Shown here: positions 1 through 64,000 of the stretch, in pieces
How positions within the stretch are numbered: the first letter of the stretch is position 1
Layout: each line of letters begins with the position of its first letter
Source: Asticcacaulis endophyticus
Lineage (GTDB): Bacteria; Pseudomonadota; Alphaproteobacteria; Caulobacterales; Caulobacteraceae
Direction: 5' to 3'
Length of the DNA: 64,000 nucleotides
Assembly: GCF_014652575.1 (NCBI RefSeq)
Contig: NZ_BMZB01000003.1
Location: 310,001-374,000 of the forward strand
The notes under the pieces: generated by a model
Databases searched by the model: none
What the model was told of the DNA's origin: nothing
What the model saw: the letters and a program-made list of their open reading frames with translations, nothing else
Translations under genes and position numbers: made by a program

Positions 1-283
1 GTTTCGTATAAGCTTTTTTATAATATTGATTGAGTTCATTCATAATTACTGACTTAAACTCATCGGGTGTTGGGTCGCGCTCAATGATCCAGCCGTAAAG
101 ATCCTGATCCGGAACTTCGATCAAAACTTCGAAGATATCAAGTTCTTCTTCGGTCATGGTGCTTAGACGATCGTCCGCATAATTACCTAATATGATGTCC
201 GCCTCTTTAAAGCCGCGACGCCATGCACGAAAAGATAATTTACGCTCACGCGCCAGACGATTTTCATTGCGGGCTTCGGTCAT
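1..283 (-). CDS. sdhE: Succinate dehydrogenase assembly factor 2 (SdhE/DUF339), 3' end cut by window
   Basis: Small soluble protein that helps attach FAD covalently to the flavoprotein subunit of succinate dehydrogenase. Reading the minus strand from an ATG at 283 gives about 94 residues with no stop before the window edge. It contains the family's RGFKEADIILG segment (the RGxxE motif is normally R-G-x-K/R-E) and the acidic stretch MTEEELDIFE, followed by DQDLYGWI. The family is usually about 90 residues, so only the last few codons should be missing. It is divergent from recG, with about 100 bases between the two start codons, the usual alphaproteobacterial arrangement. The identification comes from motif recognition only. 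Confidence 0.85.
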   Translation of the reverse strand, partial: MTEARNENRLARERKLSFRAWRRGFKEADIILGNYADDRLSTMTEEELDIFEVLIEVPDQDLYGWIIERDPTPDEFKSVIMNELNQYYKKAYTK

Positions 284-326
284 GAGTTTGTGGCTCCAGC
301 CCTCCGAAAGAGGGGGATAAGGCGAA

Positions 327-332
327 TATAAT
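327..332 (+). promoter_or_regulatory. Possible -10 box for recG
   Basis: A TATAAT hexamer lies about 50 bases upstream of the recG start in the sdhE-recG divergent gap. No convincing -35 partner is present 16-18 bases upstream, so this is weak support for a promoter. Confidence 0.25.
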
Positions 333-383
333 GGATCTGCGGTGACTATTCATATGCATGACCATGCGGCATGATCAATTCCG

Positions 384-2447
384 ATGAGACCGGAGATTCT
401 GTTCCCCTATTACACGTCTTTATCCGCCCTGAAAGGGGTTGGACCTAAAATTGCGCCGCTTTTAATCAAGCACATTGGGGCGTTTGTTCGCGATCTGGTG
501 TTCACACTCCCCGCGAATGTTATTGAGCGGCCAGTAACTACACTCGACAAAGCCATTGTGGGGCAGGTCCAGACAATTGAAATCACTATTAAAGCCTATC
601 CCGGCAACCTGCGTGGACCTCAGCGCATAATGACCTCAGATCCCGACGGCGATCTTCAGTTGGTTTATTTTCATAAGATCAAAGGGTTTGAACAAAAACA
701 TCCTGTTGGGACTAAACGGTGGGTTAGCGGCCGCGTGGAAAGCTTTAACGGATCATTGCAGATCACTCATCCTGATTATGTGGTGGATGAAGATCATGCC
801 TCAGATATTCCCCGCTATGAAACGATTTACCCCGCCACTCAGGCCATAAGTTCGCGGATGCTTCGCCGTTTTGTTAATTCGGCAATGGCAAACCTGCCGG
901 ATCTTCCGGAATGGATTGATGCTGAAATTCTGCGCAAAGAGGGGTGGTCCCCTTTCAACGCTTCGCTGCATGGCGCGCATGCCCCACAGGCTCTTACGGA
1001 TATAGACCCCAACCATCTTTACCGACGCCGATTGGCCTATGATGAAGCTCTGGCGCATCAACTGGCGTTAAAGGGCCGAAAAGCTAACCGTCAGGCTAGC
1101 CCCGCCCTGATATTGAAAAGCTATGATTTAGCCAGCAAAGCGCAAGCCTGCCTGCCGTTCACGTTTACTGGCGCGCAACATCGCGCGCTGGAGGATATCC
1201 GGCACGATTTGTCGTCAGGTTATCGGATGAACCGACTGATCCAGGGTGATGTCGGTTCCGGTAAGACTCTGGTGGCGCTCATGGCCATGATCGACGTCGC
1301 CGATAATGGTTTTCAGAGTGTCATGATGGCGCCTACCGAAATTCTGGCACGGCAGCATTATGAAAAAACCCAGCCTATTCTTGAATCTCTTGGGCTGACA
1401 TCTATTTTGATGACTGGACGCGACAAGGGCGCCGTGCGCGAACAAAAACGCGCCGCCGTCGCCACGGGTGAAGCCGCCATCATTTTTGGCACCCACGCCG
1501 TTTTTCAGGACGGCGTAGATTTCAAAGGATTGCAACTGGCCGTCATTGATGAGCAGCACCGCTTTGGCGTAGGTCAGCGCCAGAAGCTGTTCCTCAAGGG
1601 CGACAGCGTTCATTATCTTTCGATGTCGGCGACGCCCATACCGCGCACCTTGGCCCTTACGAGCTATGGTGAGGCGGATCTGAGCGTACTTGATGAAAAG
1701 CCGGCGGGACGTCAGCCTATACAAACGGCCGTCATTCCTCGTGCCCGCCTCGGAGATGTGTTTAATCGGTTGAAAACGGCTATTTCCGACGGCGCACAGG
1801 CCTATTGGATTTGCCCTCTGGTGGAGGAGACCGCCGAAAGCGACTTGATCGCGGTCGAGGCCCGTCACCGCGAGCTAACCGAGATTTTCGGGACAGAAAT
1901 CGGTCTGGTTCACGGACGCATGCCGTCTATTGAGAAAGATGCCGTGGTCAGTCGGTTCGCGCGAAACGAACTTAAATTGCTGTGCGCAACGACCGTAGTT
2001 GAGGTTGGCATTGATGTGCCCAATGCTACGATCATTATCATCGAACAGGCTGAAAGGTTCGGTCTGGCGCAACTGCATCAGTTACGGGGACGCGTAGGGC
2101 GTGGATCGGATAAGAGTGTATGCATTCTGTTGTATGATGCGCCTTTAAGCAAAACAGCTCAGGCACGACTTGAACTTCTACGTGATACCGAAGATGGCTT
2201 TGCGATCGCCGAAGCCGACTGGAAACTGCGCGGTGAAGGTGATGTTCTGGGCGCAAAACAATCGGGCTTTCCAGACTACAGGTTTGTTGATTCGGAAAAG
2301 CATGGCGATTTGGTCGCTATGGCCGCCAGAGATGCCGTCTACATTCTTCAGCGAGAAAAAAGTTTGCCGCAGGCGCGACAACAAGCCTTGAATATCTTAA
2401 AGTATCTTTTTGACTGGAGAATAGAAGTCTCTGATAAAAATGACTAA
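384..2447 (+). CDS. recG: ATP-dependent DNA helicase RecG
   Basis: Superfamily 2 helicase that remodels stalled replication forks and branch-migrates Holliday junctions. The 687-residue protein has an N-terminal wedge/OB region (about residues 1-240; helix-hairpin-like KGVGPKIAPLL near residue 17), Walker A GDVGSGKT at about 288, the RecG-type Walker B DEQHRFGVGQR at about 389, the SATPIPRTLA motif, and a C-terminal helicase lobe with the arginine-rich QLRGRVGRG motif. Length matches the family. The ATG at 384 is the first possible start, because a stop lies in frame at 372. The gene ends overlapping the convergent DUF3089 gene by four bases. Confidence 0.97.
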   Translation: MRPEILFPYYTSLSALKGVGPKIAPLLIKHIGAFVRDLVFTLPANVIERPVTTLDKAIVGQVQTIEITIKAYPGNLRGPQRIMTSDPDGDLQLVYFHKIKGFEQKHPVGTKRWVSGRVESFNGSLQITHPDYVVDEDHASDIPRYETIYPATQAISSRMLRRFVNSAMANLPDLPEWIDAEILRKEGWSPFNASLHGAHAPQALTDIDPNHLYRRRLAYDEALAHQLALKGRKANRQASPALILKSYDLASKAQACLPFTFTGAQHRALEDIRHDLSSGYRMNRLIQGDVGSGKTLVALMAMIDVADNGFQSVMMAPTEILARQHYEKTQPILESLGLTSILMTGRDKGAVREQKRAAVATGEAAIIFGTHAVFQDGVDFKGLQLAVIDEQHRFGVGQRQKLFLKGDSVHYLSMSATPIPRTLALTSYGEADLSVLDEKPAGRQPIQTAVIPRARLGDVFNRLKTAISDGAQAYWICPLVEETAESDLIAVEARHRELTEIFGTEIGLVHGRMPSIEKDAVVSRFARNELKLLCATTVVEVGIDVPNATIIIIEQAERFGLAQLHQLRGRVGRGSDKSVCILLYDAPLSKTAQARLELLRDTEDGFAIAEADWKLRGEGDVLGAKQSGFPDYRFVDSEKHGDLVAMAARDAVYILQREKSLPQARQQALNILKYLFDWRIEVSDKND

Positions 2448-3592
2448 TTACCCTGCTTACTAGTCATGGCCCGAACTTTTTGATTATAGGGGAAATTATA
2501 GAGCCTATCACGAAAATCGGTTTTAAGATCGCCGTAAAAGAGATTGTAACTATTGACCTTCACGCGTGTGGTCCAGGTACCGTCGTCACGAAATGTTGGA
2601 GAATTAGGTCGCACGACATAAAGGATGCCGCCCCGGCAATGGGCACTGACCTTACGTGACACCAAGGCCGGCGGAGTGTCCCACTCCAGCCCCGTTGCAT
2701 TAGCGGCCCCAAGGCTTTGGCGTTCGTCTGTATCCGCTTCGGAAACGCCCCCTATTAGCGGATTGACACAAAGAGTCTCTTCCTTACCCAAAACCACAAG
2801 ATTATGGTTTTCATTCCAGATAAGCGCGCGACGCTCAGCCTGAAGCGCCTGATCAGGGCGTCCGTCATCGACGCTCAGATAAGCCAGTATGCACCCGGTT
2901 TCATTGCGATTTTGGCACGCCTTTATGCCTTTTGCGCCATTATAATCTGATGCAGGCACAAGGGTTTCAATCATATAAGCAGCTATCATTTGCGATGACA
3001 GTTGCGCGTCAGGCATGATTTTAGTTTTGATGAGGCGATCCAGCAATACACCACCCTGCTCCACGCCAACAACTACGAATCCGCGCGGGCTGCGTCGCTG
3101 ACTCAAGAAGGCCTCGAACGCTTTTTCAACGTCCCCATAGGCAAATTGACGGGCTTCGCGGGCATCCTCGCGGCGGGTGAGCATGCTGTAAAGGCTGGCC
3201 TGCCGGTAACGCGGTGCGTAGACATTACCCTCCGTGGCAAAAGGCGCCGCATAGTTTGGTAGTTGCGCTTGTTCGATTTCAATCGTTGTGGCGCGATCAT
3301 CAATCGCCCCCAGCCATTCTTTTCCGCCTGTATAGCTTGTGGCGTGGACAAAAAAGACATCGGCTTTGCGTGAGGACATTCCCCCCGATAAAGCCGGATT
3401 CATGTACCACGATGATGACTTACTATAATCGGGTGCAGCAGGGCGTCTATAAGTCTGGAATGGCACTTTAGGATCGAGATTGTGCCGCTTGATATCATCA
3501 CTGAACAGAATCAGTGCCACCGCCAACACAGACGTAAGTGCCACGAGTGCAATAATGGCCCAATTGCCCTTTAACCAACCTGGTCTCAGCAT
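2444..3592 (-). CDS. DUF3089-domain protein, membrane-anchored, alpha/beta-hydrolase-like
   Basis: Protein of unknown substrate with the DUF3089 signature, recognised from ADVFFVHATSY, the NVYAPRYRQA segment and the GVEQGG turn, where many relatives have a GHSQG-type nucleophile elbow. One transmembrane segment follows the start (WAIIALVALTSVLAVALILF), so the bulk is probably periplasmic. I chose the ATG at 3592, giving 382 residues and placing the membrane helix at the N-terminus. An in-frame upstream ATG at 3670 would add 26 residues with no hydrophobic character. The serine of the usual GHSQG elbow is not obvious here (VEQGG), so hydrolase activity is uncertain. It lies just downstream of the lipid A acyltransferase gene. 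Confidence 0.7.
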   Translation of the reverse strand: MLRPGWLKGNWAIIALVALTSVLAVALILFSDDIKRHNLDPKVPFQTYRRPAAPDYSKSSSWYMNPALSGGMSSRKADVFFVHATSYTGGKEWLGAIDDRATTIEIEQAQLPNYAAPFATEGNVYAPRYRQASLYSMLTRREDAREARQFAYGDVEKAFEAFLSQRRSPRGFVVVGVEQGGVLLDRLIKTKIMPDAQLSSQMIAAYMIETLVPASDYNGAKGIKACQNRNETGCILAYLSVDDGRPDQALQAERRALIWNENHNLVVLGKEETLCVNPLIGGVSEADTDERQSLGAANATGLEWDTPPALVSRKVSAHCRGGILYVVRPNSPTFRDDGTWTTRVKVNSYNLFYGDLKTDFRDRLYNFPYNQKVRAMTSKQGN

Positions 3593-3685
3593 GAACGTGC
3601 TATGGCCTCGTTTGATAATGCATGCATCATAAGCTCCCCTGCCCCGGTGGCAAAACACCTCCGGTTTCATATGATGACATTGCCG

Positions 3686-4609
3686 TCAGTTTTGATCCGT
3701 CTGAACTTTATACGTTTCTTTAGGCCAGCGTTTGTGCGCCCAAAACCATTCTTCCGGCCGCTTTAGGACGCAATCCTCAACAAACTTGCTAACCTTACAG
3801 ACGGTTGTTTCAATGTCAGTTCCGCGATTGCCAGTATTATCGACTTCGATAGCGGGATGTACGATCACACGGAAACGGGCTTTGTGCGTACGCTCAACCG
3901 ACATAGGCTGTAAAACCGTTCCAAAGCGCATAGCCAGACGCGTTGGGCCCGGCGCCGTGTAAACAACACTGTCGAAAAACGGCGTAGGGACGCCCTTGTT
4001 GAATTTCTGATCGTTCATTAGGGCAACGGATTCGCCGCGCCCCATAGCCAGCAGCAGATCCTTGGCACCATCACCACCTTTGGGTGCGAACAATCTTACA
4101 CCATAACGAAAGCGGCCATCTTTAATACGTTGATCTACGTAAGGATTATTCGCTGCACGATAGGTCATGAGGCACGGCACTTTATAATCCACTATGGTAG
4201 ATGGCATGATTTCCCAGTTCGCAAAATGACCGGAAATAAAAACTACCGGTGCATTTGCCTGCTCCAGTGCCTCTAGTCGCTCACCGCCCACCACCTCTAC
4301 CCGTCCGTTAGAGATACGGATGCGGTCCATGATCGGAAATTCCGCAAATGTACGGCCCAGATTTTCCCATTGGGCGGTGACAATGTTCCGCTTCCAGGCC
4401 TCATCCTGATCTGGAAACGCTATATCGAGATTGCGGCGCACAGTCTTTTGCACACTGGTTAGAGGCCCAAAGGTCTTCAGCAACCATCCGCCTAAGTCTG
4501 ACGCCGTATCTACGGGTAAGCTGCGGATCACGGCGACAAACAGGTCGTAAAAAACCGCTTCTATCCGCCAGCCTATATCCTGTAAAAATGTAGTTTTTTT
4601 AAGCGCCAT
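3686..4609 (-). CDS. Lysophospholipid/Kdo-lipid A acyltransferase family protein (LpxL/HtrB-like)
   Basis: Inner-membrane acyltransferase of the lipid A late-acylation family, likely transferring an acyl chain from acyl-ACP to a lipid A precursor. The 307-residue protein has the family HxxxxE catalytic motif in SGHFANWE (about residue 127), the downstream ARG-type binding region and the GVPTPFFDS segment typical of LpxL/LpxM. Its neighbour kdsA, which makes the Kdo that LpxL-type enzymes need on their acceptor, supports a lipopolysaccharide role. Which acyl position it modifies cannot be told from sequence. Confidence 0.85.
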   Translation of the reverse strand: MALKKTTFLQDIGWRIEAVFYDLFVAVIRSLPVDTASDLGGWLLKTFGPLTSVQKTVRRNLDIAFPDQDEAWKRNIVTAQWENLGRTFAEFPIMDRIRISNGRVEVVGGERLEALEQANAPVVFISGHFANWEIMPSTIVDYKVPCLMTYRAANNPYVDQRIKDGRFRYGVRLFAPKGGDGAKDLLLAMGRGESVALMNDQKFNKGVPTPFFDSVVYTAPGPTRLAMRFGTVLQPMSVERTHKARFRVIVHPAIEVDNTGNRGTDIETTVCKVSKFVEDCVLKRPEEWFWAHKRWPKETYKVQTDQN

Positions 4610-4663
4610 AGATGAGTGAACTAATATAAAGCTTTAAAGGTCATGACACGTTGCCACTCTGGC

Positions 4664-5539
4664 TTAAGCCGTAGCGGGCTGCTGAGTTTTAAGCTTTGAC
4701 TTGGCTATAGCGTCAAACTCAAGAAGTTCAGACACCAAGCTTTCAAACTGACTTAGTGGCACCATGTTTGGGCCATCAGACGGTGCATTATCGGGATCTT
4801 CGTGAGTTTCAATGAAGACGCCTGAAACGCCAACGGCTACGGCCGCGCGTGCCAGCACAGGTACGAATTCACGCTGCCCCCCCGAAGACGTGCCCTGCCC
4901 GCCCGGTTGTTGAACCGAATGGGTGGCATCAAATATAATCGGGCATCCAATTTCGCGCATAATGGGCAGACCGCGCATGTCGGAAATCAGCGTATTGTAG
5001 CCAAAAGACGTGCCGCGTTCGCAGACCATGGCGTTGGGATTGCCAGCACTGTTGATCTTGGCAATAACGTTTTTCATATCCCACGGCGCTAAAAACTGCC
5101 CTTTTTTCACATTGATAGCGCGCCCAGTCTGTGCGGCCGCAATCAGCAAATCGGTCTGACGGCAGAGAAATGCAGGAATCTGAATAACGTCAATGACATC
5201 CTTAATGATGTCGCAGTGTGCTGATTCGTGAACATCGGTCAGGGTCGGCAAACCCGTTGCTTCGCGTATTTCCTGAAAAATCTCCAGAGACTTTTCCATA
5301 CCAATTCCGCGTTGCGCGCTGGCCGATGTGCGGTTGGCTTTATCGTAAGACGTTTTGTAAATCAGGCCGATATCCAGTCGGTCCGCGATATCTTTAAGCG
5401 CATACGCCGTTTCAAGCGCGTGCTCGCGACTTTGCATCTGGCATGGGCCGGCAATGATAGCGATTTTGTGAGTGCCGCCGATGACCACCGGCTTGCCCCA
5501 TGGGGTTTTCACATTAATGACCGCATTCGGCTGTACCAA
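4664..5539 (-). CDS. kdsA: 3-deoxy-8-phosphooctulonate (Kdo-8-phosphate) synthase
   Basis: Condenses phosphoenolpyruvate with arabinose 5-phosphate to Kdo-8-phosphate, the committed step for the lipopolysaccharide inner-core sugar. The 291-residue barrel has IAGPCQMQS at about 29, [12 protein letters not shown] for substrate binding, LTDVHE, and the late [12 protein letters not shown] motif. The first possible start is a TTG at 5539. A well-placed AGGAG eight bases upstream supports it, and the next methionine (in GPCQM) lies inside the active site. In many alphaproteobacteria kdsA follows pyrG; here pyrG is about 37 kb away and kdsA sits with an acyltransferase gene. Confidence 0.95.
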
Positions 5540-5650
5540 GGCCTATAACTCCTGAATTTTTACGGGACGCTAATCCCAAACTGTGATTTTGACGTATCAG
5601 ATGGTCACTGCTAGTCGCTTTGGCAAGCGCTTTTTAAGAGTATCCGATCT

Positions 5651-7120
5651 ATGAGCCAAAAACAGCCAAATAATGACCTTTCAACCTCCCCCGCCTGCCT
5701 GCTGTGGTTTCGATTTGATCTGAGGCTTATGGATCATGATGGCGTCAAGATGGCCCTGAAATCGGGCTTACCCGTTATTCCGATTTACATTTACGATGAA
5801 ACACTTGGAACTCGTCCGTTAGGTGCGGCATCCAAATGGTGGCTGCACCGATCACTTATGGCTTTGGATAAGGATTTGAAAATGTGCGGGTCTCGCCTGA
5901 TCGTCAGGAAGGGGAACGCAACCGAAATTCTTGAAACATTATCCGAAGAATACAATGTAAAAAGAATAATTTGCTCTCATAGTTTTGATCCAAAGCTTGA
6001 ATTGCAGGATGAGTCTTTAAGCCGACGCCTTGAGACTAAGGGGATCAAATTTGATCGACTGAATACCTGCCTGCTATCCCCCCCGAATCATGTCCGCACA
6101 AAGACAGGTGACCCTTATCGCGTCTTCACACCATTCTATCGTGCACTCGTTGCGGGGGGCTACACTGAACGCCAAATCGAGCCGAATCAAACCGTCAACT
6201 GGCGCCCGCCTGTAAAATGGCCGGAAACAGAGCCGATCAGTGCGTTGGGACTGGATCACACAACAACAGCATCAGGCCGCAATTGGGCGGAAAGTTTTGA
6301 CATCTGGACGCCAGGTGAAGCCGGCGCCCTGAAGCGGTTGGCTCATTTCATCGAAAACGGCCTTAAATATTATGCCGACTATCGCGATCGCACAGACATG
6401 GAGGCCACATCCAAGCTTTCGGCACATCTGCGTTTCGGAGAAATCAGCCCTCACAGGGTGCTTAAAGCCATCTACGAGGCGCAGTTTCACCATCCAAGCT
6501 TAACGGTTCATGCAGATAAGTTACGTTCAGAATTAGTTTGGCGGGAATTTTCGTATGGGCTTTTGGATCAGCAACCAAAGTTACACCAAGAAAACTTCAA
6601 AGCCGGTTTTGACGGCATAAAATGGCGCAATAATACCAAAGAATTCAGGGCATGGCAGAGTGGTACAACCGGTTATAGCTTAGTTGATGCGGGAATGCGC
6701 GAGCTATGGCAGACCGGGATCATGCATAATCGGGTGCGCATGATCACGGCGTCCTTTCTGATCAAGCATCTTTTGATTGACTGGCGATGGGGTGAAAACT
6801 GGTTCTGGGATTGCCTGGTCGATGCGGACCCCGCCAGCAACCCGGCAAGCTGGCAGTGGGTGGCGGGCTCAGGTGCGGATGCAGCCCCCTATTTTCGGAT
6901 TTTCAATCCGATCACTCAGGCTGAAACCTTTGATCCGAAGGCTTTGTACCGGCGAAAATTCATACCGGGCTTTCAACCCGGCAGCCATAGCCAGAAATCT
7001 AAACACGCATCTGCGGGATTGTTTGATGAGGTTGAAACCGATCTGAACACCCACCCTATTGTCGATCACACCTTTGCACGAGAACGCGCGTTGGAAGCGT
7101 TTGATAACCGGCATAAATAG
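5651..7120 (+). CDS. phr: Deoxyribodipyrimidine photolyase (cryptochrome/photolyase class I)
   Basis: Light-driven repair of UV pyrimidine dimers using FAD and an antenna cofactor. The 489-residue protein has an N-terminal Rossmann antenna domain (LLWFRFDLRL, residues about 15-145) and a C-terminal FAD domain (about 215-485). The FAD domain contains TSKLSAHLRFGEISP, ELVWREF, GMRELWQTGIMHNRVRM, and the DAAPYFRIFNP motif seen in CPD photolyases. Length fits the family. It is transcribed with the sulfurtransferase gene 36 bases downstream. No LexA box is visible upstream. Confidence 0.95.
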   Translation: MSQKQPNNDLSTSPACLLWFRFDLRLMDHDGVKMALKSGLPVIPIYIYDETLGTRPLGAASKWWLHRSLMALDKDLKMCGSRLIVRKGNATEILETLSEEYNVKRIICSHSFDPKLELQDESLSRRLETKGIKFDRLNTCLLSPPNHVRTKTGDPYRVFTPFYRALVAGGYTERQIEPNQTVNWRPPVKWPETEPISALGLDHTTTASGRNWAESFDIWTPGEAGALKRLAHFIENGLKYYADYRDRTDMEATSKLSAHLRFGEISPHRVLKAIYEAQFHHPSLTVHADKLRSELVWREFSYGLLDQQPKLHQENFKAGFDGIKWRNNTKEFRAWQSGTTGYSLVDAGMRELWQTGIMHNRVRMITASFLIKHLLIDWRWGENWFWDCLVDADPASNPASWQWVAGSGADAAPYFRIFNPITQAETFDPKALYRRKFIPGFQPGSHSQKSKHASAGLFDEVETDLNTHPIVDHTFARERALEAFDNRHK

Positions 7121-7156
7121 GCTAGACATATTACCTTCATAAGGTTCGGAGCCGAC

Positions 7157-7984
7157 ATGTCCTCATCTCAGATCGGTGTTGAGTGTCTTTCTAAATTGCT
7201 TTCAGCGCACGTGAAAATCATCGACGGCAGTTGGGCGCTGGACGGAACAGATATGAAAGCCTCCTTTTTAACGGCGCACATCACAACCGCGCAGTTCTTT
7301 GATATCGAGGCTATTCGCGACCACAATATAGACCTGCCACATATGGCCCCCTCACCGGCAAAGTTTGCAGAAGCTATGGGTGAGATGGGCATTTCCGAAA
7401 CTGATCACGTGGTGATCTATGATCAGCAAGGTTTATTCTCGGCCGCGCGAGTTTGGTGGACATTCAAACTGATGGGGCACGCCAAAGTTCAGGTCCTTAA
7501 AGGCGGATTTCCGGCCTGGCAAGCAGCGGATCAATCTGTAACCGAAGACATACATAGCCCCAGGCAGGCCGCTTACAGGCCTGATTTTCAGGACCGCATG
7601 GTCATCGGAATGGATGAAATCATCGCGGGGCTTGATCATGATCAATTCATGATATTTGATGCTCGTCCCCGCGCGCGCTTTCACGGCCTGGTGCCTGAGC
7701 CCAGAGCCGGATTACGCGGCGGGCATATTCCTCAAAGCCACAGCCTGCCGTACACAGAACTGATTACAGAGGGCCAACTCAAGTCGAAAGATGAGTTGCA
7801 CGCCATATTCGCCCAAACGGGCTTAACGCCTGACAAAACCGTTGTCACCACATGCGGTTCTGGGGTCACCGCCGCAATACTGGCTTTTGCATTGAGCGAA
7901 ATCGGCCATGAAAAGGTGCGACTGTATGACGGTTCATGGGCGCAATGGGGGCAAGAACAGCTTAGCACCCCTATATCGATCTAA
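7157..7984 (+). CDS. sseA: Tandem-rhodanese sulfurtransferase (3-mercaptopyruvate/thiosulfate sulfurtransferase)
   Basis: Moves sulfane sulfur from 3-mercaptopyruvate (or thiosulfate) to a thiol acceptor. It has two rhodanese domains. The first (about residues 10-135) is inactive, with no catalytic cysteine. The second (about 150-270) has an active loop CGSGVTA with the cysteine at about 233. The CGSGVTA loop is the form associated with mercaptopyruvate sulfurtransferase rather than thiosulfate rhodaneses. The 275-residue length is normal. It lies 36 bases downstream of the photolyase and ends two bases from the convergent binding-protein gene. Confidence 0.9.
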   Translation: MSSSQIGVECLSKLLSAHVKIIDGSWALDGTDMKASFLTAHITTAQFFDIEAIRDHNIDLPHMAPSPAKFAEAMGEMGISETDHVVIYDQQGLFSAARVWWTFKLMGHAKVQVLKGGFPAWQAADQSVTEDIHSPRQAAYRPDFQDRMVIGMDEIIAGLDHDQFMIFDARPRARFHGLVPEPRAGLRGGHIPQSHSLPYTELITEGQLKSKDELHAIFAQTGLTPDKTVVTTCGSGVTAAILAFALSEIGHEKVRLYDGSWAQWGQEQLSTPISI

Positions 7985-7986
7985 AC

Positions 7987-9117
7987 TTAACGTGCCGGGG
8001 GCGCATAAATTAGGCCCGGCGGAGCGCCATTCCATTGTGCATTCAAGCCGCGATCCAGATTAAGCGGAGAGTGACGGCCAATATTTCTATCGAAAATTTC
8101 CCCATAGTTGCCGACGCGCTTTACAGCGTTATAGGCCCATCTAGCGTCAAGCCCCATGGCCTGGCCCCAACCGCTATCCCCACCGAGAAGCCTTACGGCC
8201 TCTGAGTTTTGAGCCGTTTTTATTTTATCGTCAACGTTCTGTGATGACACGCCGTATTCTTCGGCCAGCACGACCGCATTTAACGTCCAGCGCACGATGT
8301 CATCCCACTGCGCATCACCTTCGCGCACGACGGGCCCCAAAGGTTCCTTGGAAATCACATCCGGTAAGATGACATGGTTTTGAGGGTCATCCAGAGTTGT
8401 GCGCGCGGCAGCCAAGGCCGATATGTCGGAACTGAAGGCATCACAGGCTTCGCGGGCATATAGGCCGCGTGCCTCATCCTCAGTGGCCACGACGACCGGG
8501 GTATATTTAATGGATTTAGCCCGAAAATAGTCGGCCAGATTAAGCTCAGTTGTCGACCCGCTCTGAACACATATACGTGCGCCGTTTAGCTCCGTAGCAC
8601 TGTTTAAGCGAAGGCTACGGCGCACCAGAAACCCTTGACCATCATAGTAGTTTATGCCGACAAAGTTTAAGCCCTCTGACGTATCACGTGACAATGTCCA
8701 GGATGAATTGCGCCATAACACATCGATCTGACCGCGTCGCAAAGCGTCAAAACGTTTATCGGTTTCCAATGGGACAAAATTGATACGGTCGGGATCACCA
8801 AATATGGCCGCAGCCATGGCCCGGCAAAAATCGACATCGAATCCTTTCCATTCGCCGCGATTATCTCGGTACGAAAACCCGATAAGCCCCGGATGAACCC
8901 CACAATTCAATCTGCCGCGCGCGCGCACGGCTTTTAAAGTGCCCCCATAGGTGCTTCGTGCCATTTTTTCAGCTGAGGCGCTATGCTCAGAAGATTTGGC
9001 TGCCGGCGCTGCCCTATCCCCAGAAGGTCCTGGCGAACAGGCAGCAACGAACATTGCCGCGGTCATTGCGACCGTCAAACCATAAGGTGTCAGATTATTG
9101 GAATGCCGCAACGGCAT
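7987..9117 (-). CDS. aapJ: AapJ-type amino-acid ABC transporter substrate-binding lipoprotein (orphan)
   Basis: Periplasmic type II solute-binding protein of the general L-amino-acid (Aap/Bzt) transporter family. The 376-residue product has a hydrophobic leader and a lipobox-like VAAC with the cysteine at about 27, so it is probably a lipoprotein. It then has a Ser/Ala-rich linker and the family signatures GFDVDFCRA, DVLWRNSSWTLSRDTS, NYYDGQGFLV and GVGNYGEIFDRNIG, very close to AapJ. No aapQMP permease or ATPase genes flank it, so it must work with a transporter encoded elsewhere or act as an isolated binding protein. Confidence 0.88.
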   Translation of the reverse strand: MPLRHSNNLTPYGLTVAMTAAMFVAACSPGPSGDRAAPAAKSSEHSASAEKMARSTYGGTLKAVRARGRLNCGVHPGLIGFSYRDNRGEWKGFDVDFCRAMAAAIFGDPDRINFVPLETDKRFDALRRGQIDVLWRNSSWTLSRDTSEGLNFVGINYYDGQGFLVRRSLRLNSATELNGARICVQSGSTTELNLADYFRAKSIKYTPVVVATEDEARGLYAREACDAFSSDISALAAARTTLDDPQNHVILPDVISKEPLGPVVREGDAQWDDIVRWTLNAVVLAEEYGVSSQNVDDKIKTAQNSEAVRLLGGDSGWGQAMGLDARWAYNAVKRVGNYGEIFDRNIGRHSPLNLDRGLNAQWNGAPPGLIYAPPAR

Positions 9118-9231
9118 TGGGCCACCTTGATCCTCAGAAGGGTGAAGACCAAACCATAGGATGCTTCAAAACACGGGTCAAAGGCAATTAGCAGCTAATC
9201 TGACCATTTCGCGGCCCAACCTTACGGCCAT

Positions 9232-9308
9232 TGGCGACCCCGGCAGGATTCGAACCTGCGACCGTCCGCTTAGAAGGCGGATGCTCTATCCAACTGAGCT
9301 ACGGAGTC
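9232..9308 (-). tRNA. tRNA-Arg (anticodon TCT)
   Basis: A complete cloverleaf reads on the minus strand. Acceptor GACTCCG pairs with CGGGGTC, the D-arm is GCTC..GAGC, the anticodon loop CTTCTAA sits between TCCGC and GCGGA, the T-arm contains GGTTCGAATCC, and CCA is encoded at 9232-9234. The TCT anticodon reads AGA/AGG. It lies 20 bases downstream of the NDUFS4-like gene and may share its transcript. Confidence 0.97.
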
Positions 9309-9328
9309 TTTTATGGCGTTTAAAAGCC

Positions 9329-9634
9329 TTAGTGCGTCCAGGACTGCCTGCGATTGTAGGCAAAGTTATCAGCATAGGCCTTAATGATCTTGGGCGGCAC
9401 TTCAGGCTCGATCAGGCGAAAGGCAATGCCATGATGTTCGGCATAATTGATGGCCTGATCCTTGGTTTCAAAGGTCAGACGCACTTGCGCACGCGTATCG
9501 GCAGAACTAATCCACCCCATGAGCGGATCAGGATGACGCGCTGACGCAGGTTCAAACTCCAATACCCAATCCTGAGTCTTCGCCTTGCCCGACTGCATGG
9601 CGGTTTTAGCGGGTTTGAAAATGCGTGCAAACAT
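9329..9634 (-). CDS. NDUFS4-family NADH dehydrogenase accessory subunit (ETC complex I subunit)
   Basis: Supernumerary 18-kDa-type subunit of respiratory complex I, found in alphaproteobacteria and mitochondria. The 101-residue protein is almost entirely the NDUFS4 domain, with WVLEFEP, MGWISSADTRAQVRLTF and YAEHHGIAFRL, the core family segments. The ATG at 9634 is preferred: a GGAG lies eight bases upstream, while an in-frame GTG at 9640 sits too close to that site. It is encoded about 12 kb outside the nuo operon also present in this window. Confidence 0.9.
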   Translation of the reverse strand: MFARIFKPAKTAMQSGKAKTQDWVLEFEPASARHPDPLMGWISSADTRAQVRLTFETKDQAINYAEHHGIAFRLIEPEVPPKIIKAYADNFAYNRRQSWTH

Positions 9635-9729
9635 ACTCACGTCTCCTGCAAGAATCCGAAAAGGCTTCTCTTTGGCTAGTTACTATCAAAGTCCGGCAAA
9701 AGCAAACCCAGCCATATGGTTTGCACATT

Positions 9730-9760
9730 AAAAAAGCGGCTCTAAACGAACCGCTTTTTT
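9730..9760 (-). terminator. Terminator hairpin after tRNA-Pro(CGG)
   Basis: An AAAAAAGCGG...CCGCTTTTTT inverted repeat lies immediately downstream of tRNA-Pro on the minus strand, giving a G/C stem followed by a T-run in either direction. A near copy follows the second tRNA-Pro gene. Confidence 0.75.
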
Positions 9761-9763
9761 AAA

Positions 9764-9840
9764 TGGTCGGGGTGAGAGGATTCGAACCTCCGGCCTCCTC
9801 GTCCCGAACGAGGCGCGCTACCAGGCTGCGCCACACCCCG
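9764..9840 (-). tRNA. tRNA-Pro (anticodon CGG)
   Basis: Minus-strand cloverleaf. Acceptor CGGGGTG pairs with CACCCCG, the anticodon loop TTCGGGA lies between CCTCG and CGAGG, the T-loop is GGTTCGAATCC, and CCA is encoded. It reads CCG codons. Confidence 0.97.
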
Positions 9841-9857
9841 ACGCTCTGGGAAGCGGT

Positions 9858-9886
9858 TGTTTAGTCGCCGCGCATTTCTTTGGCAA
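9858..9886 (-). promoter_or_regulatory. Candidate promoter for tRNA-Pro(CGG)
   Basis: On the minus strand TTGCCA (9881-9886) is followed after 17 bases by TAAACA (9858-9863), placed about 18 bases before the tRNA 5' end. The spacing is good and the -10 match is moderate. Confidence 0.35.
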
Positions 9887-9948
9887 GAGTTACGCGTATA
9901 AATTCTTTTGGGTTTTTATTTTTCAGTGGAAGTCTGAAACTCAGACAT

Positions 9949-9980
9949 AAAAAAAGCGGCTCGAAACGAACCGCTCTCTT
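9949..9980 (-). terminator. Terminator-like hairpin after tRNA-Pro(TGG)
   Basis: AAAAAAAGCGG...CCGCTCTCTTT resembles the hairpin after the other tRNA-Pro gene. On the minus strand the stem is followed by an A/T-rich TTTTTTT run. Confidence 0.65.
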
Positions 9981-9984
9981 TAAA

Positions 9985-10061
<77 letters not shown>

Positions 10062-10085
10062 ACGTCTCTTGTGTAAGAGGCGCGC

Positions 10086-10114
10086 TTATTGCCACTTAAG
10101 CCTTTGCGCCGCAA
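10086..10114 (-). promoter_or_regulatory. Candidate promoter for tRNA-Pro(TGG)
   Basis: On the minus strand TTGCGG (10109-10114) is followed after 17 bases by CAATAA (10086-10091), about 25 bases before the tRNA. The match is moderate. Confidence 0.35.
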
Positions 10115-10141
10115 GCCCTATTTGCTCACGTAAAGCAGGTT

Positions 10142-10663
10142 TTACGATTTTACTGTGAAAAAGGGGTGTATAATCTGATCTCCGACCTTAATGCCCATCT
10201 TGTCAGCAAGCCCCCCTTGGATTTCGAGCACCCCTTTGGCGGGCGCGAATGATGGTAACGGGGTCTCGTCAAACGGTTGCGCCTGTTTTTGAATGGAGAC
10301 AATTCGGCCTTGGGGTGAAATGTAAATAATATCAAGAGGAATAACTGTATTCTTCATCCAGAAGGCACGCTCGGATGTATCCGGAAACTCAAACAGCATC
10401 CCCTGATCTTCCGGCAGATTTTTACGATACATCAGGCCCTGCTCACGCTCAGAAAAGTCATCGGCGATTTCAACCCGGAACTCATGCAAGGCGGTCGGCG
10501 TTTTTACGGTTAATGGCTCAAGCGCCGAATACGGCTTTATTTGAGCATTGTCAGCAAGCGGTTTTGCACATGCGCTAAGACCGGCGAACGCCACCGCCAC
10601 AGATAGCATAACTGCGGTCAGGGATGATGCTACAGAGCCAGTTTTTAGATGAAGATTCGGCAT
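10142..10663 (-). CDS. DUF192 (UPF0127) lipoprotein
   Basis: Small secreted protein of unknown biochemical role. The DUF192 domain covers about residues 55-170 and carries [29 protein letters not shown] and the C-terminal [13 protein letters not shown] with GDQI, all family hallmarks. From the ATG at 10663 (173 residues) there is an excellent AGGAAGG ribosome site and a leader ending in the lipobox LSAC at residue 32, predicting a lipoprotein. A further upstream in-frame start at 10702 adds 13 residues with a poorer site. It lies downstream of the two-domain cold-shock gene, a pairing common in alphaproteobacteria. Confidence 0.88.
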
Positions 10664-10743
10664 AAAAAATACCTTCCTGAATAACTCAGGAATGTATGAC
10701 ATAGAGACTCACCTATGGCCAGAGTAACCCGGCCACAATGCAA

Positions 10744-11310
10744 TCAGGCAAAAGCCTTGGGCTGAACTTCCGTAACAACCAGGCCTTTAGGGCCTTCCCC
10801 AAAACGAACCATGATAATTTCACCTTGCTGGACATCTTCGAGCCCAAAGCGGCGAAGCGTCTCAATATGAATGAAAATGTCGGTCGGATCATTTCCGCGC
10901 ACAACGAAACCGTAGCCTTTGGTACGATTAAACCATTTTATGGTGGCGGCTTCCAAGTCGCCCACGGTTATGGCGTTTACGGCGGCACTGGAATGAGGCT
11001 TTGCATCTGATACAGTCGAACGTACCGGCGAGACAGCACCTTGTTCACCCAAATGATCAATCTGGATAACCTGCCATCCTTTAGCGCGTTTAGCGATCTT
11101 ACAGCTTATCTCAGCACCTTCGTTCGCCGCGTCACGACCGATGTCGCGTAAACTTGAAATATGCAAAAGCACATCACGCATACTGGTGAGTGAAGAATCC
11201 TGCGGGACAATAAATCCGTAACCCTTGGTTGTATCAAACCACTTGACATGACCATTGATTTCGACGAGCGGCTCAGCTTCAGCTCGATTATTCAATTCGT
11301 ACAAACTCAT
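10744..11310 (-). CDS. Two-domain cold-shock protein (CspC/CspD-like)
   Basis: Nucleic-acid-binding protein with two cold-shock OB domains, likely an RNA chaperone or anti-termination factor. Domain 1 (about residues 17-85) has the RNP1-like [15 protein letters not shown] and HISSLRDIG. Domain 2 (about 120-186) has [14 protein letters not shown] and [14 protein letters not shown] Ser/Ala linker separates them. The 188-residue double-domain form is the type described in Caulobacter CspC/CspD, which act in stationary phase rather than as classic cold-induced proteins. A GAGGG site precedes the ATG. The long AT-rich leader upstream is described separately. Confidence 0.92.
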
Positions 11311-11482
11311 AATCCCTCACCACGCCATATAACTTCATCAAGCATAAATATTAATAACACGGATATCCCAAAATAGGGAGGCTCTTTTGATTCTTTTTCT
11401 CAAAAAATGCGAAAGTATCCCCCGTGCAACAACCCCCGGTAACCCTGCGCTGTCATCACGGCTTAAGGTTAATCGAACACGT

Positions 11483-11512
11483 AATATATATTAAATTTAG
11501 CGAATATGTCAG
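11483..11512 (-). promoter_or_regulatory. Candidate promoter of the cold-shock gene with long leader
   Basis: On the minus strand CTGACA (11507-11512), an 18-base spacer and TATATT (11483-11488) predict a start near 11476, leaving a leader of about 165 bases before the ATG at 11310. Long structured leaders are typical of cold-shock genes. Confidence 0.4.
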
Positions 11513-11531
11513 TCTTGTTTCAAAACCTTTG

Positions 11532-11564
11532 CGATAGTGGCTTAAAATCAACACTATCGTTTTT
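11532..11564. terminator. Inverted repeat between tRNA-Glu and cold-shock gene
   Basis: CGATAGTG (11532-11539) and CACTATCG (11552-11559) form an eight-base-pair stem with a 12-base loop, followed on the plus strand by TTTTT. It lies about 20-50 bases past the 3' end of the tRNA-Glu pair (minus strand) and may end that transcript. Confidence 0.45.
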
Positions 11565-11583
11565 CAGGGAAACAGTCAGGCGC

Positions 11584-11658
11584 TGGTAGTCCCTAGGGGA
11601 GTCGAACCCCTCTCTTCAGGTTGAAAACCTGACGTCCTAACCGATAGACGAAGGGACC
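11584..11658 (-). tRNA. tRNA-Glu (anticodon TTC), copy 1
   Basis: Minus-strand cloverleaf with acceptor GGTCCCT/AGGGACT, anticodon loop TTTTCAA between TCAGG and CCTGA, T-arm GGGGTTCGACTCCCC and encoded CCA. It is identical over its full 75 bases to the second copy 38 bases upstream in the transcript. Confidence 0.97.
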
Positions 11659-11696
11659 ACGTGCGCATCTATTAAGCCGTTTAACCGGCAATCTCT

Positions 11697-11771
11697 TGGT
11701 AGTCCCTAGGGGAGTCGAACCCCTCTCTTCAGGTTGAAAACCTGACGTCCTAACCGATAGACGAAGGGACC
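11697..11771 (-). tRNA. tRNA-Glu (anticodon TTC), copy 2
   Basis: Identical to the neighbouring tRNA-Glu. The two are separated by 38 bases and are probably one transcript. Confidence 0.97.
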
Positions 11772-11788
11772 ACATCAAGAGGTGCGCT

Positions 11789-11816
11789 TGATAGCGTCAC
11801 AAAATAAACGATGCAA
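11789..11816 (-). promoter_or_regulatory. Candidate promoter for the tRNA-Glu pair
   Basis: On the minus strand TTGCAT (11811-11816) is followed after 16 bases by CTATCA (11789-11794), about 18 bases before the first tRNA. Confidence 0.35.
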
Positions 11817-11853
11817 GCCTTATTTTCGGTATTTTAAATCGACTTGTGAATAT

Positions 11854-13710
11854 CTAAGTTCGGACTTGGGCGACGTCCTCGATCTCAAGCTGCACCCCTT
11901 TGCGGCCCATATAATCGTCCGCTTTCAATCGTCCGGCGACATGTACCCGGCCGGGCGGGCGAAGCAGCATCTCTCCAATAGCGGTATCTTCTGCGCGCCA
12001 GGCTATAGCCTTTATTCTATGGCCGCGGTCATCATCCAGTTGAACCCGAATGTGGCCGCCCTTCATGACAGTCGCATAGCTGACAAGCATATGAGAGAAG
12101 GCAAACACGGGCTCCGGGTTACCTTGTCCGAACGGTGCCATAATCTCAAATTGCTCCAGAAGATCACGCGTAGCCCCGGCACAGCTTAGGGCGGCGTCTA
12201 TTTCCAGCCTCTCCCGCACGGCTTCATTACCTACTTGCTGGCGCACCTGCGCGTTCAGAAAACTGCGCAATTCATCAATCCTATCGCGCATGACGCTAAG
12301 TCCCGCCGCCATAGCATGGCCGCCACCGGAAATAGCGATACCGGCCTCAAAGGCAGCCCCCACGGCATGGCCCAGATTTATCCCCGGCTGAGACCGCCCG
12401 GAGCCCTTGCCTATCCCCGAAATGGGATCAATGCCGATAACGATAACCGGCTTACGCCAACGCTCACGTAAACGACCGGCGACGATTCCGATGACCCCCG
12501 GATGCCAGCCCTCATGAGCCACGATAATTACATCATCGTCCTTAGCCAGCAGATTTTCGCGCTCAGCTATGGCAATCGCCTGCTCCAGCACTTCAGCTTC
12601 GACCTCACGACGGGTCTTGTTGAGTTCATCCAGTTCCTGCGCCAGAAGCCGCGCTTCACCCGCGTCATCAGTTGACAGTAGCCGCACCCCAAGATCGGCG
12701 CGCCCTACCCGGCCGCCAGCATTTATCCGGGGACCAATGACAAAACCTGAATGAAAAACGCTCATCAGGCTGTTGGCGCCATCCTTTTGTTTAAGATCCA
12801 ACCCCGCCACTTCAATCAGTGCCTTGATGCCGGTATTATCAAGGCGCGACATGACCTTAAGCCCCTGCGAAGCCAGCGCACGGTTAAAGCCGGTAAGCGC
12901 CGTGACGTCACAAATGGCCCCAAGGGCCGCCAGATCCAGCCACTGGCGCAAATCCGGTTTGGCGCGTGCGGCAAAAAGCCCTCGCCGCTCGGCCTCACGA
13001 TTGAGGGCCGCCAGAACCACGAACACAACACCAGCCGCGGCCAGGTTTCCTTGCCCGGACTGACAGTCTGGTCGGTTAGGGTTTACGACGGCCAGACATT
13101 TCGGTGGGGCTTCACGCATCAGGTGGTGATCAATCACAACTACATCAAGGCCAATGGATGCCGCATACTCAAGGGCATGATGCGCCGAAGCCCCGCAATC
13201 AACTGTGACCACCAGATCAGCGCCATTGGCTTTTAATGTATCAAAGGCCGCGACAGACGGTCCATACCCCTCCGTCAGCCGGTCAGGCACGTAGACCTGA
13301 AGTTCATGACCCATATGACGATACCAGCGCACCAACTGGGCGGCACTGGTCGCACCATCGACATCGTAATCCGCAAAAACGTAGATCGACTTGTTATGTT
13401 CCAGCGCATCCAGCATGGCCGCAACCAGAACCGGCATGTCCGCAAACCCTTCCGGATCGGGAAACAAGGCCTTCAGGGTCGGTTGCAGGTAATCCTCAAG
13501 CCCCTCTGGGGTAATACCGCGACCCGCAATGGATTGGGCTATCGGCTCCAGATACGCTCCGGGTATCTCGCCTTTCATGGTAAGCAGATTTGTGATCCGA
13601 TGCACATCATCTGACGGAGTGTTCAGGCCGTGACGTTGACTCCAGATGCGCCCCGTTGCGGAACGGCTTACATCAAGATAGGCGGTAATAGTCTGAGAAT
13701 CTGGCGTCAC
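11854..13710 (-). CDS. recJ: Single-stranded-DNA-specific exonuclease RecJ
   Basis: 5'-3' single-strand DNA exonuclease of the DHH phosphoesterase superfamily, used in recombination and mismatch repair. The 618-residue protein has motif I FADYDVDGATSAA, VTVDCGAS, the VVIDHHLM signature, the C-terminal DHHA1-type GISGGGHAMAAG (seen here as AISGGGHAMAAGL) and an OB-fold at the end. The first start is a GTG at 13710, ten bases after the glpX stop, and no better methionine exists before the conserved region. Length is normal for RecJ. It appears translationally downstream of glpX. Confidence 0.96.
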   Translation of the reverse strand: MTPDSQTITAYLDVSRSATGRIWSQRHGLNTPSDDVHRITNLLTMKGEIPGAYLEPIAQSIAGRGITPEGLEDYLQPTLKALFPDPEGFADMPVLVAAMLDALEHNKSIYVFADYDVDGATSAAQLVRWYRHMGHELQVYVPDRLTEGYGPSVAAFDTLKANGADLVVTVDCGASAHHALEYAASIGLDVVVIDHHLMREAPPKCLAVVNPNRPDCQSGQGNLAAAGVVFVVLAALNREAERRGLFAARAKPDLRQWLDLAALGAICDVTALTGFNRALASQGLKVMSRLDNTGIKALIEVAGLDLKQKDGANSLMSVFHSGFVIGPRINAGGRVGRADLGVRLLSTDDAGEARLLAQELDELNKTRREVEAEVLEQAIAIAERENLLAKDDDVIIVAHEGWHPGVIGIVAGRLRERWRKPVIVIGIDPISGIGKGSGRSQPGINLGHAVGAAFEAGIAISGGGHAMAAGLSVMRDRIDELRSFLNAQVRQQVGNEAVRERLEIDAALSCAGATRDLLEQFEIMAPFGQGNPEPVFAFSHMLVSYATVMKGGHIRVQLDDDRGHRIKAIAWRAEDTAIGEMLLRPPGRVHVAGRLKADDYMGRKGVQLEIEDVAQVRT

Positions 13711-13720
13711 AATATGTCCA

Positions 13721-14683
13721 TCAAAGGGGTCTGCGCATCGATAACTTACGGATCGTGCGGGTCTTTGACATCATAACCAGAGTCTCAGTTGTGACAAACG
13801 CTTCCCCACGTCCTGACAGTTCTTTTTGAACCCCCTTCAAGAGGGCGCCGTGGGTTACACCGGTCGCTATAAAAACAGCATCAGAGCTTACCAGATCGTC
13901 CAGCATGTATTTGCGGTCGAAATCAGTTACACCCAACCTGACGGCGCGACCGCGCTCATCATCGTTTCTAAACACCAGACGCCCCTGAAATTGCCCGCCA
14001 ACACATTTTAAGGCGGCGCAGGCCAAAACACCTTCCGGCGCGCCCCCCTGACCAAGATAAATATCAATAGCCGTTTCAGGCTGAGCCGTGTGAATGACGC
14101 CGGCCACGTCGCCATCAGTTATAAGGTGAACCCGCGCGCCTGATTTACGAAGTGACGAAATGATCTGCTCGTGACGGGGTCTATCCAACACGCACGCCAC
14201 GATTTCATTGACCTTTACCCCCTTGGCTTTAGCAAGGTTATGGACATTTTCTTCAGGTGTCGCATCCAGATCTATAGTGCCTTCGGGATAACCGGGACCG
14301 ATAGCTATTTTGTCCATATAGGTGTCGGGCGCATGCAAAAGCCCCCCGCGCGGGGCAAAAGCGATTACCGCCAACGCATTAGCCATCGCCTTTGCCGCAA
14401 GCGTGGTGCCCTCTAGTGGATCAAGGGCTATATCAATCTGCGGCCCTTTGCCCGTGCCGACGGTTTCCCCGATATAAAGCATCGGGGCCTCGTCGCGCTC
14501 TCCTTCGCCTATAACAATGCGGCCATCCATATCGATAGAATTAAGCGCCGTACGCATAGCATCAACGGCCGCCTGATCTGCGGCCTTTTCATCACCGCCC
14601 CCCACCTGAGAAAAGGCCGCAATAGCAGCTTCTTCAGCCACACGCACGACGTCAAGGCTGAGCGTAAAATCTGTAATTGGCAT
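13721..14683 (-). CDS. glpX: Class II fructose-1,6-bisphosphatase
   Basis: Hydrolyses fructose 1,6-bisphosphate to fructose 6-phosphate in gluconeogenesis. The 320-residue protein has the GlpX metal-site motifs GEGERDEAPMLYIGE and DPLEGTT (about residues 60-95), then GYPEGTIDLD, and the YLGQGGAPEGVLA substrate segment. It is of the GlpX type, not the class I Fbp type. An AGGAAG lies upstream of the ATG. It precedes recJ with a ten-base gap, an order seen in Caulobacterales. Confidence 0.96.
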   Translation of the reverse strand: MPITDFTLSLDVVRVAEEAAIAAFSQVGGGDEKAADQAAVDAMRTALNSIDMDGRIVIGEGERDEAPMLYIGETVGTGKGPQIDIALDPLEGTTLAAKAMANALAVIAFAPRGGLLHAPDTYMDKIAIGPGYPEGTIDLDATPEENVHNLAKAKGVKVNEIVACVLDRPRHEQIISSLRKSGARVHLITDGDVAGVIHTAQPETAIDIYLGQGGAPEGVLACAALKCVGGQFQGRLVFRNDDERGRAVRLGVTDFDRKYMLDDLVSSDAVFIATGVTHGALLKGVQKELSGRGEAFVTTETLVMMSKTRTIRKLSMRRPL

Positions 14684-14727
14684 GTTTTTCTTATGCTTCC
14701 TGGCCTGAGTTTAGTTTTTAAATTATG

Positions 14728-15237
14728 TTATCTGTCTGGAGATGGCGGGAGAGCTACCCTGGCGCGGGTAGACAGAGCAAACTGATGGATGTCACCGCAA
14801 TTGTTCTTTGTCACGGGCTGGCTAAGATCGGCATTGAGACGCGCACGGACGCTTGAGCTGTAGGAGGCGGGGTCGATAGCATCCCACTTCAGACCCGTCA
14901 CGGCTTGCTCCAGTGTATCCTCGCGAGCTTTGATATCGCTCACCCGCTGTTTGATATCGGATGATGTCGGAATATTGTCAGGCGCCGCGGGAAAATTGGA
15001 CCATTTGGGAAAGCCCTTTTCATCACGCTCAATATCCCTGACAACTGTCGCGGTGGGAATTGATGGGGCCGATTCTGGCGCATCTGATGTCGTGACTAAA
15101 GGCGCAGCCGCGACAGAAGGTGTATCGGCACGGCAGATAACATCGCCTCGAATAGGGGCTTGTGTCTGCGAAAATGCCGAATGCGGCAGCAGGCCTAATG
15201 CACTAAGCGCAATAATAGAAATGTAACGCCTATTCAT
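14728..15237 (-). CDS. Secreted hypothetical protein
   Basis: I do not recognise this family. From the ATG at 15237 (169 residues) there is a clear AAGGAG site upstream and a signal peptide ending SAFSQ (cleavage near residue 23). An upstream in-frame start at 15267 would add ten polar residues and is unlikely. The mature part has two cysteines (in DVICRAD and KNNCGD) that could form a disulphide, a proline/threonine-rich stretch, and a short helical region (SDIKQRVSDIKAREDTLEQA). It is probably periplasmic. It precedes glpX by about 45 bases in the same direction. Confidence 0.6.
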   Translation of the reverse strand: MNRRYISIIALSALGLLPHSAFSQTQAPIRGDVICRADTPSVAAAPLVTTSDAPESAPSIPTATVVRDIERDEKGFPKWSNFPAAPDNIPTSSDIKQRVSDIKAREDTLEQAVTGLKWDAIDPASYSSSVRARLNADLSQPVTKNNCGDIHQFALSTRARVALPPSPDR

Positions 15238-15414
15238 ATCAGCGGCTCCTTTGTGTGAGCTTACCATACGCCCTCACCAGATCGGCAGTAATAAAACCCT
15301 ATGACACGATCTGAAAGGAAAAAAATGACCTAACGATGTCACACAATCTGCCCATCGCCTGATTATGTTGATATGATCACTCAAAAGGTCATAATTCATA
15401 GCAAAGGGATTTAC

Positions 15415-17463
15415 ATGCCGCCTGCCCGCCCCCCTAAAGCGAAATCCCAAACTGGCTCTGCTCCGAAGTTACAGACCGAAACAAAAACATTAGAAAAAGA
15501 TAGTAACAATAAGACTAAAAAGGTTTTATTGGCTAAAGAAGAAGCGCCCTCGCGCAAGGCGCCTCCGAAAAAATCTACTCCCAAAGCATCCATAAAACCA
15601 ACGTCAGATGAGGCAGAACATCACAAATCGCCTCAGCCACAGCCTGATATACCTAAAGATGGCACGGCTTCAGCATTTAATCCGGATGCCCTGAAAAATC
15701 TTGAAGACCTGTCACTAAATCTGGCCAAGGCGGCGATGACGGCACAGAGCGCTCTGGCTCAAACCCTATTCAAACCTCATGATGTGACGGAGAATGTGCC
15801 GTCCGATCCGTTTCAGGTCGGCCCCGCCATGACCACAGTGGCCAATGCTCTGGCGTCAAATCCTGATAAGCTCGTTAATGCGCAAACCGAACTCATGACG
15901 GGCTACTTACAGCTTTGGGCTGCTATGACCCGGCGCAGTCTCGGCGCCGATGACAATACCGAAATGCCCTCAGCCAAAATCAAGGATAAACGGTTTTCTG
16001 ATCCCAGGTGGGAGCAAAATGTCATTTTCGATATGATGCGGCAATCCTATTTGCTGTCGTCTAACTGGTTAAACAACCTTATTTCATCCGTAGAAGGCAT
16101 TGATCCCATTGCTAAAAGGCGTGCCGAGTTTTTCACAAAACTGGTAACCGATGCCTTTTCACCGTCAAATTTCCTGATGTCCAACCCGGCCGCACTCGAC
16201 ACGCTAATGAGCACAAACGGCGAAAGTCTGGTCAAGGGGATGCAGAAATTTGCCGAGGATCTCGCGCGCGGTGATGGCAAGCTCAAGATTTCACAAGCTG
16301 ACTACGCACACTTTGAAGTCGGCAAGAACGTCGCCACGACGCCGGGAAAAGTTATTTATCGAAATGCCTTTTTTGAACTTTTGCAGTACACGCCTACGAC
16401 CGAAAACGTGCGTGAAATCCCCCTGCTCATTTTCCCGCCGTGGATCAACAAGTTCTACATACTTGATCTACAACCTAAGAACTCCCTGATTAAATGGCTG
16501 ACAGATCAGGGATTTTCAGTTTTCGTGACCTCCTGGGTAAACCCAGATGCATCTATGAAGGATGTCACCTTTGAGGACTATCTTACCCAAGGTGTCTATG
16601 AAGCCATAAAGCAAGTCATGGCCCAGTGCGGTACCAAAACCGTTAATGCTGTCGGTTACTGCATCGGCGGGACGTTATTGGGCACGGCTCTGGCTCATAT
16701 GGCCGCCAAAGGTGACAAAAGCATAGGCTCAGCCACCTTTTTTACAGCTCAGCACGACTTCTCCGAAGCGGGCGATTTGCTCCTTTTTACCAACAACGCA
16801 TGGATCGACGAGCTGGAGCGGCAGATGGATGCGGCGGGCGGGGTTTTGCCGGGTGCGGCTATGGCCGATACGTTCAACGCTTTGCGCGCCAATGATCTTG
16901 TCTGGTCATTCTTTGTGAATAACTACCTGATGGGTAAGGACCTTACGGCATTTGATCTGTTGTGTTGGAACGCTGATCAAACGCGTATGCCCAAGGCATT
17001 GCATATGTTTTATCTGCGTAAATTCTACAATGAAAACGCCCTTTCCAAAGGCGAACTGGAACTGGGCGGCATTAAGATTGATCTTAAAAACGTAAAAATT
17101 CCGATATTTACTCAGGCCGGTCGCGAAGATCACATTGCCCCCCCTCTATCTGTGTTTAAAGGGGCGAAAATGTTTGGCGGAGACGTCACCTATGTTCTCG
17201 CCGGGTCAGGGCACATTGCCGGTGTCGTCAATCCACCCGCCGCGCATAAGTACATGCACTGGATCAATGATAATCTGTCTACCGCGGCAAGTTATGATGA
17301 CTGGTTCTCAAAAGCGTCCGAGCATGCCGGATCATGGTGGCCCTATTGGGCTGAGTGGCTGCATGCCAAATCCGGTGATTGGGTTGAGGCGCGCGATCCC
17401 TCCAAAGGCCAGCTCAAACCCATTATGGACGCACCGGGCAGCTATGTGATGGTCAAATCCTAA
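15415..17463 (+). CDS. phaC: Class I poly(3-hydroxyalkanoate) synthase with long N-terminal extension
   Basis: Polymerises 3-hydroxyacyl-CoA into polyhydroxyalkanoate on storage granules. From the ATG at 15415 (AAAGGGA site upstream; an alternative ATG is at 15373) the protein has 682 residues. The PhaC lipase-like box GYCIGG holds the nucleophile Cys at about 416, the acid Asp at about 572 (GREDHIAP) and His at about 600 (SGHIAG). The conserved core begins near residue 90. Before it is a Lys/Pro/Ser-rich, low-complexity tail of about 85 residues, longer than in typical 560-600 residue class I enzymes. No phaA, phaB or phasin gene is adjacent. Confidence 0.93.
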   Translation: MPPARPPKAKSQTGSAPKLQTETKTLEKDSNNKTKKVLLAKEEAPSRKAPPKKSTPKASIKPTSDEAEHHKSPQPQPDIPKDGTASAFNPDALKNLEDLSLNLAKAAMTAQSALAQTLFKPHDVTENVPSDPFQVGPAMTTVANALASNPDKLVNAQTELMTGYLQLWAAMTRRSLGADDNTEMPSAKIKDKRFSDPRWEQNVIFDMMRQSYLLSSNWLNNLISSVEGIDPIAKRRAEFFTKLVTDAFSPSNFLMSNPAALDTLMSTNGESLVKGMQKFAEDLARGDGKLKISQADYAHFEVGKNVATTPGKVIYRNAFFELLQYTPTTENVREIPLLIFPPWINKFYILDLQPKNSLIKWLTDQGFSVFVTSWVNPDASMKDVTFEDYLTQGVYEAIKQVMAQCGTKTVNAVGYCIGGTLLGTALAHMAAKGDKSIGSATFFTAQHDFSEAGDLLLFTNNAWIDELERQMDAAGGVLPGAAMADTFNALRANDLVWSFFVNNYLMGKDLTAFDLLCWNADQTRMPKALHMFYLRKFYNENALSKGELELGGIKIDLKNVKIPIFTQAGREDHIAPPLSVFKGAKMFGGDVTYVLAGSGHIAGVVNPPAAHKYMHWINDNLSTAASYDDWFSKASEHAGSWWPYWAEWLHAKSGDWVEARDPSKGQLKPIMDAPGSYVMVKS

Positions 17464-17525
17464 GCTGGACTTGTATATTGTATACACTCAAAGTAAGGGT
17501 AAGGTCGTGTTACCGGAGCTAAGAC

Positions 17526-18539
17526 ATGACCACGACTATTACCTTGGATGAAGCTTTAAATCTTTCTATTAGCGTATTAATAGATAATGGTTTTTCAAAA
17601 AATCATGCTCAATCCATAGCTAGGGTTATATGGGCCTGTCAGAGAGATGAGTGCCAATCCCACGGTCTTTATCGGCTGCTGGTGTGCGTTCATACTCTCC
17701 GTTCCGGCAAGGTTTCGCCAGATGCAGAACCCGAAATCAGTGATGCCGCGGACACGCTCGTGCGCGTGGATGCCAGAGGGGCCTACTCTCTGCTGGCTTT
17801 TGACATGGGCCGCCCGCTTTTAGTTGAAAAATCCAGACGTCACGGCATGGCAGCACTCGCCATCAATCATTGTTATCACTTCTCAGCTTTGTGGCCTGAA
17901 ATTGAGGCCATCGCTGCGGAGGGGCTAGTGGCTATTGCGATGACCCCAAGCCATAGCTGGGTTGCGCCTTACGGGGGCACCAAGGGCGTGTTCGGCACTA
18001 ACCCCCTCGCTTTTGCGTGGCCAAGACCGGGCGGTCAGCCATTTGTTTTTGATTTTGCCACCAGCGCTGCCGCGCGCGGAGAAATCGAACTCCATCGCCG
18101 GGCAGGTAAAGCTATCCCGGAAGGCTGGGCCGTCGATAAGGATGGCAACCCGACAACGGATGCGCAAGCCGCTATGGCCGGTGCCATGCTCACCTTTGGG
18201 GGCTATAAGGGTTCTGCTCTGTCGGCCATGATCGAACTTATGGCCGGCCCGCTGATCGGAGATTTCCTGAGCCTGGAATCGCAGGCATATGACGCTGGTG
18301 CAGGTGCCACGCCCTATCATGGCGAATTGATTATTGCTATTGATCCCAAAACCTTCATGGGGCCGGATTGGACGCGGCATACAGATCGCGCTGAAGCGCT
18401 TTTTGAGGCGATCATCGACCAGGGCGCGCGCCTGCCGTCACAGCGACGCTATGAGGCCCGCGCCCGCAGTCTTGAGACCGGAACCGTAACGATCCCGGCC
18501 AAGCTATATGAAGACATTTTGGCCCTGCTAAAGCCGTAG
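17526..18539 (+). CDS. Ldh-family (malate/L-lactate-type) NAD(P)-dependent oxidoreductase
   Basis: Member of the LDH2/MDG2 oxidoreductase family, which reduces 2-oxo acids, ureidoglycolate or cyclic imines such as piperideine-2-carboxylate. Family marks in the 337-residue protein are the CQRDECQSHGLYRL substrate-binding start, VRVDARGAYS, the central GTNPLAFAWP, FDFATSAAARGEI, and GGYKGSALSAMIELM. It begins 62 bases after phaC. The substrate cannot be told from sequence. Relatives of this length include DpkA-type proline/piperideine reductases. Its last 12 bases overlap the convergent RNase J gene. Confidence 0.85.
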   Translation: MTTTITLDEALNLSISVLIDNGFSKNHAQSIARVIWACQRDECQSHGLYRLLVCVHTLRSGKVSPDAEPEISDAADTLVRVDARGAYSLLAFDMGRPLLVEKSRRHGMAALAINHCYHFSALWPEIEAIAAEGLVAIAMTPSHSWVAPYGGTKGVFGTNPLAFAWPRPGGQPFVFDFATSAAARGEIELHRRAGKAIPEGWAVDKDGNPTTDAQAAMAGAMLTFGGYKGSALSAMIELMAGPLIGDFLSLESQAYDAGAGATPYHGELIIAIDPKTFMGPDWTRHTDRAEALFEAIIDQGARLPSQRRYEARARSLETGTVTIPAKLYEDILALLKP

Positions 18540-20195
18540 TATAATCGTTTCCACGATCGGGCGGCGGTCCCAGATATTCTGGGCCGCTTTTTTCAGTACG
18601 CGTGCCACGGTTTTCTCAACCGTGACATCATCATCCCGTTCTTCAGGCGACAATTTTTGGAGCGCCTTTTCAACCAGATCGCACATATTTTCCAGTTGAT
18701 CGGAGATTGTGTCGTCATCTTCGAAGGCCAGCCCCAAACCGCGGACTTCGACAATCGAGGCCAGTTTATTTTTACGATCCAGCGCAAACGAGCAAAACAG
18801 CATGCCATTATGGGCGGCGTGACGGCGTTCGCGCAGAGCATCTGCACCTTCCGGAACCAGCATGCCGCCATCCACAAACAATCGCCCCGCCGGAACCTCA
18901 TCAATAATTTCAGCCCGACCGGGTGCCAGACGCACCATGTCACCGTTTCGGGGCGTAACTTGCTCAGGCACGCCGATTTCAGCCGCCAAAGCCGCATGTT
19001 TTTGAAGATGCCTGCGTTCACCGTGAGTTGGCACCGCAATACGCGGACGTGCCCACTCGTACATCTGACGCAATTCGTCGCGTGCCGGGTGCCCGGAGAC
19101 GTGAATGCCCGGGTGGTCTTTTTCCGTATGAATTTCAACACCTAAATCCGACAGGCGATTTTGCAGGGAGCGAATGGAGATTTCATTCCCCGGAATGACG
19201 CGCGAGGAAAACACACAGGCATCACCGGATTTAAGTTTGACTAGCGGGTGATTGCCGTCCGCTATCCGCGACAGCGCGGCCCGTGGCTCCCCTTGAGAAC
19301 CCGTACACAGATAAAGCACTTCGGTGGACTTCATCTTGGACGCTTCGCCTTCGGTCACAAATTCACTGACGCCATTTAATAAACCAACGTGTTTCGCCGC
19401 AGCCGTCATACGGTGCATGGAACGACCGACCAGACATACCCTGCGCCCACACGCTTCGGCGGCCCGGATCACGCTGTCCATACGCGCGACGTTAGACGCA
19501 AAACAGGCCACAGCCACCTTGCCTTTTAGGGTCTTTATCACTTTAGCTAGTTCGTCACGAACGCCAGCCTCTGAGCCTGATGCACCTTCAACAAACACAT
19601 TCGTGGAATCGCAAATCATGGCCAGAACGCCGTCATCACCCAGCTTTGTGATGGCGCTGATGTCGGTCGCTTTACCGGTGATCGGGTCGGGATCTATTTT
19701 CCAGTCACCGGTGTGCAGGATCGTCCCAAGGGGGGTACGGATAGCCAGCCCATTGGGTTCTGGTATAGAATGGGTTATCGTAATATAATCAATCTCAAAC
19801 GGCCCAATCTTAATACTGCCGCCTAACGGGACCTCTGTGAGATCGAAATCATCGACCCCAGCCTCACGAAGCTTTTCCCGGATCAGAAATGCCGTAAAAG
19901 GTGTGGCATAAAGGGGCGCTTTGATCTTATCCCACAGCCAGCCCAAGGCGCCGATATGGTCTTCGTGGGCATGGGTCAGCACCACACCTAGGATAGTCTC
20001 GCCTTCCAGAAATTTCGGATCGGGTACGATGACCTCAATACCGGGCGTCGTCAGGTCGCCAAAGGTCACGCCGACATCAACCAGAATCCATTGCCGGTTA
20101 TCTTCCGGCCCGAAGCCATAGAGATTCAGGTTCATGCCAATTTCGTTCGAGCCGCCTAGCGGCAGGAACACGAGTTCATCTTTATGTTTTTTCAT
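18528..20195 (-). CDS. rnj: Ribonuclease J
   Basis: Metallo-beta-lactamase/beta-CASP nuclease with 5'-3' exonuclease and endonuclease activity in RNA processing. The 555-residue protein has the zinc motif LTHAHEDHIGAL (about residue 75), HTGDWKIDP, CDSTN, and the beta-CASP segments SNVARMDSVI, SGHPARDELRQ and PTHGERRHLQ. RNase J is usual in alphaproteobacteria alongside RNase E. It is the last gene of the nuo-birA-coaX-rnj block, nine bases after coaX, an order conserved in Caulobacterales. Confidence 0.96.
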   Translation of the reverse strand: MKKHKDELVFLPLGGSNEIGMNLNLYGFGPEDNRQWILVDVGVTFGDLTTPGIEVIVPDPKFLEGETILGVVLTHAHEDHIGALGWLWDKIKAPLYATPFTAFLIREKLREAGVDDFDLTEVPLGGSIKIGPFEIDYITITHSIPEPNGLAIRTPLGTILHTGDWKIDPDPITGKATDISAITKLGDDGVLAMICDSTNVFVEGASGSEAGVRDELAKVIKTLKGKVAVACFASNVARMDSVIRAAEACGRRVCLVGRSMHRMTAAAKHVGLLNGVSEFVTEGEASKMKSTEVLYLCTGSQGEPRAALSRIADGNHPLVKLKSGDACVFSSRVIPGNEISIRSLQNRLSDLGVEIHTEKDHPGIHVSGHPARDELRQMYEWARPRIAVPTHGERRHLQKHAALAAEIGVPEQVTPRNGDMVRLAPGRAEIIDEVPAGRLFVDGGMLVPEGADALRERRHAAHNGMLFCSFALDRKNKLASIVEVRGLGLAFEDDDTISDQLENMCDLVEKALQKLSPEERDDDVTVEKTVARVLKKAAQNIWDRRPIVETIILRL

Positions 20196-20203
20196 ATTTT
20201 CTT

Positions 20204-20983
20204 TTATGCTTTTGAAGCGCCTACGGTGCGCTGGTAAATTTCAAGGAGGCCGCGCAAGGTCAGATCGGGATCAAAGTGGTCGATTTTGTCGGTTGCGCCC
20301 TCAAACAGAGAGGCAACGCCGCCCGTTGCGATTACACTCATTTTTTGACCATACTCTGCCTGAATAGAGGTCACAAGGTATTCAATCAGGCCGACATAGC
20401 CCCAGAATATGCCCGACTGCATGGCCGAGACCGTATCTTTGCCGATTATGTGCGCCGGTCGCTCAATAGCTATGCGTGGCAGTTTAGCGGCCGCGAGGTG
20501 AAGGGCCTGAACGGACAGGTTGATGCCGGGGGCAATCGCGGTACCCTCCAGCGCGCCATCGGCGGCGACGACATCAAAGGTGGTGGCCGTACCGGAATCG
20601 ATGACGATCAATGGCCCTGAGTAGGCGATATGAGCCCCAATAGCATTGACCAGTCGATCAGCCCCCGCCTCTTTCGGCTTATCGATGCGCACTTCGATGC
20701 CAAGCACGGTATTATCACCGACGACATAGGGTTGTTTGTGAAAATAACGCTGCGCCAGTTTGCGTAAGTTAAACAAAGACTGCGGCACAACCGATGAGAT
20801 GATACAGTCGGTTATCGATTTGAAATCAAGCCCGCTCATTTGCAGCAACTGGTACAGGTAGACGGCATATTCATCCGCCGTCTTGGTCGAATCGGTCGAC
20901 GCGCGCCACTGTGCGACCCAGGTATCCCCGTCATGGACAGCAAACAAAGTGTTGGTATTGCCCTGTTCAATAGCTAACAGCAT
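20204..20983 (-). CDS. coaX: Type III pantothenate kinase
   Basis: First enzyme of coenzyme A synthesis: it phosphorylates pantothenate and is insensitive to feedback by CoA. The 259-residue protein has the ASKHA phosphate motif [11 protein letters not shown] at the N-terminus (the family usually shows D in LxIDxGNT; here it is E), [23 protein letters not shown], and IATGGVA near the C-terminus. It follows birA by 38 bases in the long complex I block. Confidence 0.94.
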
Positions 20984-21021
20984 ATCATTTCTTTCGCCGG
21001 TTCCGCAGTGAGTTGCGTCCG

Positions 21022-21777
21022 TTAGATCGCTTTATAGGCAATTTCACCGCCGCTAAAGTGATGAACCACGCCCGATGCGCCCATGATCTTAAGGGCACCA
21101 TATTGGTCAAGGCCTTGAAGTTTACCCGTAATGGGGCCACTCGCATCTTCGGCTTCAATCAGATGATCGCGACCATAGGCCTGTTCAAGCCAATCCTGAG
21201 CGACATGGCCAAACCCCGCTTCCTGCCAAAGCTTTAAGCGCTGATCGAAATAAACGCTCAGGTCTTCAAGCAAAAGTAAGGGATCAAAATCTTCGGGCGT
21301 CAGAACAACGTGCTTTAAGGCCGCGGTCGCATAGGCTTCAAGTTCTGGTGCAGCGGCGACATTCAGACCGATGCCGACGACGATGCCTAGATAGCCTTCG
21401 ACTTCGGTCGGTTCACTCTGCACTAAAATGCCGCAAAGTTTTTGGTTTTTATAAAGGATATCGTTGGGCCATTTGATCGCCAGATCGGCCTTGTCACGCA
21501 CCAGCGGCCGCAATAAATCAGTAACGGCAAGGGCTGCCACAAACGAGAGTTGGGTCACATGACCGACATCTAAGCGCAGCAGGCCGTACCAGGACGCCAT
21601 CAGGTTCCCGGAGAAACCAAGCCACGCCCGCCCCCGGCGACCGATGCCGTCCGTTTGCATCCGAGCCTGAATCCAGCCTGATCCAACGGCCCCGGATCGC
21701 AGCCGTTCTACAGCCAGCGTCTGGGTGGACGGCAGGACATCAAAAACTTCAATTCGGGACGAAGAGTAAGATGCCAT
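21022..21777 (-). CDS. birA: Biotin--[acetyl-CoA-carboxylase] ligase
   Basis: Attaches biotin to the carrier domain of acetyl-CoA carboxylase and other biotin enzymes. At 251 residues it has the catalytic domain only, without an N-terminal helix-turn-helix, so it should not act as a repressor. Motifs: the G-R-G-R-x-W biotinyl-AMP loop ([11 protein letters not shown], about residue 45), [18 protein letters not shown], and a C-terminal SH3-like segment. It follows nuoN by about 30 bases. Confidence 0.95.
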
Positions 21778-21806
21778 AGTCGCCGACCGTACCCGGACAC
21801 CTTTCT

Positions 21807-23243
21807 TTATTTAAGACCGAAACTGCTGGCCGCCATTTGCGCTAACGGATCAAGCCAGTGAAGGGCCAACATGGCGATCGGGAAGGCAAACGCCGCCGCC
21901 CCATAGGCAATCCATTTGGCCTCAGCCGGTGCTTTATCCAGTTCATCGGTCGGGGCATCAAACCACATAACCTTAAGGATGCGCAGATAGTAGAAGGCCG
22001 ACAGAACTGATGCGGCCAGACCGAGCGCCGCAAATGGCCACAAACCCTCGACCGCCAAAGCCGAACCAAAGATGTAATACTTGCCCCAGAACCCGCCCAG
22101 TGGCGGCATACCCAGCAGCGACAGCATCAGAATAGTAATGACGATGGTCGTGGGCATGCTGATTTTGGACATGCCGGTAAGATCGGCAACATTTTCAACC
22201 GGCTGACCTTTGCGCGACAGAGCCATTTGCACGGCGAACATGCCGAGCGTATCGACCATGTAAAGTACAGAGAACAGCAGCAGCGCCTGAACGCCGTATT
22301 CAGTACCGGCGGCGATGGCCAGCAACGCATAGCCCATATTGGCGATAGATGAATAGGCCATCAGACGCTTGATGTTCTTTTGCATCAAGCCGCCTAAGCC
22401 ACCGACGATAAACGACATAACTGAAATGGCCAGAATGACCTGACGCCATTGCTCGATCGAATCCTCAAAGCCGCCCATAAGGACACGGGCGATCAGCACT
22501 AAAGCCGCAAATTTAGGCGCGCCTGCCGCAAAGGCCACAACCGGGGTCGGTGCACCTTCGTAGACATCCGGCGTCCACATATGGAAGGGCGCGGCTGAAA
22601 TTTTGAACGCCAGACCACAGATCAGGAACACCAGACCAAAGATCAGACCCGTTTGTTGATTAGCTGCCGCCGCGACCGCGATGTCATTGAAATTCATCGA
22701 GCCGGTGAAGCCATACACCAGCGATGCACCGTAGAGAAGCAAGCCGGACGACAGCGCCCCAAGTACGAAATATTTCAAGCCAGCTTCGGAGCCCTTCGGG
22801 TCATCGCGACGGAAGGCGGCCAGGACATAAAGCGCCAGCGATTGCAGTTCGATACCGATATAGAGCGCAATCAGATCACCCGCCGACACCATCATGCTCA
22901 TGCCCAGCGTCGCCAGCAAGATCAGGATCGGAAACTCAAAGCGGCGATTGCCGACACGGTCAAAATAACCCTGCCCCAGCACAATCACAAAAACGGCAGA
23001 AATGTAGATGAAGACCTTAGCAAAAGCCGCCACGCCATCAATGACGAACGAACCGGAAAAAGCCGTGCCGTGTTCAACAAAAGCGGCAAAATAAGCAGCG
23101 GCAATAAGCACCACGCCGCACAAGGCGCTGACTGATGTCATCCCTTTATCGCCGCGGAAGGCACCAAATACCAGAATAACCAGCGCACCCACGGCGATGA
23201 TCAGTTCTGGCAGCGCCAAATTCAGACCGAGGTTCAAGTCCAT
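21807..23243 (-). CDS. nuoN: NADH-quinone oxidoreductase subunit N
   Basis: Antiporter-like proton-pumping membrane subunit of complex I. The 478-residue product is a string of about 14 hydrophobic helices, with the conserved antiporter Lys in LKYFVLGALSSG and the loop helix AYSSIANMGYALLA. It follows nuoM by 12 bases. Confidence 0.96.
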   Translation of the reverse strand: MDLNLGLNLALPELIIAVGALVILVFGAFRGDKGMTSVSALCGVVLIAAAYFAAFVEHGTAFSGSFVIDGVAAFAKVFIYISAVFVIVLGQGYFDRVGNRRFEFPILILLATLGMSMMVSAGDLIALYIGIELQSLALYVLAAFRRDDPKGSEAGLKYFVLGALSSGLLLYGASLVYGFTGSMNFNDIAVAAAANQQTGLIFGLVFLICGLAFKISAAPFHMWTPDVYEGAPTPVVAFAAGAPKFAALVLIARVLMGGFEDSIEQWRQVILAISVMSFIVGGLGGLMQKNIKRLMAYSSIANMGYALLAIAAGTEYGVQALLLFSVLYMVDTLGMFAVQMALSRKGQPVENVADLTGMSKISMPTTIVITILMLSLLGMPPLGGFWGKYYIFGSALAVEGLWPFAALGLAASVLSAFYYLRILKVMWFDAPTDELDKAPAEAKWIAYGAAAFAFPIAMLALHWLDPLAQMAASSFGLK

Positions 23244-23255
23244 TTCAAGCCACCC

Positions 23256-24758
23256 TTAACCGCCGATAGCCGCTTGGTAGACGCCAACGAGGGCATCCAC
23301 ACTGACGGTCGTAAAATCAAATATAAACGCCGGATAGATACCCAGCAGCAGCGTCCCCGCAACCAGCGGCACAAAAATCAGAGTTTCGCGCGCGTTCAGG
23401 TCCTTAATGCCGTCAAGCTTCGGATTGGTTACCGGCCCGTACATGACATTCTTGAACAAATTGAGCGCATAGACCGCTGACCAGATCACACCAGAGGCTG
23501 CGATCAGGGCCGTCCAGGTCGAGGCCTGATAAGCCCCCGTCATGGTCAGGATTTCCCCGACAAACCCCGATGTCCCCGGCAAGCCGACATTGGCCATCGT
23601 AAACAGCAGGAACACAAAGGCATAGTGCGGCATCAGGTTAGTCAGGCCGCCGTAGAAGCTGATCTCACGGGTGTGCATCCGGTCATAAACCACGCCAACA
23701 CAGAGGAACAAAGCGCCAGAAATGATGCCGTGGCTGATCATTTGATAGACCGCGCCCTGAATACCTGCCTGATTGCCGGCGAAGATACCCATGGTCACAA
23801 AACCCATGTGCGCAACAGACGAGTAAGCAATCAGCTTTTTGATATCGGTCTGACGCCAGGCGACCAGTGACGTATAGACAATGGCGATCACCGACAAGGC
23901 CAGCACGAACGGCGTGAACATTTCCGATGCCTGCGGGAACATAGGCAGGTTAAAGCGTATGAAGCCGTAACCGCCAAGTTTCAGCAGGATACCCGCCAAC
24001 ATGACCGAACCCGCGGTCGGCGCCTCAACGTGGGCATCCGGCAACCAGGTATGTACCGGCCACATCGGCATTTTGACCGCAAATGAGGCAAAGAAGGCAA
24101 ACCACAGCCACGGCTGGGCATTCTCAGCAAAGGCGAATTTAGACAATTCAGGAATGCTGGAGGTGCCAGCGACATTCACCATGTAGAGCATGGCGGCCAG
24201 CATCAGCACCGACCCCAGCAGGGTATAGAGGAAGAACTTATAGGCGGCGTAGATTCGGTTCTTACCGCCCCAGATACCGATAATCAGGAACATCGGCACC
24301 AGACCGCCTTCGAAGAAGACGTAGAACAGGAACAGATCAAGCGCAGTGAACACGCCAATGACCAGGGTTTCCAGAATAAGAAACGCGATCATGTATTCGA
24401 CCAGACGCGTTTTGATCGAGGTCCAGGACGCCAGGATACACAGCGGCATCAGGAATGCGGTCAAGGCCACAAACAGGATCGAAATGCCGTCGATACCCAA
24501 ATGGTAGGACAAGGGCCCAAACCAATGAATTTTCTCGACAAACTGATATTCGGTCGTGGTGCGGTCAAAGCCCACCAGCATGACCACGCTCAAAGCCAGC
24601 GTCGCCAGTGTCGTCCACAGGCTGATCCACTTGGCATTGGTGTCGATCGCGGCTTCATCATCCTTGCGCGACATCGCTCGCAGAACAAGTATGACCAGCG
24701 CCCCCGCCAAAGGCAGGAAGGTAATGACGCTCAGGAGATTAGGTATAACCAGTGACAT
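23256..24758 (-). CDS. nuoM: NADH-quinone oxidoreductase subunit M
   Basis: Antiporter-like proton-pumping subunit of complex I with 500 residues and about 14 membrane helices. It shows [11 protein letters not shown] near the N-terminus, [30 protein letters not shown] and [11 protein letters not shown], all family hallmarks. It follows nuoL by 19 bases. Confidence 0.97.
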
Positions 24759-24777
24759 TGTTGAAACTTATCCCCTC

Positions 24778-26823
24778 TTAAGCGGCCAGCCAGAATACGA
24801 CCCAGGTCAAAAGACCCGCGACACCTAAGAACATAACGAACGCATAGTGATAGACATAACCCGTCTGGGTCTTGACCAGATTCTTAGCGGCTTTCAAGGC
24901 TGACCACGCCGCCCCATTGGGACCCAGACCATCAATGATTTTAACATCACCGATTTTCCAGAAGACATTACCTATTGCGCGCAAGCCCTTAACCAACGTG
25001 GCCTTATAAATCTCATCAAAGAACCACTTATTATACAGGAAGGTATAGAGCGGCCCCTCGTTCGCGGCCATCTTCCTCGGCAGATCCGGGCGCTTAAGGT
25101 AGAAGAACCAAGCCAGCACCAGACCCAGCAAGGTCACAACCAATGGCGCAAACTTAACCCACGTCTCAACATGGTGCGCGTCGTGCATAACGTGATTGGT
25201 CGGTGCGGTAAAGATCGCATGCCCCCAGAAATCGTGAGCGTGATCACCGACAAAGTAAGGCGCGAAGATAAAGCCGGCTGCGACCGCCCCCACAGCCAAG
25301 GCCAGCAAAGGCACCAGCATGATCAAAGGACTTTCGTGAGGCTTATGAGCGTGGTGTCCATGATCATCGTGCCCATGCGCATCGGCGTGATCGTCATGGC
25401 CGTGAGCCTCTGCGTGGGCATGATGATCGTCGTGCGCATGTTCCCACTGCTTCTTGCCGTGGAAGGTCATGAAGGCCAGACGCCAGCTATAGAATGATGT
25501 CAAAAGCGCTGCCGACAGGCCCATGATGAAGGCGAACATACCTTGCGGGGTTTGGCTCATCGCCCAGGCGGATTCGATGATCGCATCTTTGGAGAAGAAG
25601 CCCGCAAAGCCGATCTGCGTGCCCGGAATCCCAAGGCCGGTAATGGCGATGGTGCCAATGGTCATGACAGCATAGGTGATCGGCATATACTTATATAGTC
25701 CGCCCATTTTGCGCATATCTTGCTCATGATGCATGCCGTGGATAACCGAACCGGCGCCCAGAAACAGCAGCGCTTTAAAGAAAGCGTGCGTGAACAGGTG
25801 GAACATGGCGGCCTGATAGGCGCCAATACCGGCGGCAAAGAACATGTAGCCAAGTTGAGAACAGGTCGAAAACGCGATGACCCGCTTGATGTCGTTTTGG
25901 GTAAAGCCGATCGAGGCCGCAAAGATCGCCGTAATCGCGCCAACATAAGCGACAATCATCTTGGCGACCGGCGCATATTCAAACATGTGTGACAACAGGC
26001 AGACCATATAGACACCGGCGGTCACCATGGTTGCCGCATGGATCAGGGCCGACACAGGGGTCGGGCCTTCCATCGCGTCTGGCAGCCATGTGTGCAGGAA
26101 GAACTGCGCCGACTTACCCATGGCACCGATGAACAGCAGAAAGCAGGCCAGATCAATGGCACTGAGTGAATAGCCAAGGAACATCCAGGTCGTCCCGGCC
26201 TTGGCTTCGATCATCGGGAAGAGTTCGGCGAAATTTATCGTGCCGAACATCCAGTAAACGGTCATGATCCCCAGCGCGAAGCCGAAATCCCCGACCCGGT
26301 TGACGACGAACGCCTTGATGGACGCATTGTTTGCACTAGCCTTATTGAACCAGAAGCCGATCAGCAGATAGGACGCCAGCCCTACCCCTTCCCAGCCAAA
26401 GAACAACTGCATGAAGTCAGCCGCTGTCACCAACATCAGCATGGCGAAGGTAAACAGAGACAGATAGGCAAAGAAGCGCGGCCGCGACGGGTCTTCGGCC
26501 ATATAGCCCCAGCTATAGAGGTGAACCAGCGAAGACACCGACGTCACGACGATCAGCATGGTGGCCGATAGGGCATCGATCCGGATCGACCACGCCGATT
26601 GGAAGGTACCGATATTGATGAAGTCCAGCAACTTGACGGTAAAATCCGACATGCCGCCCCAAGTGTGGGCCCCGAATACATACCACGACAGGGCGCACGA
26701 CAGGAACAACAGCCCGGTCGTTACCCCTTGGGAGGCAATATTGCCAATGCGGCGGCCAAACAGGCCCGCAATCAGCGCGCCGACCATCGGCGCCAGAACC
26801 AGAACAGTAACTATGCTCGGCAT
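24778..26823 (-). CDS. nuoL: NADH-quinone oxidoreductase subunit L with His/Asp-rich loop
   Basis: Distal proton-pumping subunit of complex I, including the long lateral helix. The 681-residue protein has [61 protein letters not shown] and [14 protein letters not shown]. An extra loop at about residues 460-497 contains about 15 histidines with many Asp (repeats of HGHDDH), between two membrane helices. Such His-rich loops occur in some alphaproteobacterial NuoL proteins; a metal-binding role is an inference. The gene is seven bases from nuoK. Confidence 0.97.
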
Positions 26824-26829
26824 GATGGA

Positions 26830-27138
26830 TTAGCCTTTCATCATGCTGGCGTCATCGACTTCGATATCGCCGCGATTACGGAAGAAGGTGACGAGGATAG
26901 CCAGACCGACCGCGGCCTCGGCGGCGGCAACCGTCAGGACAAACATGGCCATGATCTGCCCCTGCACATTATGCAGATAGCTTGAGAACGCCACGAAGTT
27001 GATATTGACCGCCAAAAGGATCAGTTCGATCGACATCAGGATGATAATGACGTTGCGACGGTTCACGAAGATGCCCAGCACCCCGATTGTGAACAAGATG
27101 GCCGAAACGGTGAGATAGTGCGCGAGGCCGATAGTCAT
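26830..27138 (-). CDS. nuoK: NADH-quinone oxidoreductase subunit K
   Basis: Small (102-residue) three-helix membrane subunit of complex I homologous to MrpC. It has the conserved Glu in [17 protein letters not shown] and the second one in [12 protein letters not shown]. The start overlaps the nuoJ stop (ATGA), suggesting coupled translation. Confidence 0.97.
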
Positions 27139-27749
27139 TCTTTGATCCCTTCGCCGGTTTTGACCTTGACGATGGCCACAGCGTTTTTGCGCTGACGACC
27201 GACCTGTTTAGAAATATCCTGACGCTTGACATTGGTGCGATGCTTGAGCGTCAGCACGATGGCACCGATCATAGCCACCAGCAGCACAAACCCTGCCGCC
27301 TGGAACAGATAGACATAGTCTGTGTAAAGTACGCGACCGATGGTTTCGATATTGGTCGCATCAGCCGTAAAGGCTTGCGGCTCATTACCTGCGGCCGCAC
27401 CGCGATCAGCGACAGCAAAGCTGATCATGATCAGTTCCGTCATCAACAGTAACGCCACAACACCGCCAATCGGCAGATAGTTAGCAAACCCTTGGCGCAG
27501 CTTGCTGAAGTCCACATCCAGCATCATAACGACGAACAGGAACAGAACCGCCACCGCGCCGACATAGACCACGACCAGAAGCATGGCCAGGAACTCCGCC
27601 CCCAGCAGTACAAACAGTCCGGCTGCCGAAAAGAAGGCCAGGATCAGAAACAGCACCGAATGCACCGGGTTTTTGGCGGTAATCACCAAAAACCCGGATG
27701 CGACCGTAATCAGGGCCATGATGTAAAAGGCTATAGCCATCAAAGTCAT
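27135..27749 (-). CDS. nuoJ: NADH-quinone oxidoreductase subunit J
   Basis: Five-helix membrane subunit of complex I (204 residues). It contains [17 protein letters not shown], the family signature in the helix with the pi-bulge. The C-terminal tail is basic and hydrophilic ([20 protein letters not shown]) and cytoplasmic by prediction. Confidence 0.96.
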
Positions 27750-27760
27750 AGCGTCATCCT

Positions 27761-28252
27761 TTACCGGTAAGGCGCGTCAAGTTCGAGGTTACGCGCAATA
27801 ACGCGTTCCCAACGGTCGCCGTTCGCCAACAGGCGTTCCTTGTCGTAGTAGAGTTCTTCACGGGTTTCGGTCGCAAATTCAAAGTTCGGCCCTTCGACAA
27901 TCGCATCAACCGGGCAGGCTTCCTGACACAGGCCGCAATAGATGCACTTAACCATGTCGATATCGTAACGTGTCGTGCGGCGCGAACCGTCATCACGCGG
28001 CTCAGCTTCGATAGTGATAGCTTGAGCCGGGCAGATGGCTTCGCACAGCTTACAGGCAATGCAGCGTTCTTCGCCATTGGCATAGCGGCGCAGCGCATGC
28101 TCACCGCGAAAGCGCGGGCTGATCGGGCCTTTTTCAAACGGATAGTTGATCGTCGCCTTGGGCTTGAACATGTATTTCACTGCAAGGCCTGTGGCCCCGA
28201 TGAAATCCATCAGCATGGCGCCTTTGATGGCTTGGCCGATACGGGACATCAT
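27761..28252 (-). CDS. nuoI: NADH-quinone oxidoreductase subunit I
   Basis: Ferredoxin-like subunit carrying clusters N6a and N6b of complex I. The 163-residue protein has two CxxCxxCxxxCP sites, [12 protein letters not shown] and [12 protein letters not shown]. The ATG overlaps the nuoH stop by four bases. Confidence 0.98.
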
Positions 28253-29310
28253 ATCAAATCACCTCCGAATACGCGGTAGGCCGCAATCAAAACCACAGCC
28301 ACTAATGAGGCGGGCAGGAACACTTTCCACCCCAAACGCATCAATTGGTCGTAGCGATAACGCGGAACGATAGCTTTAGCGATGGCGAACATCACAAACC
28401 AGAACACGACTTTAATGATAAACCACAGCAGGCCGTGAATAGCCTCAAACACCGAGCCGGGTTCGATAAAACCAGCCGTTGGATATGGCGCCTGCCAGCC
28501 GCCAAAGAACAGAATGGTGATGAGCGCGCACATCAGCACGATGTTGGCATATTCACCGATCATGAACAGCAGATACGGAGTCGAGGAATACTCGACCTGA
28601 TAACCCGCCACCAACTCCGATTCAGCTTCCGGCAAGTCAAACGGCGGACGGTTAGTTTCCGCGAGTGCCGACACATAAAACATGATCATAACCGGAAACA
28701 TGACGATGATGGTCTTGGGCGCAAACGCATGCCAGTTCCAGAAGCCGCCGGCCTGATGCTCTACGATCCGCGACAGGTTCATGTCGCCGACCAGCAGGAT
28801 CACACAGATGACGATCAGACCGATAGAGACTTCATAAGACACCATCTGAGCCGCCGAGCGCAGCGCCCCCAGGAAGGGATACTTTGAGTTCGATGCCCAA
28901 CCGCCCATGATGATGCCGTAGACACCCAGAGATGAGATCGCAAACAGGTAAAGAATGCCGACATTGATGTCCGATACGACCCAGCCCGGCGCGAATGGAA
29001 TAACCGCCCATGACATAAACGCCAGAATAAAGGTGATCAGCGGCGCCAGCAGGAACACGATCTTATCGGCACCAGCCGGGATGACGACTTCCTTCAGCAC
29101 AAACTTGAAGAAGTCAGCAAAGGATTGCATCAGACCGAACGGACCCACGACGTTGGGCCCTTTACGCATCTGCACGCCCGCCCAGACCTTACGGTCGCCC
29201 CATAGCAGGAAGGCCAGAGAGACCATCACACCCACAATAACCGCCAGAGCCTGCCCGATCGTAATGATCGTCCAGCCCCAAGGTGTGGCCCAAAATGAAG
29301 TTGCTTCCAT
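28249..29310 (-). CDS. nuoH: NADH-quinone oxidoreductase subunit H
   Basis: Membrane subunit that forms the quinone entry channel with NuoB and NuoD. The 353-residue protein has about eight helices, [18 protein letters not shown] near the N-terminus and [19 protein letters not shown], the diagnostic quinone-site loop. Confidence 0.98.
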
Positions 29311-29322
29311 CAGTCGTCTCTC

Positions 29323-31374
29323 TTACTCGGCGGCCACAGATAGCTTCGGCGCACGGGCAGCGGAACATTCCGCCATGGCCACGCTGGCTCTGGCTATCGG
29401 GTTGGTCAGGTAGAAATCCTTGATATTTGACGCGAAGACTCGGTCAGAGACCTCGCCCTTAGCACCCAGGGTTTTGACATCAAAGCTTTTTTGTGAAGGC
29501 TTCACATCTATCCGCCCAAAGGTTGGATGATCGGCGATCAGTTTGGCCCGAAGATCAGACTGGCTGTCATAAGGCAAGGTCTTGCCCACAGCTTCGGACA
29601 GGGCCCGCATGATGGCCCATTCCTCTTTGGCATCCCCCTTTGGGAACACTGCGCGTTCAGCGATCTGAACCCTGCCCTCAAGGTTAACATAGATGCCTGA
29701 CTTTTCGGTGTAAGCAGCTGATGGCAAGATCACATCCGCAATAGCAGCACCTGCATCACCGTGATGACCGATATACACGACAAAGCTGCCTTTAAGCTTA
29801 GACGTATCTATTTCATCGGCCCCTAGCAGTACGACAACGTCTAACCCACCAGCCAGCATCGCCTCAGTGTCGAGGCCATCGCCATGAGGCACGAAGCCGA
29901 TATCCAACCCGGCAACACGCGACGCAGCTTGGTGGACGATATTGAAGCCGTTCCAGTCAGCGCGCACGACATCATAAGCACTCAGGACTTCAGAAGCGAT
30001 CAGGTTCAGAACCGCGGCTCCGTCACTACCCGAAATCGCGCCGTTACCCACCAGAACGACGGGCTTTTCCGCGTTTTTCAGCACATCACGGAAAGCGTGC
30101 TTCTTAAGGTCTTTCAGTGCCTTCGGCCCTGCACCTAAGTGGACGTAATCATAGGTAAGATCATAGGGCTCACCGATAACCGCCACCTGCACGTCACCCT
30201 TGAGCCACGATTTACGAATACGGGCATTAATCAGCGACGCTTCATTGCGCAGGTCAGTGCCGATCATCAGGATCGCGTCAGCATCTTCAATGCCGGCAAT
30301 GCCCGTATTGAACAGGTAGGTTTCGCGAGCGCCGCGACCGATCTTGGAGCCGTCCTGACGGCAATCCAAATTGTTAACGCCCAATGAGGAGAACATATCC
30401 TTGGTTGCCTTCAAACCTTCGGCATCGATCAGGTCACCGGCAATCACGCCGATTTTCTCAGGCGAAGTCGCTTTCAATTTGCCAGCGACCTCGCTCAGGG
30501 CTTCCGACCACGTGGTCGCTTGCAAACCGCCAGCTTTACGAACGTAAGGTTTATCAAGGCGTTGACGCGACAGACCATCGACCGCATAGCGCGTTTTGTC
30601 GGTGATCCATTCTTCGTTGATGTCTTCCTTAAGGCGCGGCAGGGCGCGCAGAACCGTCGGCCCGCGATAGTCCAGACGAATGTGCGCGCCCAGCGCATCC
30701 ATCACGTCGATCGACTCAACTTTTTGCAGTTCCCACGGGCGATAGTTAAATGACCACGGTTTATGAGTCAGAGCACCGACCGGGCACAGATCGTTCAGAT
30801 TACCCGACAGTTCCGACGACACCGCCTGTTCCAGATAGGAGGTGATCTCTGCATTTTCCCCGCGTGAAATCATACCCATTTCGGTGACACCGGCGACTTC
30901 AGTGCTAAAGCGCACGCAGCGGGTGCATTGAATGCAGCGGGTCATAAAGGTCTTGATCGTTGGGCCAAGATATTTTTCTTCAACGGCGCGCTTGTTCTCG
31001 GCATATCGCGAACCGCCACGGCCATAGCCCATAGCCTGATCCTGAAGATCACATTCGCCGCCCTGATCGCAAATCGGGCAATCGAGCGGGTGATTGATCA
31101 GCAGGAACTCCATCACCCCTTCGCGGGCCTTTTTGACCATCGGCGTATTGGTGAAAATTTCCTGACCTTCGGCGGCTGGCAGCGCGCATGAGGCTTGCGG
31201 CTTCGGCGGGCCAGGCTTGACCTCGACCAGACACATCCGGCAGTTGCCCGCGATCGACAGGCGCTCATGGTAGCAGAAACGCGGGATTTCTTCCCCCGCC
31301 AGTTCAGCTACCTGAAGCACGGTCATGCCGGGATCGAATTCGACCTCAACGCCGTTGACTTTTGCTTTCGCCAT
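29323..31374 (-). CDS. nuoG: NADH-quinone oxidoreductase subunit G
   Basis: Largest peripheral subunit of complex I, with several iron-sulfur clusters. From the ATG at 31374 (683 residues; a TTG nine bases upstream is less likely) it has a 2Fe-2S domain (RFCYHERLSIAGNCRMCLVE), the His-Cys3 site (HPLDCPICDQGGECDLQD), CIQCTRCVRF, and a degenerate molybdopterin-type domain. The molybdenum active-site residues are not expected in this family. An in-frame start and the neighbours support the operon. A TM2 gene separates it from nuoF. Confidence 0.97.
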   Translation of the reverse strand: MAKAKVNGVEVEFDPGMTVLQVAELAGEEIPRFCYHERLSIAGNCRMCLVEVKPGPPKPQASCALPAAEGQEIFTNTPMVKKAREGVMEFLLINHPLDCPICDQGGECDLQDQAMGYGRGGSRYAENKRAVEEKYLGPTIKTFMTRCIQCTRCVRFSTEVAGVTEMGMISRGENAEITSYLEQAVSSELSGNLNDLCPVGALTHKPWSFNYRPWELQKVESIDVMDALGAHIRLDYRGPTVLRALPRLKEDINEEWITDKTRYAVDGLSRQRLDKPYVRKAGGLQATTWSEALSEVAGKLKATSPEKIGVIAGDLIDAEGLKATKDMFSSLGVNNLDCRQDGSKIGRGARETYLFNTGIAGIEDADAILMIGTDLRNEASLINARIRKSWLKGDVQVAVIGEPYDLTYDYVHLGAGPKALKDLKKHAFRDVLKNAEKPVVLVGNGAISGSDGAAVLNLIASEVLSAYDVVRADWNGFNIVHQAASRVAGLDIGFVPHGDGLDTEAMLAGGLDVVVLLGADEIDTSKLKGSFVVYIGHHGDAGAAIADVILPSAAYTEKSGIYVNLEGRVQIAERAVFPKGDAKEEWAIMRALSEAVGKTLPYDSQSDLRAKLIADHPTFGRIDVKPSQKSFDVKTLGAKGEVSDRVFASNIKDFYLTNPIARASVAMAECSAARAPKLSVAAE

Positions 31375-31440
31375 AGGCTTCAAACCTCATTCAGTAACGT
31401 AGCTACCGTAAGATAACTGCGCGAAAATACTAACAATTTA

Positions 31441-31881
31441 TCAGAACCAGGACCGGTCGCCAGCGACATAGTCTTCGTGGAACTGCTGCTCGGATTTGAG
31501 CAGGTAGATGATAAGCTCGATAAACGATATCAGCGCCACGGCGATACCGGGGATGACCAGAAACCATCCCACCGTCCCGCACACCAGCATGATGACACCG
31601 GCGGTGTTCTTACCCAGATAAAACTTGTGCACGCCCCAGATGCCAAAAAAGAAGGTCAAAAGGGCGGCTACCCATTTGTTCTTGTCGGACAAGCCTGTGG
31701 AGACGACATAAACGCTAACGGCCCGGCCATCGGACGCTTCAAAATCGACGGTTGATCCGGTCGCGACTGAACGGGCACCACCCATAAGATCTGCGCGAGT
31801 AAAGCCATAGCGCATGCCGTCATCACCGCTGATGAGGCCCTGAGCCAGGCTATCGTCGTATGACAGGACTTTTCCGCGCAT
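31441..31881 (-). CDS. OB-fold-like/TM2-domain membrane protein inside nuo operon
   Basis: Not a complex I subunit. Residues 1-58 (MRGKVLSYDDSLAQGLISGD... GSTVDFEASDGRAVSVYVV) look like a small OB/cold-shock-like beta domain: the pattern G-x-V-x-x-Y-D..G-L-I-S-x-D-D-G-x-R-Y-x-F resembles cold-shock folds without the aromatic RNP motifs. Residues about 65-135 form a TM2 domain: KWVAALLTFFFGIWGVHKFY-x-G-K, two helices and the family DRF-like loop replaced by HKFYLGK. It lies between nuoF and nuoG, with gaps of 5 and about 65 bases. The function is unknown, and its placement may simply reflect operon conservation. Confidence 0.8.
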   Translation of the reverse strand: MRGKVLSYDDSLAQGLISGDDGMRYGFTRADLMGGARSVATGSTVDFEASDGRAVSVYVVSTGLSDKNKWVAALLTFFFGIWGVHKFYLGKNTAGVIMLVCGTVGWFLVIPGIAVALISFIELIIYLLKSEQQFHEDYVAGDRSWF

Positions 31882-31886
31882 ATCCC

Positions 31887-33209
31887 CTACTCCGCCGCTA
31901 TAGAATGACCGGCCACGTTAGACTTACGTGAACGGTAAAGCGTGATGCGATCTTCGATTTCATGGCGAAAATGACGGATAAGCCCCTGAATCGGCCAGGC
32001 TGCGGCATCACCCAGCGCGCAGATCGTGTGACCTTCGACTTGCGTAGTAACTTCAAGCAGCATGTCGATTTCGGACGGATCGGCATCGCCCTTGACCATG
32101 CGCTCCATCACCCGCCACATCCAGCCCGTGCCTTCGCGGCAGGGCGTGCATTGGCCGCAGCTTTCGTGCTTATAAAAATAGCTGAGGCGGGCAATCGCTC
32201 GGATCAGATCGGTGGATTTATCCATGACGATAACCGCCGCCGTTCCCAAACCAGAACGCAAGGCTCGGAGACTGTCGAAGTCCATCGGCAGATTTTCACA
32301 CTGCTCGGCCGGAATCATCGGCACCGATGATCCGCCCGGAATAACGGCCTTGAGGTTGCCCCAACCGCCACGAATCCCACCGCAATGATCTTCGATCAAC
32401 TGACGGAACGGGATCGACATGGCCTCTTCGACGTTACAAGGTCGCTCAACGTGACCGGAAATGCAGAACAGCTTCGTGCCGGTATTATTTGGTGCGCCAA
32501 AACCAGCGAACCATTCGGCACCGCGGCGCAGGATCGTGCCAACAACCGCGATCGATTCGACATTGTTCACGGTCGTCGGGCAGCCATAAAGCCCCGCGCC
32601 CGCAGGAAACGGTGGCTTTAGACGCGGCTGGCCTTTTTTGCCTTCCAGCGATTCCAAAAGGGCGGTTTCTTCGCCGCAGATATAGGCCCCGGCCCCGTGA
32701 TGGACGTAAACGTCAAAATCCCAGCCATGGACATTGTTTTTGCCGATGAGCCCCGCTTCATAGGCTTGTTTAACCGCCGCCTCTAACCGCTCACGTTCAA
32801 AGACATATTCGCCGCGCAGATAGATATAACAGGCATGCGCCTGCATGGCGAACGAGGCGATAAGGCAACCTTCGATCAGCAGATGAGGATCGTGGCGCAT
32901 GATCTCCCGGTCTTTGCAGGTGCCGGGCTCGGATTCGTCAGCATTGACCACCAGATAGTGCGGACGCTCCTTCACCTCTTTCGGCATGAACGACCACTTC
33001 AGGCCGGTCGAAAAGCCCGCCCCGCCCCGGCCGCGCAGACCAGAGTTCTTGACGTTGGTGATGATCCACTCGCGCCCATAGGACAGAATATCCTTGGTCG
33101 CGTTCCAGCAGCCGCGTTGCTTCGCACCCTCAAGACCCCAATCCTGGAAGCCATACAAATTGGTGAAAATGCGATCTTTATCTTCGAGAATACCCAGTGT
33201 TTTGGCCAT
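31887..33209 (-). CDS. nuoF: NADH-quinone oxidoreductase subunit F
   Basis: NADH-oxidising flavoprotein of complex I, with FMN and cluster N3. I start it at the ATG at 33209 ([15 protein letters not shown]), one base after the nuoE stop, giving 440 residues. An open frame extends 57 codons upstream but only into nuoE, and its sequence there is unrelated. Motifs: [16 protein letters not shown] (FMN/NADH), [19 protein letters not shown], and the cluster site [12 protein letters not shown]. Confidence 0.97.
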
Positions 33210-33210
33210 T

Positions 33211-33876
33211 TTACGCATTTGCCTCCGGAACGGGTGCATTCGGAATTTTGATCGGCTTGGTGGCTGAGCCATCATAAAGCTTGGGATCGAGCAAGGTCGT
33301 CGCCCCACCAATCGGCTCAGACGTGTGACGACCGTTATAAGGCCCAACTTTGGGCGACTTACCCGCGGCAAAATCATCAATGATCTGCGCCAGATTTTCC
33401 GGCGTCAGGTCTTCGTAGAAGTAATCATTAATCTGGGCCATCGGCGCATTGGTGCAGGCCCCCAGACACTCAACTTCCTGCCAGGTAAATTTACCGTCGG
33501 CAGACAGCTTGTCTTTGGCACCGATCTTGGATTTACAAACTTCCATTAGCTTGTCGGAGCCCCGCAACATGCATGGTGTCGTACCACACACCTGAATGAG
33601 CGCCGCAGAGCCTACCGGCTCCAGCATGAACATGGTGTAGAAGGTCGCGACCTCATAAACACGGATCTGTGCCATGCCCAGCATCTTGGCGATCGCGGAA
33701 ATAGCGGGCTCACTAACCCAGCCTTCCTGCTTTTGGACCAACCACAAAATAGGAATGACCGCCGATTGACGACGGTTATCAGGGTATTTGGCAATCCACC
33801 AGTTAGCCTTTTCAAGCGTTTCTGGCTTGAAGGTAAAACTTTCGGGCTGCTCTTTGGCGAGGCGGCGAACAGACAT
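33211..33876 (-). CDS. nuoE: NADH-quinone oxidoreductase subunit E
   Basis: Thioredoxin-fold 2Fe-2S subunit (cluster N1a) of the NADH dehydrogenase module. In its 221 residues the cluster cysteines are in [11 protein letters not shown] and [10 protein letters not shown]. The extra C-terminal 50 residues ([18 protein letters not shown]...) are typical of alphaproteobacterial forms. Confidence 0.97.
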
Positions 33877-33910
33877 CAGGCCTCTCTCTCACTATTAAAG
33901 AAAAAACAGA

Positions 33911-34267
33911 TCATTGCTTAGCCGCAGCCTCCCAACGGTCGGAACGCGCCTTCATCATGCGCTGGCTGGCAGCCTTTACAAACGGCAGACGCTTGGCCAG
34001 AAGCATGGATACCACAGCCACAGCGATAGACCCCATAACCAGAGGTGATCCGGCATCTTGCGGATTAAATTCGATGTAGAGGCGAACGGAGAAAATGATC
34101 GCGAGCATCGGTGCATATGACACGATGGTCTCAAGCAGAATATCCTTGAGATATCCTTTTGCGCCATCAGGGTGATACGACCAGGCCGCCTTGGCCAGCA
34201 GGTAGCGCAGGTACACTGCAACCGCCAGAAAGCCAAATGACAGCGCGAAAGCCAACCAGATATTCAT
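33911..34267 (-). CDS. Small membrane protein between nuoD and nuoE, unknown
   Basis: Unrecognised 118-residue protein with three predicted membrane helices (about residues 4-24, 48-67 and 76-93) and a basic, probably cytoplasmic, C-terminal tail (KRLPFVKAASQRMMKARSDRWE). The start overlaps the nuoD stop by one base (TGATG), suggesting translational coupling. That favours a real gene working with, or expressed alongside, complex I. It is not one of the 14 core subunits. Confidence 0.75.
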   Translation of the reverse strand: MNIWLAFALSFGFLAVAVYLRYLLAKAAWSYHPDGAKGYLKDILLETIVSYAPMLAIIFSVRLYIEFNPQDAGSPLVMGSIAVAVVSMLLAKRLPFVKAASQRMMKARSDRWEAAAKQ

Positions 34268-35499
34268 CAGCGGTCAACCTCACCGAACACGATATCCAGC
34301 GACCCCAGAATGGCTGACACGTCCGCCAGCATGTGGCCACGGTTCATCCAGTCCATGGCCTGAAGATGGGCAAAGCCCGGTGCGCGAATTTTACATTTAT
34401 AAGGCTTGTTGGTGCCGTCCGACACCAGATAAACCCCGAACTCACCCTTGGGCGCTTCGACGCAGGCATAGACTTCACCTTCTGGGGTTTTAAAGCCTTC
34501 GGTATAGAGCTTGAAGTGATGGATCAGCGCTTCCATCGAGTTTTTCATTTCCGCGCGGCGCGGCGGTGTAATCTTATGGTCAGTGGACAGGACATCACCC
34601 GGCGTTACCCGAAGTTTTTCAATGCACTGCTGCATCAGGCTAACCGAAACCCGCATTTCTTCAACGCGGCACAGATAACGATCCCAGCAGTCGCCGTTTT
34701 TGCCAATGACAATATCAAAATCGAGTTCGTCATAGCATTCATAGGGTTGCGACTTACGCAGATCCCATTCGACGCCCGAACCCCGGATCATGACGCCCGA
34801 AAAACCCCAGTCGAACGCTTCCTGCACAGAGACCACGCCGATATCGACGTTGCGTTGCTTGAAGATACGGTTCTCGGTCACGAGCGATTCAATATCGTTC
34901 AGAGCGCGCGGGAACTCCTTACACCATTGCTCAATATCGTCGATCAGTTCAGATGTAAGATCCTGATGGACGCCGCCCGGACGGAAGTAGTTGGCGTGCA
35001 AACGTGCCCCACAGGCGCGTTCATAGAACACCATCAGCTTTTCGCGTTCTTCAAAACCCCACAACGGCGGGGTCAGTGCACCGACGTCCATGGCCTGAGT
35101 AGTAATGTTCAAAAGGTGGTTCAGAACACGGCCAATTTCCGAGAACAGCACACGGATTAACTGCGCACGCTTAGGCACGTCGACGCCCAGAAGCTTTTCA
35201 ATCGCAAGGCAAAACGCATGCTCCTGATTCATCGGGGCGACATAATCAAGACGGTCAAAATACGGAATGTTTTGCAGATAGGTGCGATATTCCATCAGCT
35301 TTTCGGTGCCGCGATGCAGCAGACCAATGTGCGGGTCGACGCGCTCAACGATTTCACCGTCAAGATCAAGCACCAGACGTAAAACGCCGTGTGCCGCCGG
35401 ATGCTGGGGACCGAAATTGATCGTGAACTTGCGATCGTCAAAATTCTGACGCGTAAGCTCGCTCTTGAGATCGCTCTGTGGCTTCACATCATCCGCCAT
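34267..35499 (-). CDS. nuoD: NADH-quinone oxidoreductase subunit D
   Basis: 49-kDa-type subunit that helps form the quinone reduction site and is related to NiFe hydrogenase large subunits. The ATG at 35499 (410 residues) has AAGGA seven bases upstream and is preferred over a GTG at 35505. Motifs: [15 protein letters not shown] at the N-terminus, [24 protein letters not shown], and a C-terminal FGEVDR, the exact family terminus. Confidence 0.98.
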
Positions 35500-35561
35500 G
35501 ATCACATCCTTCTATCCCACTACCCGAAAACAGCCCGTCTGAACCGGCGTTTCCGCGAAAT

Positions 35562-35951
35562 TTACTCATCCAGGGTCGGTCTGCGCGTCAATGCCACGAG
35601 CAGGCCCGCCACCAGAGTAATGATGCCAAAACCGGAAACCACCAGCATCGACAAATCAAAACTATGCGTCGTCACCAACTGCACCACTGGCGTTGCCAGA
35701 AGCACGGCTGAAGCCCCCAAAAGTGCGGCCTGCGTTTCCGCTGCCGTAAAGCGCCGCACCGCAGCTCCAAAAATCAATATCGCCACACCGACGATGATCG
35801 ACATCCCCGTCGTCGCCATGCCCTCATCCGGTATGTCCGGCGAGCGCGTAAACCAGCCGGTCAATTTCATGCCGATGGTAAACAGATATGCCGCCGACAA
35901 ACTGACGGCGAAAAACTTTACTGCCGACCGAACCGATTTAAACCTACCCAT
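35562..35951 (-). CDS. Small membrane protein between nuoC and nuoD, unknown
   Basis: Unrecognised 129-residue protein with about four predicted membrane helices (residues about 10-30, 45-62, 70-92 and 98-122) and few polar residues. It occupies the nuoC-nuoD gap with about 35 and 60 bases on either side, so it is not overlapped like the other operon genes. Coding looks real by its continuous hydrophobic pattern and correct strand, but a ribosome site is weak and no family is recognised. Confidence 0.6.
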   Translation of the reverse strand: MGRFKSVRSAVKFFAVSLSAAYLFTIGMKLTGWFTRSPDIPDEGMATTGMSIIVGVAILIFGAAVRRFTAAETQAALLGASAVLLATPVVQLVTTHSFDLSMLVVSGFGIITLVAGLLVALTRRPTLDE

Positions 35952-35985
35952 AACGCCCCCCGTTTCAGGTTATTTAGCTGCTTAT

Positions 35986-36591
35986 TTAGCTACTGGCCTT
36001 TTCATCGCCCGGCAGGACATAGGACGCGCCCTCCCACGGAGACATAAAGTCAAATTTACGAAACTCCTGAACCAGTTTTACAGGTTCATAAACAACGCGT
36101 TTTTGCGCTTCGTCGTAACGCACCTCGACATGCCCGGTCATCGGGAAATCCTTACGAAGCGGATGACCTTCAAAACCGTAATCCGTCAGCAAACGGCGTA
36201 AATCCGGATGATTAGCGAACAAAATTCCGTACATATCAAAGGCTTCGCGCTCATACCAATCAGCGTTAGGATATACTTCGCGCAATGATGCCACCGGCAC
36301 AGTCTCATCCGTCATCACCTTGACGCGAATACGCAAGTTCTTCGTCAGCGACAAAAGGTGGTACACGACATCAAAGCGAAGATCGCGCTTAGGGTAATCC
36401 ACGCCCGTTAGATCAATAAGCTGATGAAAACGGTAATGTTCGCCGTCTTTCAGCTTAGTCATGATCTCAATAATGCGCTCACGTTCAACCGTCAGCGTCA
36501 GTTCACCATAAGCGAACGCGACATCCAGAATGCCGTCCTTGAAATCGGTCTTGGCACGTTCGGCGAGTGCATTCAGTTTTTCTAATGACAT
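35986..36591 (-). CDS. nuoC: NADH-quinone oxidoreductase subunit C
   Basis: 30-kDa-type subunit of the complex I connecting module. The 201-residue protein has [19 protein letters not shown], and the highly conserved [12 protein letters not shown]...[23 protein letters not shown] region. It is a separate gene from nuoD, not fused as in enterobacteria. Confidence 0.98.
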
Positions 36592-36605
36592 AAACTCCCC
36601 TCCCC

Positions 36606-37223
36606 TTATCGTGCGATCGTGCCGTTACGGCGAATCTTCTTCTGCAATTGCAGGAGGCCGTACAGCAGAGCCTCTGCCGATGGCGGACAACCCGGCACAT
36701 AGACATCCACCGGCACAACCCTGTCGCAACCACGAACCACTGAGTAGCTATAATGGTAGTATCCACCACCATTGGCACAACTACCCATAGATAGAACATA
36801 GCGCGGATCAGGCATCTGGTCGTACACTTTACGCAAAGCCGGCGCCATCTTGTTGGTCAAGGTGCCCGCTACGATCATAAGGTCGGATTGGCGTGGTGAT
36901 GCGCGCGGCGCCATCCCGAAGCGCTCCATGTCATAACGCGGCATGGAGGCCTGCATCATTTCAACCGCGCAACAGGCTAGGCCAAATGTCATCCACATCA
37001 GAGAACCGGTACGCGCCCAGGTGATGACATCATCGGCCGCAGCGACCAGAAAACCTTTTTCGCTCAGTTCAGCCGAGACCTGCTCGAAAAACTTATCGTG
37101 GATGTCTGGATTATAGCCTTCAACGCGCGACCGCGCCGCCATACCCGCTGCCAAAGGTTGCCCAGAGGACAAAGGCTGCCCCGACGTTGAAATCAGGCCT
37201 GTGTTGGAAAGGTCTACTCCCAT
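36606..37223 (-). CDS. nuoB: NADH-quinone oxidoreductase subunit B
   Basis: Carries cluster N2, the last electron carrier before quinone. The ATG at 37223 is chosen because AAGGAG lies seven bases upstream. The upstream ATG at 37244 would overlap nuoA by 31 bases. This gives 205 residues with the tandem cysteines in [31 protein letters not shown], and [13 protein letters not shown]. The first ten bases overlap the nuoA end. Confidence 0.97.
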
Positions 37224-37591
37224 TCCAGGGCTCCTTTTTTCCACTCATAAATAAAGCCAACAGTAAGAATGGTCAGAAAAGACATCATCGACCAGAAGGC
37301 AAACTCCATACCAGCTTGCGGCAAATCAAACATCGACACAGCCCATGGAAACAGAAACGCGACTTCCAAGTCAAAAATAATGAACAGAATTGACACCAGA
37401 TAAAACCGCACATCAAATTTCTGACGCGCACTATCAAAGGCATTAAATCCACATTCATAGGCCGACAGCTTTTCGGTATCAGGCGCCTTGGGCGCCAGAA
37501 CCAGCGCCGCAACGATAAAGCCAAGCCCTAAAACGGCAGCGATACCCATGAAAATGATGACCGGAAGATATTGCAGCAAAAGCGCGTTCAT
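37214..37591 (-). CDS. nuoA: NADH-quinone oxidoreductase subunit A
   Basis: Three-helix membrane subunit of complex I. The ATG at 37591 (125 residues) has GAGG eight bases upstream, better than the in-frame start 12 bases further. Motifs: [19 protein letters not shown] and [11 protein letters not shown], the ND3 signatures. It is the first gene of the operon. Confidence 0.97.
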
Positions 37592-37660
37592 CGGAAACCT
37601 CAAATGAGTCCTTTATCTAAAAGTGCTGTTACACCTTAAGGACGGCTGGAATCAAGAAGC

Positions 37661-37689
37661 GTATTAGACCAACCTTCGCACCGCGGCAA
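37661..37689 (-). promoter_or_regulatory. Candidate nuo operon promoter
   Basis: On the minus strand TTGCCG (37684-37689), exactly 17 bases, then TAATAC (37661-37666). A start near 37654 would give a leader of about 63 bases before nuoA. The 37604-37932 gap otherwise holds only this promoter, a possible CtrA half-site and the tRNA-Asp promoter. Confidence 0.5.
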
Positions 37690-37821
37690 ACACTCAAAAG
37701 GATGAAATTGCGTGTTTTTTGATTTTTGCGTTATTTTTAAAAGCTATTGAGAATTAATCGCATTTTACCATCAACCTTCCACAGCCATTTCAAAATTTAG
37801 AGCTTTTCAGAAACTCGGCGC

Positions 37822-37850
37822 TTGACACCGCCCCCTCGCCCGAACTATCT
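37822..37850 (+). promoter_or_regulatory. Strong-looking promoter for tRNA-Asp pair
   Basis: TTGACA (37822-37827), 17-base spacer, CTATCT (37845-37850). The predicted start is near 37857, about 75 bases before the first tRNA-Asp. Confidence 0.6.
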
Positions 37851-37932
37851 AGCGCACCTCCTGACAGGGCAGGGTTGCCAGACCTTAAAATCTCGGCCAC
37901 ACTGTCTTATCGAGAAACTAAAATTTCAGAAT

Positions 37933-38009
37933 GCGGGTGTAGCTCAGTTGGTTAGAGTATCGGCCTGTCACGCCGAGGGTCGCGGGTTCGAGTCCCGTCA
38001 CTCGCGCCA
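37933..38009 (+). tRNA. tRNA-Asp (anticodon GTC), copy 1
   Basis: Acceptor GCGGGTG pairs with CACTCGC, the anticodon loop CTGTCAC lies between TCGGC and GCCGA, the T-arm is GCGGGTTCGAGTCCCGT, and CCA is encoded. It is identical to the next copy. Confidence 0.98.
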
Positions 38010-38069
38010 CTTATTTAACATAGGTGGCAACCGCTTCTGAAATTTAAGTTTACGCAGGACATTAGGGAT

Positions 38070-38146
38070 GCGGGTGTAGCTCAGTTGGTTAGAGTATCGG
38101 CCTGTCACGCCGAGGGTCGCGGGTTCGAGTCCCGTCACTCGCGCCA
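38070..38146 (+). tRNA. tRNA-Asp (anticodon GTC), copy 2
   Basis: Identical over 77 bases to the copy ending 60 bases upstream, and probably on one transcript. Cloverleaf as for copy 1. Confidence 0.98.
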
Positions 38147-38195
38147 CTTAAGATTTTAAGTGGCTCCGCATCTCTTTTAATATCCTATGCATCAC

Positions 38196-38229
38196 AAACC
38201 GCAGGCACAAAGCCTCGCGGTTTTTTTTT
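38196..38229 (+). terminator. Terminator after tRNA-Asp pair
   Basis: AAACCGC-A-GGC, loop ACAAA, GCC-TC-GCGGTTT followed by a run of T: a rho-independent terminator about 50 bases past the second tRNA. Another short palindrome, CCACTTAA/TTAAGTGG, lies at 38144-38163. The rest of 38147-38465 holds no gene I would call. Confidence 0.75.
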
Positions 38230-38257
38230 CGTTTAGACGCTTCCCGTCGCAACGGAT

Positions 38258-38285
38258 TTGCAATTTTTCCCAACTGACATATAAA
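38258..38285 (+). promoter_or_regulatory. Candidate autotransporter promoter
   Basis: TTGCAA (38258-38263), 16-base spacer, TATAAA (38280-38285). If used, the leader before the autotransporter ATG would be about 170 bases. Confidence 0.3.
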
Positions 38286-38465
38286 AGCCCACATTCGTGC
38301 CAATGTTCGCCACAAATTCGGTTTTTGAGGCATCACCAACACAATGTAACGGTATCGACATGTGGGCTGCCTCCGCCAGGTAAAGCGTATTCCCCAGTTT
38401 TCATAAAATAATCAGACCTCCACCGGGCCCATGGCTCTGTTTCCGACACTTCTGAAAGTAGCCAG

Positions 38466-41400
38466 ATGCGTAAATCACACCTTCGCAACGCCACAGCCAT
38501 CGGCCTGATTCTGGCCGCGGGCATATCCGCTCATACGGCGTCAGCCGAGACCAGCATAACCACTGAGCGCACAACGCCCATTGCCACCTCTACCGCCAAT
38601 AGCGGTGCGGCTGATGACGTGAAAATCGCTGCCGCAGGCTCGATTAAGCTGGCCAGCGGCACAGCCATCACCCTAAATTCTAATAATAAAGTTACGACCG
38701 AAGGTGCTATCAACATGTCTGCCTCCGCAGACAATTCGACCGGCATTCTTATCAACGGCGGCACGACCGGCGAAGTCTCGGTAAAGTCGAATATCACGGT
38801 CACGGACAATTATACGCCAGCCGATTCGACAACCGACGATGATGATTTTGTCGACGGAGAATTTGCGACCGGCACCGGACGGTACGGCATCCGCCTTACC
38901 GGAACCACACCTTTTACCGGTAAGATCGAAGTCACCAGTGGTTCAACGATTACTATTGAGGGGAATCAATCCTACGGCATCCGTCTGGAAGCTCCTCAAG
39001 TTGGTAATTTCAGCTTTGATGGCGCCATAGCCGCGGCAGGTACCGACACTAAAGGCATCTCGATTGAAAATAATGTCACCGGCAATGTCTATGTCAGCGG
39101 CACAGTCAATGCACTTGGCCGAAACGCTTCGGCTTTAAATCTGAGCGGCAACGTCAGCGGCTCTGTGATTCTCGACGGCACCATGGCGGGCACCGGTTAT
39201 CGGTTCACCTCCACCTTGAGCGATGCCCAACTGGCCTTGCTTGATCCGGACGACCTTTATCAATCCGGCCCGCTGGTCAGCATTTCAGGTAACCTGTCTA
39301 AGGGCCTCCTGCTAAACTCGACCGTAACTGCCGACACCACCAATACCGACATTGATGGCGATGGTACGCTTGACGCCAATCAGACGACGGCCAACCTGAC
39401 GCAATATGGCGGCGCGCCTGCCCTGCTTATTGGCTCGGCCACTCAGGACATTACGCTCAACAGCGTCGTCACCGCCAAAGCAACCGACAGCTACGGTCTG
39501 GTCGTCAAAGGCAATGTCAACGCCGCGGGCCTATATAAAGACGTCAATGCGACCGCCATTCAAATTGGCGGCCTCGGGCATAATGTGACCCTGCAAAACG
39601 GCCTGTCGATTCAAGGCAATATCACGGCTGTCGGCACAAAAGGTAATGCAACAGGTATTTCCCTGCTGAGCGGGGCCAATGTCGCCAACTTCGTCAACTC
39701 AGGCACCATGCGGGCCACAACAACGACGCTGAATAACAACAGCGCGATTGTGGTCGACATCGCCGCAGGTGCCACCGTACCCGCCTTTACCAACAGCGGC
39801 ACTATTTCGGCTACCGGCGCTGGTACAACCGCCAGCGCAATCGGTGTCCGTGACACCTCAAATACCCTGACCAGCTTTACAAACACAGGTTTCATTACCT
39901 CAGTCACTGTCCCCGCCGACGAAAACAATGACGGTGTGGCTGATACAGCCGTCAATCGTGGCATAGCTATTGATACCCGTACCAACTCGGCGGGCCTCAC
40001 CTTGGTTCAAACCGATACCAAGCCCGATGACGACACGGTCGCCGCCCCCTTCATCCAAGGCGATATCCTGCTGGGTGCCGGAAACGATTCGGTCACGATT
40101 AATGGCGGTCAGGTCCTTGGCAATATCGACTTCGGGGCTGGTAGCAACACCATGCTACTCGACAAGAAAGCCATTGTTCTTGGAAAAATCACTGGCAGCG
40201 GAACCGTCGCACTTGATGTGGCCGAAGCCCGACTGGGTCTTACTGGCGGATCGCAAGTAAATCTATCGTCCCTGCATCTTGGGGCGAAATCGGAGCTTTA
40301 TCTGGTACTTAATCCCGACACCGCTACGACACCCTTGCTGATTAATACCGGTACAACCACCATCGACAGCGGCGCTAAGGTGCTGTTATCCCTGACTGAG
40401 ATCATCAAGACACCGACACAGTTTACGGTGATGACCGGCAACAACATCAGCATAGCCAACCTTGATGTGGCAACGCTGAGTCAAAACGTGCCCTGGCTTT
40501 ATAACGCCACCTTATCGACGGGCACGGCCAACACTAACCTCTATGCCGATTTCAGGCTCAAGACCCAAAGCGAATCCGGACTATCCGTCAATGAATATAG
40601 CGCATTGGACGCGGTTCTGACGGCGGCTCAGACGGATGCGGCCACTCAACTGGCCTTGCTGGCTCAAACCAACCCTAACAGCTTCAATGAAGTCTATTCC
40701 GCCTTCCTGCCCGACTATTCGGGTGAAGCCCTGCTGACCCTGTCGAAGGGTCACGAAGCCCTCACCCACTCTCTGGCGCGGCAATCCTTCCTGCCGTCGG
40801 ATGGTGAGACGCAATACTGGCTTCAGGAATACGGCTTCCATATGGAGCGTGAACGGGCCGAAACCACAGGCTTCACATCAACCGGCTTTGCCTTTGCCGG
40901 TGGTGCCGAACGCGGCTTAATGGGCAATCAGGCGGTCGGCGTTTATGTCGCCTATACGACCACTACGCCCGAAGATACCTTTGCGGCAGCGAACGAAACC
41001 TCATCAACTTCTGACATTAGCGTTGGCGGCTACTGGCGTTTATATAACGAAAACTTCAAGGCCTGGGCCAGCGCCGGTATTGGGCGCGCAACCTTTGACT
41101 CAAAGCGTGAGTTGATCAGCGCCCAGAAAGTCATGGTCGCTGAAGCCGACTGGAGCGGCATCAGCTACTCCGGCAACATTGGGGCATCCTATGAAACCTC
41201 ATTGGGGCCGATATCCATGCGTCCGCAAGTCGCCGTCGACTTTTACGCTCTAAACGAAGATGAACGCACCGAAACCGGCGGCGGGTCCAGCTTTGATCTG
41301 ACGGTTGATTCGCGTGACAGCCACATGGCCAGCGCCAGCGCCCTCGTCTTCTTTGGCCGCGCCAATAGAAAAGCCCTGATCCAGCCTGAAATCTGGGTGG

Positions 41401-41627
41401 GTTATCGCCAAAACGTATCAGTCGAAATTGCCGACACAACGGCACGGTTCGGCACTGGAAATCCATTCACGCTGAATGGCGGTGATGTCGAAGGCGGCAG
41501 CCCTGTGGTTGGCTTCCGGCTCGCTGCCAGTAACGAATATGGCTATCTGGCACTTGAGGCCGAAGCCGAGAAGTATGACGCTTATGAAAACTACTCCATA
41601 AGCCTGCGTACCGGATTTAAGTTCTAA
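38466..41627 (+). CDS. Autotransporter (type Va) outer-membrane protein
   Basis: Surface protein of 1053 residues. A signal peptide ends TASAET (cleavage near 28). The passenger (about 30-780) is built of short Gly/Asn/Thr/Val repeats that predict a right-handed beta-helix (segments such as TGNVYVSGTVNALG, SGNLSKGLLLNSTV). The beta-barrel translocator (about 790-1053) ends in the aromatic GFKF typical of outer-membrane barrels. Acidic inserts break the passenger: near 119-133 (D-rich), near 295-306 (DIDGDGTLDAN) and near 485-493 (DENNDGVAD). The last two match the Ca-binding D-x-D/N-x-D-G pattern. There is no subtilase, adhesin or other enzyme domain, so the function is unknown, perhaps adhesion. 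Confidence 0.9.
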   Translation: MRKSHLRNATAIGLILAAGISAHTASAETSITTERTTPIATSTANSGAADDVKIAAAGSIKLASGTAITLNSNNKVTTEGAINMSASADNSTGILINGGTTGEVSVKSNITVTDNYTPADSTTDDDDFVDGEFATGTGRYGIRLTGTTPFTGKIEVTSGSTITIEGNQSYGIRLEAPQVGNFSFDGAIAAAGTDTKGISIENNVTGNVYVSGTVNALGRNASALNLSGNVSGSVILDGTMAGTGYRFTSTLSDAQLALLDPDDLYQSGPLVSISGNLSKGLLLNSTVTADTTNTDIDGDGTLDANQTTANLTQYGGAPALLIGSATQDITLNSVVTAKATDSYGLVVKGNVNAAGLYKDVNATAIQIGGLGHNVTLQNGLSIQGNITAVGTKGNATGISLLSGANVANFVNSGTMRATTTTLNNNSAIVVDIAAGATVPAFTNSGTISATGAGTTASAIGVRDTSNTLTSFTNTGFITSVTVPADENNDGVADTAVNRGIAIDTRTNSAGLTLVQTDTKPDDDTVAAPFIQGDILLGAGNDSVTINGGQVLGNIDFGAGSNTMLLDKKAIVLGKITGSGTVALDVAEARLGLTGGSQVNLSSLHLGAKSELYLVLNPDTATTPLLINTGTTTIDSGAKVLLSLTEIIKTPTQFTVMTGNNISIANLDVATLSQNVPWLYNATLSTGTANTNLYADFRLKTQSESGLSVNEYSALDAVLTAAQTDAATQLALLAQTNPNSFNEVYSAFLPDYSGEALLTLSKGHEALTHSLARQSFLPSDGETQYWLQEYGFHMERERAETTGFTSTGFAFAGGAERGLMGNQAVGVYVAYTTTTPEDTFAAANETSSTSDISVGGYWRLYNENFKAWASAGIGRATFDSKRELISAQKVMVAEADWSGISYSGNIGASYETSLGPISMRPQVAVDFYALNEDERTETGGGSSFDLTVDSRDSHMASASALVFFGRANRKALIQPEIWVGYRQNVSVEIADTTARFGTGNPFTLNGGDVEGGSPVVGFRLAASNEYGYLALEAEAEKYDAYENYSISLRTGFKF

Positions 41628-41647
41628 GCTTAAGTCTCAACACAAAC

Positions 41648-41682
41648 AAAAAGGCGGGCTTCAACCGAAGCCCGCCTTTTTT
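41648..41682. terminator. Bidirectional terminator
   Basis: GGCGGGCTTC (41653-41662), loop AACC, GAAGCCCGCC (41667-41676), flanked by A-run and T-run. It serves the autotransporter on plus and the Rid gene on minus. Confidence 0.95.
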
Positions 41683-41701
41683 ATTACGAGTTGGTGAATG
41701 C

Positions 41702-42085
41702 TTATTCGACGATTTCAGCCGAAGCCTCAATCTCCACCAGCCACTCCGGATTAATCAGAGCGTTAGTGCCAATAAATGATGAGGCCGGACGGATATCACC
41801 AAAGATTTCGCCATGCGCCTTTGCCGCCTGCTTCCAAACCGACATGTCGGTCAGGAAAATGCGGGTACGGATAATATCGGACGGCTTGCCACCGGCGGCC
41901 TCAACCGCCTTTACGATGATTTCTAAACAGGCCTTGGTTTGCTCATACGCATCGCCAATCCCGGCCGTTTTACCATCACGAATGGGAGCAGTTCCGGAAA
42001 CTTCGATGCGGTTTCCCGAACGTACGGCACGCGAAAAACCGATTTCGCCTTCAAAAGGTGAACCTGATGATACGAGTTGGCGCAT
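41702..42085 (-). CDS. Rid-family (YjgF/YER057c) protein, non-RidA subtype
   Basis: A 127-residue Rid-fold protein, possibly an imine/enamine deaminase or related hydrolase. Family marks: FSRAVRSGNRIEVSGTAP, QTKACLEIIVKAVEAAGG, IRTRIFLTDM and LVEIEASAEI. RidA proper carries an arginine (E. coli Arg105) in an A-R-x-x-V context before the last strand. Here the aligned stretch is RPASSFIGTNAL, with serine at that place. This suggests a Rid4-7-type protein without 2-aminoacrylate deaminase activity. The gene lies 13 bases downstream of pyrG on the same strand. Confidence 0.85.
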   Translation of the reverse strand: MRQLVSSGSPFEGEIGFSRAVRSGNRIEVSGTAPIRDGKTAGIGDAYEQTKACLEIIVKAVEAAGGKPSDIIRTRIFLTDMSVWKQAAKAHGEIFGDIRPASSFIGTNALINPEWLVEIEASAEIVE

Positions 42086-42098
42086 AATTATCTCCTGA

Positions 42099-43775
<1,677 letters not shown>

Positions 43776-43858
43776 TCACTACAAAGAAAAAGCGGCTCAA
43801 AATATAAATAATGAGCCACTTCAAATAGTTAAATTAGCAACCTGTGTTTCGTATTTAA

Positions 43859-44383
43859 CTACTGCGCAGGCTGCGTTGCGATCGGTTCATTTGCCGGAGC
43901 GGCACCGGATGCCGCCGAAGATTGAGTTGCCGATCGAGTTGATGGTGGTGTTGCCGATGCGACGGGCTTGGAGGCTGGCTGCGGCGCAGACGGCGTAATC
44001 ACCTGCGCACTCGGACGCGGCAATTCGGTCAAAGACGGCGCAACTGCCGACGATGCCGTTGCACCGGAAGGTGCCGCAGGCGCGGCGGCAGGAAGATTGG
44101 CAGCATCCAGATTGATATTGCCCTCACCAACCTGATCCACAACCGATGATCCGCGCTGGGACATATTGCCAACAATGGTTAAGCCAATCGAATTGGCAAA
44201 AAACAGGATGGCCAGAATGGATGTTGCTCGCGTCAGGAAATTGCCTGCACCGCGCGCCGACATGAACCCCGACGGGCTGCCCCCCATACCCAACGCGCCG
44301 CCTTCGGAACGCTGAATCAGCACCAGACCAACCAGCGCGAGACAGATAATGATCTGAACGGTGAGCAAAATACCAAATAACAT
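43859..44383 (-). CDS. secG: Protein-export membrane protein SecG
   Basis: Small accessory subunit of the SecYEG translocon. Starting at ATG 44383 (174 residues) it has two membrane helices (LFGILLTVQIIICLALVGLV and SILAILFFANSIGLTIVG) and the conserved loop GALGMGGSPSGFMSARG. A frame extending to 44458 is probably not translated. The C-terminal tail of about 95 residues, rich in Ala, Pro, Ser and Thr, is much longer than in enterobacterial SecG; long tails of this kind occur in alphaproteobacteria. It sits between tpiA and pyrG. Confidence 0.92.
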   Translation of the reverse strand: MLFGILLTVQIIICLALVGLVLIQRSEGGALGMGGSPSGFMSARGAGNFLTRATSILAILFFANSIGLTIVGNMSQRGSSVVDQVGEGNINLDAANLPAAAPAAPSGATASSAVAPSLTELPRPSAQVITPSAPQPASKPVASATPPSTRSATQSSAASGAAPANEPIATQPAQ

Positions 44384-44497
44384 GAGCCGTTTTAATCCTT
44401 GGGCGCAGTCCGCCACATGCGTGAGCGCGCAATCTTTGCGCCCCATTAGCACTGCCACACTGATTTTTCCAGAGCCGAAACCGATCCGGCAACAGTT

Positions 44498-45262
44498 TTA
44501 TGACTTCAGTTCGTGAACTAAAGGCGCGCTGTGGATTATCTTAAGGAAATCCGCGGCCTTAAGCGATGCGCCGCCAACCAAAGCGCCGCCGACACCCTCA
44601 AGCCTCAACACCTCTGCGGCATTGTCCGGCTTGACCGATCCGCCGTACAGAAGATGGGGTTTGAATTCATCACCAAAACGCTCAGAAATTACCCGGCGTA
44701 TCAGGGCAAAAGCATCAATAATTTGATCATCCGTCGCAATCATCCCTGTACCAATGGCCCAGACGGGCTCATAGGATACATGAAACGCCTTACCGATCAG
44801 GTCGTCGGGCAAGCTGTCACGCAGTTGCTTTGACAAAACCGCATGTGTAAGCCCTTCTTTGCGTTGCTCCAGCGTCTCACCAACACAAATAAGCGGTTCA
44901 AGACCGGCCTTCACTGCCGCGCGGGCTTTTAATGCTACCAGTTCACAAGCTTCTTTATGCCCGTGCCGACGCTCCGAGTGCCCCAGCAGCACCATACGTG
45001 CGCCTGCATCAAGCAATTGAGCGGCAGAGACATCACCAGTATAGGCCCCATTATCTTCGTGGTGGCAGTCTTGCCCCCCAAGTAAAATGTGACTATCGGG
45101 CCCAAGAGCCTCGGACATAGCATGTAATAAGGTAAATGGAGGAAATACAGCAATTTTGACAACGCTGTCAGAGCTGCCCTCGGCAATGGCGCGAGCTTCG
45201 TCTAATGACGATAAAAGCCCGTTCATCTTCCAGTTGCCGGCGATCAGGGTATGTGAGGTCAT
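44498..45262 (-). CDS. tpiA: Triosephosphate isomerase
   Basis: Interconverts dihydroxyacetone phosphate and glyceraldehyde 3-phosphate. The 254-residue TIM barrel has LIAGNWKMNG with the active-site Lys, LLGHSERR with the His, and YEPVWAIGTG with the Glu, plus LLYGGSVKP for phosphate binding. It is first in tpiA-secG-pyrG, a common alphaproteobacterial order. Confidence 0.98.
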   Translation of the reverse strand: MTSHTLIAGNWKMNGLLSSLDEARAIAEGSSDSVVKIAVFPPFTLLHAMSEALGPDSHILLGGQDCHHEDNGAYTGDVSAAQLLDAGARMVLLGHSERRHGHKEACELVALKARAAVKAGLEPLICVGETLEQRKEGLTHAVLSKQLRDSLPDDLIGKAFHVSYEPVWAIGTGMIATDDQIIDAFALIRRVISERFGDEFKPHLLYGGSVKPDNAAEVLRLEGVGGALVGGASLKAADFLKIIHSAPLVHELKS

Positions 45263-45403
45263 AAAAATTCTTTAAATTAGCAGGTGCAGCAATTAAAGCC
45301 AAAAACGATTAAAAACCGGAAAACAAATAAATTCCTATTGTTACAAATTCCTGTATCACTCTTGTATTAAGGGCATTCGTGAGACGGTATGGTAAAAACT
45401 GTC

Positions 45404-45432
45404 TTGAATCTGCCGCACTTCCTCCTTTATAT
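45404..45432 (+). promoter_or_regulatory. Candidate ppiD-trpE promoter
   Basis: TTGAAT (45404-45409), 17-base spacer, TTATAT (45427-45432). A start near 45440 would lie before both candidate start codons of ppiD. Confidence 0.4.
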
Positions 45433-45513
45433 CACGCCCAACTGGCTTTCGGATAAATACCAAGCGCCTGAGTGCGTAAGGAAGCCGTCAATTTTACTAA
45501 GGTCTGGGCTTTC

Positions 45514-47436
45514 ATGATCAACGGGTTTCGCGCTTTCACCAAGACCTGGACATTTAAAATCCTGATGGGCATTCTGGCGCTCAGCTTTGTCGTGGTCGGA
45601 GGCAGTCAGTTGGATGTCCTGTCGGCCGCAAGCGGCAATAGTGTCATCAAGGCCGGGTCGCGCGAAGTCAGCGCACAAGATTTCTCAAAGGCCTTTGATA
45701 ACTACAAAAAAGGCGCTCAGGAACAATCCGGCAAGGCCGTCACCAATGAAGAGGCGGTGAACGAAGGCCTGCATGTGCGTATTCTCGAAGAGATGGCCAG
45801 CATGGAATCGCTGTCGTCTTACCTCGAAAAGGCGGGCATTAAACCATCAGCCAAGATGGTCGTTGACCAGATCAGCAAATATCCAATGTTTTTCGATTCG
45901 ATCACCAATCGGTTTGATAAGGATAAGTATACCCAGTTTCTGGGCCAGCAGGGCCTGACCGAGACCAAGTTCGAGCAGTTGATCCGCGACGATATTGCCG
46001 CCAATCACTTTGGTAACGCCGCCGCTGCGGGCCTCAAACTGCCGCGCGTTTATGGGGCCCTCGCCGCTTCCTTTGGCATGGAAAGCCGCGACGTCAGCCT
46101 GTTTATCCTGTCACCTGCCAATGTTGAACAGCCTGCCCAGCCCAATGATGCGCAATTGACAGCGTTTTATAACGAAAACAAGGAGCGTCTGCGTCGTCCT
46201 GAGTTCCGTCAGTTTTCGCTGGTGACTTTTGCGCCCAAAGATCTGTTGGCCTCGATTACGATCGATGAAGCTGAGCTAAAAAAACGCTACGAATTTAAAC
46301 GCGACACACTATCGCAAGCTGAAACCCGCACACTCGTGCAAATTTCCGCCAAGGATGCCAAGGCAGCCGCGACGGCTGTAGCGGCACTGAAGGCCGGACA
46401 ATCCTCTGAGGCCGCCGCAAAAGCTGCAGACGGCGAAGTCGTGAACTATGATAACAAACCCAAGACCGCGATCCCTGACAAAAAGATAGCTGACGCCGCC
46501 TTCTCGCTTGCCAGCGGCGCCGTGTCCGCCCCCATTCAGGGCGATCTCGGCTATGCTGTGATCAAGGTCATCAGCATCACGGCGGGATCTGTCCCAAGCT
46601 TTGATGCGGTCAAGCCTCAATTGACCGAAGAATACCGTCAGGAAAAGGCCACCGAAATTGTCTATGAACGTGTCGAAGCTTTTGAAAAGGCCCGCGGCGC
46701 AGGCGACAGCATCGAAACGGCAGCCAAAAAGCTCAATCTGAGCATAGTCAACCTGCCGCCTATGACCGCAGAAGGTCAGGCCGTAAATGGTCAAAACTAT
46801 GCCCAGTTCGCACCGGTCATCAAAGTAGCCTTCGATCAGCCCAAAGGTGGTGAATCCGAAGTCCAGGAACTCGGCAACGGCGAATATTTTGCCGTGCGCG
46901 TAAATGAAGTCGTACCGTCTGAAGTGCCCGCACTAGATCAGGTCAAGCCGCAAATGGTTCAGGCCTATATGCAGCAGAAAATGATGGATGCTATCCGCAT
47001 TAAGGCTGATACGTTGAGCGAACGCCTGCGTAAAGGCGAGGATTTCAAAGCTGTAGCCGCTTCAGTTAAGGCACCGGTTGAGACTCTCAAAGGACTTGAT
47101 CGCCAGACCGGACAGCAAAAGGTAGGCCCCCAAATTGCCGCCCGCGTATTTTCGGCGAAAAAGGGTGACACGTTCAACGCTCAGGCCAGCGAATTCGCCT
47201 ATGTCCTGGGACGCGTCGATACCGTAACCGCCCCGGAAGCCAATTCGGCGAATGTTAATTCGGTTCTGGCGCAACGCGGTCTGACACAGGCAACCTTCCG
47301 CGATGTCGAAGACATGTCGCGTTCATCGACGCGCGCCCTGCTGAAAACCAAGACCTATCCGCAAACGGCGATTAAGGCTTTGGGCGTAACCCCGCCCGCC
47401 AAGACCGATACGCCTGCGTCCACTGAAAAGAAATAA
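45514..47436 (+). CDS. ppiD: PpiD-like peptidyl-prolyl isomerase/periplasmic chaperone
   Basis: Inner-membrane-anchored periplasmic folding factor. From the ATG at 45514 (640 residues; an in-frame GTG at 45472 would add 14) there is one N-terminal helix (FKILMGILALSFVVVGG), a SurA-N-type chaperone region (about 35-200) and a parvulin-like domain (about 235-355). The latter is degenerate: the clear parvulin motif is limited to FSLASGAVSAPIQGDLGYAVIKV. The C-terminal half continues with a second, weaker rotamase-like region. It is followed by trpE after one base, an arrangement kept in many alphaproteobacteria. Confidence 0.85.
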   Translation: MINGFRAFTKTWTFKILMGILALSFVVVGGSQLDVLSAASGNSVIKAGSREVSAQDFSKAFDNYKKGAQEQSGKAVTNEEAVNEGLHVRILEEMASMESLSSYLEKAGIKPSAKMVVDQISKYPMFFDSITNRFDKDKYTQFLGQQGLTETKFEQLIRDDIAANHFGNAAAAGLKLPRVYGALAASFGMESRDVSLFILSPANVEQPAQPNDAQLTAFYNENKERLRRPEFRQFSLVTFAPKDLLASITIDEAELKKRYEFKRDTLSQAETRTLVQISAKDAKAAATAVAALKAGQSSEAAAKAADGEVVNYDNKPKTAIPDKKIADAAFSLASGAVSAPIQGDLGYAVIKVISITAGSVPSFDAVKPQLTEEYRQEKATEIVYERVEAFEKARGAGDSIETAAKKLNLSIVNLPPMTAEGQAVNGQNYAQFAPVIKVAFDQPKGGESEVQELGNGEYFAVRVNEVVPSEVPALDQVKPQMVQAYMQQKMMDAIRIKADTLSERLRKGEDFKAVAASVKAPVETLKGLDRQTGQQKVGPQIAARVFSAKKGDTFNAQASEFAYVLGRVDTVTAPEANSANVNSVLAQRGLTQATFRDVEDMSRSSTRALLKTKTYPQTAIKALGVTPPAKTDTPASTEKK

Positions 47437-47437
47437 G

Positions 47438-48928
47438 ATGAGCGCTTTGAGTTTAGAGGACGCCTTTCGGGAAGATTACGATGCCGGTCAGCCCCATGTC
47501 GTTTGCCGCCGTTTGGTAGACGATCTGGAGACGCCGGTTTCGGCTTATCTCAAGCTGGCCAAAGATAGTGAATTCGCTTTTCTGTTTGAGTCCGTTGAAG
47601 GCGGCACCCTGAAAGGGCGCTATTCCATCATAACGCTTAAGCCGGATCTGGTGTGGCGCTGTTTTGGAGATAAGGCTGAGTTGGCCGTAGGCGATGCCAT
47701 AGCCAAAAATGAATACACGCCAGAAGCCTTGCCCACCCTTGAGTCTCTGCGCGCTCTGGTCAAGGCCAACCGTATGGATATTCCGGCTGACCTGCCGCCC
47801 ATGGTGTCAGGACTATTTGGGGTATTCGGTTATGACCTGATCCGTTTGACTGAGCCGCTAGGGAAAGCAAATCCTGACCCGCTGGGTTTGCCGGATGCGG
47901 TCATGGTGCGTCCGTCGGTCATCTGCGTGTTTGACAATGTCTCCAACGAAATCCTTATCGCCAGCCCGGTTTGGCCAGGCGATAAAAACGCGTCGCAAGC
48001 CTATGCCGATGCCGTAGCCCGTATCGATCAGGTCGAAACCGACCTGCGCGTAGCCCTGCCCAGTCGCGATAAACCGCAAGCCCGCGTCCAGCCCCCCTTA
48101 GCATCGCCGACGTCGCCAGAGCGATACTGCGAAATGGTTGAGGCATCTAAGGAATACATCGCCGCCGGTGATATTTTTCAGGTAGTCCCAAGCCATCGTT
48201 TCGAAGCAACGTTTGACGTCGATCCGTTCGCTTTCTATAGATCTCTGCGCCGGCAGAACCCTTCGCCATACCTGTTTTACCTCAATTTCGGTAACTTCCA
48301 GATGGCCGGATCAAGCCCGGAAATACTGGTGCGTATCCGTGATGGAAAGCTGACGATCCGTCCGATAGCAGGTACACGGCCACGCGGTAAAACCGTTGAG
48401 GAAGACAATGCCTTAGAGCAAGAACTTCTCAACGACCCTAAAGAGATCGCTGAGCATTTGATGTTGCTTGATTTGGGCCGCAATGATGTCGGCCGGGTGG
48501 CTAAACCGGCCACAGTTCGTGTTACTGAAAAATTTGTCATCGAGCGCTACAGCCATGTCATGCACATTGTATCTAACGTCGAAGGCGATACGCCGGATGA
48601 CATAGATCCGGTTGATGCCCTGCTTGCCGCCCTGCCCGCGGGTACTCTGTCCGGTGCGCCAAAGGTGCGTGCCATGGAGATCATCGACGAACTGGAAGAC
48701 GTCAAGCGCGGCGTCGCCTATGCAGGCGGTGTGGGCTATATCTCAAGCTCAGGTGCGACCGATATCTGCATAGTGTTGCGTACGGCCTTGTTCAAAGACC
48801 AGAAAGTCTATGTTCAGGCCGGTGCGGGCGTAGTCGCCGACAGCGTCCCCATAAACGAATATAATGAAACGGTTCACAAGGCGGGAGCGCTAATTCGTGC
48901 CGCCGCCGAAGCCTGGCATTATGTTTAG
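47438..48928 (+). CDS. trpE: Anthranilate synthase component I
   Basis: Converts chorismate to anthranilate with ammonia supplied by TrpG. The 496-residue protein has an N-terminal tryptophan-feedback domain, PSPYLFYLNFG, GSSPEILVRI, PIAGTRPRGKT, LLDLGRNDVGRV, and the late LSGAPKVRAMEIIDELE and YAGGVGYISSSG, all standard. It begins one base after ppiD and is separated from trpG by a gene on the opposite strand. Confidence 0.97.
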   Translation: MSALSLEDAFREDYDAGQPHVVCRRLVDDLETPVSAYLKLAKDSEFAFLFESVEGGTLKGRYSIITLKPDLVWRCFGDKAELAVGDAIAKNEYTPEALPTLESLRALVKANRMDIPADLPPMVSGLFGVFGYDLIRLTEPLGKANPDPLGLPDAVMVRPSVICVFDNVSNEILIASPVWPGDKNASQAYADAVARIDQVETDLRVALPSRDKPQARVQPPLASPTSPERYCEMVEASKEYIAAGDIFQVVPSHRFEATFDVDPFAFYRSLRRQNPSPYLFYLNFGNFQMAGSSPEILVRIRDGKLTIRPIAGTRPRGKTVEEDNALEQELLNDPKEIAEHLMLLDLGRNDVGRVAKPATVRVTEKFVIERYSHVMHIVSNVEGDTPDDIDPVDALLAALPAGTLSGAPKVRAMEIIDELEDVKRGVAYAGGVGYISSSGATDICIVLRTALFKDQKVYVQAGAGVVADSVPINEYNETVHKAGALIRAAAEAWHYV

Positions 48929-48944
48929 ACGCTAAGCCTGAAAA

Positions 48945-49322
48945 TTATTTTTTACTTTCGCCAGCCGCCAGTTCGTCTTCGCTCAACGGCACAGCCTCAT
49001 TGACACCTTCAATGGGTAAGGGACTGGCTGATAGTTCAAAGCCACCTGCGGGTACCTGAACCACCATGGCTTTGGGAGTTAGATTCGCTTGATCATCTTC
49101 GGTCGGCGGAGCCTCATTCGACACCGAACTGCGCGTACGCTCCCACCCCGGCCCCATGATAATAGCGGCCGCCAGCATAAGCGCCGTCGCAGCAAAAGCG
49201 ATTGAAGACAGTAACGCTGATTTTAAGGAAGCTGGCTTTTGGGGCTGTGGGGACAAGAGTCTACGTGCCCGCTTCAGTCTGGCGTCCACAACATTATCCG
49301 TCAGGGTCATATTGTCAGGCAT
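48945..49322 (-). CDS. Hypothetical single-pass membrane protein between trpE and trpG
   Basis: I do not recognise this family. The 125-residue protein has a basic N-terminal segment (LKRARRLLSP), one transmembrane helix (about 33-57) and an acidic, proline-containing periplasmic tail. It runs against the trp genes and splits trpE from trpGDC. Coding is supported by an ATG and correct length between neighbours but not by homology. Confidence 0.55.
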   Translation of the reverse strand: MPDNMTLTDNVVDARLKRARRLLSPQPQKPASLKSALLSSIAFAATALMLAAAIIMGPGWERTRSSVSNEAPPTEDDQANLTPKAMVVQVPAGGFELSASPLPIEGVNEAVPLSEDELAAGESKK

Positions 49323-49390
49323 GATGTATCCGAATCAGAAATAATTCCTGATATTTAAACATGAAATGACTGAACTGTATCGGTTATCAC

Positions 49391-49419
49391 TTGGCGCAAT
49401 CGACCTTAAGCCCTATGTA
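49391..49419 (+). promoter_or_regulatory. Candidate trpGDC promoter
   Basis: TTGGCG (49391-49396), 17-base spacer, TATGTA (49414-49419), then GGAG before the trpG ATG. No leader peptide with tandem Trp codons or attenuator hairpin is visible. Confidence 0.35.
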
Positions 49420-49449
49420 GATGACGACATTTTGCCCGGAGCCTTCTGA

Positions 49450-50043
49450 ATGATCCTGGTTATCGATAATTACGACAGCTTTACCTACAACCTTGTTCAC
49501 TACCTGGCTGAACTCGGCGCCGAAACCAAGGTATTCCGAAATGATGCCTTGAGTGTTCAGGACGCTCTGGCCATGGGCCCAAAGGCGATATTGCTGTCCC
49601 CCGGCCCCTGCGCACCAGATCAAGCCGGTATATGCTTGCCGCTTCTTCGCGCCGCCCCTGAAGACCTTCCGATACTAGGCGTATGTCTCGGCCATCAGGC
49701 GATCGGCCAAGCATTCGGCGGAGATGTCATTCGCGCCAAAGCTCTGATGCATGGCAAGACCAGTCAAATACATCACAAAAATATAGGTCTTTTCAAAGAC
49801 CTGCCCAATCCGTTTACAGCGACACGTTACCATTCTCTCGCGGTCAAGCGTGAGACATTACCCACGGAACTGGAAGTGACCGCCTGGACCGAAGACGGAG
49901 AAATCATGGGCGTTCAACATAAAACGCGCCCTATCCACGGCGTTCAGTTTCACCCGGAATCCATAGCCACCGAAGGCGGCCATCAGATTTTGGCCAACTT
50001 CCTCGATATGGCAGGCATCCCCAGCAGCAATCTCTATGTCTGA
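49450..50043 (+). CDS. trpG: Anthranilate synthase component II (glutamine amidotransferase)
   Basis: Supplies ammonia from glutamine to TrpE. The 197-residue protein has [28 protein letters not shown], the nucleophile Cys in [10 protein letters not shown], and the His-Glu pair in QFHPESI. Its end overlaps the start of trpD by eight bases. Confidence 0.98.
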
Positions 50044-51064
50044 CAGTTTTAAGCCTTTATTGTCAAAACTGGCAGATGGCGCGACCTTATCAGAAGCCGA
50101 TGCCGAGACCTTCTTTTCCGCGTGCCTGCGCGGAGAACCGACCCCGGCCCAAATCGCCGCGGCCGTTACGGCGATACGCTTGCGCGGCGAGACTGTCGGT
50201 GAAATCGCGGCCTGTGCCCGCGCTATGCGGGCGGCGGCTAAACGGTTAGAGCACAATTATGATGTCATCGATGTTTGCGGCACGGGTGGCGACGGCCTAC
50301 ATACGCTCAACATATCTACCGCTGTCGGCTTTGTCGCCGCAGGCGGCGGCCTAAAGATAGCTAAGCACGGCAACCGCGCCGTCACGTCTAAATCCGGCAC
50401 CGCAGACGTATTGGCAGCACTAGGTGTCAATATTGATGCATCGATCGAGCAGCAAAAGCAGGCCCTCGACGAAGCCGGAATATGTTTCCTGTTTGCCCCT
50501 GCCCACCACGGTGCCATGAAACATGTTGCCCCGATAAGGCAACAACTTGGCTTTCGCACCATTTTCAATTTGTTGGGCCCCTTAACCAATCCGGCAGGTG
50601 CCAAACGTCAGGTGGTCGGCGTTCCCGCACCTCGATTCGTTGAGCCCATCGCCAAAGCGCTGGGCATGCTGGGGGCCGAAAGAGCCTGGTCTGTACATGG
50701 AGCGGGCCTTGATGAACTGACTACAACCGGCGAGACCGAGGTTGCTGAATGGCGCGACGGTCAGGTGAGGCTGTTCACTATCACACCGGAAGCCGTTGGC
50801 CTACCGCGCGCTTCTTTGGCGGATATCACAGGCGGCACACCCGACGTAAATGCGGCGGCCCTGTCTGATCTTTTAAACGGAGCTAAAGGCCCTTATCGCG
50901 ATATAGTGCGCCTCAATGCCGCAGCCGCGTTTCTTGTCGCCGATAAGGTTGAAACCTTAAGAGACGGCGTAGAGCTTGCCGCATCAGTTCTCGATTCCGG
51001 TAAGGCCAAAGTTGCACTTGATAGACTAGTCACCATTACGAATACTGAAGTTTTACATGACTGA
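50036..51064 (+). CDS. trpD: Anthranilate phosphoribosyltransferase
   Basis: Joins anthranilate to phosphoribosyl pyrophosphate. The 342-residue protein has the PRPP-binding [48 protein letters not shown] and [13 protein letters not shown]. It overlaps trpG and trpC by eight bases each, implying coupled translation. Confidence 0.98.
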
Positions 51065-51851
51065 TATTCTTGAGAAAATCGCAGCATATAAACGTGAAGA
51101 GGTGGCGCAGCGGCGCCGGGAGACTTCCGACAGCGATATCGAATCTCGTATCCGTGACATAGGCTCTACGCGCGGTTTCGCCACCGCCCTAAAGACTGAT
51201 AAGCGTCCAGGCAGCCTGAGCCTTATTGCTGAGATCAAAAAAGCCAGCCCGTCAAAAGGCTTGATCCGTGAAGATTTCAATCCCCCAGAACTGGCGCGCG
51301 CCTACGCTGCTGGCGGTGCCTCATGCTTATCGATTTTGACTGACGGCCCTAGCTTCATGGGCGACGAATCACACTTTGTGGCCGCAAGAAATGCAGTAAC
51401 CCTGCCCTGTATACGCAAAGAATTTCTCGTCGATACCTGGCAGGTCGCGGAATCGCGCGGCTACGGAGCCGACGCTATTTTAGTCATCATGGCGATGGTG
51501 GATGACGCCTTGGCAAGCGATCTAATAGCGGCTGCGCAACACTATAAAATGGATGCCCTGGTTGAAGTTCATGATGCCAATGAGATGAGCCGCGCCCTTA
51601 AACTTAAGTCCAACCTTATCGGTGTAAATAATAGAAACTTAAGAAATTTTGAGATCGATATATCAACCACTGAGAGCTTATCCCGGATGGTGTCACCGGA
51701 TCATATACTGGTTGCTGAAAGCGGTATTTTTACTGTCGACGATGTCATCCGCCTTGAAGCCACAGGCGCTTGCGCCATGTTGGTAGGGGAAAGTTTGATG
51801 CGTCAGGCTGATGTTACACAGGCCGCAAAAAAACTTTTATCATTAGCTTGA
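51057..51851 (+). CDS. trpC: Indole-3-glycerol-phosphate synthase
   Basis: Ring closure step of tryptophan synthesis. The 264-residue barrel has [19 protein letters not shown] with the catalytic Lys, [35 protein letters not shown] and VAESGIF. It is a stand-alone TrpC, not fused to TrpF. Confidence 0.98.
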
Positions 51852-51861
51852 CATTAACCTG

Positions 51862-51876
51862 GAACACTTACAGAAC
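51862..51876 (+). promoter_or_regulatory. LexA box 1 (GAAC-N7-GAAC)
   Basis: GAAC, seven bases ACTTACA, GAAC, lying in the short gap before lexA. This matches the alphaproteobacterial SOS operator exactly and supports autorepression. Confidence 0.85.
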
Positions 51877-51887
51877 ATCTGATATAA

Positions 51888-51902
51888 GTTCATGACTTGT
51901 TC
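51888..51902 (+). promoter_or_regulatory. LexA box 2 (GTTC-N7-GTTC)
   Basis: GTTC, seven bases ATGACTT, GTTC. It is the same operator in the opposite orientation, 11 bases from box 1 and about 50 bases before the lexA ATG. Confidence 0.85.
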
Positions 51903-51952
51903 ACGCCGAAGCCATTGCGGATCTGGGTGAACACAGAACCCACAGGTGGTAT

Positions 51953-52651
51953 ATGCTGACGACCAAACAACGCGAACTTTTAATGTTCATCCATGAACGC
52001 ATCAAGGAAAGTGGTGTTTCACCTTCCTTTGATGAAATGAAAGAAGCGTTGGATCTGGCTTCAAAGTCGGGTATCCACCGTCTGATAACAGCGCTTGAAG
52101 AACGCGGTTTCATTCGCAGGCTGGCGCATCGGGCCAGAGCGCTTGAGGTCATTAAGCTCCCTGATCAGGCAACAACCGCCGCACCGCCGAAGGGACGACA
52201 AAACTTTGTGCCTCATGTGGTCGAAGGTTCAAAACCTCAACCCGCGGCGAAACCTGTTATGGAAGATGGCCGCGAATTGCCCTTATTGGGTAAAATAGCT
52301 GCCGGTGTACCTATTGAAGCCATGGGGCAGGAGCGTGATCGATTACGCATACCAGAAGCGATGCTGGGGGCCGGTGAGCATTATATTCTGGAGATTGAAG
52401 GCGACTCCATGATCAATGCCGGTATCTTAAACGGTGATTACGTCATTATCAAAAAAACCGATACTGCGCAATCTGGCGAAATTGTCGTGGCGCTTGTTGA
52501 CGGCGATACCGCAACCTTAAAGCGTCTACGGAAAAAAGGCGCTTCGATTGCATTGGAAGCTGCAAATCCTGCCTACAAAACCCGCATATATAATACCGAT
52601 GAAGTGGCCGTTCAGGGCCGCCTGGTTGGTCTATTACGTAAGTACCATTAA
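51953..52651 (+). CDS. lexA: SOS repressor LexA
   Basis: Represses the DNA-damage response until RecA filaments stimulate its self-cleavage. The 232-residue protein has an N-terminal winged helix ([31 protein letters not shown]), a linker, and the S24 protease domain. The cleavage site Ala117-Gly118 lies in KIAAGVP, the nucleophile is Ser152 in GDSMINAG, and the Lys is about 190 (DTATLKR). Two perfect operators lie upstream. Its end overlaps convergent comEC by four bases. Confidence 0.98.
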
Positions 52652-54813
52652 CGAACCCATGGGCGATCTCCACGGCTCACTTCGCTGCCTTTTATCAGCC
52701 ATTGATTGCCCTGCCTGCTGAGTTCCAAGGCCCCAAGTGATGCAATATCATCCCGGTCAATTCGATTGATTTTCGCGCAAATTTGCGGCCATTCGGCGAT
52801 CTCAGCGCGTGAAATGACCAATTCACTAGACTGGCACAGCCTGATTATAACTTCCACTTTAGGAGGCTTATTCCCAAACCAGAAGCCAATTTTATGAACA
52901 GCTTGGGGTTTGGGAACACATAACAGTCCCTTACAATCGTAGTTGTGTGGCAGTCCGGTTTCCCTGTCATCTTTCAGGCCATAATGGCGCAGCCAGTGTT
53001 CATAACCATACTGTTTAACCTTCGGCCGTAAAACGTAAGCCACAGTTCTATCACTTATGGCGGCATTGGCGCCTTGAGGATCAATCCATACATCCGGCGG
53101 ATGTGTTCGTGGCCACACAATTATACTGATGGCCGCGATTAAACCCACCCAGCGCACACGCCCTCGTATCAGGCAAAGCCACAGTATGCCTGCAAATGAA
53201 ATCAAAAGAACATAATCCGGCGCACTGGGCATGATCCTGACGGCACCATCCAGGGATGCCGTCCACGCCGATATCTTATCGGTCAACATAAGCCCAGCAC
53301 CCGCTATATACATAAACGGAGCTGCCAGCGGGGTGGCCTGCAAAACGGTCCATAGAGCCAACGCCGGCATCAGCATGAAACTGGATATGGGGGATGAAAG
53401 CAGGTTCGATATCATCCCGTAAACGCTAATGCGGTTGAAATAATGCAATGAAAACGGGGTCGTGGCCGCACCCGCAACCAGTGATGCCATGAGCGATAAC
53501 CAGATAGCGCGGCCCATGTTCTGAACTGCCCGCACGGCCCATGGCACGCTAATTTCCTTTATGAGCGGCTTTTGTGCCTCCGCCAGAGCCAAAAGGGCGG
53601 CGGTCGCTGCAAAGGACATCTGAAACCCCGGCTCAATAACCGCCTCTGGCATCAGCGCCAGAACGATTACGGCCGCTATAGCTAAAGACCTCAGACTCAA
53701 GGCCCGACGATCAACAATAACCGCCATGAAAACGATGATGGCGACTACGGCGGCCCGGATAGCTGGTGCCGGTGTACCTGACAGAGCCAGATAGGCCAGC
53801 ACCCCTATAATGGCTAACCACGCCGCCCACTTTTTGATCGGATACTTCAGCGTCAGTGCTGGCGACAAAGCCAAAAGGGCTCGGCTGGCGAAAAAGATAA
53901 ATCCTCCGACAATCGCCATATGCAGGCCAGATATAGAAAGAATATGCGCCAATCCGGAGTCGCGCATGTCCTGTACCATACGCGGCGAAAGGTAGGCTTG
54001 ATGGCCCGTTACCAAAGCCGCAGCAAAGCCACCTAACGCCTGTCCGTCCGGAAATTTGTCTTTTAGATCCTCTACAAGATTACGGGTTATAGTCCAGCGT
54101 AGCCGATTAAGCCCCATCATGAGTGACAACCTCAGCCGCGGTCTAGTCTGATCTGCGATGCGTAGCTTACCGGGAACGAACCCCACTGCCCCTAAACCAT
54201 CGAACCACGCCGCACGAGCGAAATCATATCCGCCCGGCATAAAGGGGCGTGACGGTGGATTTAGAATCATAAAACCGCGCACGGCCTGCCCCGGTTTGAT
54301 ATTTATATCGGCGGGCCATTGTCGCAAGGTAACCCTAATGCGAAGCGGCGTGTCTGCTGCCTGCACCCCGTCTATTCGTATCGGGGCCAGCAAAAGTCTG
54401 GGGGCCTCACTGTCGCTTGAAACCACATCTACGACATAAGCGGTTACATTGTATTGGTTTTTTGAAGCATCTATGACAGGTGCAGCGACATTTTCCGTCC
54501 TAGTTTTACACAAAATTATTCCGGCTAAAAATACCACAAAAATCAAAGTAAAATTAGTTATATACGCCGATATATTCAGTTTTCTAATGAACCAAAAGAT
54601 TGCAGATGCAATCCCCGCCAGTACCCAGACACTCCACCATGAAGGCTCAAATTTCAGATGAAGATAGGTCGCACATCCCGCCCCCAGGGCGACGGGTAAC
54701 CACAAAAAGAACCGGCCTCTTTGTAATGCTAAAGCCTCAACCAAAGAGGATAGTATCTTTTTAGGCAGATTTAACGACATCCACGACCATATCTGTTTCA
54801 AATAGATTGTCAT
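52648..54813 (-). CDS. comEC: ComEC/Rec2-family inner-membrane channel protein
   Basis: Putative DNA uptake channel. The 721-residue protein (ATG at 54813; an upstream TTG at 54834 is possible) has N-terminal membrane helices, a DUF4131/OB region (about 75-220), and the Competence domain with [20 protein letters not shown] at about 285-305 and following helices. The C-terminal metallo-beta-lactamase-like domain usual in longer ComEC proteins is absent or reduced. The gene for the partner ComEA or the pilus is not in this window. It is convergent with lexA. Confidence 0.88.
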
Positions 54814-54904
54814 TTTAGCTGATATACGTCTCAAAAAGACTGGTGGTGGTTCGTAAGGTGGTTATAAGGACGCACACCCTTCCGCTCAGTTCAAGTTCAA
54901 GATC

Positions 54905-56317
54905 ATGTCCGATACCTTATCCCCCGACGTTGTGACCCGCTTTGCCCCTTCACCCACGGGTTATCTGCATATCGGCGGAGCGCGCACAGCCCTGTTTAAC
55001 TGGCTTTATGCAAAAGCCAAAGGGGGGCGCTTTCTGATACGAATCGAAGATACCGATCGTGAGCGTTCGACGCCAGAGGCTGTGGAAGCCATTTTTGAGG
55101 GCTTGAACTGGCTAGGGCTCAATACAGACGAAGAGATCGTTTTTCAGTCCTCTCGTGAACCGCAGCATAAGCAAGTGGTCCAGTCCCTGTACCAATCTGG
55201 CCACGCCTATGCCTGCTTCATGACACCTGAAGAAACCGAAGCCGCGCGTGAAACCGCACGCGCATCAGGCCAAGCCCTACGCTCGCCGTGGCGGGACCGT
55301 GTGCCAACCGCAGAACAACTCGCGACACCCCACGTCATCCGCTTCAAGGGCCCGCTTGACGAGCCACTTGTCATCAACGATGCCGTGCAGGGGAAAGTCA
55401 GCTTTAACACCAAAGACATGGACGACCTGATCCTGCTGAGATCAGATGGAACTCCGACTTACAATCTTGCCGTTGTGGTGGACGACCATGATATGGGAGT
55501 CACCCACGTCATCAGAGGCGACGACCATCTGAATAATGCCGCGCGTCAGGCCCTTATCTACAAGGCCGCAGGATGGAATGTACCAGTCTTTGCGCATATC
55601 CCGCTGATCCATGGTCCAGACGGCGCCAAACTCAGCAAGCGCCATGGTGCTCAGGCCGTTGGAGATTATCAGGGCCTTGGTTACCTGCCCGAAGCCATGC
55701 GCAATTATTTGGCGCGGTTGGGGTGGTCTCACGGAGACGATGAAATTTTCAACGATCAACAGATGATTGACTGGTTCGACATTAAGGACATCAATAAAGC
55801 CCCTGCCCGTCTGGACTTCGATAAACTCAATCATGTCAATGCCCATTGGATAAGGGAGTGTGAGCCGAAGCGTCTTTTGATACTGGTTCACGATGACCTG
55901 ATCTCACGCGGTGTAGCTATCGATGCCCGTTCAGCGGAAATCATTGAGCGCACCCTGCCTCTGATCGTAGAGCGGGCGGTTAAAATCACTGATTTTGCCG
56001 ATCTTCTGGCCTTCGCTTTAGCGAAACGTCCGTTTCAGATCGATGAAAAAACGAAAAAACTTTTGACCGAAGAAACATTCGATCGTCTTTCACGTCTTCA
56101 CGAAAATTTGTTGTCTTTAAGTGACTGGTCCGTCGGTTCACTTGATGTAACTTTGAAAAATTTCGTTGAAAATGAAGGAGTTGGGTTCGGAAAGATCGGC
56201 CCTGCGCTGCGGGGAATACTGTCCGGCGGACACCCTGCCCCCGACATTTCGCGCATTTTGGCCGCCCTTGGCAAAAGCGAAGGCCTCGCACGACTTAAGG
56301 ATGGTCTTTTCAAATAG
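54905..56317 (+). CDS. gltX: Glutamate--tRNA ligase
   Basis: Class I aminoacyl-tRNA synthetase charging tRNA-Glu (in organisms with GatCAB, often also tRNA-Gln). The 470-residue protein has FAPSPTGYLHIGGARTALFN (HIGH-type motif), RIEDTDRERS, VVDDHDMGVTHVIRGDDH, and KLSKRHGA (KMSKS-type). Neighbours are comEC, divergent, and gltA 72 bases downstream. Confidence 0.98.
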   Translation: MSDTLSPDVVTRFAPSPTGYLHIGGARTALFNWLYAKAKGGRFLIRIEDTDRERSTPEAVEAIFEGLNWLGLNTDEEIVFQSSREPQHKQVVQSLYQSGHAYACFMTPEETEAARETARASGQALRSPWRDRVPTAEQLATPHVIRFKGPLDEPLVINDAVQGKVSFNTKDMDDLILLRSDGTPTYNLAVVVDDHDMGVTHVIRGDDHLNNAARQALIYKAAGWNVPVFAHIPLIHGPDGAKLSKRHGAQAVGDYQGLGYLPEAMRNYLARLGWSHGDDEIFNDQQMIDWFDIKDINKAPARLDFDKLNHVNAHWIRECEPKRLLILVHDDLISRGVAIDARSAEIIERTLPLIVERAVKITDFADLLAFALAKRPFQIDEKTKKLLTEETFDRLSRLHENLLSLSDWSVGSLDVTLKNFVENEGVGFGKIGPALRGILSGGHPAPDISRILAALGKSEGLARLKDGLFK

Positions 56318-56389
56318 ATCGCATGTTTATATATGAGGACACCGCATTTAGGTTGCGATGCACATAAACAATAAGAGGTGAAGCAATTC

Positions 56390-57682
56390 ATGACCCAAAC
56401 TACCAATCCCGCTAAAATTACCGTCGGCGATAAGGTCATAGATTTGCCGGTACAAAAGGGCACGCTGGGCCCTGATGTGATCGACATTCGTAAACTGTAC
56501 GCTGAATCTGACGCCTTTACCTACGATCCGGGCTTTACCTCCACGGCTTCCTGCGAGTCCAAGATCACCTTTATCGATGGCGATAAGGGTATATTGCTGC
56601 ACCGCGGTTATCCGATTGATCAACTGGCTGAAAAATCAAACTTTATAGAAACCTGCTACCTGTTGCTGCACGGCGAACTGCCATCAGCTTCGGCGTTTGA
56701 AGAGTTTGAGACGACCATCACCCGTCACACCATGTTGCATGAGCAATTCGACCGCTTCTTCTCCGGCTTCCGCAGAGACGCTCACCCTATGGCGATCATG
56801 ACGGGTGCCGTTGGTGCCCTGTCGGCATTTTACCACGACAGCCTTGATATTCAGGATGAAAAGCAGCGCGAAATTTCAGCACATCGCCTGATCGCGAAAA
56901 TGCCGACGATTGCGGCCCGTGCCTATAAGTACAGCGTCGGTCAACCCTTTGTTTATCCAAAGAACGACCTGTCCTATTCAGAAAACTTCCTGCGCATGTG
57001 CTTTGCCGTGCCGGCCGAAGATTATGAAGTGAACCCGATTCTAGCCAAGGCTATGGATCGCATCTTCATCCTCCATGCTGATCATGAACAGAACGCTTCG
57101 ACCTCTACGGTACGTCTAGCAGGGTCTTCGGGTGCAAACCCGTTTGCCTGCATTGCCGCTGGCATCGCCTGCCTGTGGGGACCGTCTCATGGTGGTGCTA
57201 ACGAAGAAGCGCTCAACATGCTCAAGGAAATTGGCACGGTCGATAAGATCCCTGAGTTCATCCAGGGCGTCAAAGACCGTAAGTACAAGCTGATGGGCTT
57301 TGGTCACCGCGTCTATAAGAACTACGATCCACGCGCCAAGGTGATGCAGACGACCTGTCATGAAGTCTTGAGCGCTGTCGGTGATCCGAACGATCCACTG
57401 CTTCAGGTTGCCCGCGAACTGGAACGCATCGCGCTCTCGGATGAGTATTTCGTGTCACGCAAGCTTTACCCGAATATCGACTTCTATTCAGGTATCACCC
57501 TGTCGGCCATGGGCTTCCCGACAACCATGTTCACCGTGCTGTTTGCCCTGGCCCGCACCGTGGGCTGGATCGCTCAATGGAAAGAGATGATTGAGGACCC
57601 ATCGCAAAAGATCGGCCGGCCGCGTCAACTCTATACAGGTTCAGCACAACGTGATTTTGTGCCATTATCACAGCGCGTTTAA
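56390..57682 (+). CDS. gltA: Citrate synthase
   Basis: Condenses oxaloacetate and acetyl-CoA, the entry step of the tricarboxylic acid cycle. From the ATG at 56390 (430 residues; AGAGGTG upstream) it is of the large hexameric type. Motifs: [34 protein letters not shown] with the catalytic His, [12 protein letters not shown], and [15 protein letters not shown]. The C-terminus is the expected length. Confidence 0.98.
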
Positions 57683-57707
57683 CGAAGAACTGTTCGCTAT
57701 AATTAAG

Positions 57708-57739
57708 AAAGCGCTCCGTACCGTTACGGGGCGCTTTTT
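57708..57739 (+). terminator. gltA terminator
   Basis: AAAGCGC-T-CCGTA pairs with TACGG-G-GCGCTTT around a four-base loop, followed by TT. It is a 12-13 base-pair stem about 25 bases past the gltA stop. Confidence 0.9.
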
Positions 57740-57831
57740 GTTGGGTAATAGGCCGTTTAATCTTCAACACCTATACGCTTTTATCGCGTCTAACCGGTCT
57801 GAAGTTTTCCGTCTGGGACATGTGGCGTATG

Positions 57832-58485
57832 CTAAGTGTGCATTTTAGCGGCTTCAAGCTGCACGCGCGATGCCACCCGATCAATATGGCTGCCTTCACC
57901 GGTCATATCGCGCTGACGCAGCGCCGCCAGAATGGCCGTTGAGGCATAGACGCCGGTGAACAGATCGACTACAGCGACGCCTACCTTTTGCGGCTCACGG
58001 TGCGGCTCCCCGGTAATATCCATCAGGCCCGACATACCCTGAATGATGTAGTCATAGCCCGCGCGGTGGGCATAGGGCCCGTCCTGCCCAAAGCCGGTGA
58101 TCGACACATAAACCAGACGCGGATTTATGGCTTTGAGGCTATTGTAATCGAGTCCATATTTCTTTAATCCACCGACCTTGAAGTTCTCAATCAGCACATC
58201 GGCCTGTGCTACTAACTGGCGGATGCGGGCCTGTCCTTCGGGTGTGGCCATATCCAGACAGACCGAAGTTTTTCCGCGATTGGTGGCATGGAAATAGGCG
58301 GCACCCCAGACGCTGCCGTCAGTATCGTGCACAAACGGCGGGCCCCAGCCACGGGTGTCATCGCCCTCACCGGGGCGCTCGACCTTGATGACCTCGGCGC
58401 CCAGATCCGCCAGCACCTGACCGGCCCACGGCCCCGCCAGTATCCGCGCCAGTTCTAAGACCTTGATACCAGAAAGCGGTTTCAA
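57832..58485 (-). pseudogene. CaiB/BaiF CoA-transferase, truncated after N-terminal half
   Basis: Related to class III CoA-transferases such as succinyl-CoA:glutarate CoA-transferase. It matches the family from MKPLSGIKVLELARILAGPWAG through GYDYIIQGMSGLMDITG, and the likely catalytic Asp is retained (about 174 in VVDLFTG). The match ends after GEGSHID at about residue 202, followed by 15 unrelated residues and a stop. Family members are about 390-400 residues and wrap into interlocked dimers, so about half the protein is missing. The start is a TTG at 58485. It sits right after gcdH in the catabolic operon, where a glutarate-activating enzyme would be expected. Probably a deletion remnant. 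Confidence 0.8.
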
Positions 58486-58523
58486 AGTAAGGCCCCCACC
58501 ACCATCTTCGCTGCGCGCGATGG

Positions 58524-58612
58524 TCCCCCTCCCCAGTAAACTGGGGAGGTAGAAATAGTATCATATCCCCCTGCCTTGGGCGGGGGGAAACCGGCGAAGC
58601 CGGAGGGGGGGA
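58524..58612. repeat. Palindromic extragenic element (REP-like)
   Basis: Between gcdH and the CoA-transferase remnant, CCTCCCCAGT-AA-ACTGGGGAGG (58528-58549) is a perfect ten-base-pair hairpin. It is followed by CCCCCTGCC/GGGCGGGGG (58567-58587) and CCGGC-GAA-GCCGG (58591-58603) and runs of G. The symmetry and GC-rich ends resemble dispersed intergenic palindromes of this bacterial group. Only one copy is in the window. Confidence 0.6.
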
Positions 58613-58641
58613 GGTCTTGGCTGGCCATCAAAAGCATCCGA

Positions 58642-59811
58642 TTAATAGAAGGCCTGCAGGCCCGTCTGCGCCCGACCCAGGATGAGGGCATGGACATCGT
58701 GGGTGCCCTCATAGGTATTGACGCTCTCCAGGTTCTGGGCGTGGCGCATGACGTGGTATTCTTCGTGGATGCCGTTGCCGCCGTGCATGTCGCGCGCATG
58801 GCGGGCAATATCGAGCGCCTTGCCGCAGTTGTTGCGCTTGATCAGGCTAATCATCTCCGGCTGCATTTGTCCGGCGTCAAACAGTTGCCCGACGCGCAAG
58901 GCCGCTTGCAGCCCCAAGGTGATCTCGGTCTGCATGTCGGCCAGCTTCTTCTGGAACAGTTGCGTCTGCGCCAAAGGCCTCCCGAACTGCACCCGGTCAA
59001 GGCCATACTGCCGCGCCCGATGCCAGCAGTCTTCCGCCGCCCCCATCACGCCCCAGGCAATGCCATAACGCGCCCGATTGAGACACCCAAACGGCCCTTT
59101 CAGGCCGGAGGCATCGGGAAAAATCGCGTCGTCTCCGACCTCGACATTGTCCATTACAATCTCGCCGGTGATCGAGGCGCGCAAGGACAGCTTACCGTGG
59201 ATTTTCGGCGCAGACAGGCCGTGCGAGCCCTTATCCAGCACAAAGCCGCGGATCACCCCGTCGAGCTTGGCCCAGACTACAAACACATCAGCGATCGGTG
59301 AGTTCGATATCCACATCTTGGTGCCGTTGAGGACATAACCGCCGTCAACTTTACGCGCCACAGACCGCATCGAACCGGGGTCAGACCCTGCGTCGGGTTC
59401 AGTCAGGCCAAAGCAGCCGATCCATTCGCCTGACGCCAGCTTGGGCAGGTATTTCTGCTTTTGGGCTTCAGAGCCATAGGCATGGATCGGATACATGACC
59501 AGCGACGACTGCACGCTCATCATCGAGCGATAGCCGCTATCGACCCGCTCGACCTCGCGCGCGATCAGGCCGTAGGCGACATAACTGGCCCCCGCCCCGC
59601 CAAATTCTTCCGGCAAGGTCGCGCCTAACAATCCGCGCTGACCCATCTCGGTGAAAATAGCGCGGTCGGTGTCTTCTTCGGCATAGGCGCGCAAAACCCG
59701 CGGCACCAATGACGATTGCGCATAGTCATGGGCCGCGTCACGGATCATACGTTCTTCGTCGGACAACTGCGCGTTCAAAAGGAACGGGTCGCTCCAGTCG
59801 AACGCACTCAT
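58642..59811 (-). CDS. gcdH: Glutaryl-CoA dehydrogenase
   Basis: FAD-dependent acyl-CoA dehydrogenase that oxidises and decarboxylates glutaryl-CoA to crotonyl-CoA at the end of lysine and glutarate degradation. The 389-residue protein has [51 protein letters not shown] and [15 protein letters not shown]. The catalytic Glu (about 368) is in [16 protein letters not shown], a signature closely tied to this enzyme. Its start overlaps the gabT stop by four bases. Confidence 0.95.
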
Positions 59812-61085
59812 GCTGCCAATGCCTGTTCCAGCAAGGCCATGCCTTCGTCAAACACCACTTCTGAAATGGTCAGCGGCATCAAAAAGCGCAGGGTTTCCCC
59901 GTAAATCCCGCACGATATCTGGATCAAACCCAGTTCCAGCGCTTTCGCCGTCACCCGCTTGGTGGCTTCACCGTCAGGTTCATTACCGCCGCGCACCTTA
60001 ACCAGATCGAAGGCCATCATCGCCCCTAAGCCCCGGATATTGGCGATCGGCAGCAGGTCTTCACGTCCGGCCCAGGCTTCAAAACGTGCCTGCATCCGTG
60101 CGCCTAACACCTCTGATTTGGTCAGCAAATCCTCATCGGCGATCACCTGCTGCACGGCCAGCGCCGCCGCACATGATAGTGGTGATCCGCCAAAGGTTGA
60201 CCCCAGACCACCGGGATCGACAGTGTCCATGATTTCGGCGCGGCCCAGAACCCCCGATAGCGGGAACCCGCCCGACATGGATTTGGCCATGGTGATCAGG
60301 TCAGGCTCAACGCCCGCATGTTCAATGGCGAACATCTTACCTGTCCGCCCAAAGCCAGTCTGAACTTCATCAATAATCAACTTGATACCATGGGTGTCGC
60401 ACAGCCCGCGCAAGGCCTTAAGCAACTCCGGCGGCGTGACGTGGAACCCGCCCTCGCCCTGCACCGGTTCGATGATGATGGCGGCGATACGCGACGGTTC
60501 GACATCGGCGCGGAACAGGGTGTCCAGTGCTTTCAGGCTATCCTCAACCGTCACCCCGTAATGGGCAACCGGAAACGGCACATGCCACACTTCGGACGGC
60601 ATGATGCCGAACTGCTTCTTATAGGGCGTGACCTTGCCCGTCAGGGCCGAGGTCATCAGGGTGCGGCCATGAAACGCGCCAGAGAAAGCAATCACACCCG
60701 AACGGCCGGTCGCAGCCCGCGCGATTTTCACCGCGTTTTCGACGGCTTCGGCGCCTGTGTTGAAAAAGATGGTCTTGGCCGGGCCTTTGAACGGCGCCAA
60801 CGCGTTTAGAGCCTCGGCCAGCGCCACATAGGGCTTATAGGGCAAGACCTGAAAACAGGTGTGATGAAAGGACTTAAGCTGGGCTTCGACCGCCGCGATG
60901 ATGAGCGGGTGGTTATGGCCGGTGTTCAAAACGGCAATGCCGCCAACGAAATCAATATACCGCCTACCCTCCACGTCCCAGATCTCGGCGTTGAGCGCGC
61001 GAGCGGCGAAGACGCCGCTGGCATTGGCAACGCCTCTGGGGATGGCGTTCAGGCGGCGCTGCATCAGGTCAGAATTGCTCATCAT
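59808..61085 (-). CDS. gabT: 4-aminobutyrate/5-aminovalerate aminotransferase (GabT-type)
   Basis: PLP enzyme that transfers the amino group of GABA (and often 5-aminovalerate) to 2-oxoglutarate. The 425-residue class III aminotransferase has [50 protein letters not shown] and the PLP Lys at about 268 in [12 protein letters not shown]. With gcdH next to it, 5-aminovalerate use (DavT role) is as likely as GABA. It overlaps both neighbours by four bases. Confidence 0.92.
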
Positions 61086-61453
61086 GCCACCGCTATCGCT
61101 TCGATTTCCACTTTCCAGCGCTCATCATAAAGCCCGCACAGCGCCAGCGTCATGGTCGGCGCGATCTCAAGCCCCAGCACGTCCTTGCGCACCGAAATCA
61201 TCTCCGGGATGTAGGCGCGGTCCGTCAGATAGGTCGTGACCTTGGTCAGGTTGGCCAGCGATAGCCCTGCGTCCTTAAGCTGGGTCTCGACATTGCCCCA
61301 GGCCAGACGGATCTGCTCAGCCGTATCTTCGGGGACATTGCCCGCCGCATCGACAGGCCCCTGCCCGCTGACGAAGACGAGGGTTTGCGCGTTTTCGACA
61401 CGGTTGGTCTGCGCCCAGCCGGTGCCGGTGGGATTAATCGGTGTTTTTTTCAT
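61082..61453 (-). CDS. Rid-family protein in amine-catabolism operon, non-RidA subtype
   Basis: A 123-residue YjgF-type protein with VFVSGQGPVDAAGN, IRLAWGNVETQLKDAGLSL, VTTYLTD and the C-terminal [10 protein letters not shown]. The residue matching E. coli RidA Arg105 is replaced: the stretch here is IAPTMTLALCGL. That points to a Rid subfamily that does not act on 2-aminoacrylate. Its place between GabD and GabT suggests handling of an unstable imine or cyclic intermediate of amine oxidation, by inference. Confidence 0.87.
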   Translation of the reverse strand: MKKTPINPTGTGWAQTNRVENAQTLVFVSGQGPVDAAGNVPEDTAEQIRLAWGNVETQLKDAGLSLANLTKVTTYLTDRAYIPEMISVRKDVLGLEIAPTMTLALCGLYDERWKVEIEAIAVA

Positions 61454-61462
61454 GATGGGTTC

Positions 61463-62923
61463 CTACAAACCGATAGCCAGATATTTAATTTCGGTGAAGT
61501 CTTCGAGGCCGTAACGGGAGCCTTCGCGGCCCACGCCGGATTCTTTGACGCCGCCAAACGGGGTCGCCGGATTGGACGACAAGACCTCATTGGCCCCGAC
61601 CATGCCGTATTCCAGCGCTTCGGCTACGCGGAAGATGCGCCCGATATCGCGCGCCCAGAAATAGGCCGCCAGACCGTAAGGCGTGTCATTGGCCAGTTTG
61701 ATAACCTCGTCCTCGGTCTCAAACTCATAGAGCGGGGCGACGGGGCCGAAAATCTCAGCCGTCGCCAGTTCCATATCGGGTGTGATGCCAGTCAGGATCG
61801 TCGGGGCATAAAAATTGCCGCCGCGGTCATGGCGCGCGCCCCCCAGTTCAGCCGTCGCCCCCTTGTCGAGCGCGTCCTTGACCAGACCGGAAACCTTATC
61901 AATCGCGGCGGTATTAATCAGCGGCCCGATGCGGGTGTTACCGTCCAGACCATCCCCGACCGGCAGAGCTTCGACGGCGGCCTTCAAGCGTTTGGCAAAC
62001 TCAGCCGCCACACTTTTTTGCACGTAAAACCGGTTAGCCGACACGCAGGTCTGACCGGCATTACGCAGTTTGGCCGCGATTGCCCCCGCTACAGCCGCAT
62101 CCAGATCGGCGTCGTCAAACACGATAAACGGCGCATTGCCGCCCAGTTCCAGCGACAGCTTTTTGAGCGTGCCCGCGCACTGTTGCATCAGCAGTTTCCC
62201 CACCCGCGTTGAGCCGGTGAAGGAGATTTTGCGCACATCGGGGTGGGAGGTCAGCACACCGGCCACTTCGGGCGCAGAGGATGCCGTGACGATATTGATG
62301 ACACCGTCCGGGAACCCGGCTTGTTCGGCCAACATGGCCAGAACCAGGGCCGACAAAGGCGTGTCTTCGGCGGGCTTGATGACAATGGTGCAGCCGGCCG
62401 CCAGCGCTGGAGCGACTTTGCGCGTGATCATGGCTGACGGGAAATTCCACGGCGTGATCGCGCCCACAACGCCAACCGGCTGCTTGATGACCAGACAGCG
62501 TTTATCGGGCGCGTGCGACGGGATGACATCGCCGTAAAGCCGCTTACCCTCTTCGGCAAACCATTCGATAAAGTTGGCGCCGAACGTGACTTCGCCGGTG
62601 GCCTCAGTGATGGGCTTGCCCTGTTCCAGCGTCAGAAGCTGACCCAGCGCGTCCTTGCGTTCATAGATCAGGCCGTGCCAGCGGCGCATGATGGCGGCGC
62701 GTTCAATGGCTGTTTTCCTGGCCCAGGCCGGAAAGGCGGCGGATGCTGCGGCAATCGCAGCTTCGCAATCGGCGGCCGTCATATCGGCCACGTCAGCGAT
62801 TTTGGCACCCGTGGCCGGATTGTAAACCGCGAAGGTCTTTTGTGCCTTATAGCGGCCCGCAAAGGCCAGCACTTCGGTCAGTATATCCGCCGCCAGAGGG
62901 GCGATTTTGATCAGGTCATACAT
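61463..62923 (-). CDS. gabD: NAD(P)-dependent succinate/glutarate semialdehyde dehydrogenase
   Basis: Oxidises succinate semialdehyde (from GABA) or glutarate semialdehyde (from 5-aminovalerate). The 486-residue aldehyde dehydrogenase has ITPWNFPSAMITRK, FTGSTRVGK, the general base Glu at about 259 (LELGGNAPF), and nucleophile Cys at about 293 (AGQTCVSANRF). The GQTCVSANR form is that of GabD. It starts two bases after the aminotransferase gene upstream in the operon. Confidence 0.94.
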   Translation of the reverse strand: MYDLIKIAPLAADILTEVLAFAGRYKAQKTFAVYNPATGAKIADVADMTAADCEAAIAAASAAFPAWARKTAIERAAIMRRWHGLIYERKDALGQLLTLEQGKPITEATGEVTFGANFIEWFAEEGKRLYGDVIPSHAPDKRCLVIKQPVGVVGAITPWNFPSAMITRKVAPALAAGCTIVIKPAEDTPLSALVLAMLAEQAGFPDGVINIVTASSAPEVAGVLTSHPDVRKISFTGSTRVGKLLMQQCAGTLKKLSLELGGNAPFIVFDDADLDAAVAGAIAAKLRNAGQTCVSANRFYVQKSVAAEFAKRLKAAVEALPVGDGLDGNTRIGPLINTAAIDKVSGLVKDALDKGATAELGGARHDRGGNFYAPTILTGITPDMELATAEIFGPVAPLYEFETEDEVIKLANDTPYGLAAYFWARDIGRIFRVAEALEYGMVGANEVLSSNPATPFGGVKESGVGREGSRYGLEDFTEIKYLAIGL

Positions 62924-62925
62924 GT

Positions 62926-64000
62926 TCAGACTCCCAATTTTTTGGCAGTGGCGTCGAGCGCGCGGCCAAGGATGTCGACGGTTTGGTCAACCTCGGCATG
63001 GGTGTAGATCAGCGGCGGACTAAGCACGATCGACGGTCCCACGGCGCGCACGATCAGGCCCTCATTATAGCAATAGTCGCGACAGAAAATGCTGGCATTA
63101 TCCGTCAGGGTCGGCAGTTCGCGCGTGTCTTTGTTTTTAACCAGTTGCAGAGCGGCCATCATGCCGATCCCGCGCCGCTCACCGACGATCGGACTGCTAT
63201 CGACCAGCTTATCGAGCGCGGCCATAAAGTACGGGCCAATATCGTCACGCACCCGCGCGACTAAGCCCTCGTTTTCGATGATGTCGATATTGGCCAGCGC
63301 GACCGCACAGGCGACCGGGTGGCCGGAATAGGTGTAGCCGTGCGCCAGATGCCCGCCGTCAGCCAGCACATTGTAGACCCGGTCATGGATACCGACCGCC
63401 GCCACCGGCAGATACCCAGACGACAGGCCCTTGGCCATCGGCATGAAATCAGGCTGGATTCCCAGGGTTTGCGACCCGAACCATGATCCTGTGCGACCAA
63501 ATCCGCAGATGACTTCGTCGGCAATCAGCAAAATATCGTACTGCTTACAGATGCGCTGAATTTCTGGCCAGTAGGTCGATGGCGGATCAATGACCCCGCC
63601 GGCGCCTTGAACCGGCTCACCGATAAAGGCGCAGACGTTTTCCGCACCCAATTCAAGGATTTTATCCTCCAGCGCACGGGCGGCCTTGAGGCCAAACTCG
63701 TCGCGTGACAGTCCCTCACCGTACAGATACCAGTGGGGGTGCGCGATATGCACCACCTCATTCGACACACCGCCGTCCATGGCGTGCATGTGCGGCATCC
63801 CGCCGAGTGCTGAGCCCATGACAGTTGAGCCATGATAGGCCATGGTCCGGCTGATGATCGTGCGCTTGGTGACCCGCCCCTGAAGCTGCCAGAACTGACG
63901 CGCCAGACGGGCAATGGCGTCATTGGCCTCCGACCCAGAATTGGCGAACGCGAAGTGATTGATCGTATCGGGCGTCAACCCCGCCAGACGTGCCGCCAGC
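62926..64000 (-). CDS. Class III aminotransferase (putrescine/omega-amine:pyruvate type), 5' end cut by window
   Basis: PLP aminotransferase acting on diamines or omega-amino acids, resembling SpuC-type putrescine-pyruvate aminotransferases. About 358 codons are in the window, running open through 64000 (LAARLAGLTPDTINHF). The apparent start at 63978 is only a TTG inside the conserved region. Marks: FANSGSEANDAIARLAR, YHGSTVMGSALGG, FIGEPVQGAGGV, LIADEVICGFGRTG, and the PLP Lys in MPMAKGLSSGY. The missing N-terminus should be about 90-100 residues. Activity on putrescine versus cadaverine cannot be told. Confidence 0.88.
   Translation of the reverse strand, partial: LAARLAGLTPDTINHFAFANSGSEANDAIARLARQFWQLQGRVTKRTIISRTMAYHGSTVMGSALGGMPHMHAMDGGVSNEVVHIAHPHWYLYGEGLSRDEFGLKAARALEDKILELGAENVCAFIGEPVQGAGGVIDPPSTYWPEIQRICKQYDILLIADEVICGFGRTGSWFGSQTLGIQPDFMPMAKGLSSGYLPVAAVGIHDRVYNVLADGGHLAHGYTYSGHPVACAVALANIDIIENEGLVARVRDDIGPYFMAALDKLVDSSPIVGERRGIGMMAALQLVKNKDTRELPTLTDNASIFCRDYCYNEGLIVRAVGPSIVLSPPLIYTHAEVDQTVDILGRALDATAKKLGV

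Follow-up and report, generated by a model that had tools for sequence, protein, structure and literature searches.

A truncated second caiB gene beside a retained gcdH copy in Asticcacaulis endophyticus is probably a decaying pseudogene

The window analyzed here (the whole stretch of 64,000 nucleotides, positions 310,001 to 374,000 of contig NZ_BMZB01000003.1 of Asticcacaulis endophyticus) carries on its minus strand an open reading frame, 57832-58485, whose translation spans 217 codons from a TTG start. We propose, with a probability of about 0.92, that this fragment is what remains of a second copy of the CoA-transferase gene caiB, now a pseudogene in the course of decay. It is truncated relative to its homologs, the missing part is absent at the locus, and an intact copy exists elsewhere in the genome. 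The coordinates of the fragment and its surroundings are given in Table 1.

Table 1. Features at the caiB remnant locus, in window coordinates; G003 and G012 are relatives of the same genus
Feature	Position	Strand	Basis or remark
gltA, intact, convergent with the caiB remnant	56378..57682	+	homolog in 25 of 25 genomes searched
gltA 3' trailer with terminator-like hairpin	57683..57812	+	common to G012 (to 57812) and G003 (to 57792)
19-base breakpoint stretch separating caiB remnant from gltA trailer	57813..57831	.	outside both matches
one new Lys codon, short match to codons 301-303 (MHT), TAG stop	57832..57846	-	
caiB own codons 284-294 (RVASRVQLEAA), in frame	57847..57879	-	local alignment to the intact paralog
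caiB remnant codons 1-202, TTG start	57880..58485	-	PF02515; 94% amino acid identity to the C1 copy
core of dispersed palindromic intergenic repeat	58530..58549	.	in the gap from the caiB remnant to gcdH
second gcdH copy, acyl-CoA dehydrogenase, 389 aa, intact	58642..59811	-	Pfam
gabT-like 4-aminobutyrate/omega-amino acid transaminase, 425 aa, intact	59808..61085	-	TIGR00700, 537.2 bits (cut-off 506.65)
RidA-like enamine/imine deaminase, 123 aa	61082..61453	-	PF01042, 64.5 bits (cut-off 27.3)
gabD-like succinate(/glutarate) semialdehyde dehydrogenase, 486 aa, intact	61463..62923	-	TIGR01780, 673.1 bits (cut-off 646.35)
class-III aminotransferase, 456 aa in all, continues past window end	62926..64000	-	PRK07480, 674.6 bits (cut-off 510)

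The family profile PF02515 (CoA_transf_3) matches residues 4-202 of the remnant with 281.1 bits (E 1.8e-83), above the curated cut-off of 23.3, which agrees with the first-pass annotation in placing the end of the CaiB/BaiF match at about residue 202. This match comprises profile positions 1-192 of 366 and is not a full-length domain, whereas the intact copy described below covers positions 1-364. Codons 1-202 are free of stops and frameshifts, and their homology to the intact copy ends at the first deletion junction, 57880/57879. The Asp region had been thought to be retained, and the conserved Asp in the stretch VGVAVVDLFTG (Asp174 by count) is indeed present, as it is in all 15 aligned CaiB rows and in PDB 4ed9; we take this Asp to be the catalytic residue of CoA-transferase family III. 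Judged from what is known of the family, the remnant, lacking its second half, should neither adopt the fold typical of CaiB nor form an active dimer. Its best NCBIfam model is NF052585 (succinate--glutarate CoA-transferase; 351.9 bits, below the curated cut-off of 750).

The end of the reading frame had been explained by one short deletion joining caiB to 15 foreign residues. Local alignment leads to a different account: eleven of the 15 are the gene's own residues 284-294, followed by a Lys and a short match to residues 301-303, so that the whole frame consists of codons 1-202, 284-294, Lys, probably 301-303 and a stop (202+11+1+3 = 217). Window 57848-57879 aligns to codons 284-294 of the intact gene over 32 nt with 90.6% identity (E 2.8e-8), and 57836-57843 is identical over 8 nt to codons 301-303, in order and in frame, a match that is weak alone (E 6). 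A foreign origin of the tail was ruled out because it consists mostly of downstream codons of caiB itself. Two global alignments break at the same first junction but misplace the tail, for which the local search is decisive. At least two internal deletions are therefore present in addition to the junction with the gltA trailer. The first removed exactly 81 codons (243 nt) and joins residue 202 to 284, the second replaced six codons by one, both kept the frame, and codons 304-377 are gone. A frameshift hiding the C-terminal half, suggested earlier as a possible sequencing error, was also ruled out: the C-terminal 175 residues searched against the own genome find only the intact copy (E 7e-117), the next match having an E value of 0.09.

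That intact copy lies on contig C1. A PF02515 search of the genome (13 contigs totaling 3.95 Mb, stated completeness 100) yielded two places, the window remnant and a full-length gene of 377 residues at C1:72280-73413 (locus L033, 9781-10914), which shares 94% amino acid identity with the remnant over residues 1-204 and 92% identity in DNA. NF052585 is the best NCBIfam model for the C1 gene too (561.9 bits, likewise below 750). The intact copy is matched nearly end to end by PDB 4ed9 ('CAIB/BAIF family protein'; E 1.1e-140, residues 3-372) and 9br7 ('Succinate--hydroxymethylglutarate CoA-transferase'; E 4.5e-92, residues 1-369), whereas the remnant extends no further than residue 202, apart from the short pieces in its tail. 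The C1 gene neighbors another gcdH in an operon of the pipecolate/lysine type. Also encoded there are an L-piperidine-6-carboxylate dehydrogenase (800 bits for NF050084, against a cut-off of 730), a thiamine-pyrophosphate enzyme (850 bits for PRK08199, against 539) and an AmaA-like L-pipecolate oxidase, which at 458 bits stays under its cut-off of 600. The full-length gene and its operon neighbors indicate that a class III CoA-transferase is present in complete form in this genome, within a pipecolate/lysine-type operon. The open reading frame of the thiamine-pyrophosphate enzyme (PRK08199 subfamily; L033 8136-9851, on C1) overlaps the end of the intact caiB; as a lead only, this enzyme might act on a lysine-derived 2-oxo acid.

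Two known systems resemble this arrangement. The CaiB of Agrobacterium tumefaciens (Atu2127) is reported to be a succinyl-CoA:glutarate CoA-transferase, an alphaproteobacterial class III enzyme of lysine/glutarate breakdown (PMC7645780). The C1 paralog is by that description a plausible counterpart, whereas the window copy is truncated. For Pseudomonas putida, GcdG beside GcdH (PMC7645780) and the gcdH promoter (PMC6667623) have been described, again a gcdH paired with a CaiB-type gene in glutarate utilization; here, in contrast, the gcdH-caiB pair occurs twice and one caiB is broken. Glutarate is a putative substrate by analogy with Agrobacterium CaiB and P. putida GcdG, together with the neighboring gcdH and the below-cut-off NF052585 match. 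Among the papers listed by a literature search, no title or opening of an abstract concerns the remnant locus, which is no proof of absence from print.

The first-pass annotation had considered that the pathway lost its CoA-activation step or uses another CoA-transferase. The intact 377-residue copy speaks for the latter: the CoA-transfer step is most likely supplied from C1, and since that copy resides in the same genome the cell has most likely lost nothing, which would make this ordinary gene decay. The neighboring gcdH, gabT and gabD are intact as had been stated; these three and the RidA-like gene have open frames and match almost the whole length of their Pfam models, and the frame of the aminotransferase that leaves the window is open as well. 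No NCBIfam model exceeds its cut-off for the window gcdH (GlutCoADH_Des 210 versus 470), whose glutaryl-CoA label is thus presumptive, and those for the RidA-like gene also score under cut-off.

The caiB match listing comprises 41 genomes, 25 of them Asticcacaulis (the own genome, G000, included). Matches of at least 76% identity occur in 22 of the 25, and 19 cover residues 1 or 2 to 203-204; in G003 and G008 the match is interrupted by the end of a contig, and a frame change splits that of G018. No caiB match was found at E 0.001 in G019 and G020, and only a 40% match in G004. The G018 gene looks split in that two overlapping segments match, one for residues 2-61, which contains one TGA, and one for residues 46-203 (G018:C1:166115-166719, locus L023). 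Of the genus genomes searched, 16 have both caiB and gcdH, and match coordinates put the two side by side in 13 of these; the gcdH-caiB pair of the C1 type is the common arrangement in Asticcacaulis, its wider neighborhood having been read in G012 and partly in G003 and G008.

The second locus is rarer. gcdH is doubled in three of the 16 genus genomes (G000, G003 and G012), and a window-type gabT (at least 93% identity) exists in four of the 25 (the same three and G008). Three more genus genomes have a gabT at 70-73%, with no gcdH or caiB match in the 17 kb around each. At the window-type locus of G012 a 35-bp caiB scar is left (91%, E 1.4e-7), no caiB remnant is detectable in G003 at E 1e-4, and the G008 contig ends inside gcdH; the caiB end is readable in three clusters, those of G000, G003 and G012.

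An alternative reading, to which we give very little weight, is that the truncated product has a function of its own, such as partnering or regulating the intact CoA-transferase. The open frame of 217 codons, the in-frame deletions and a dN/dS far below 1, the last being the main evidence left for it, are what such a short protein under selection would display, and they fit recent decay as well. The relatives argue against it: G012 keeps only a scar and G003 nothing detectable. With G003 and G008 set aside for their contig ends and G018 for its frame change, the 217-codon form was found nowhere else in the 41-genome listing, and the other genus matches from residue 1 or 2 to 203-204 sit in frames of at least 371 codons, so that the idea of a short form conserved in relatives is not borne out. 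Two distant partial matches (G038 and G036) sit in frames of 240 and 297 codons at 35-38% identity. The more specific version, in which the half-protein is produced and retained, pairing with the intact paralog to tune glutarate activation for the gcdH-bearing cluster, appears even less probable.

The dN/dS of the remnant is 0.115 against C1 (0.129 over 204 codons with three copies) and 0.086-0.087 against G012 and G013, compared with 0.034-0.051 among C1, G012 and G013; the pairs given do not involve G003_C68, G008_C1 and G024. These values suggest somewhat relaxed constraint on the remnant, but weakly, because the range among more distant, presumably functional genus copies (0.080 to 0.261) includes them. 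Neutral evolution, with dN/dS near 1, is not seen, which is not decisive since recent decay predicts a low value.

The differences between fragment and C1 copy are clustered: 29 of the 52 fall in caiB nt 241-360 (window 58126-58245) and none in nt 61-180, and a mosaic origin of the remnant is possible. The longest run shared between window and C1 lies beyond most shuffles for caiB (3 of 20000) and for gcdH (42 of 20000). This signal was not taken as evidence of gene conversion between the copies, because it is unspecific: orthologous caiB pairs give it too (C1-G012 0, C1-G013 1 and G012-G013 0 of 20000), which traces to the clustering of the window's private changes near nt 241-360. The two-copy gcdH pairs of G012 (1988 of 20000) and G003 (8798 of 20000) give no signal. 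In the caiB tree, from which G024 was left out, the window branch measures 0.071 and the C1 branch 0.022, and the remnant is placed beside G003_C68 with weak support (0.586); the gcdH tree mixes the two loci, also with weak support.

The 3' side of the remnant points to rearrangement. The convergent gene, which we take to be gltA (citrate synthase), is shared with its trailer by relatives, window 56301-57812 being 95% identical to G012 and 56301-57792 97% identical to G003; the trailer part 57641-57812 by itself is 86% identical in G012. The match in G013 is limited to the hairpin part of the trailer, and G008 has no gltA-trailer match past 57666. The gcdH end of the cluster faces gltA in G000 and, in G012 and G003, a presumably ligD-like gene; in G012, gltA lies at 2.83 Mb and the cluster at 3.68 Mb. 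With gltA apart from the cluster in both G012 and G003, one of the lineages has a breakpoint at the cluster's caiB end. ligD of G000 (C2:468310-470706) is adjoined by a 28% match to the protein, presumably FecR-like, that follows gltA in G012, ligD of G013 is likewise adjoined by such a match (30%), and window 57683-58700 has no match within 12.5 kb around the G000 ligD. The region downstream of gltA looks like a rearrangement-prone site. The sequence 3' of gltA (window 57813 onward; L085, L086, L087 and L088) differs among G000, G003 and G012, and G013 and G008 likewise have no match to the window there.

A junction of this kind could also be produced by an assembly or sequencing error, caiB being really intact and the copies and gltA falsely joined. 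At the DNA level the two copies share 92% identity. The G003 and G008 contigs end inside caiB and the G003 copy contains unresolved bases (X), which indicates that the duplicated stretch does disturb assemblies. However, the join is found some 368 kb into a contig of 454 kb, the gltA trailer runs on to 57812 just as in G012, and G012 and G003, which are contiguous at the locus, also lack an intact caiB there. We consider such an error highly improbable, and genuine decay remains the preferred reading.

A possible contributor to that decay lies between the remnant and gcdH. A dispersed palindromic repeat at window 58520-58620 has a core, TCCCCAGTAAACTGGGGAGG, with 6 exact copies in the own genome, against 0 for a backward-pattern control, and further copies with 1-2 mismatches. 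Similarity to the G012 locus picks up again at 58522, on the edge of the repeat, and a caiB deletion edge in G012 coincides with it; the repeat may have helped the caiB deletions.

We propose that a second caiB was added together with a second gcdH to a gabT/ridA/gabD/aminotransferase cluster in the ancestor of a few Asticcacaulis species. There the second caiB would have been dispensable, as the first copy would serve both loci, and it would have eroded differently in each species while the second gcdH was kept. Outside the genus, gcdH and/or caiB occur in seven of the 80 loci listed (three with gcdH, six with caiB; filter 40% identity, over 60 residues), one of the 80, L129, being the G008 contig; they lie up to several kb away and sometimes on the opposite strand, and many loci are cut by contig ends. 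One of the 80, L203 from Azohydromonas lata, has gabT, gcdH and caiB in the window order, and given this locus the association of gcdH with caiB in such clusters may predate the duplication proposed here. To describe the cluster as a lysine pathway that has lost CoA activation would be misleading, a CoA-transferase of the same kind being encoded intact elsewhere in the genome. The cluster offers a small, clear case of a duplicated pair in which the gcdH partner is retained and the caiB partner is eroded species by species.
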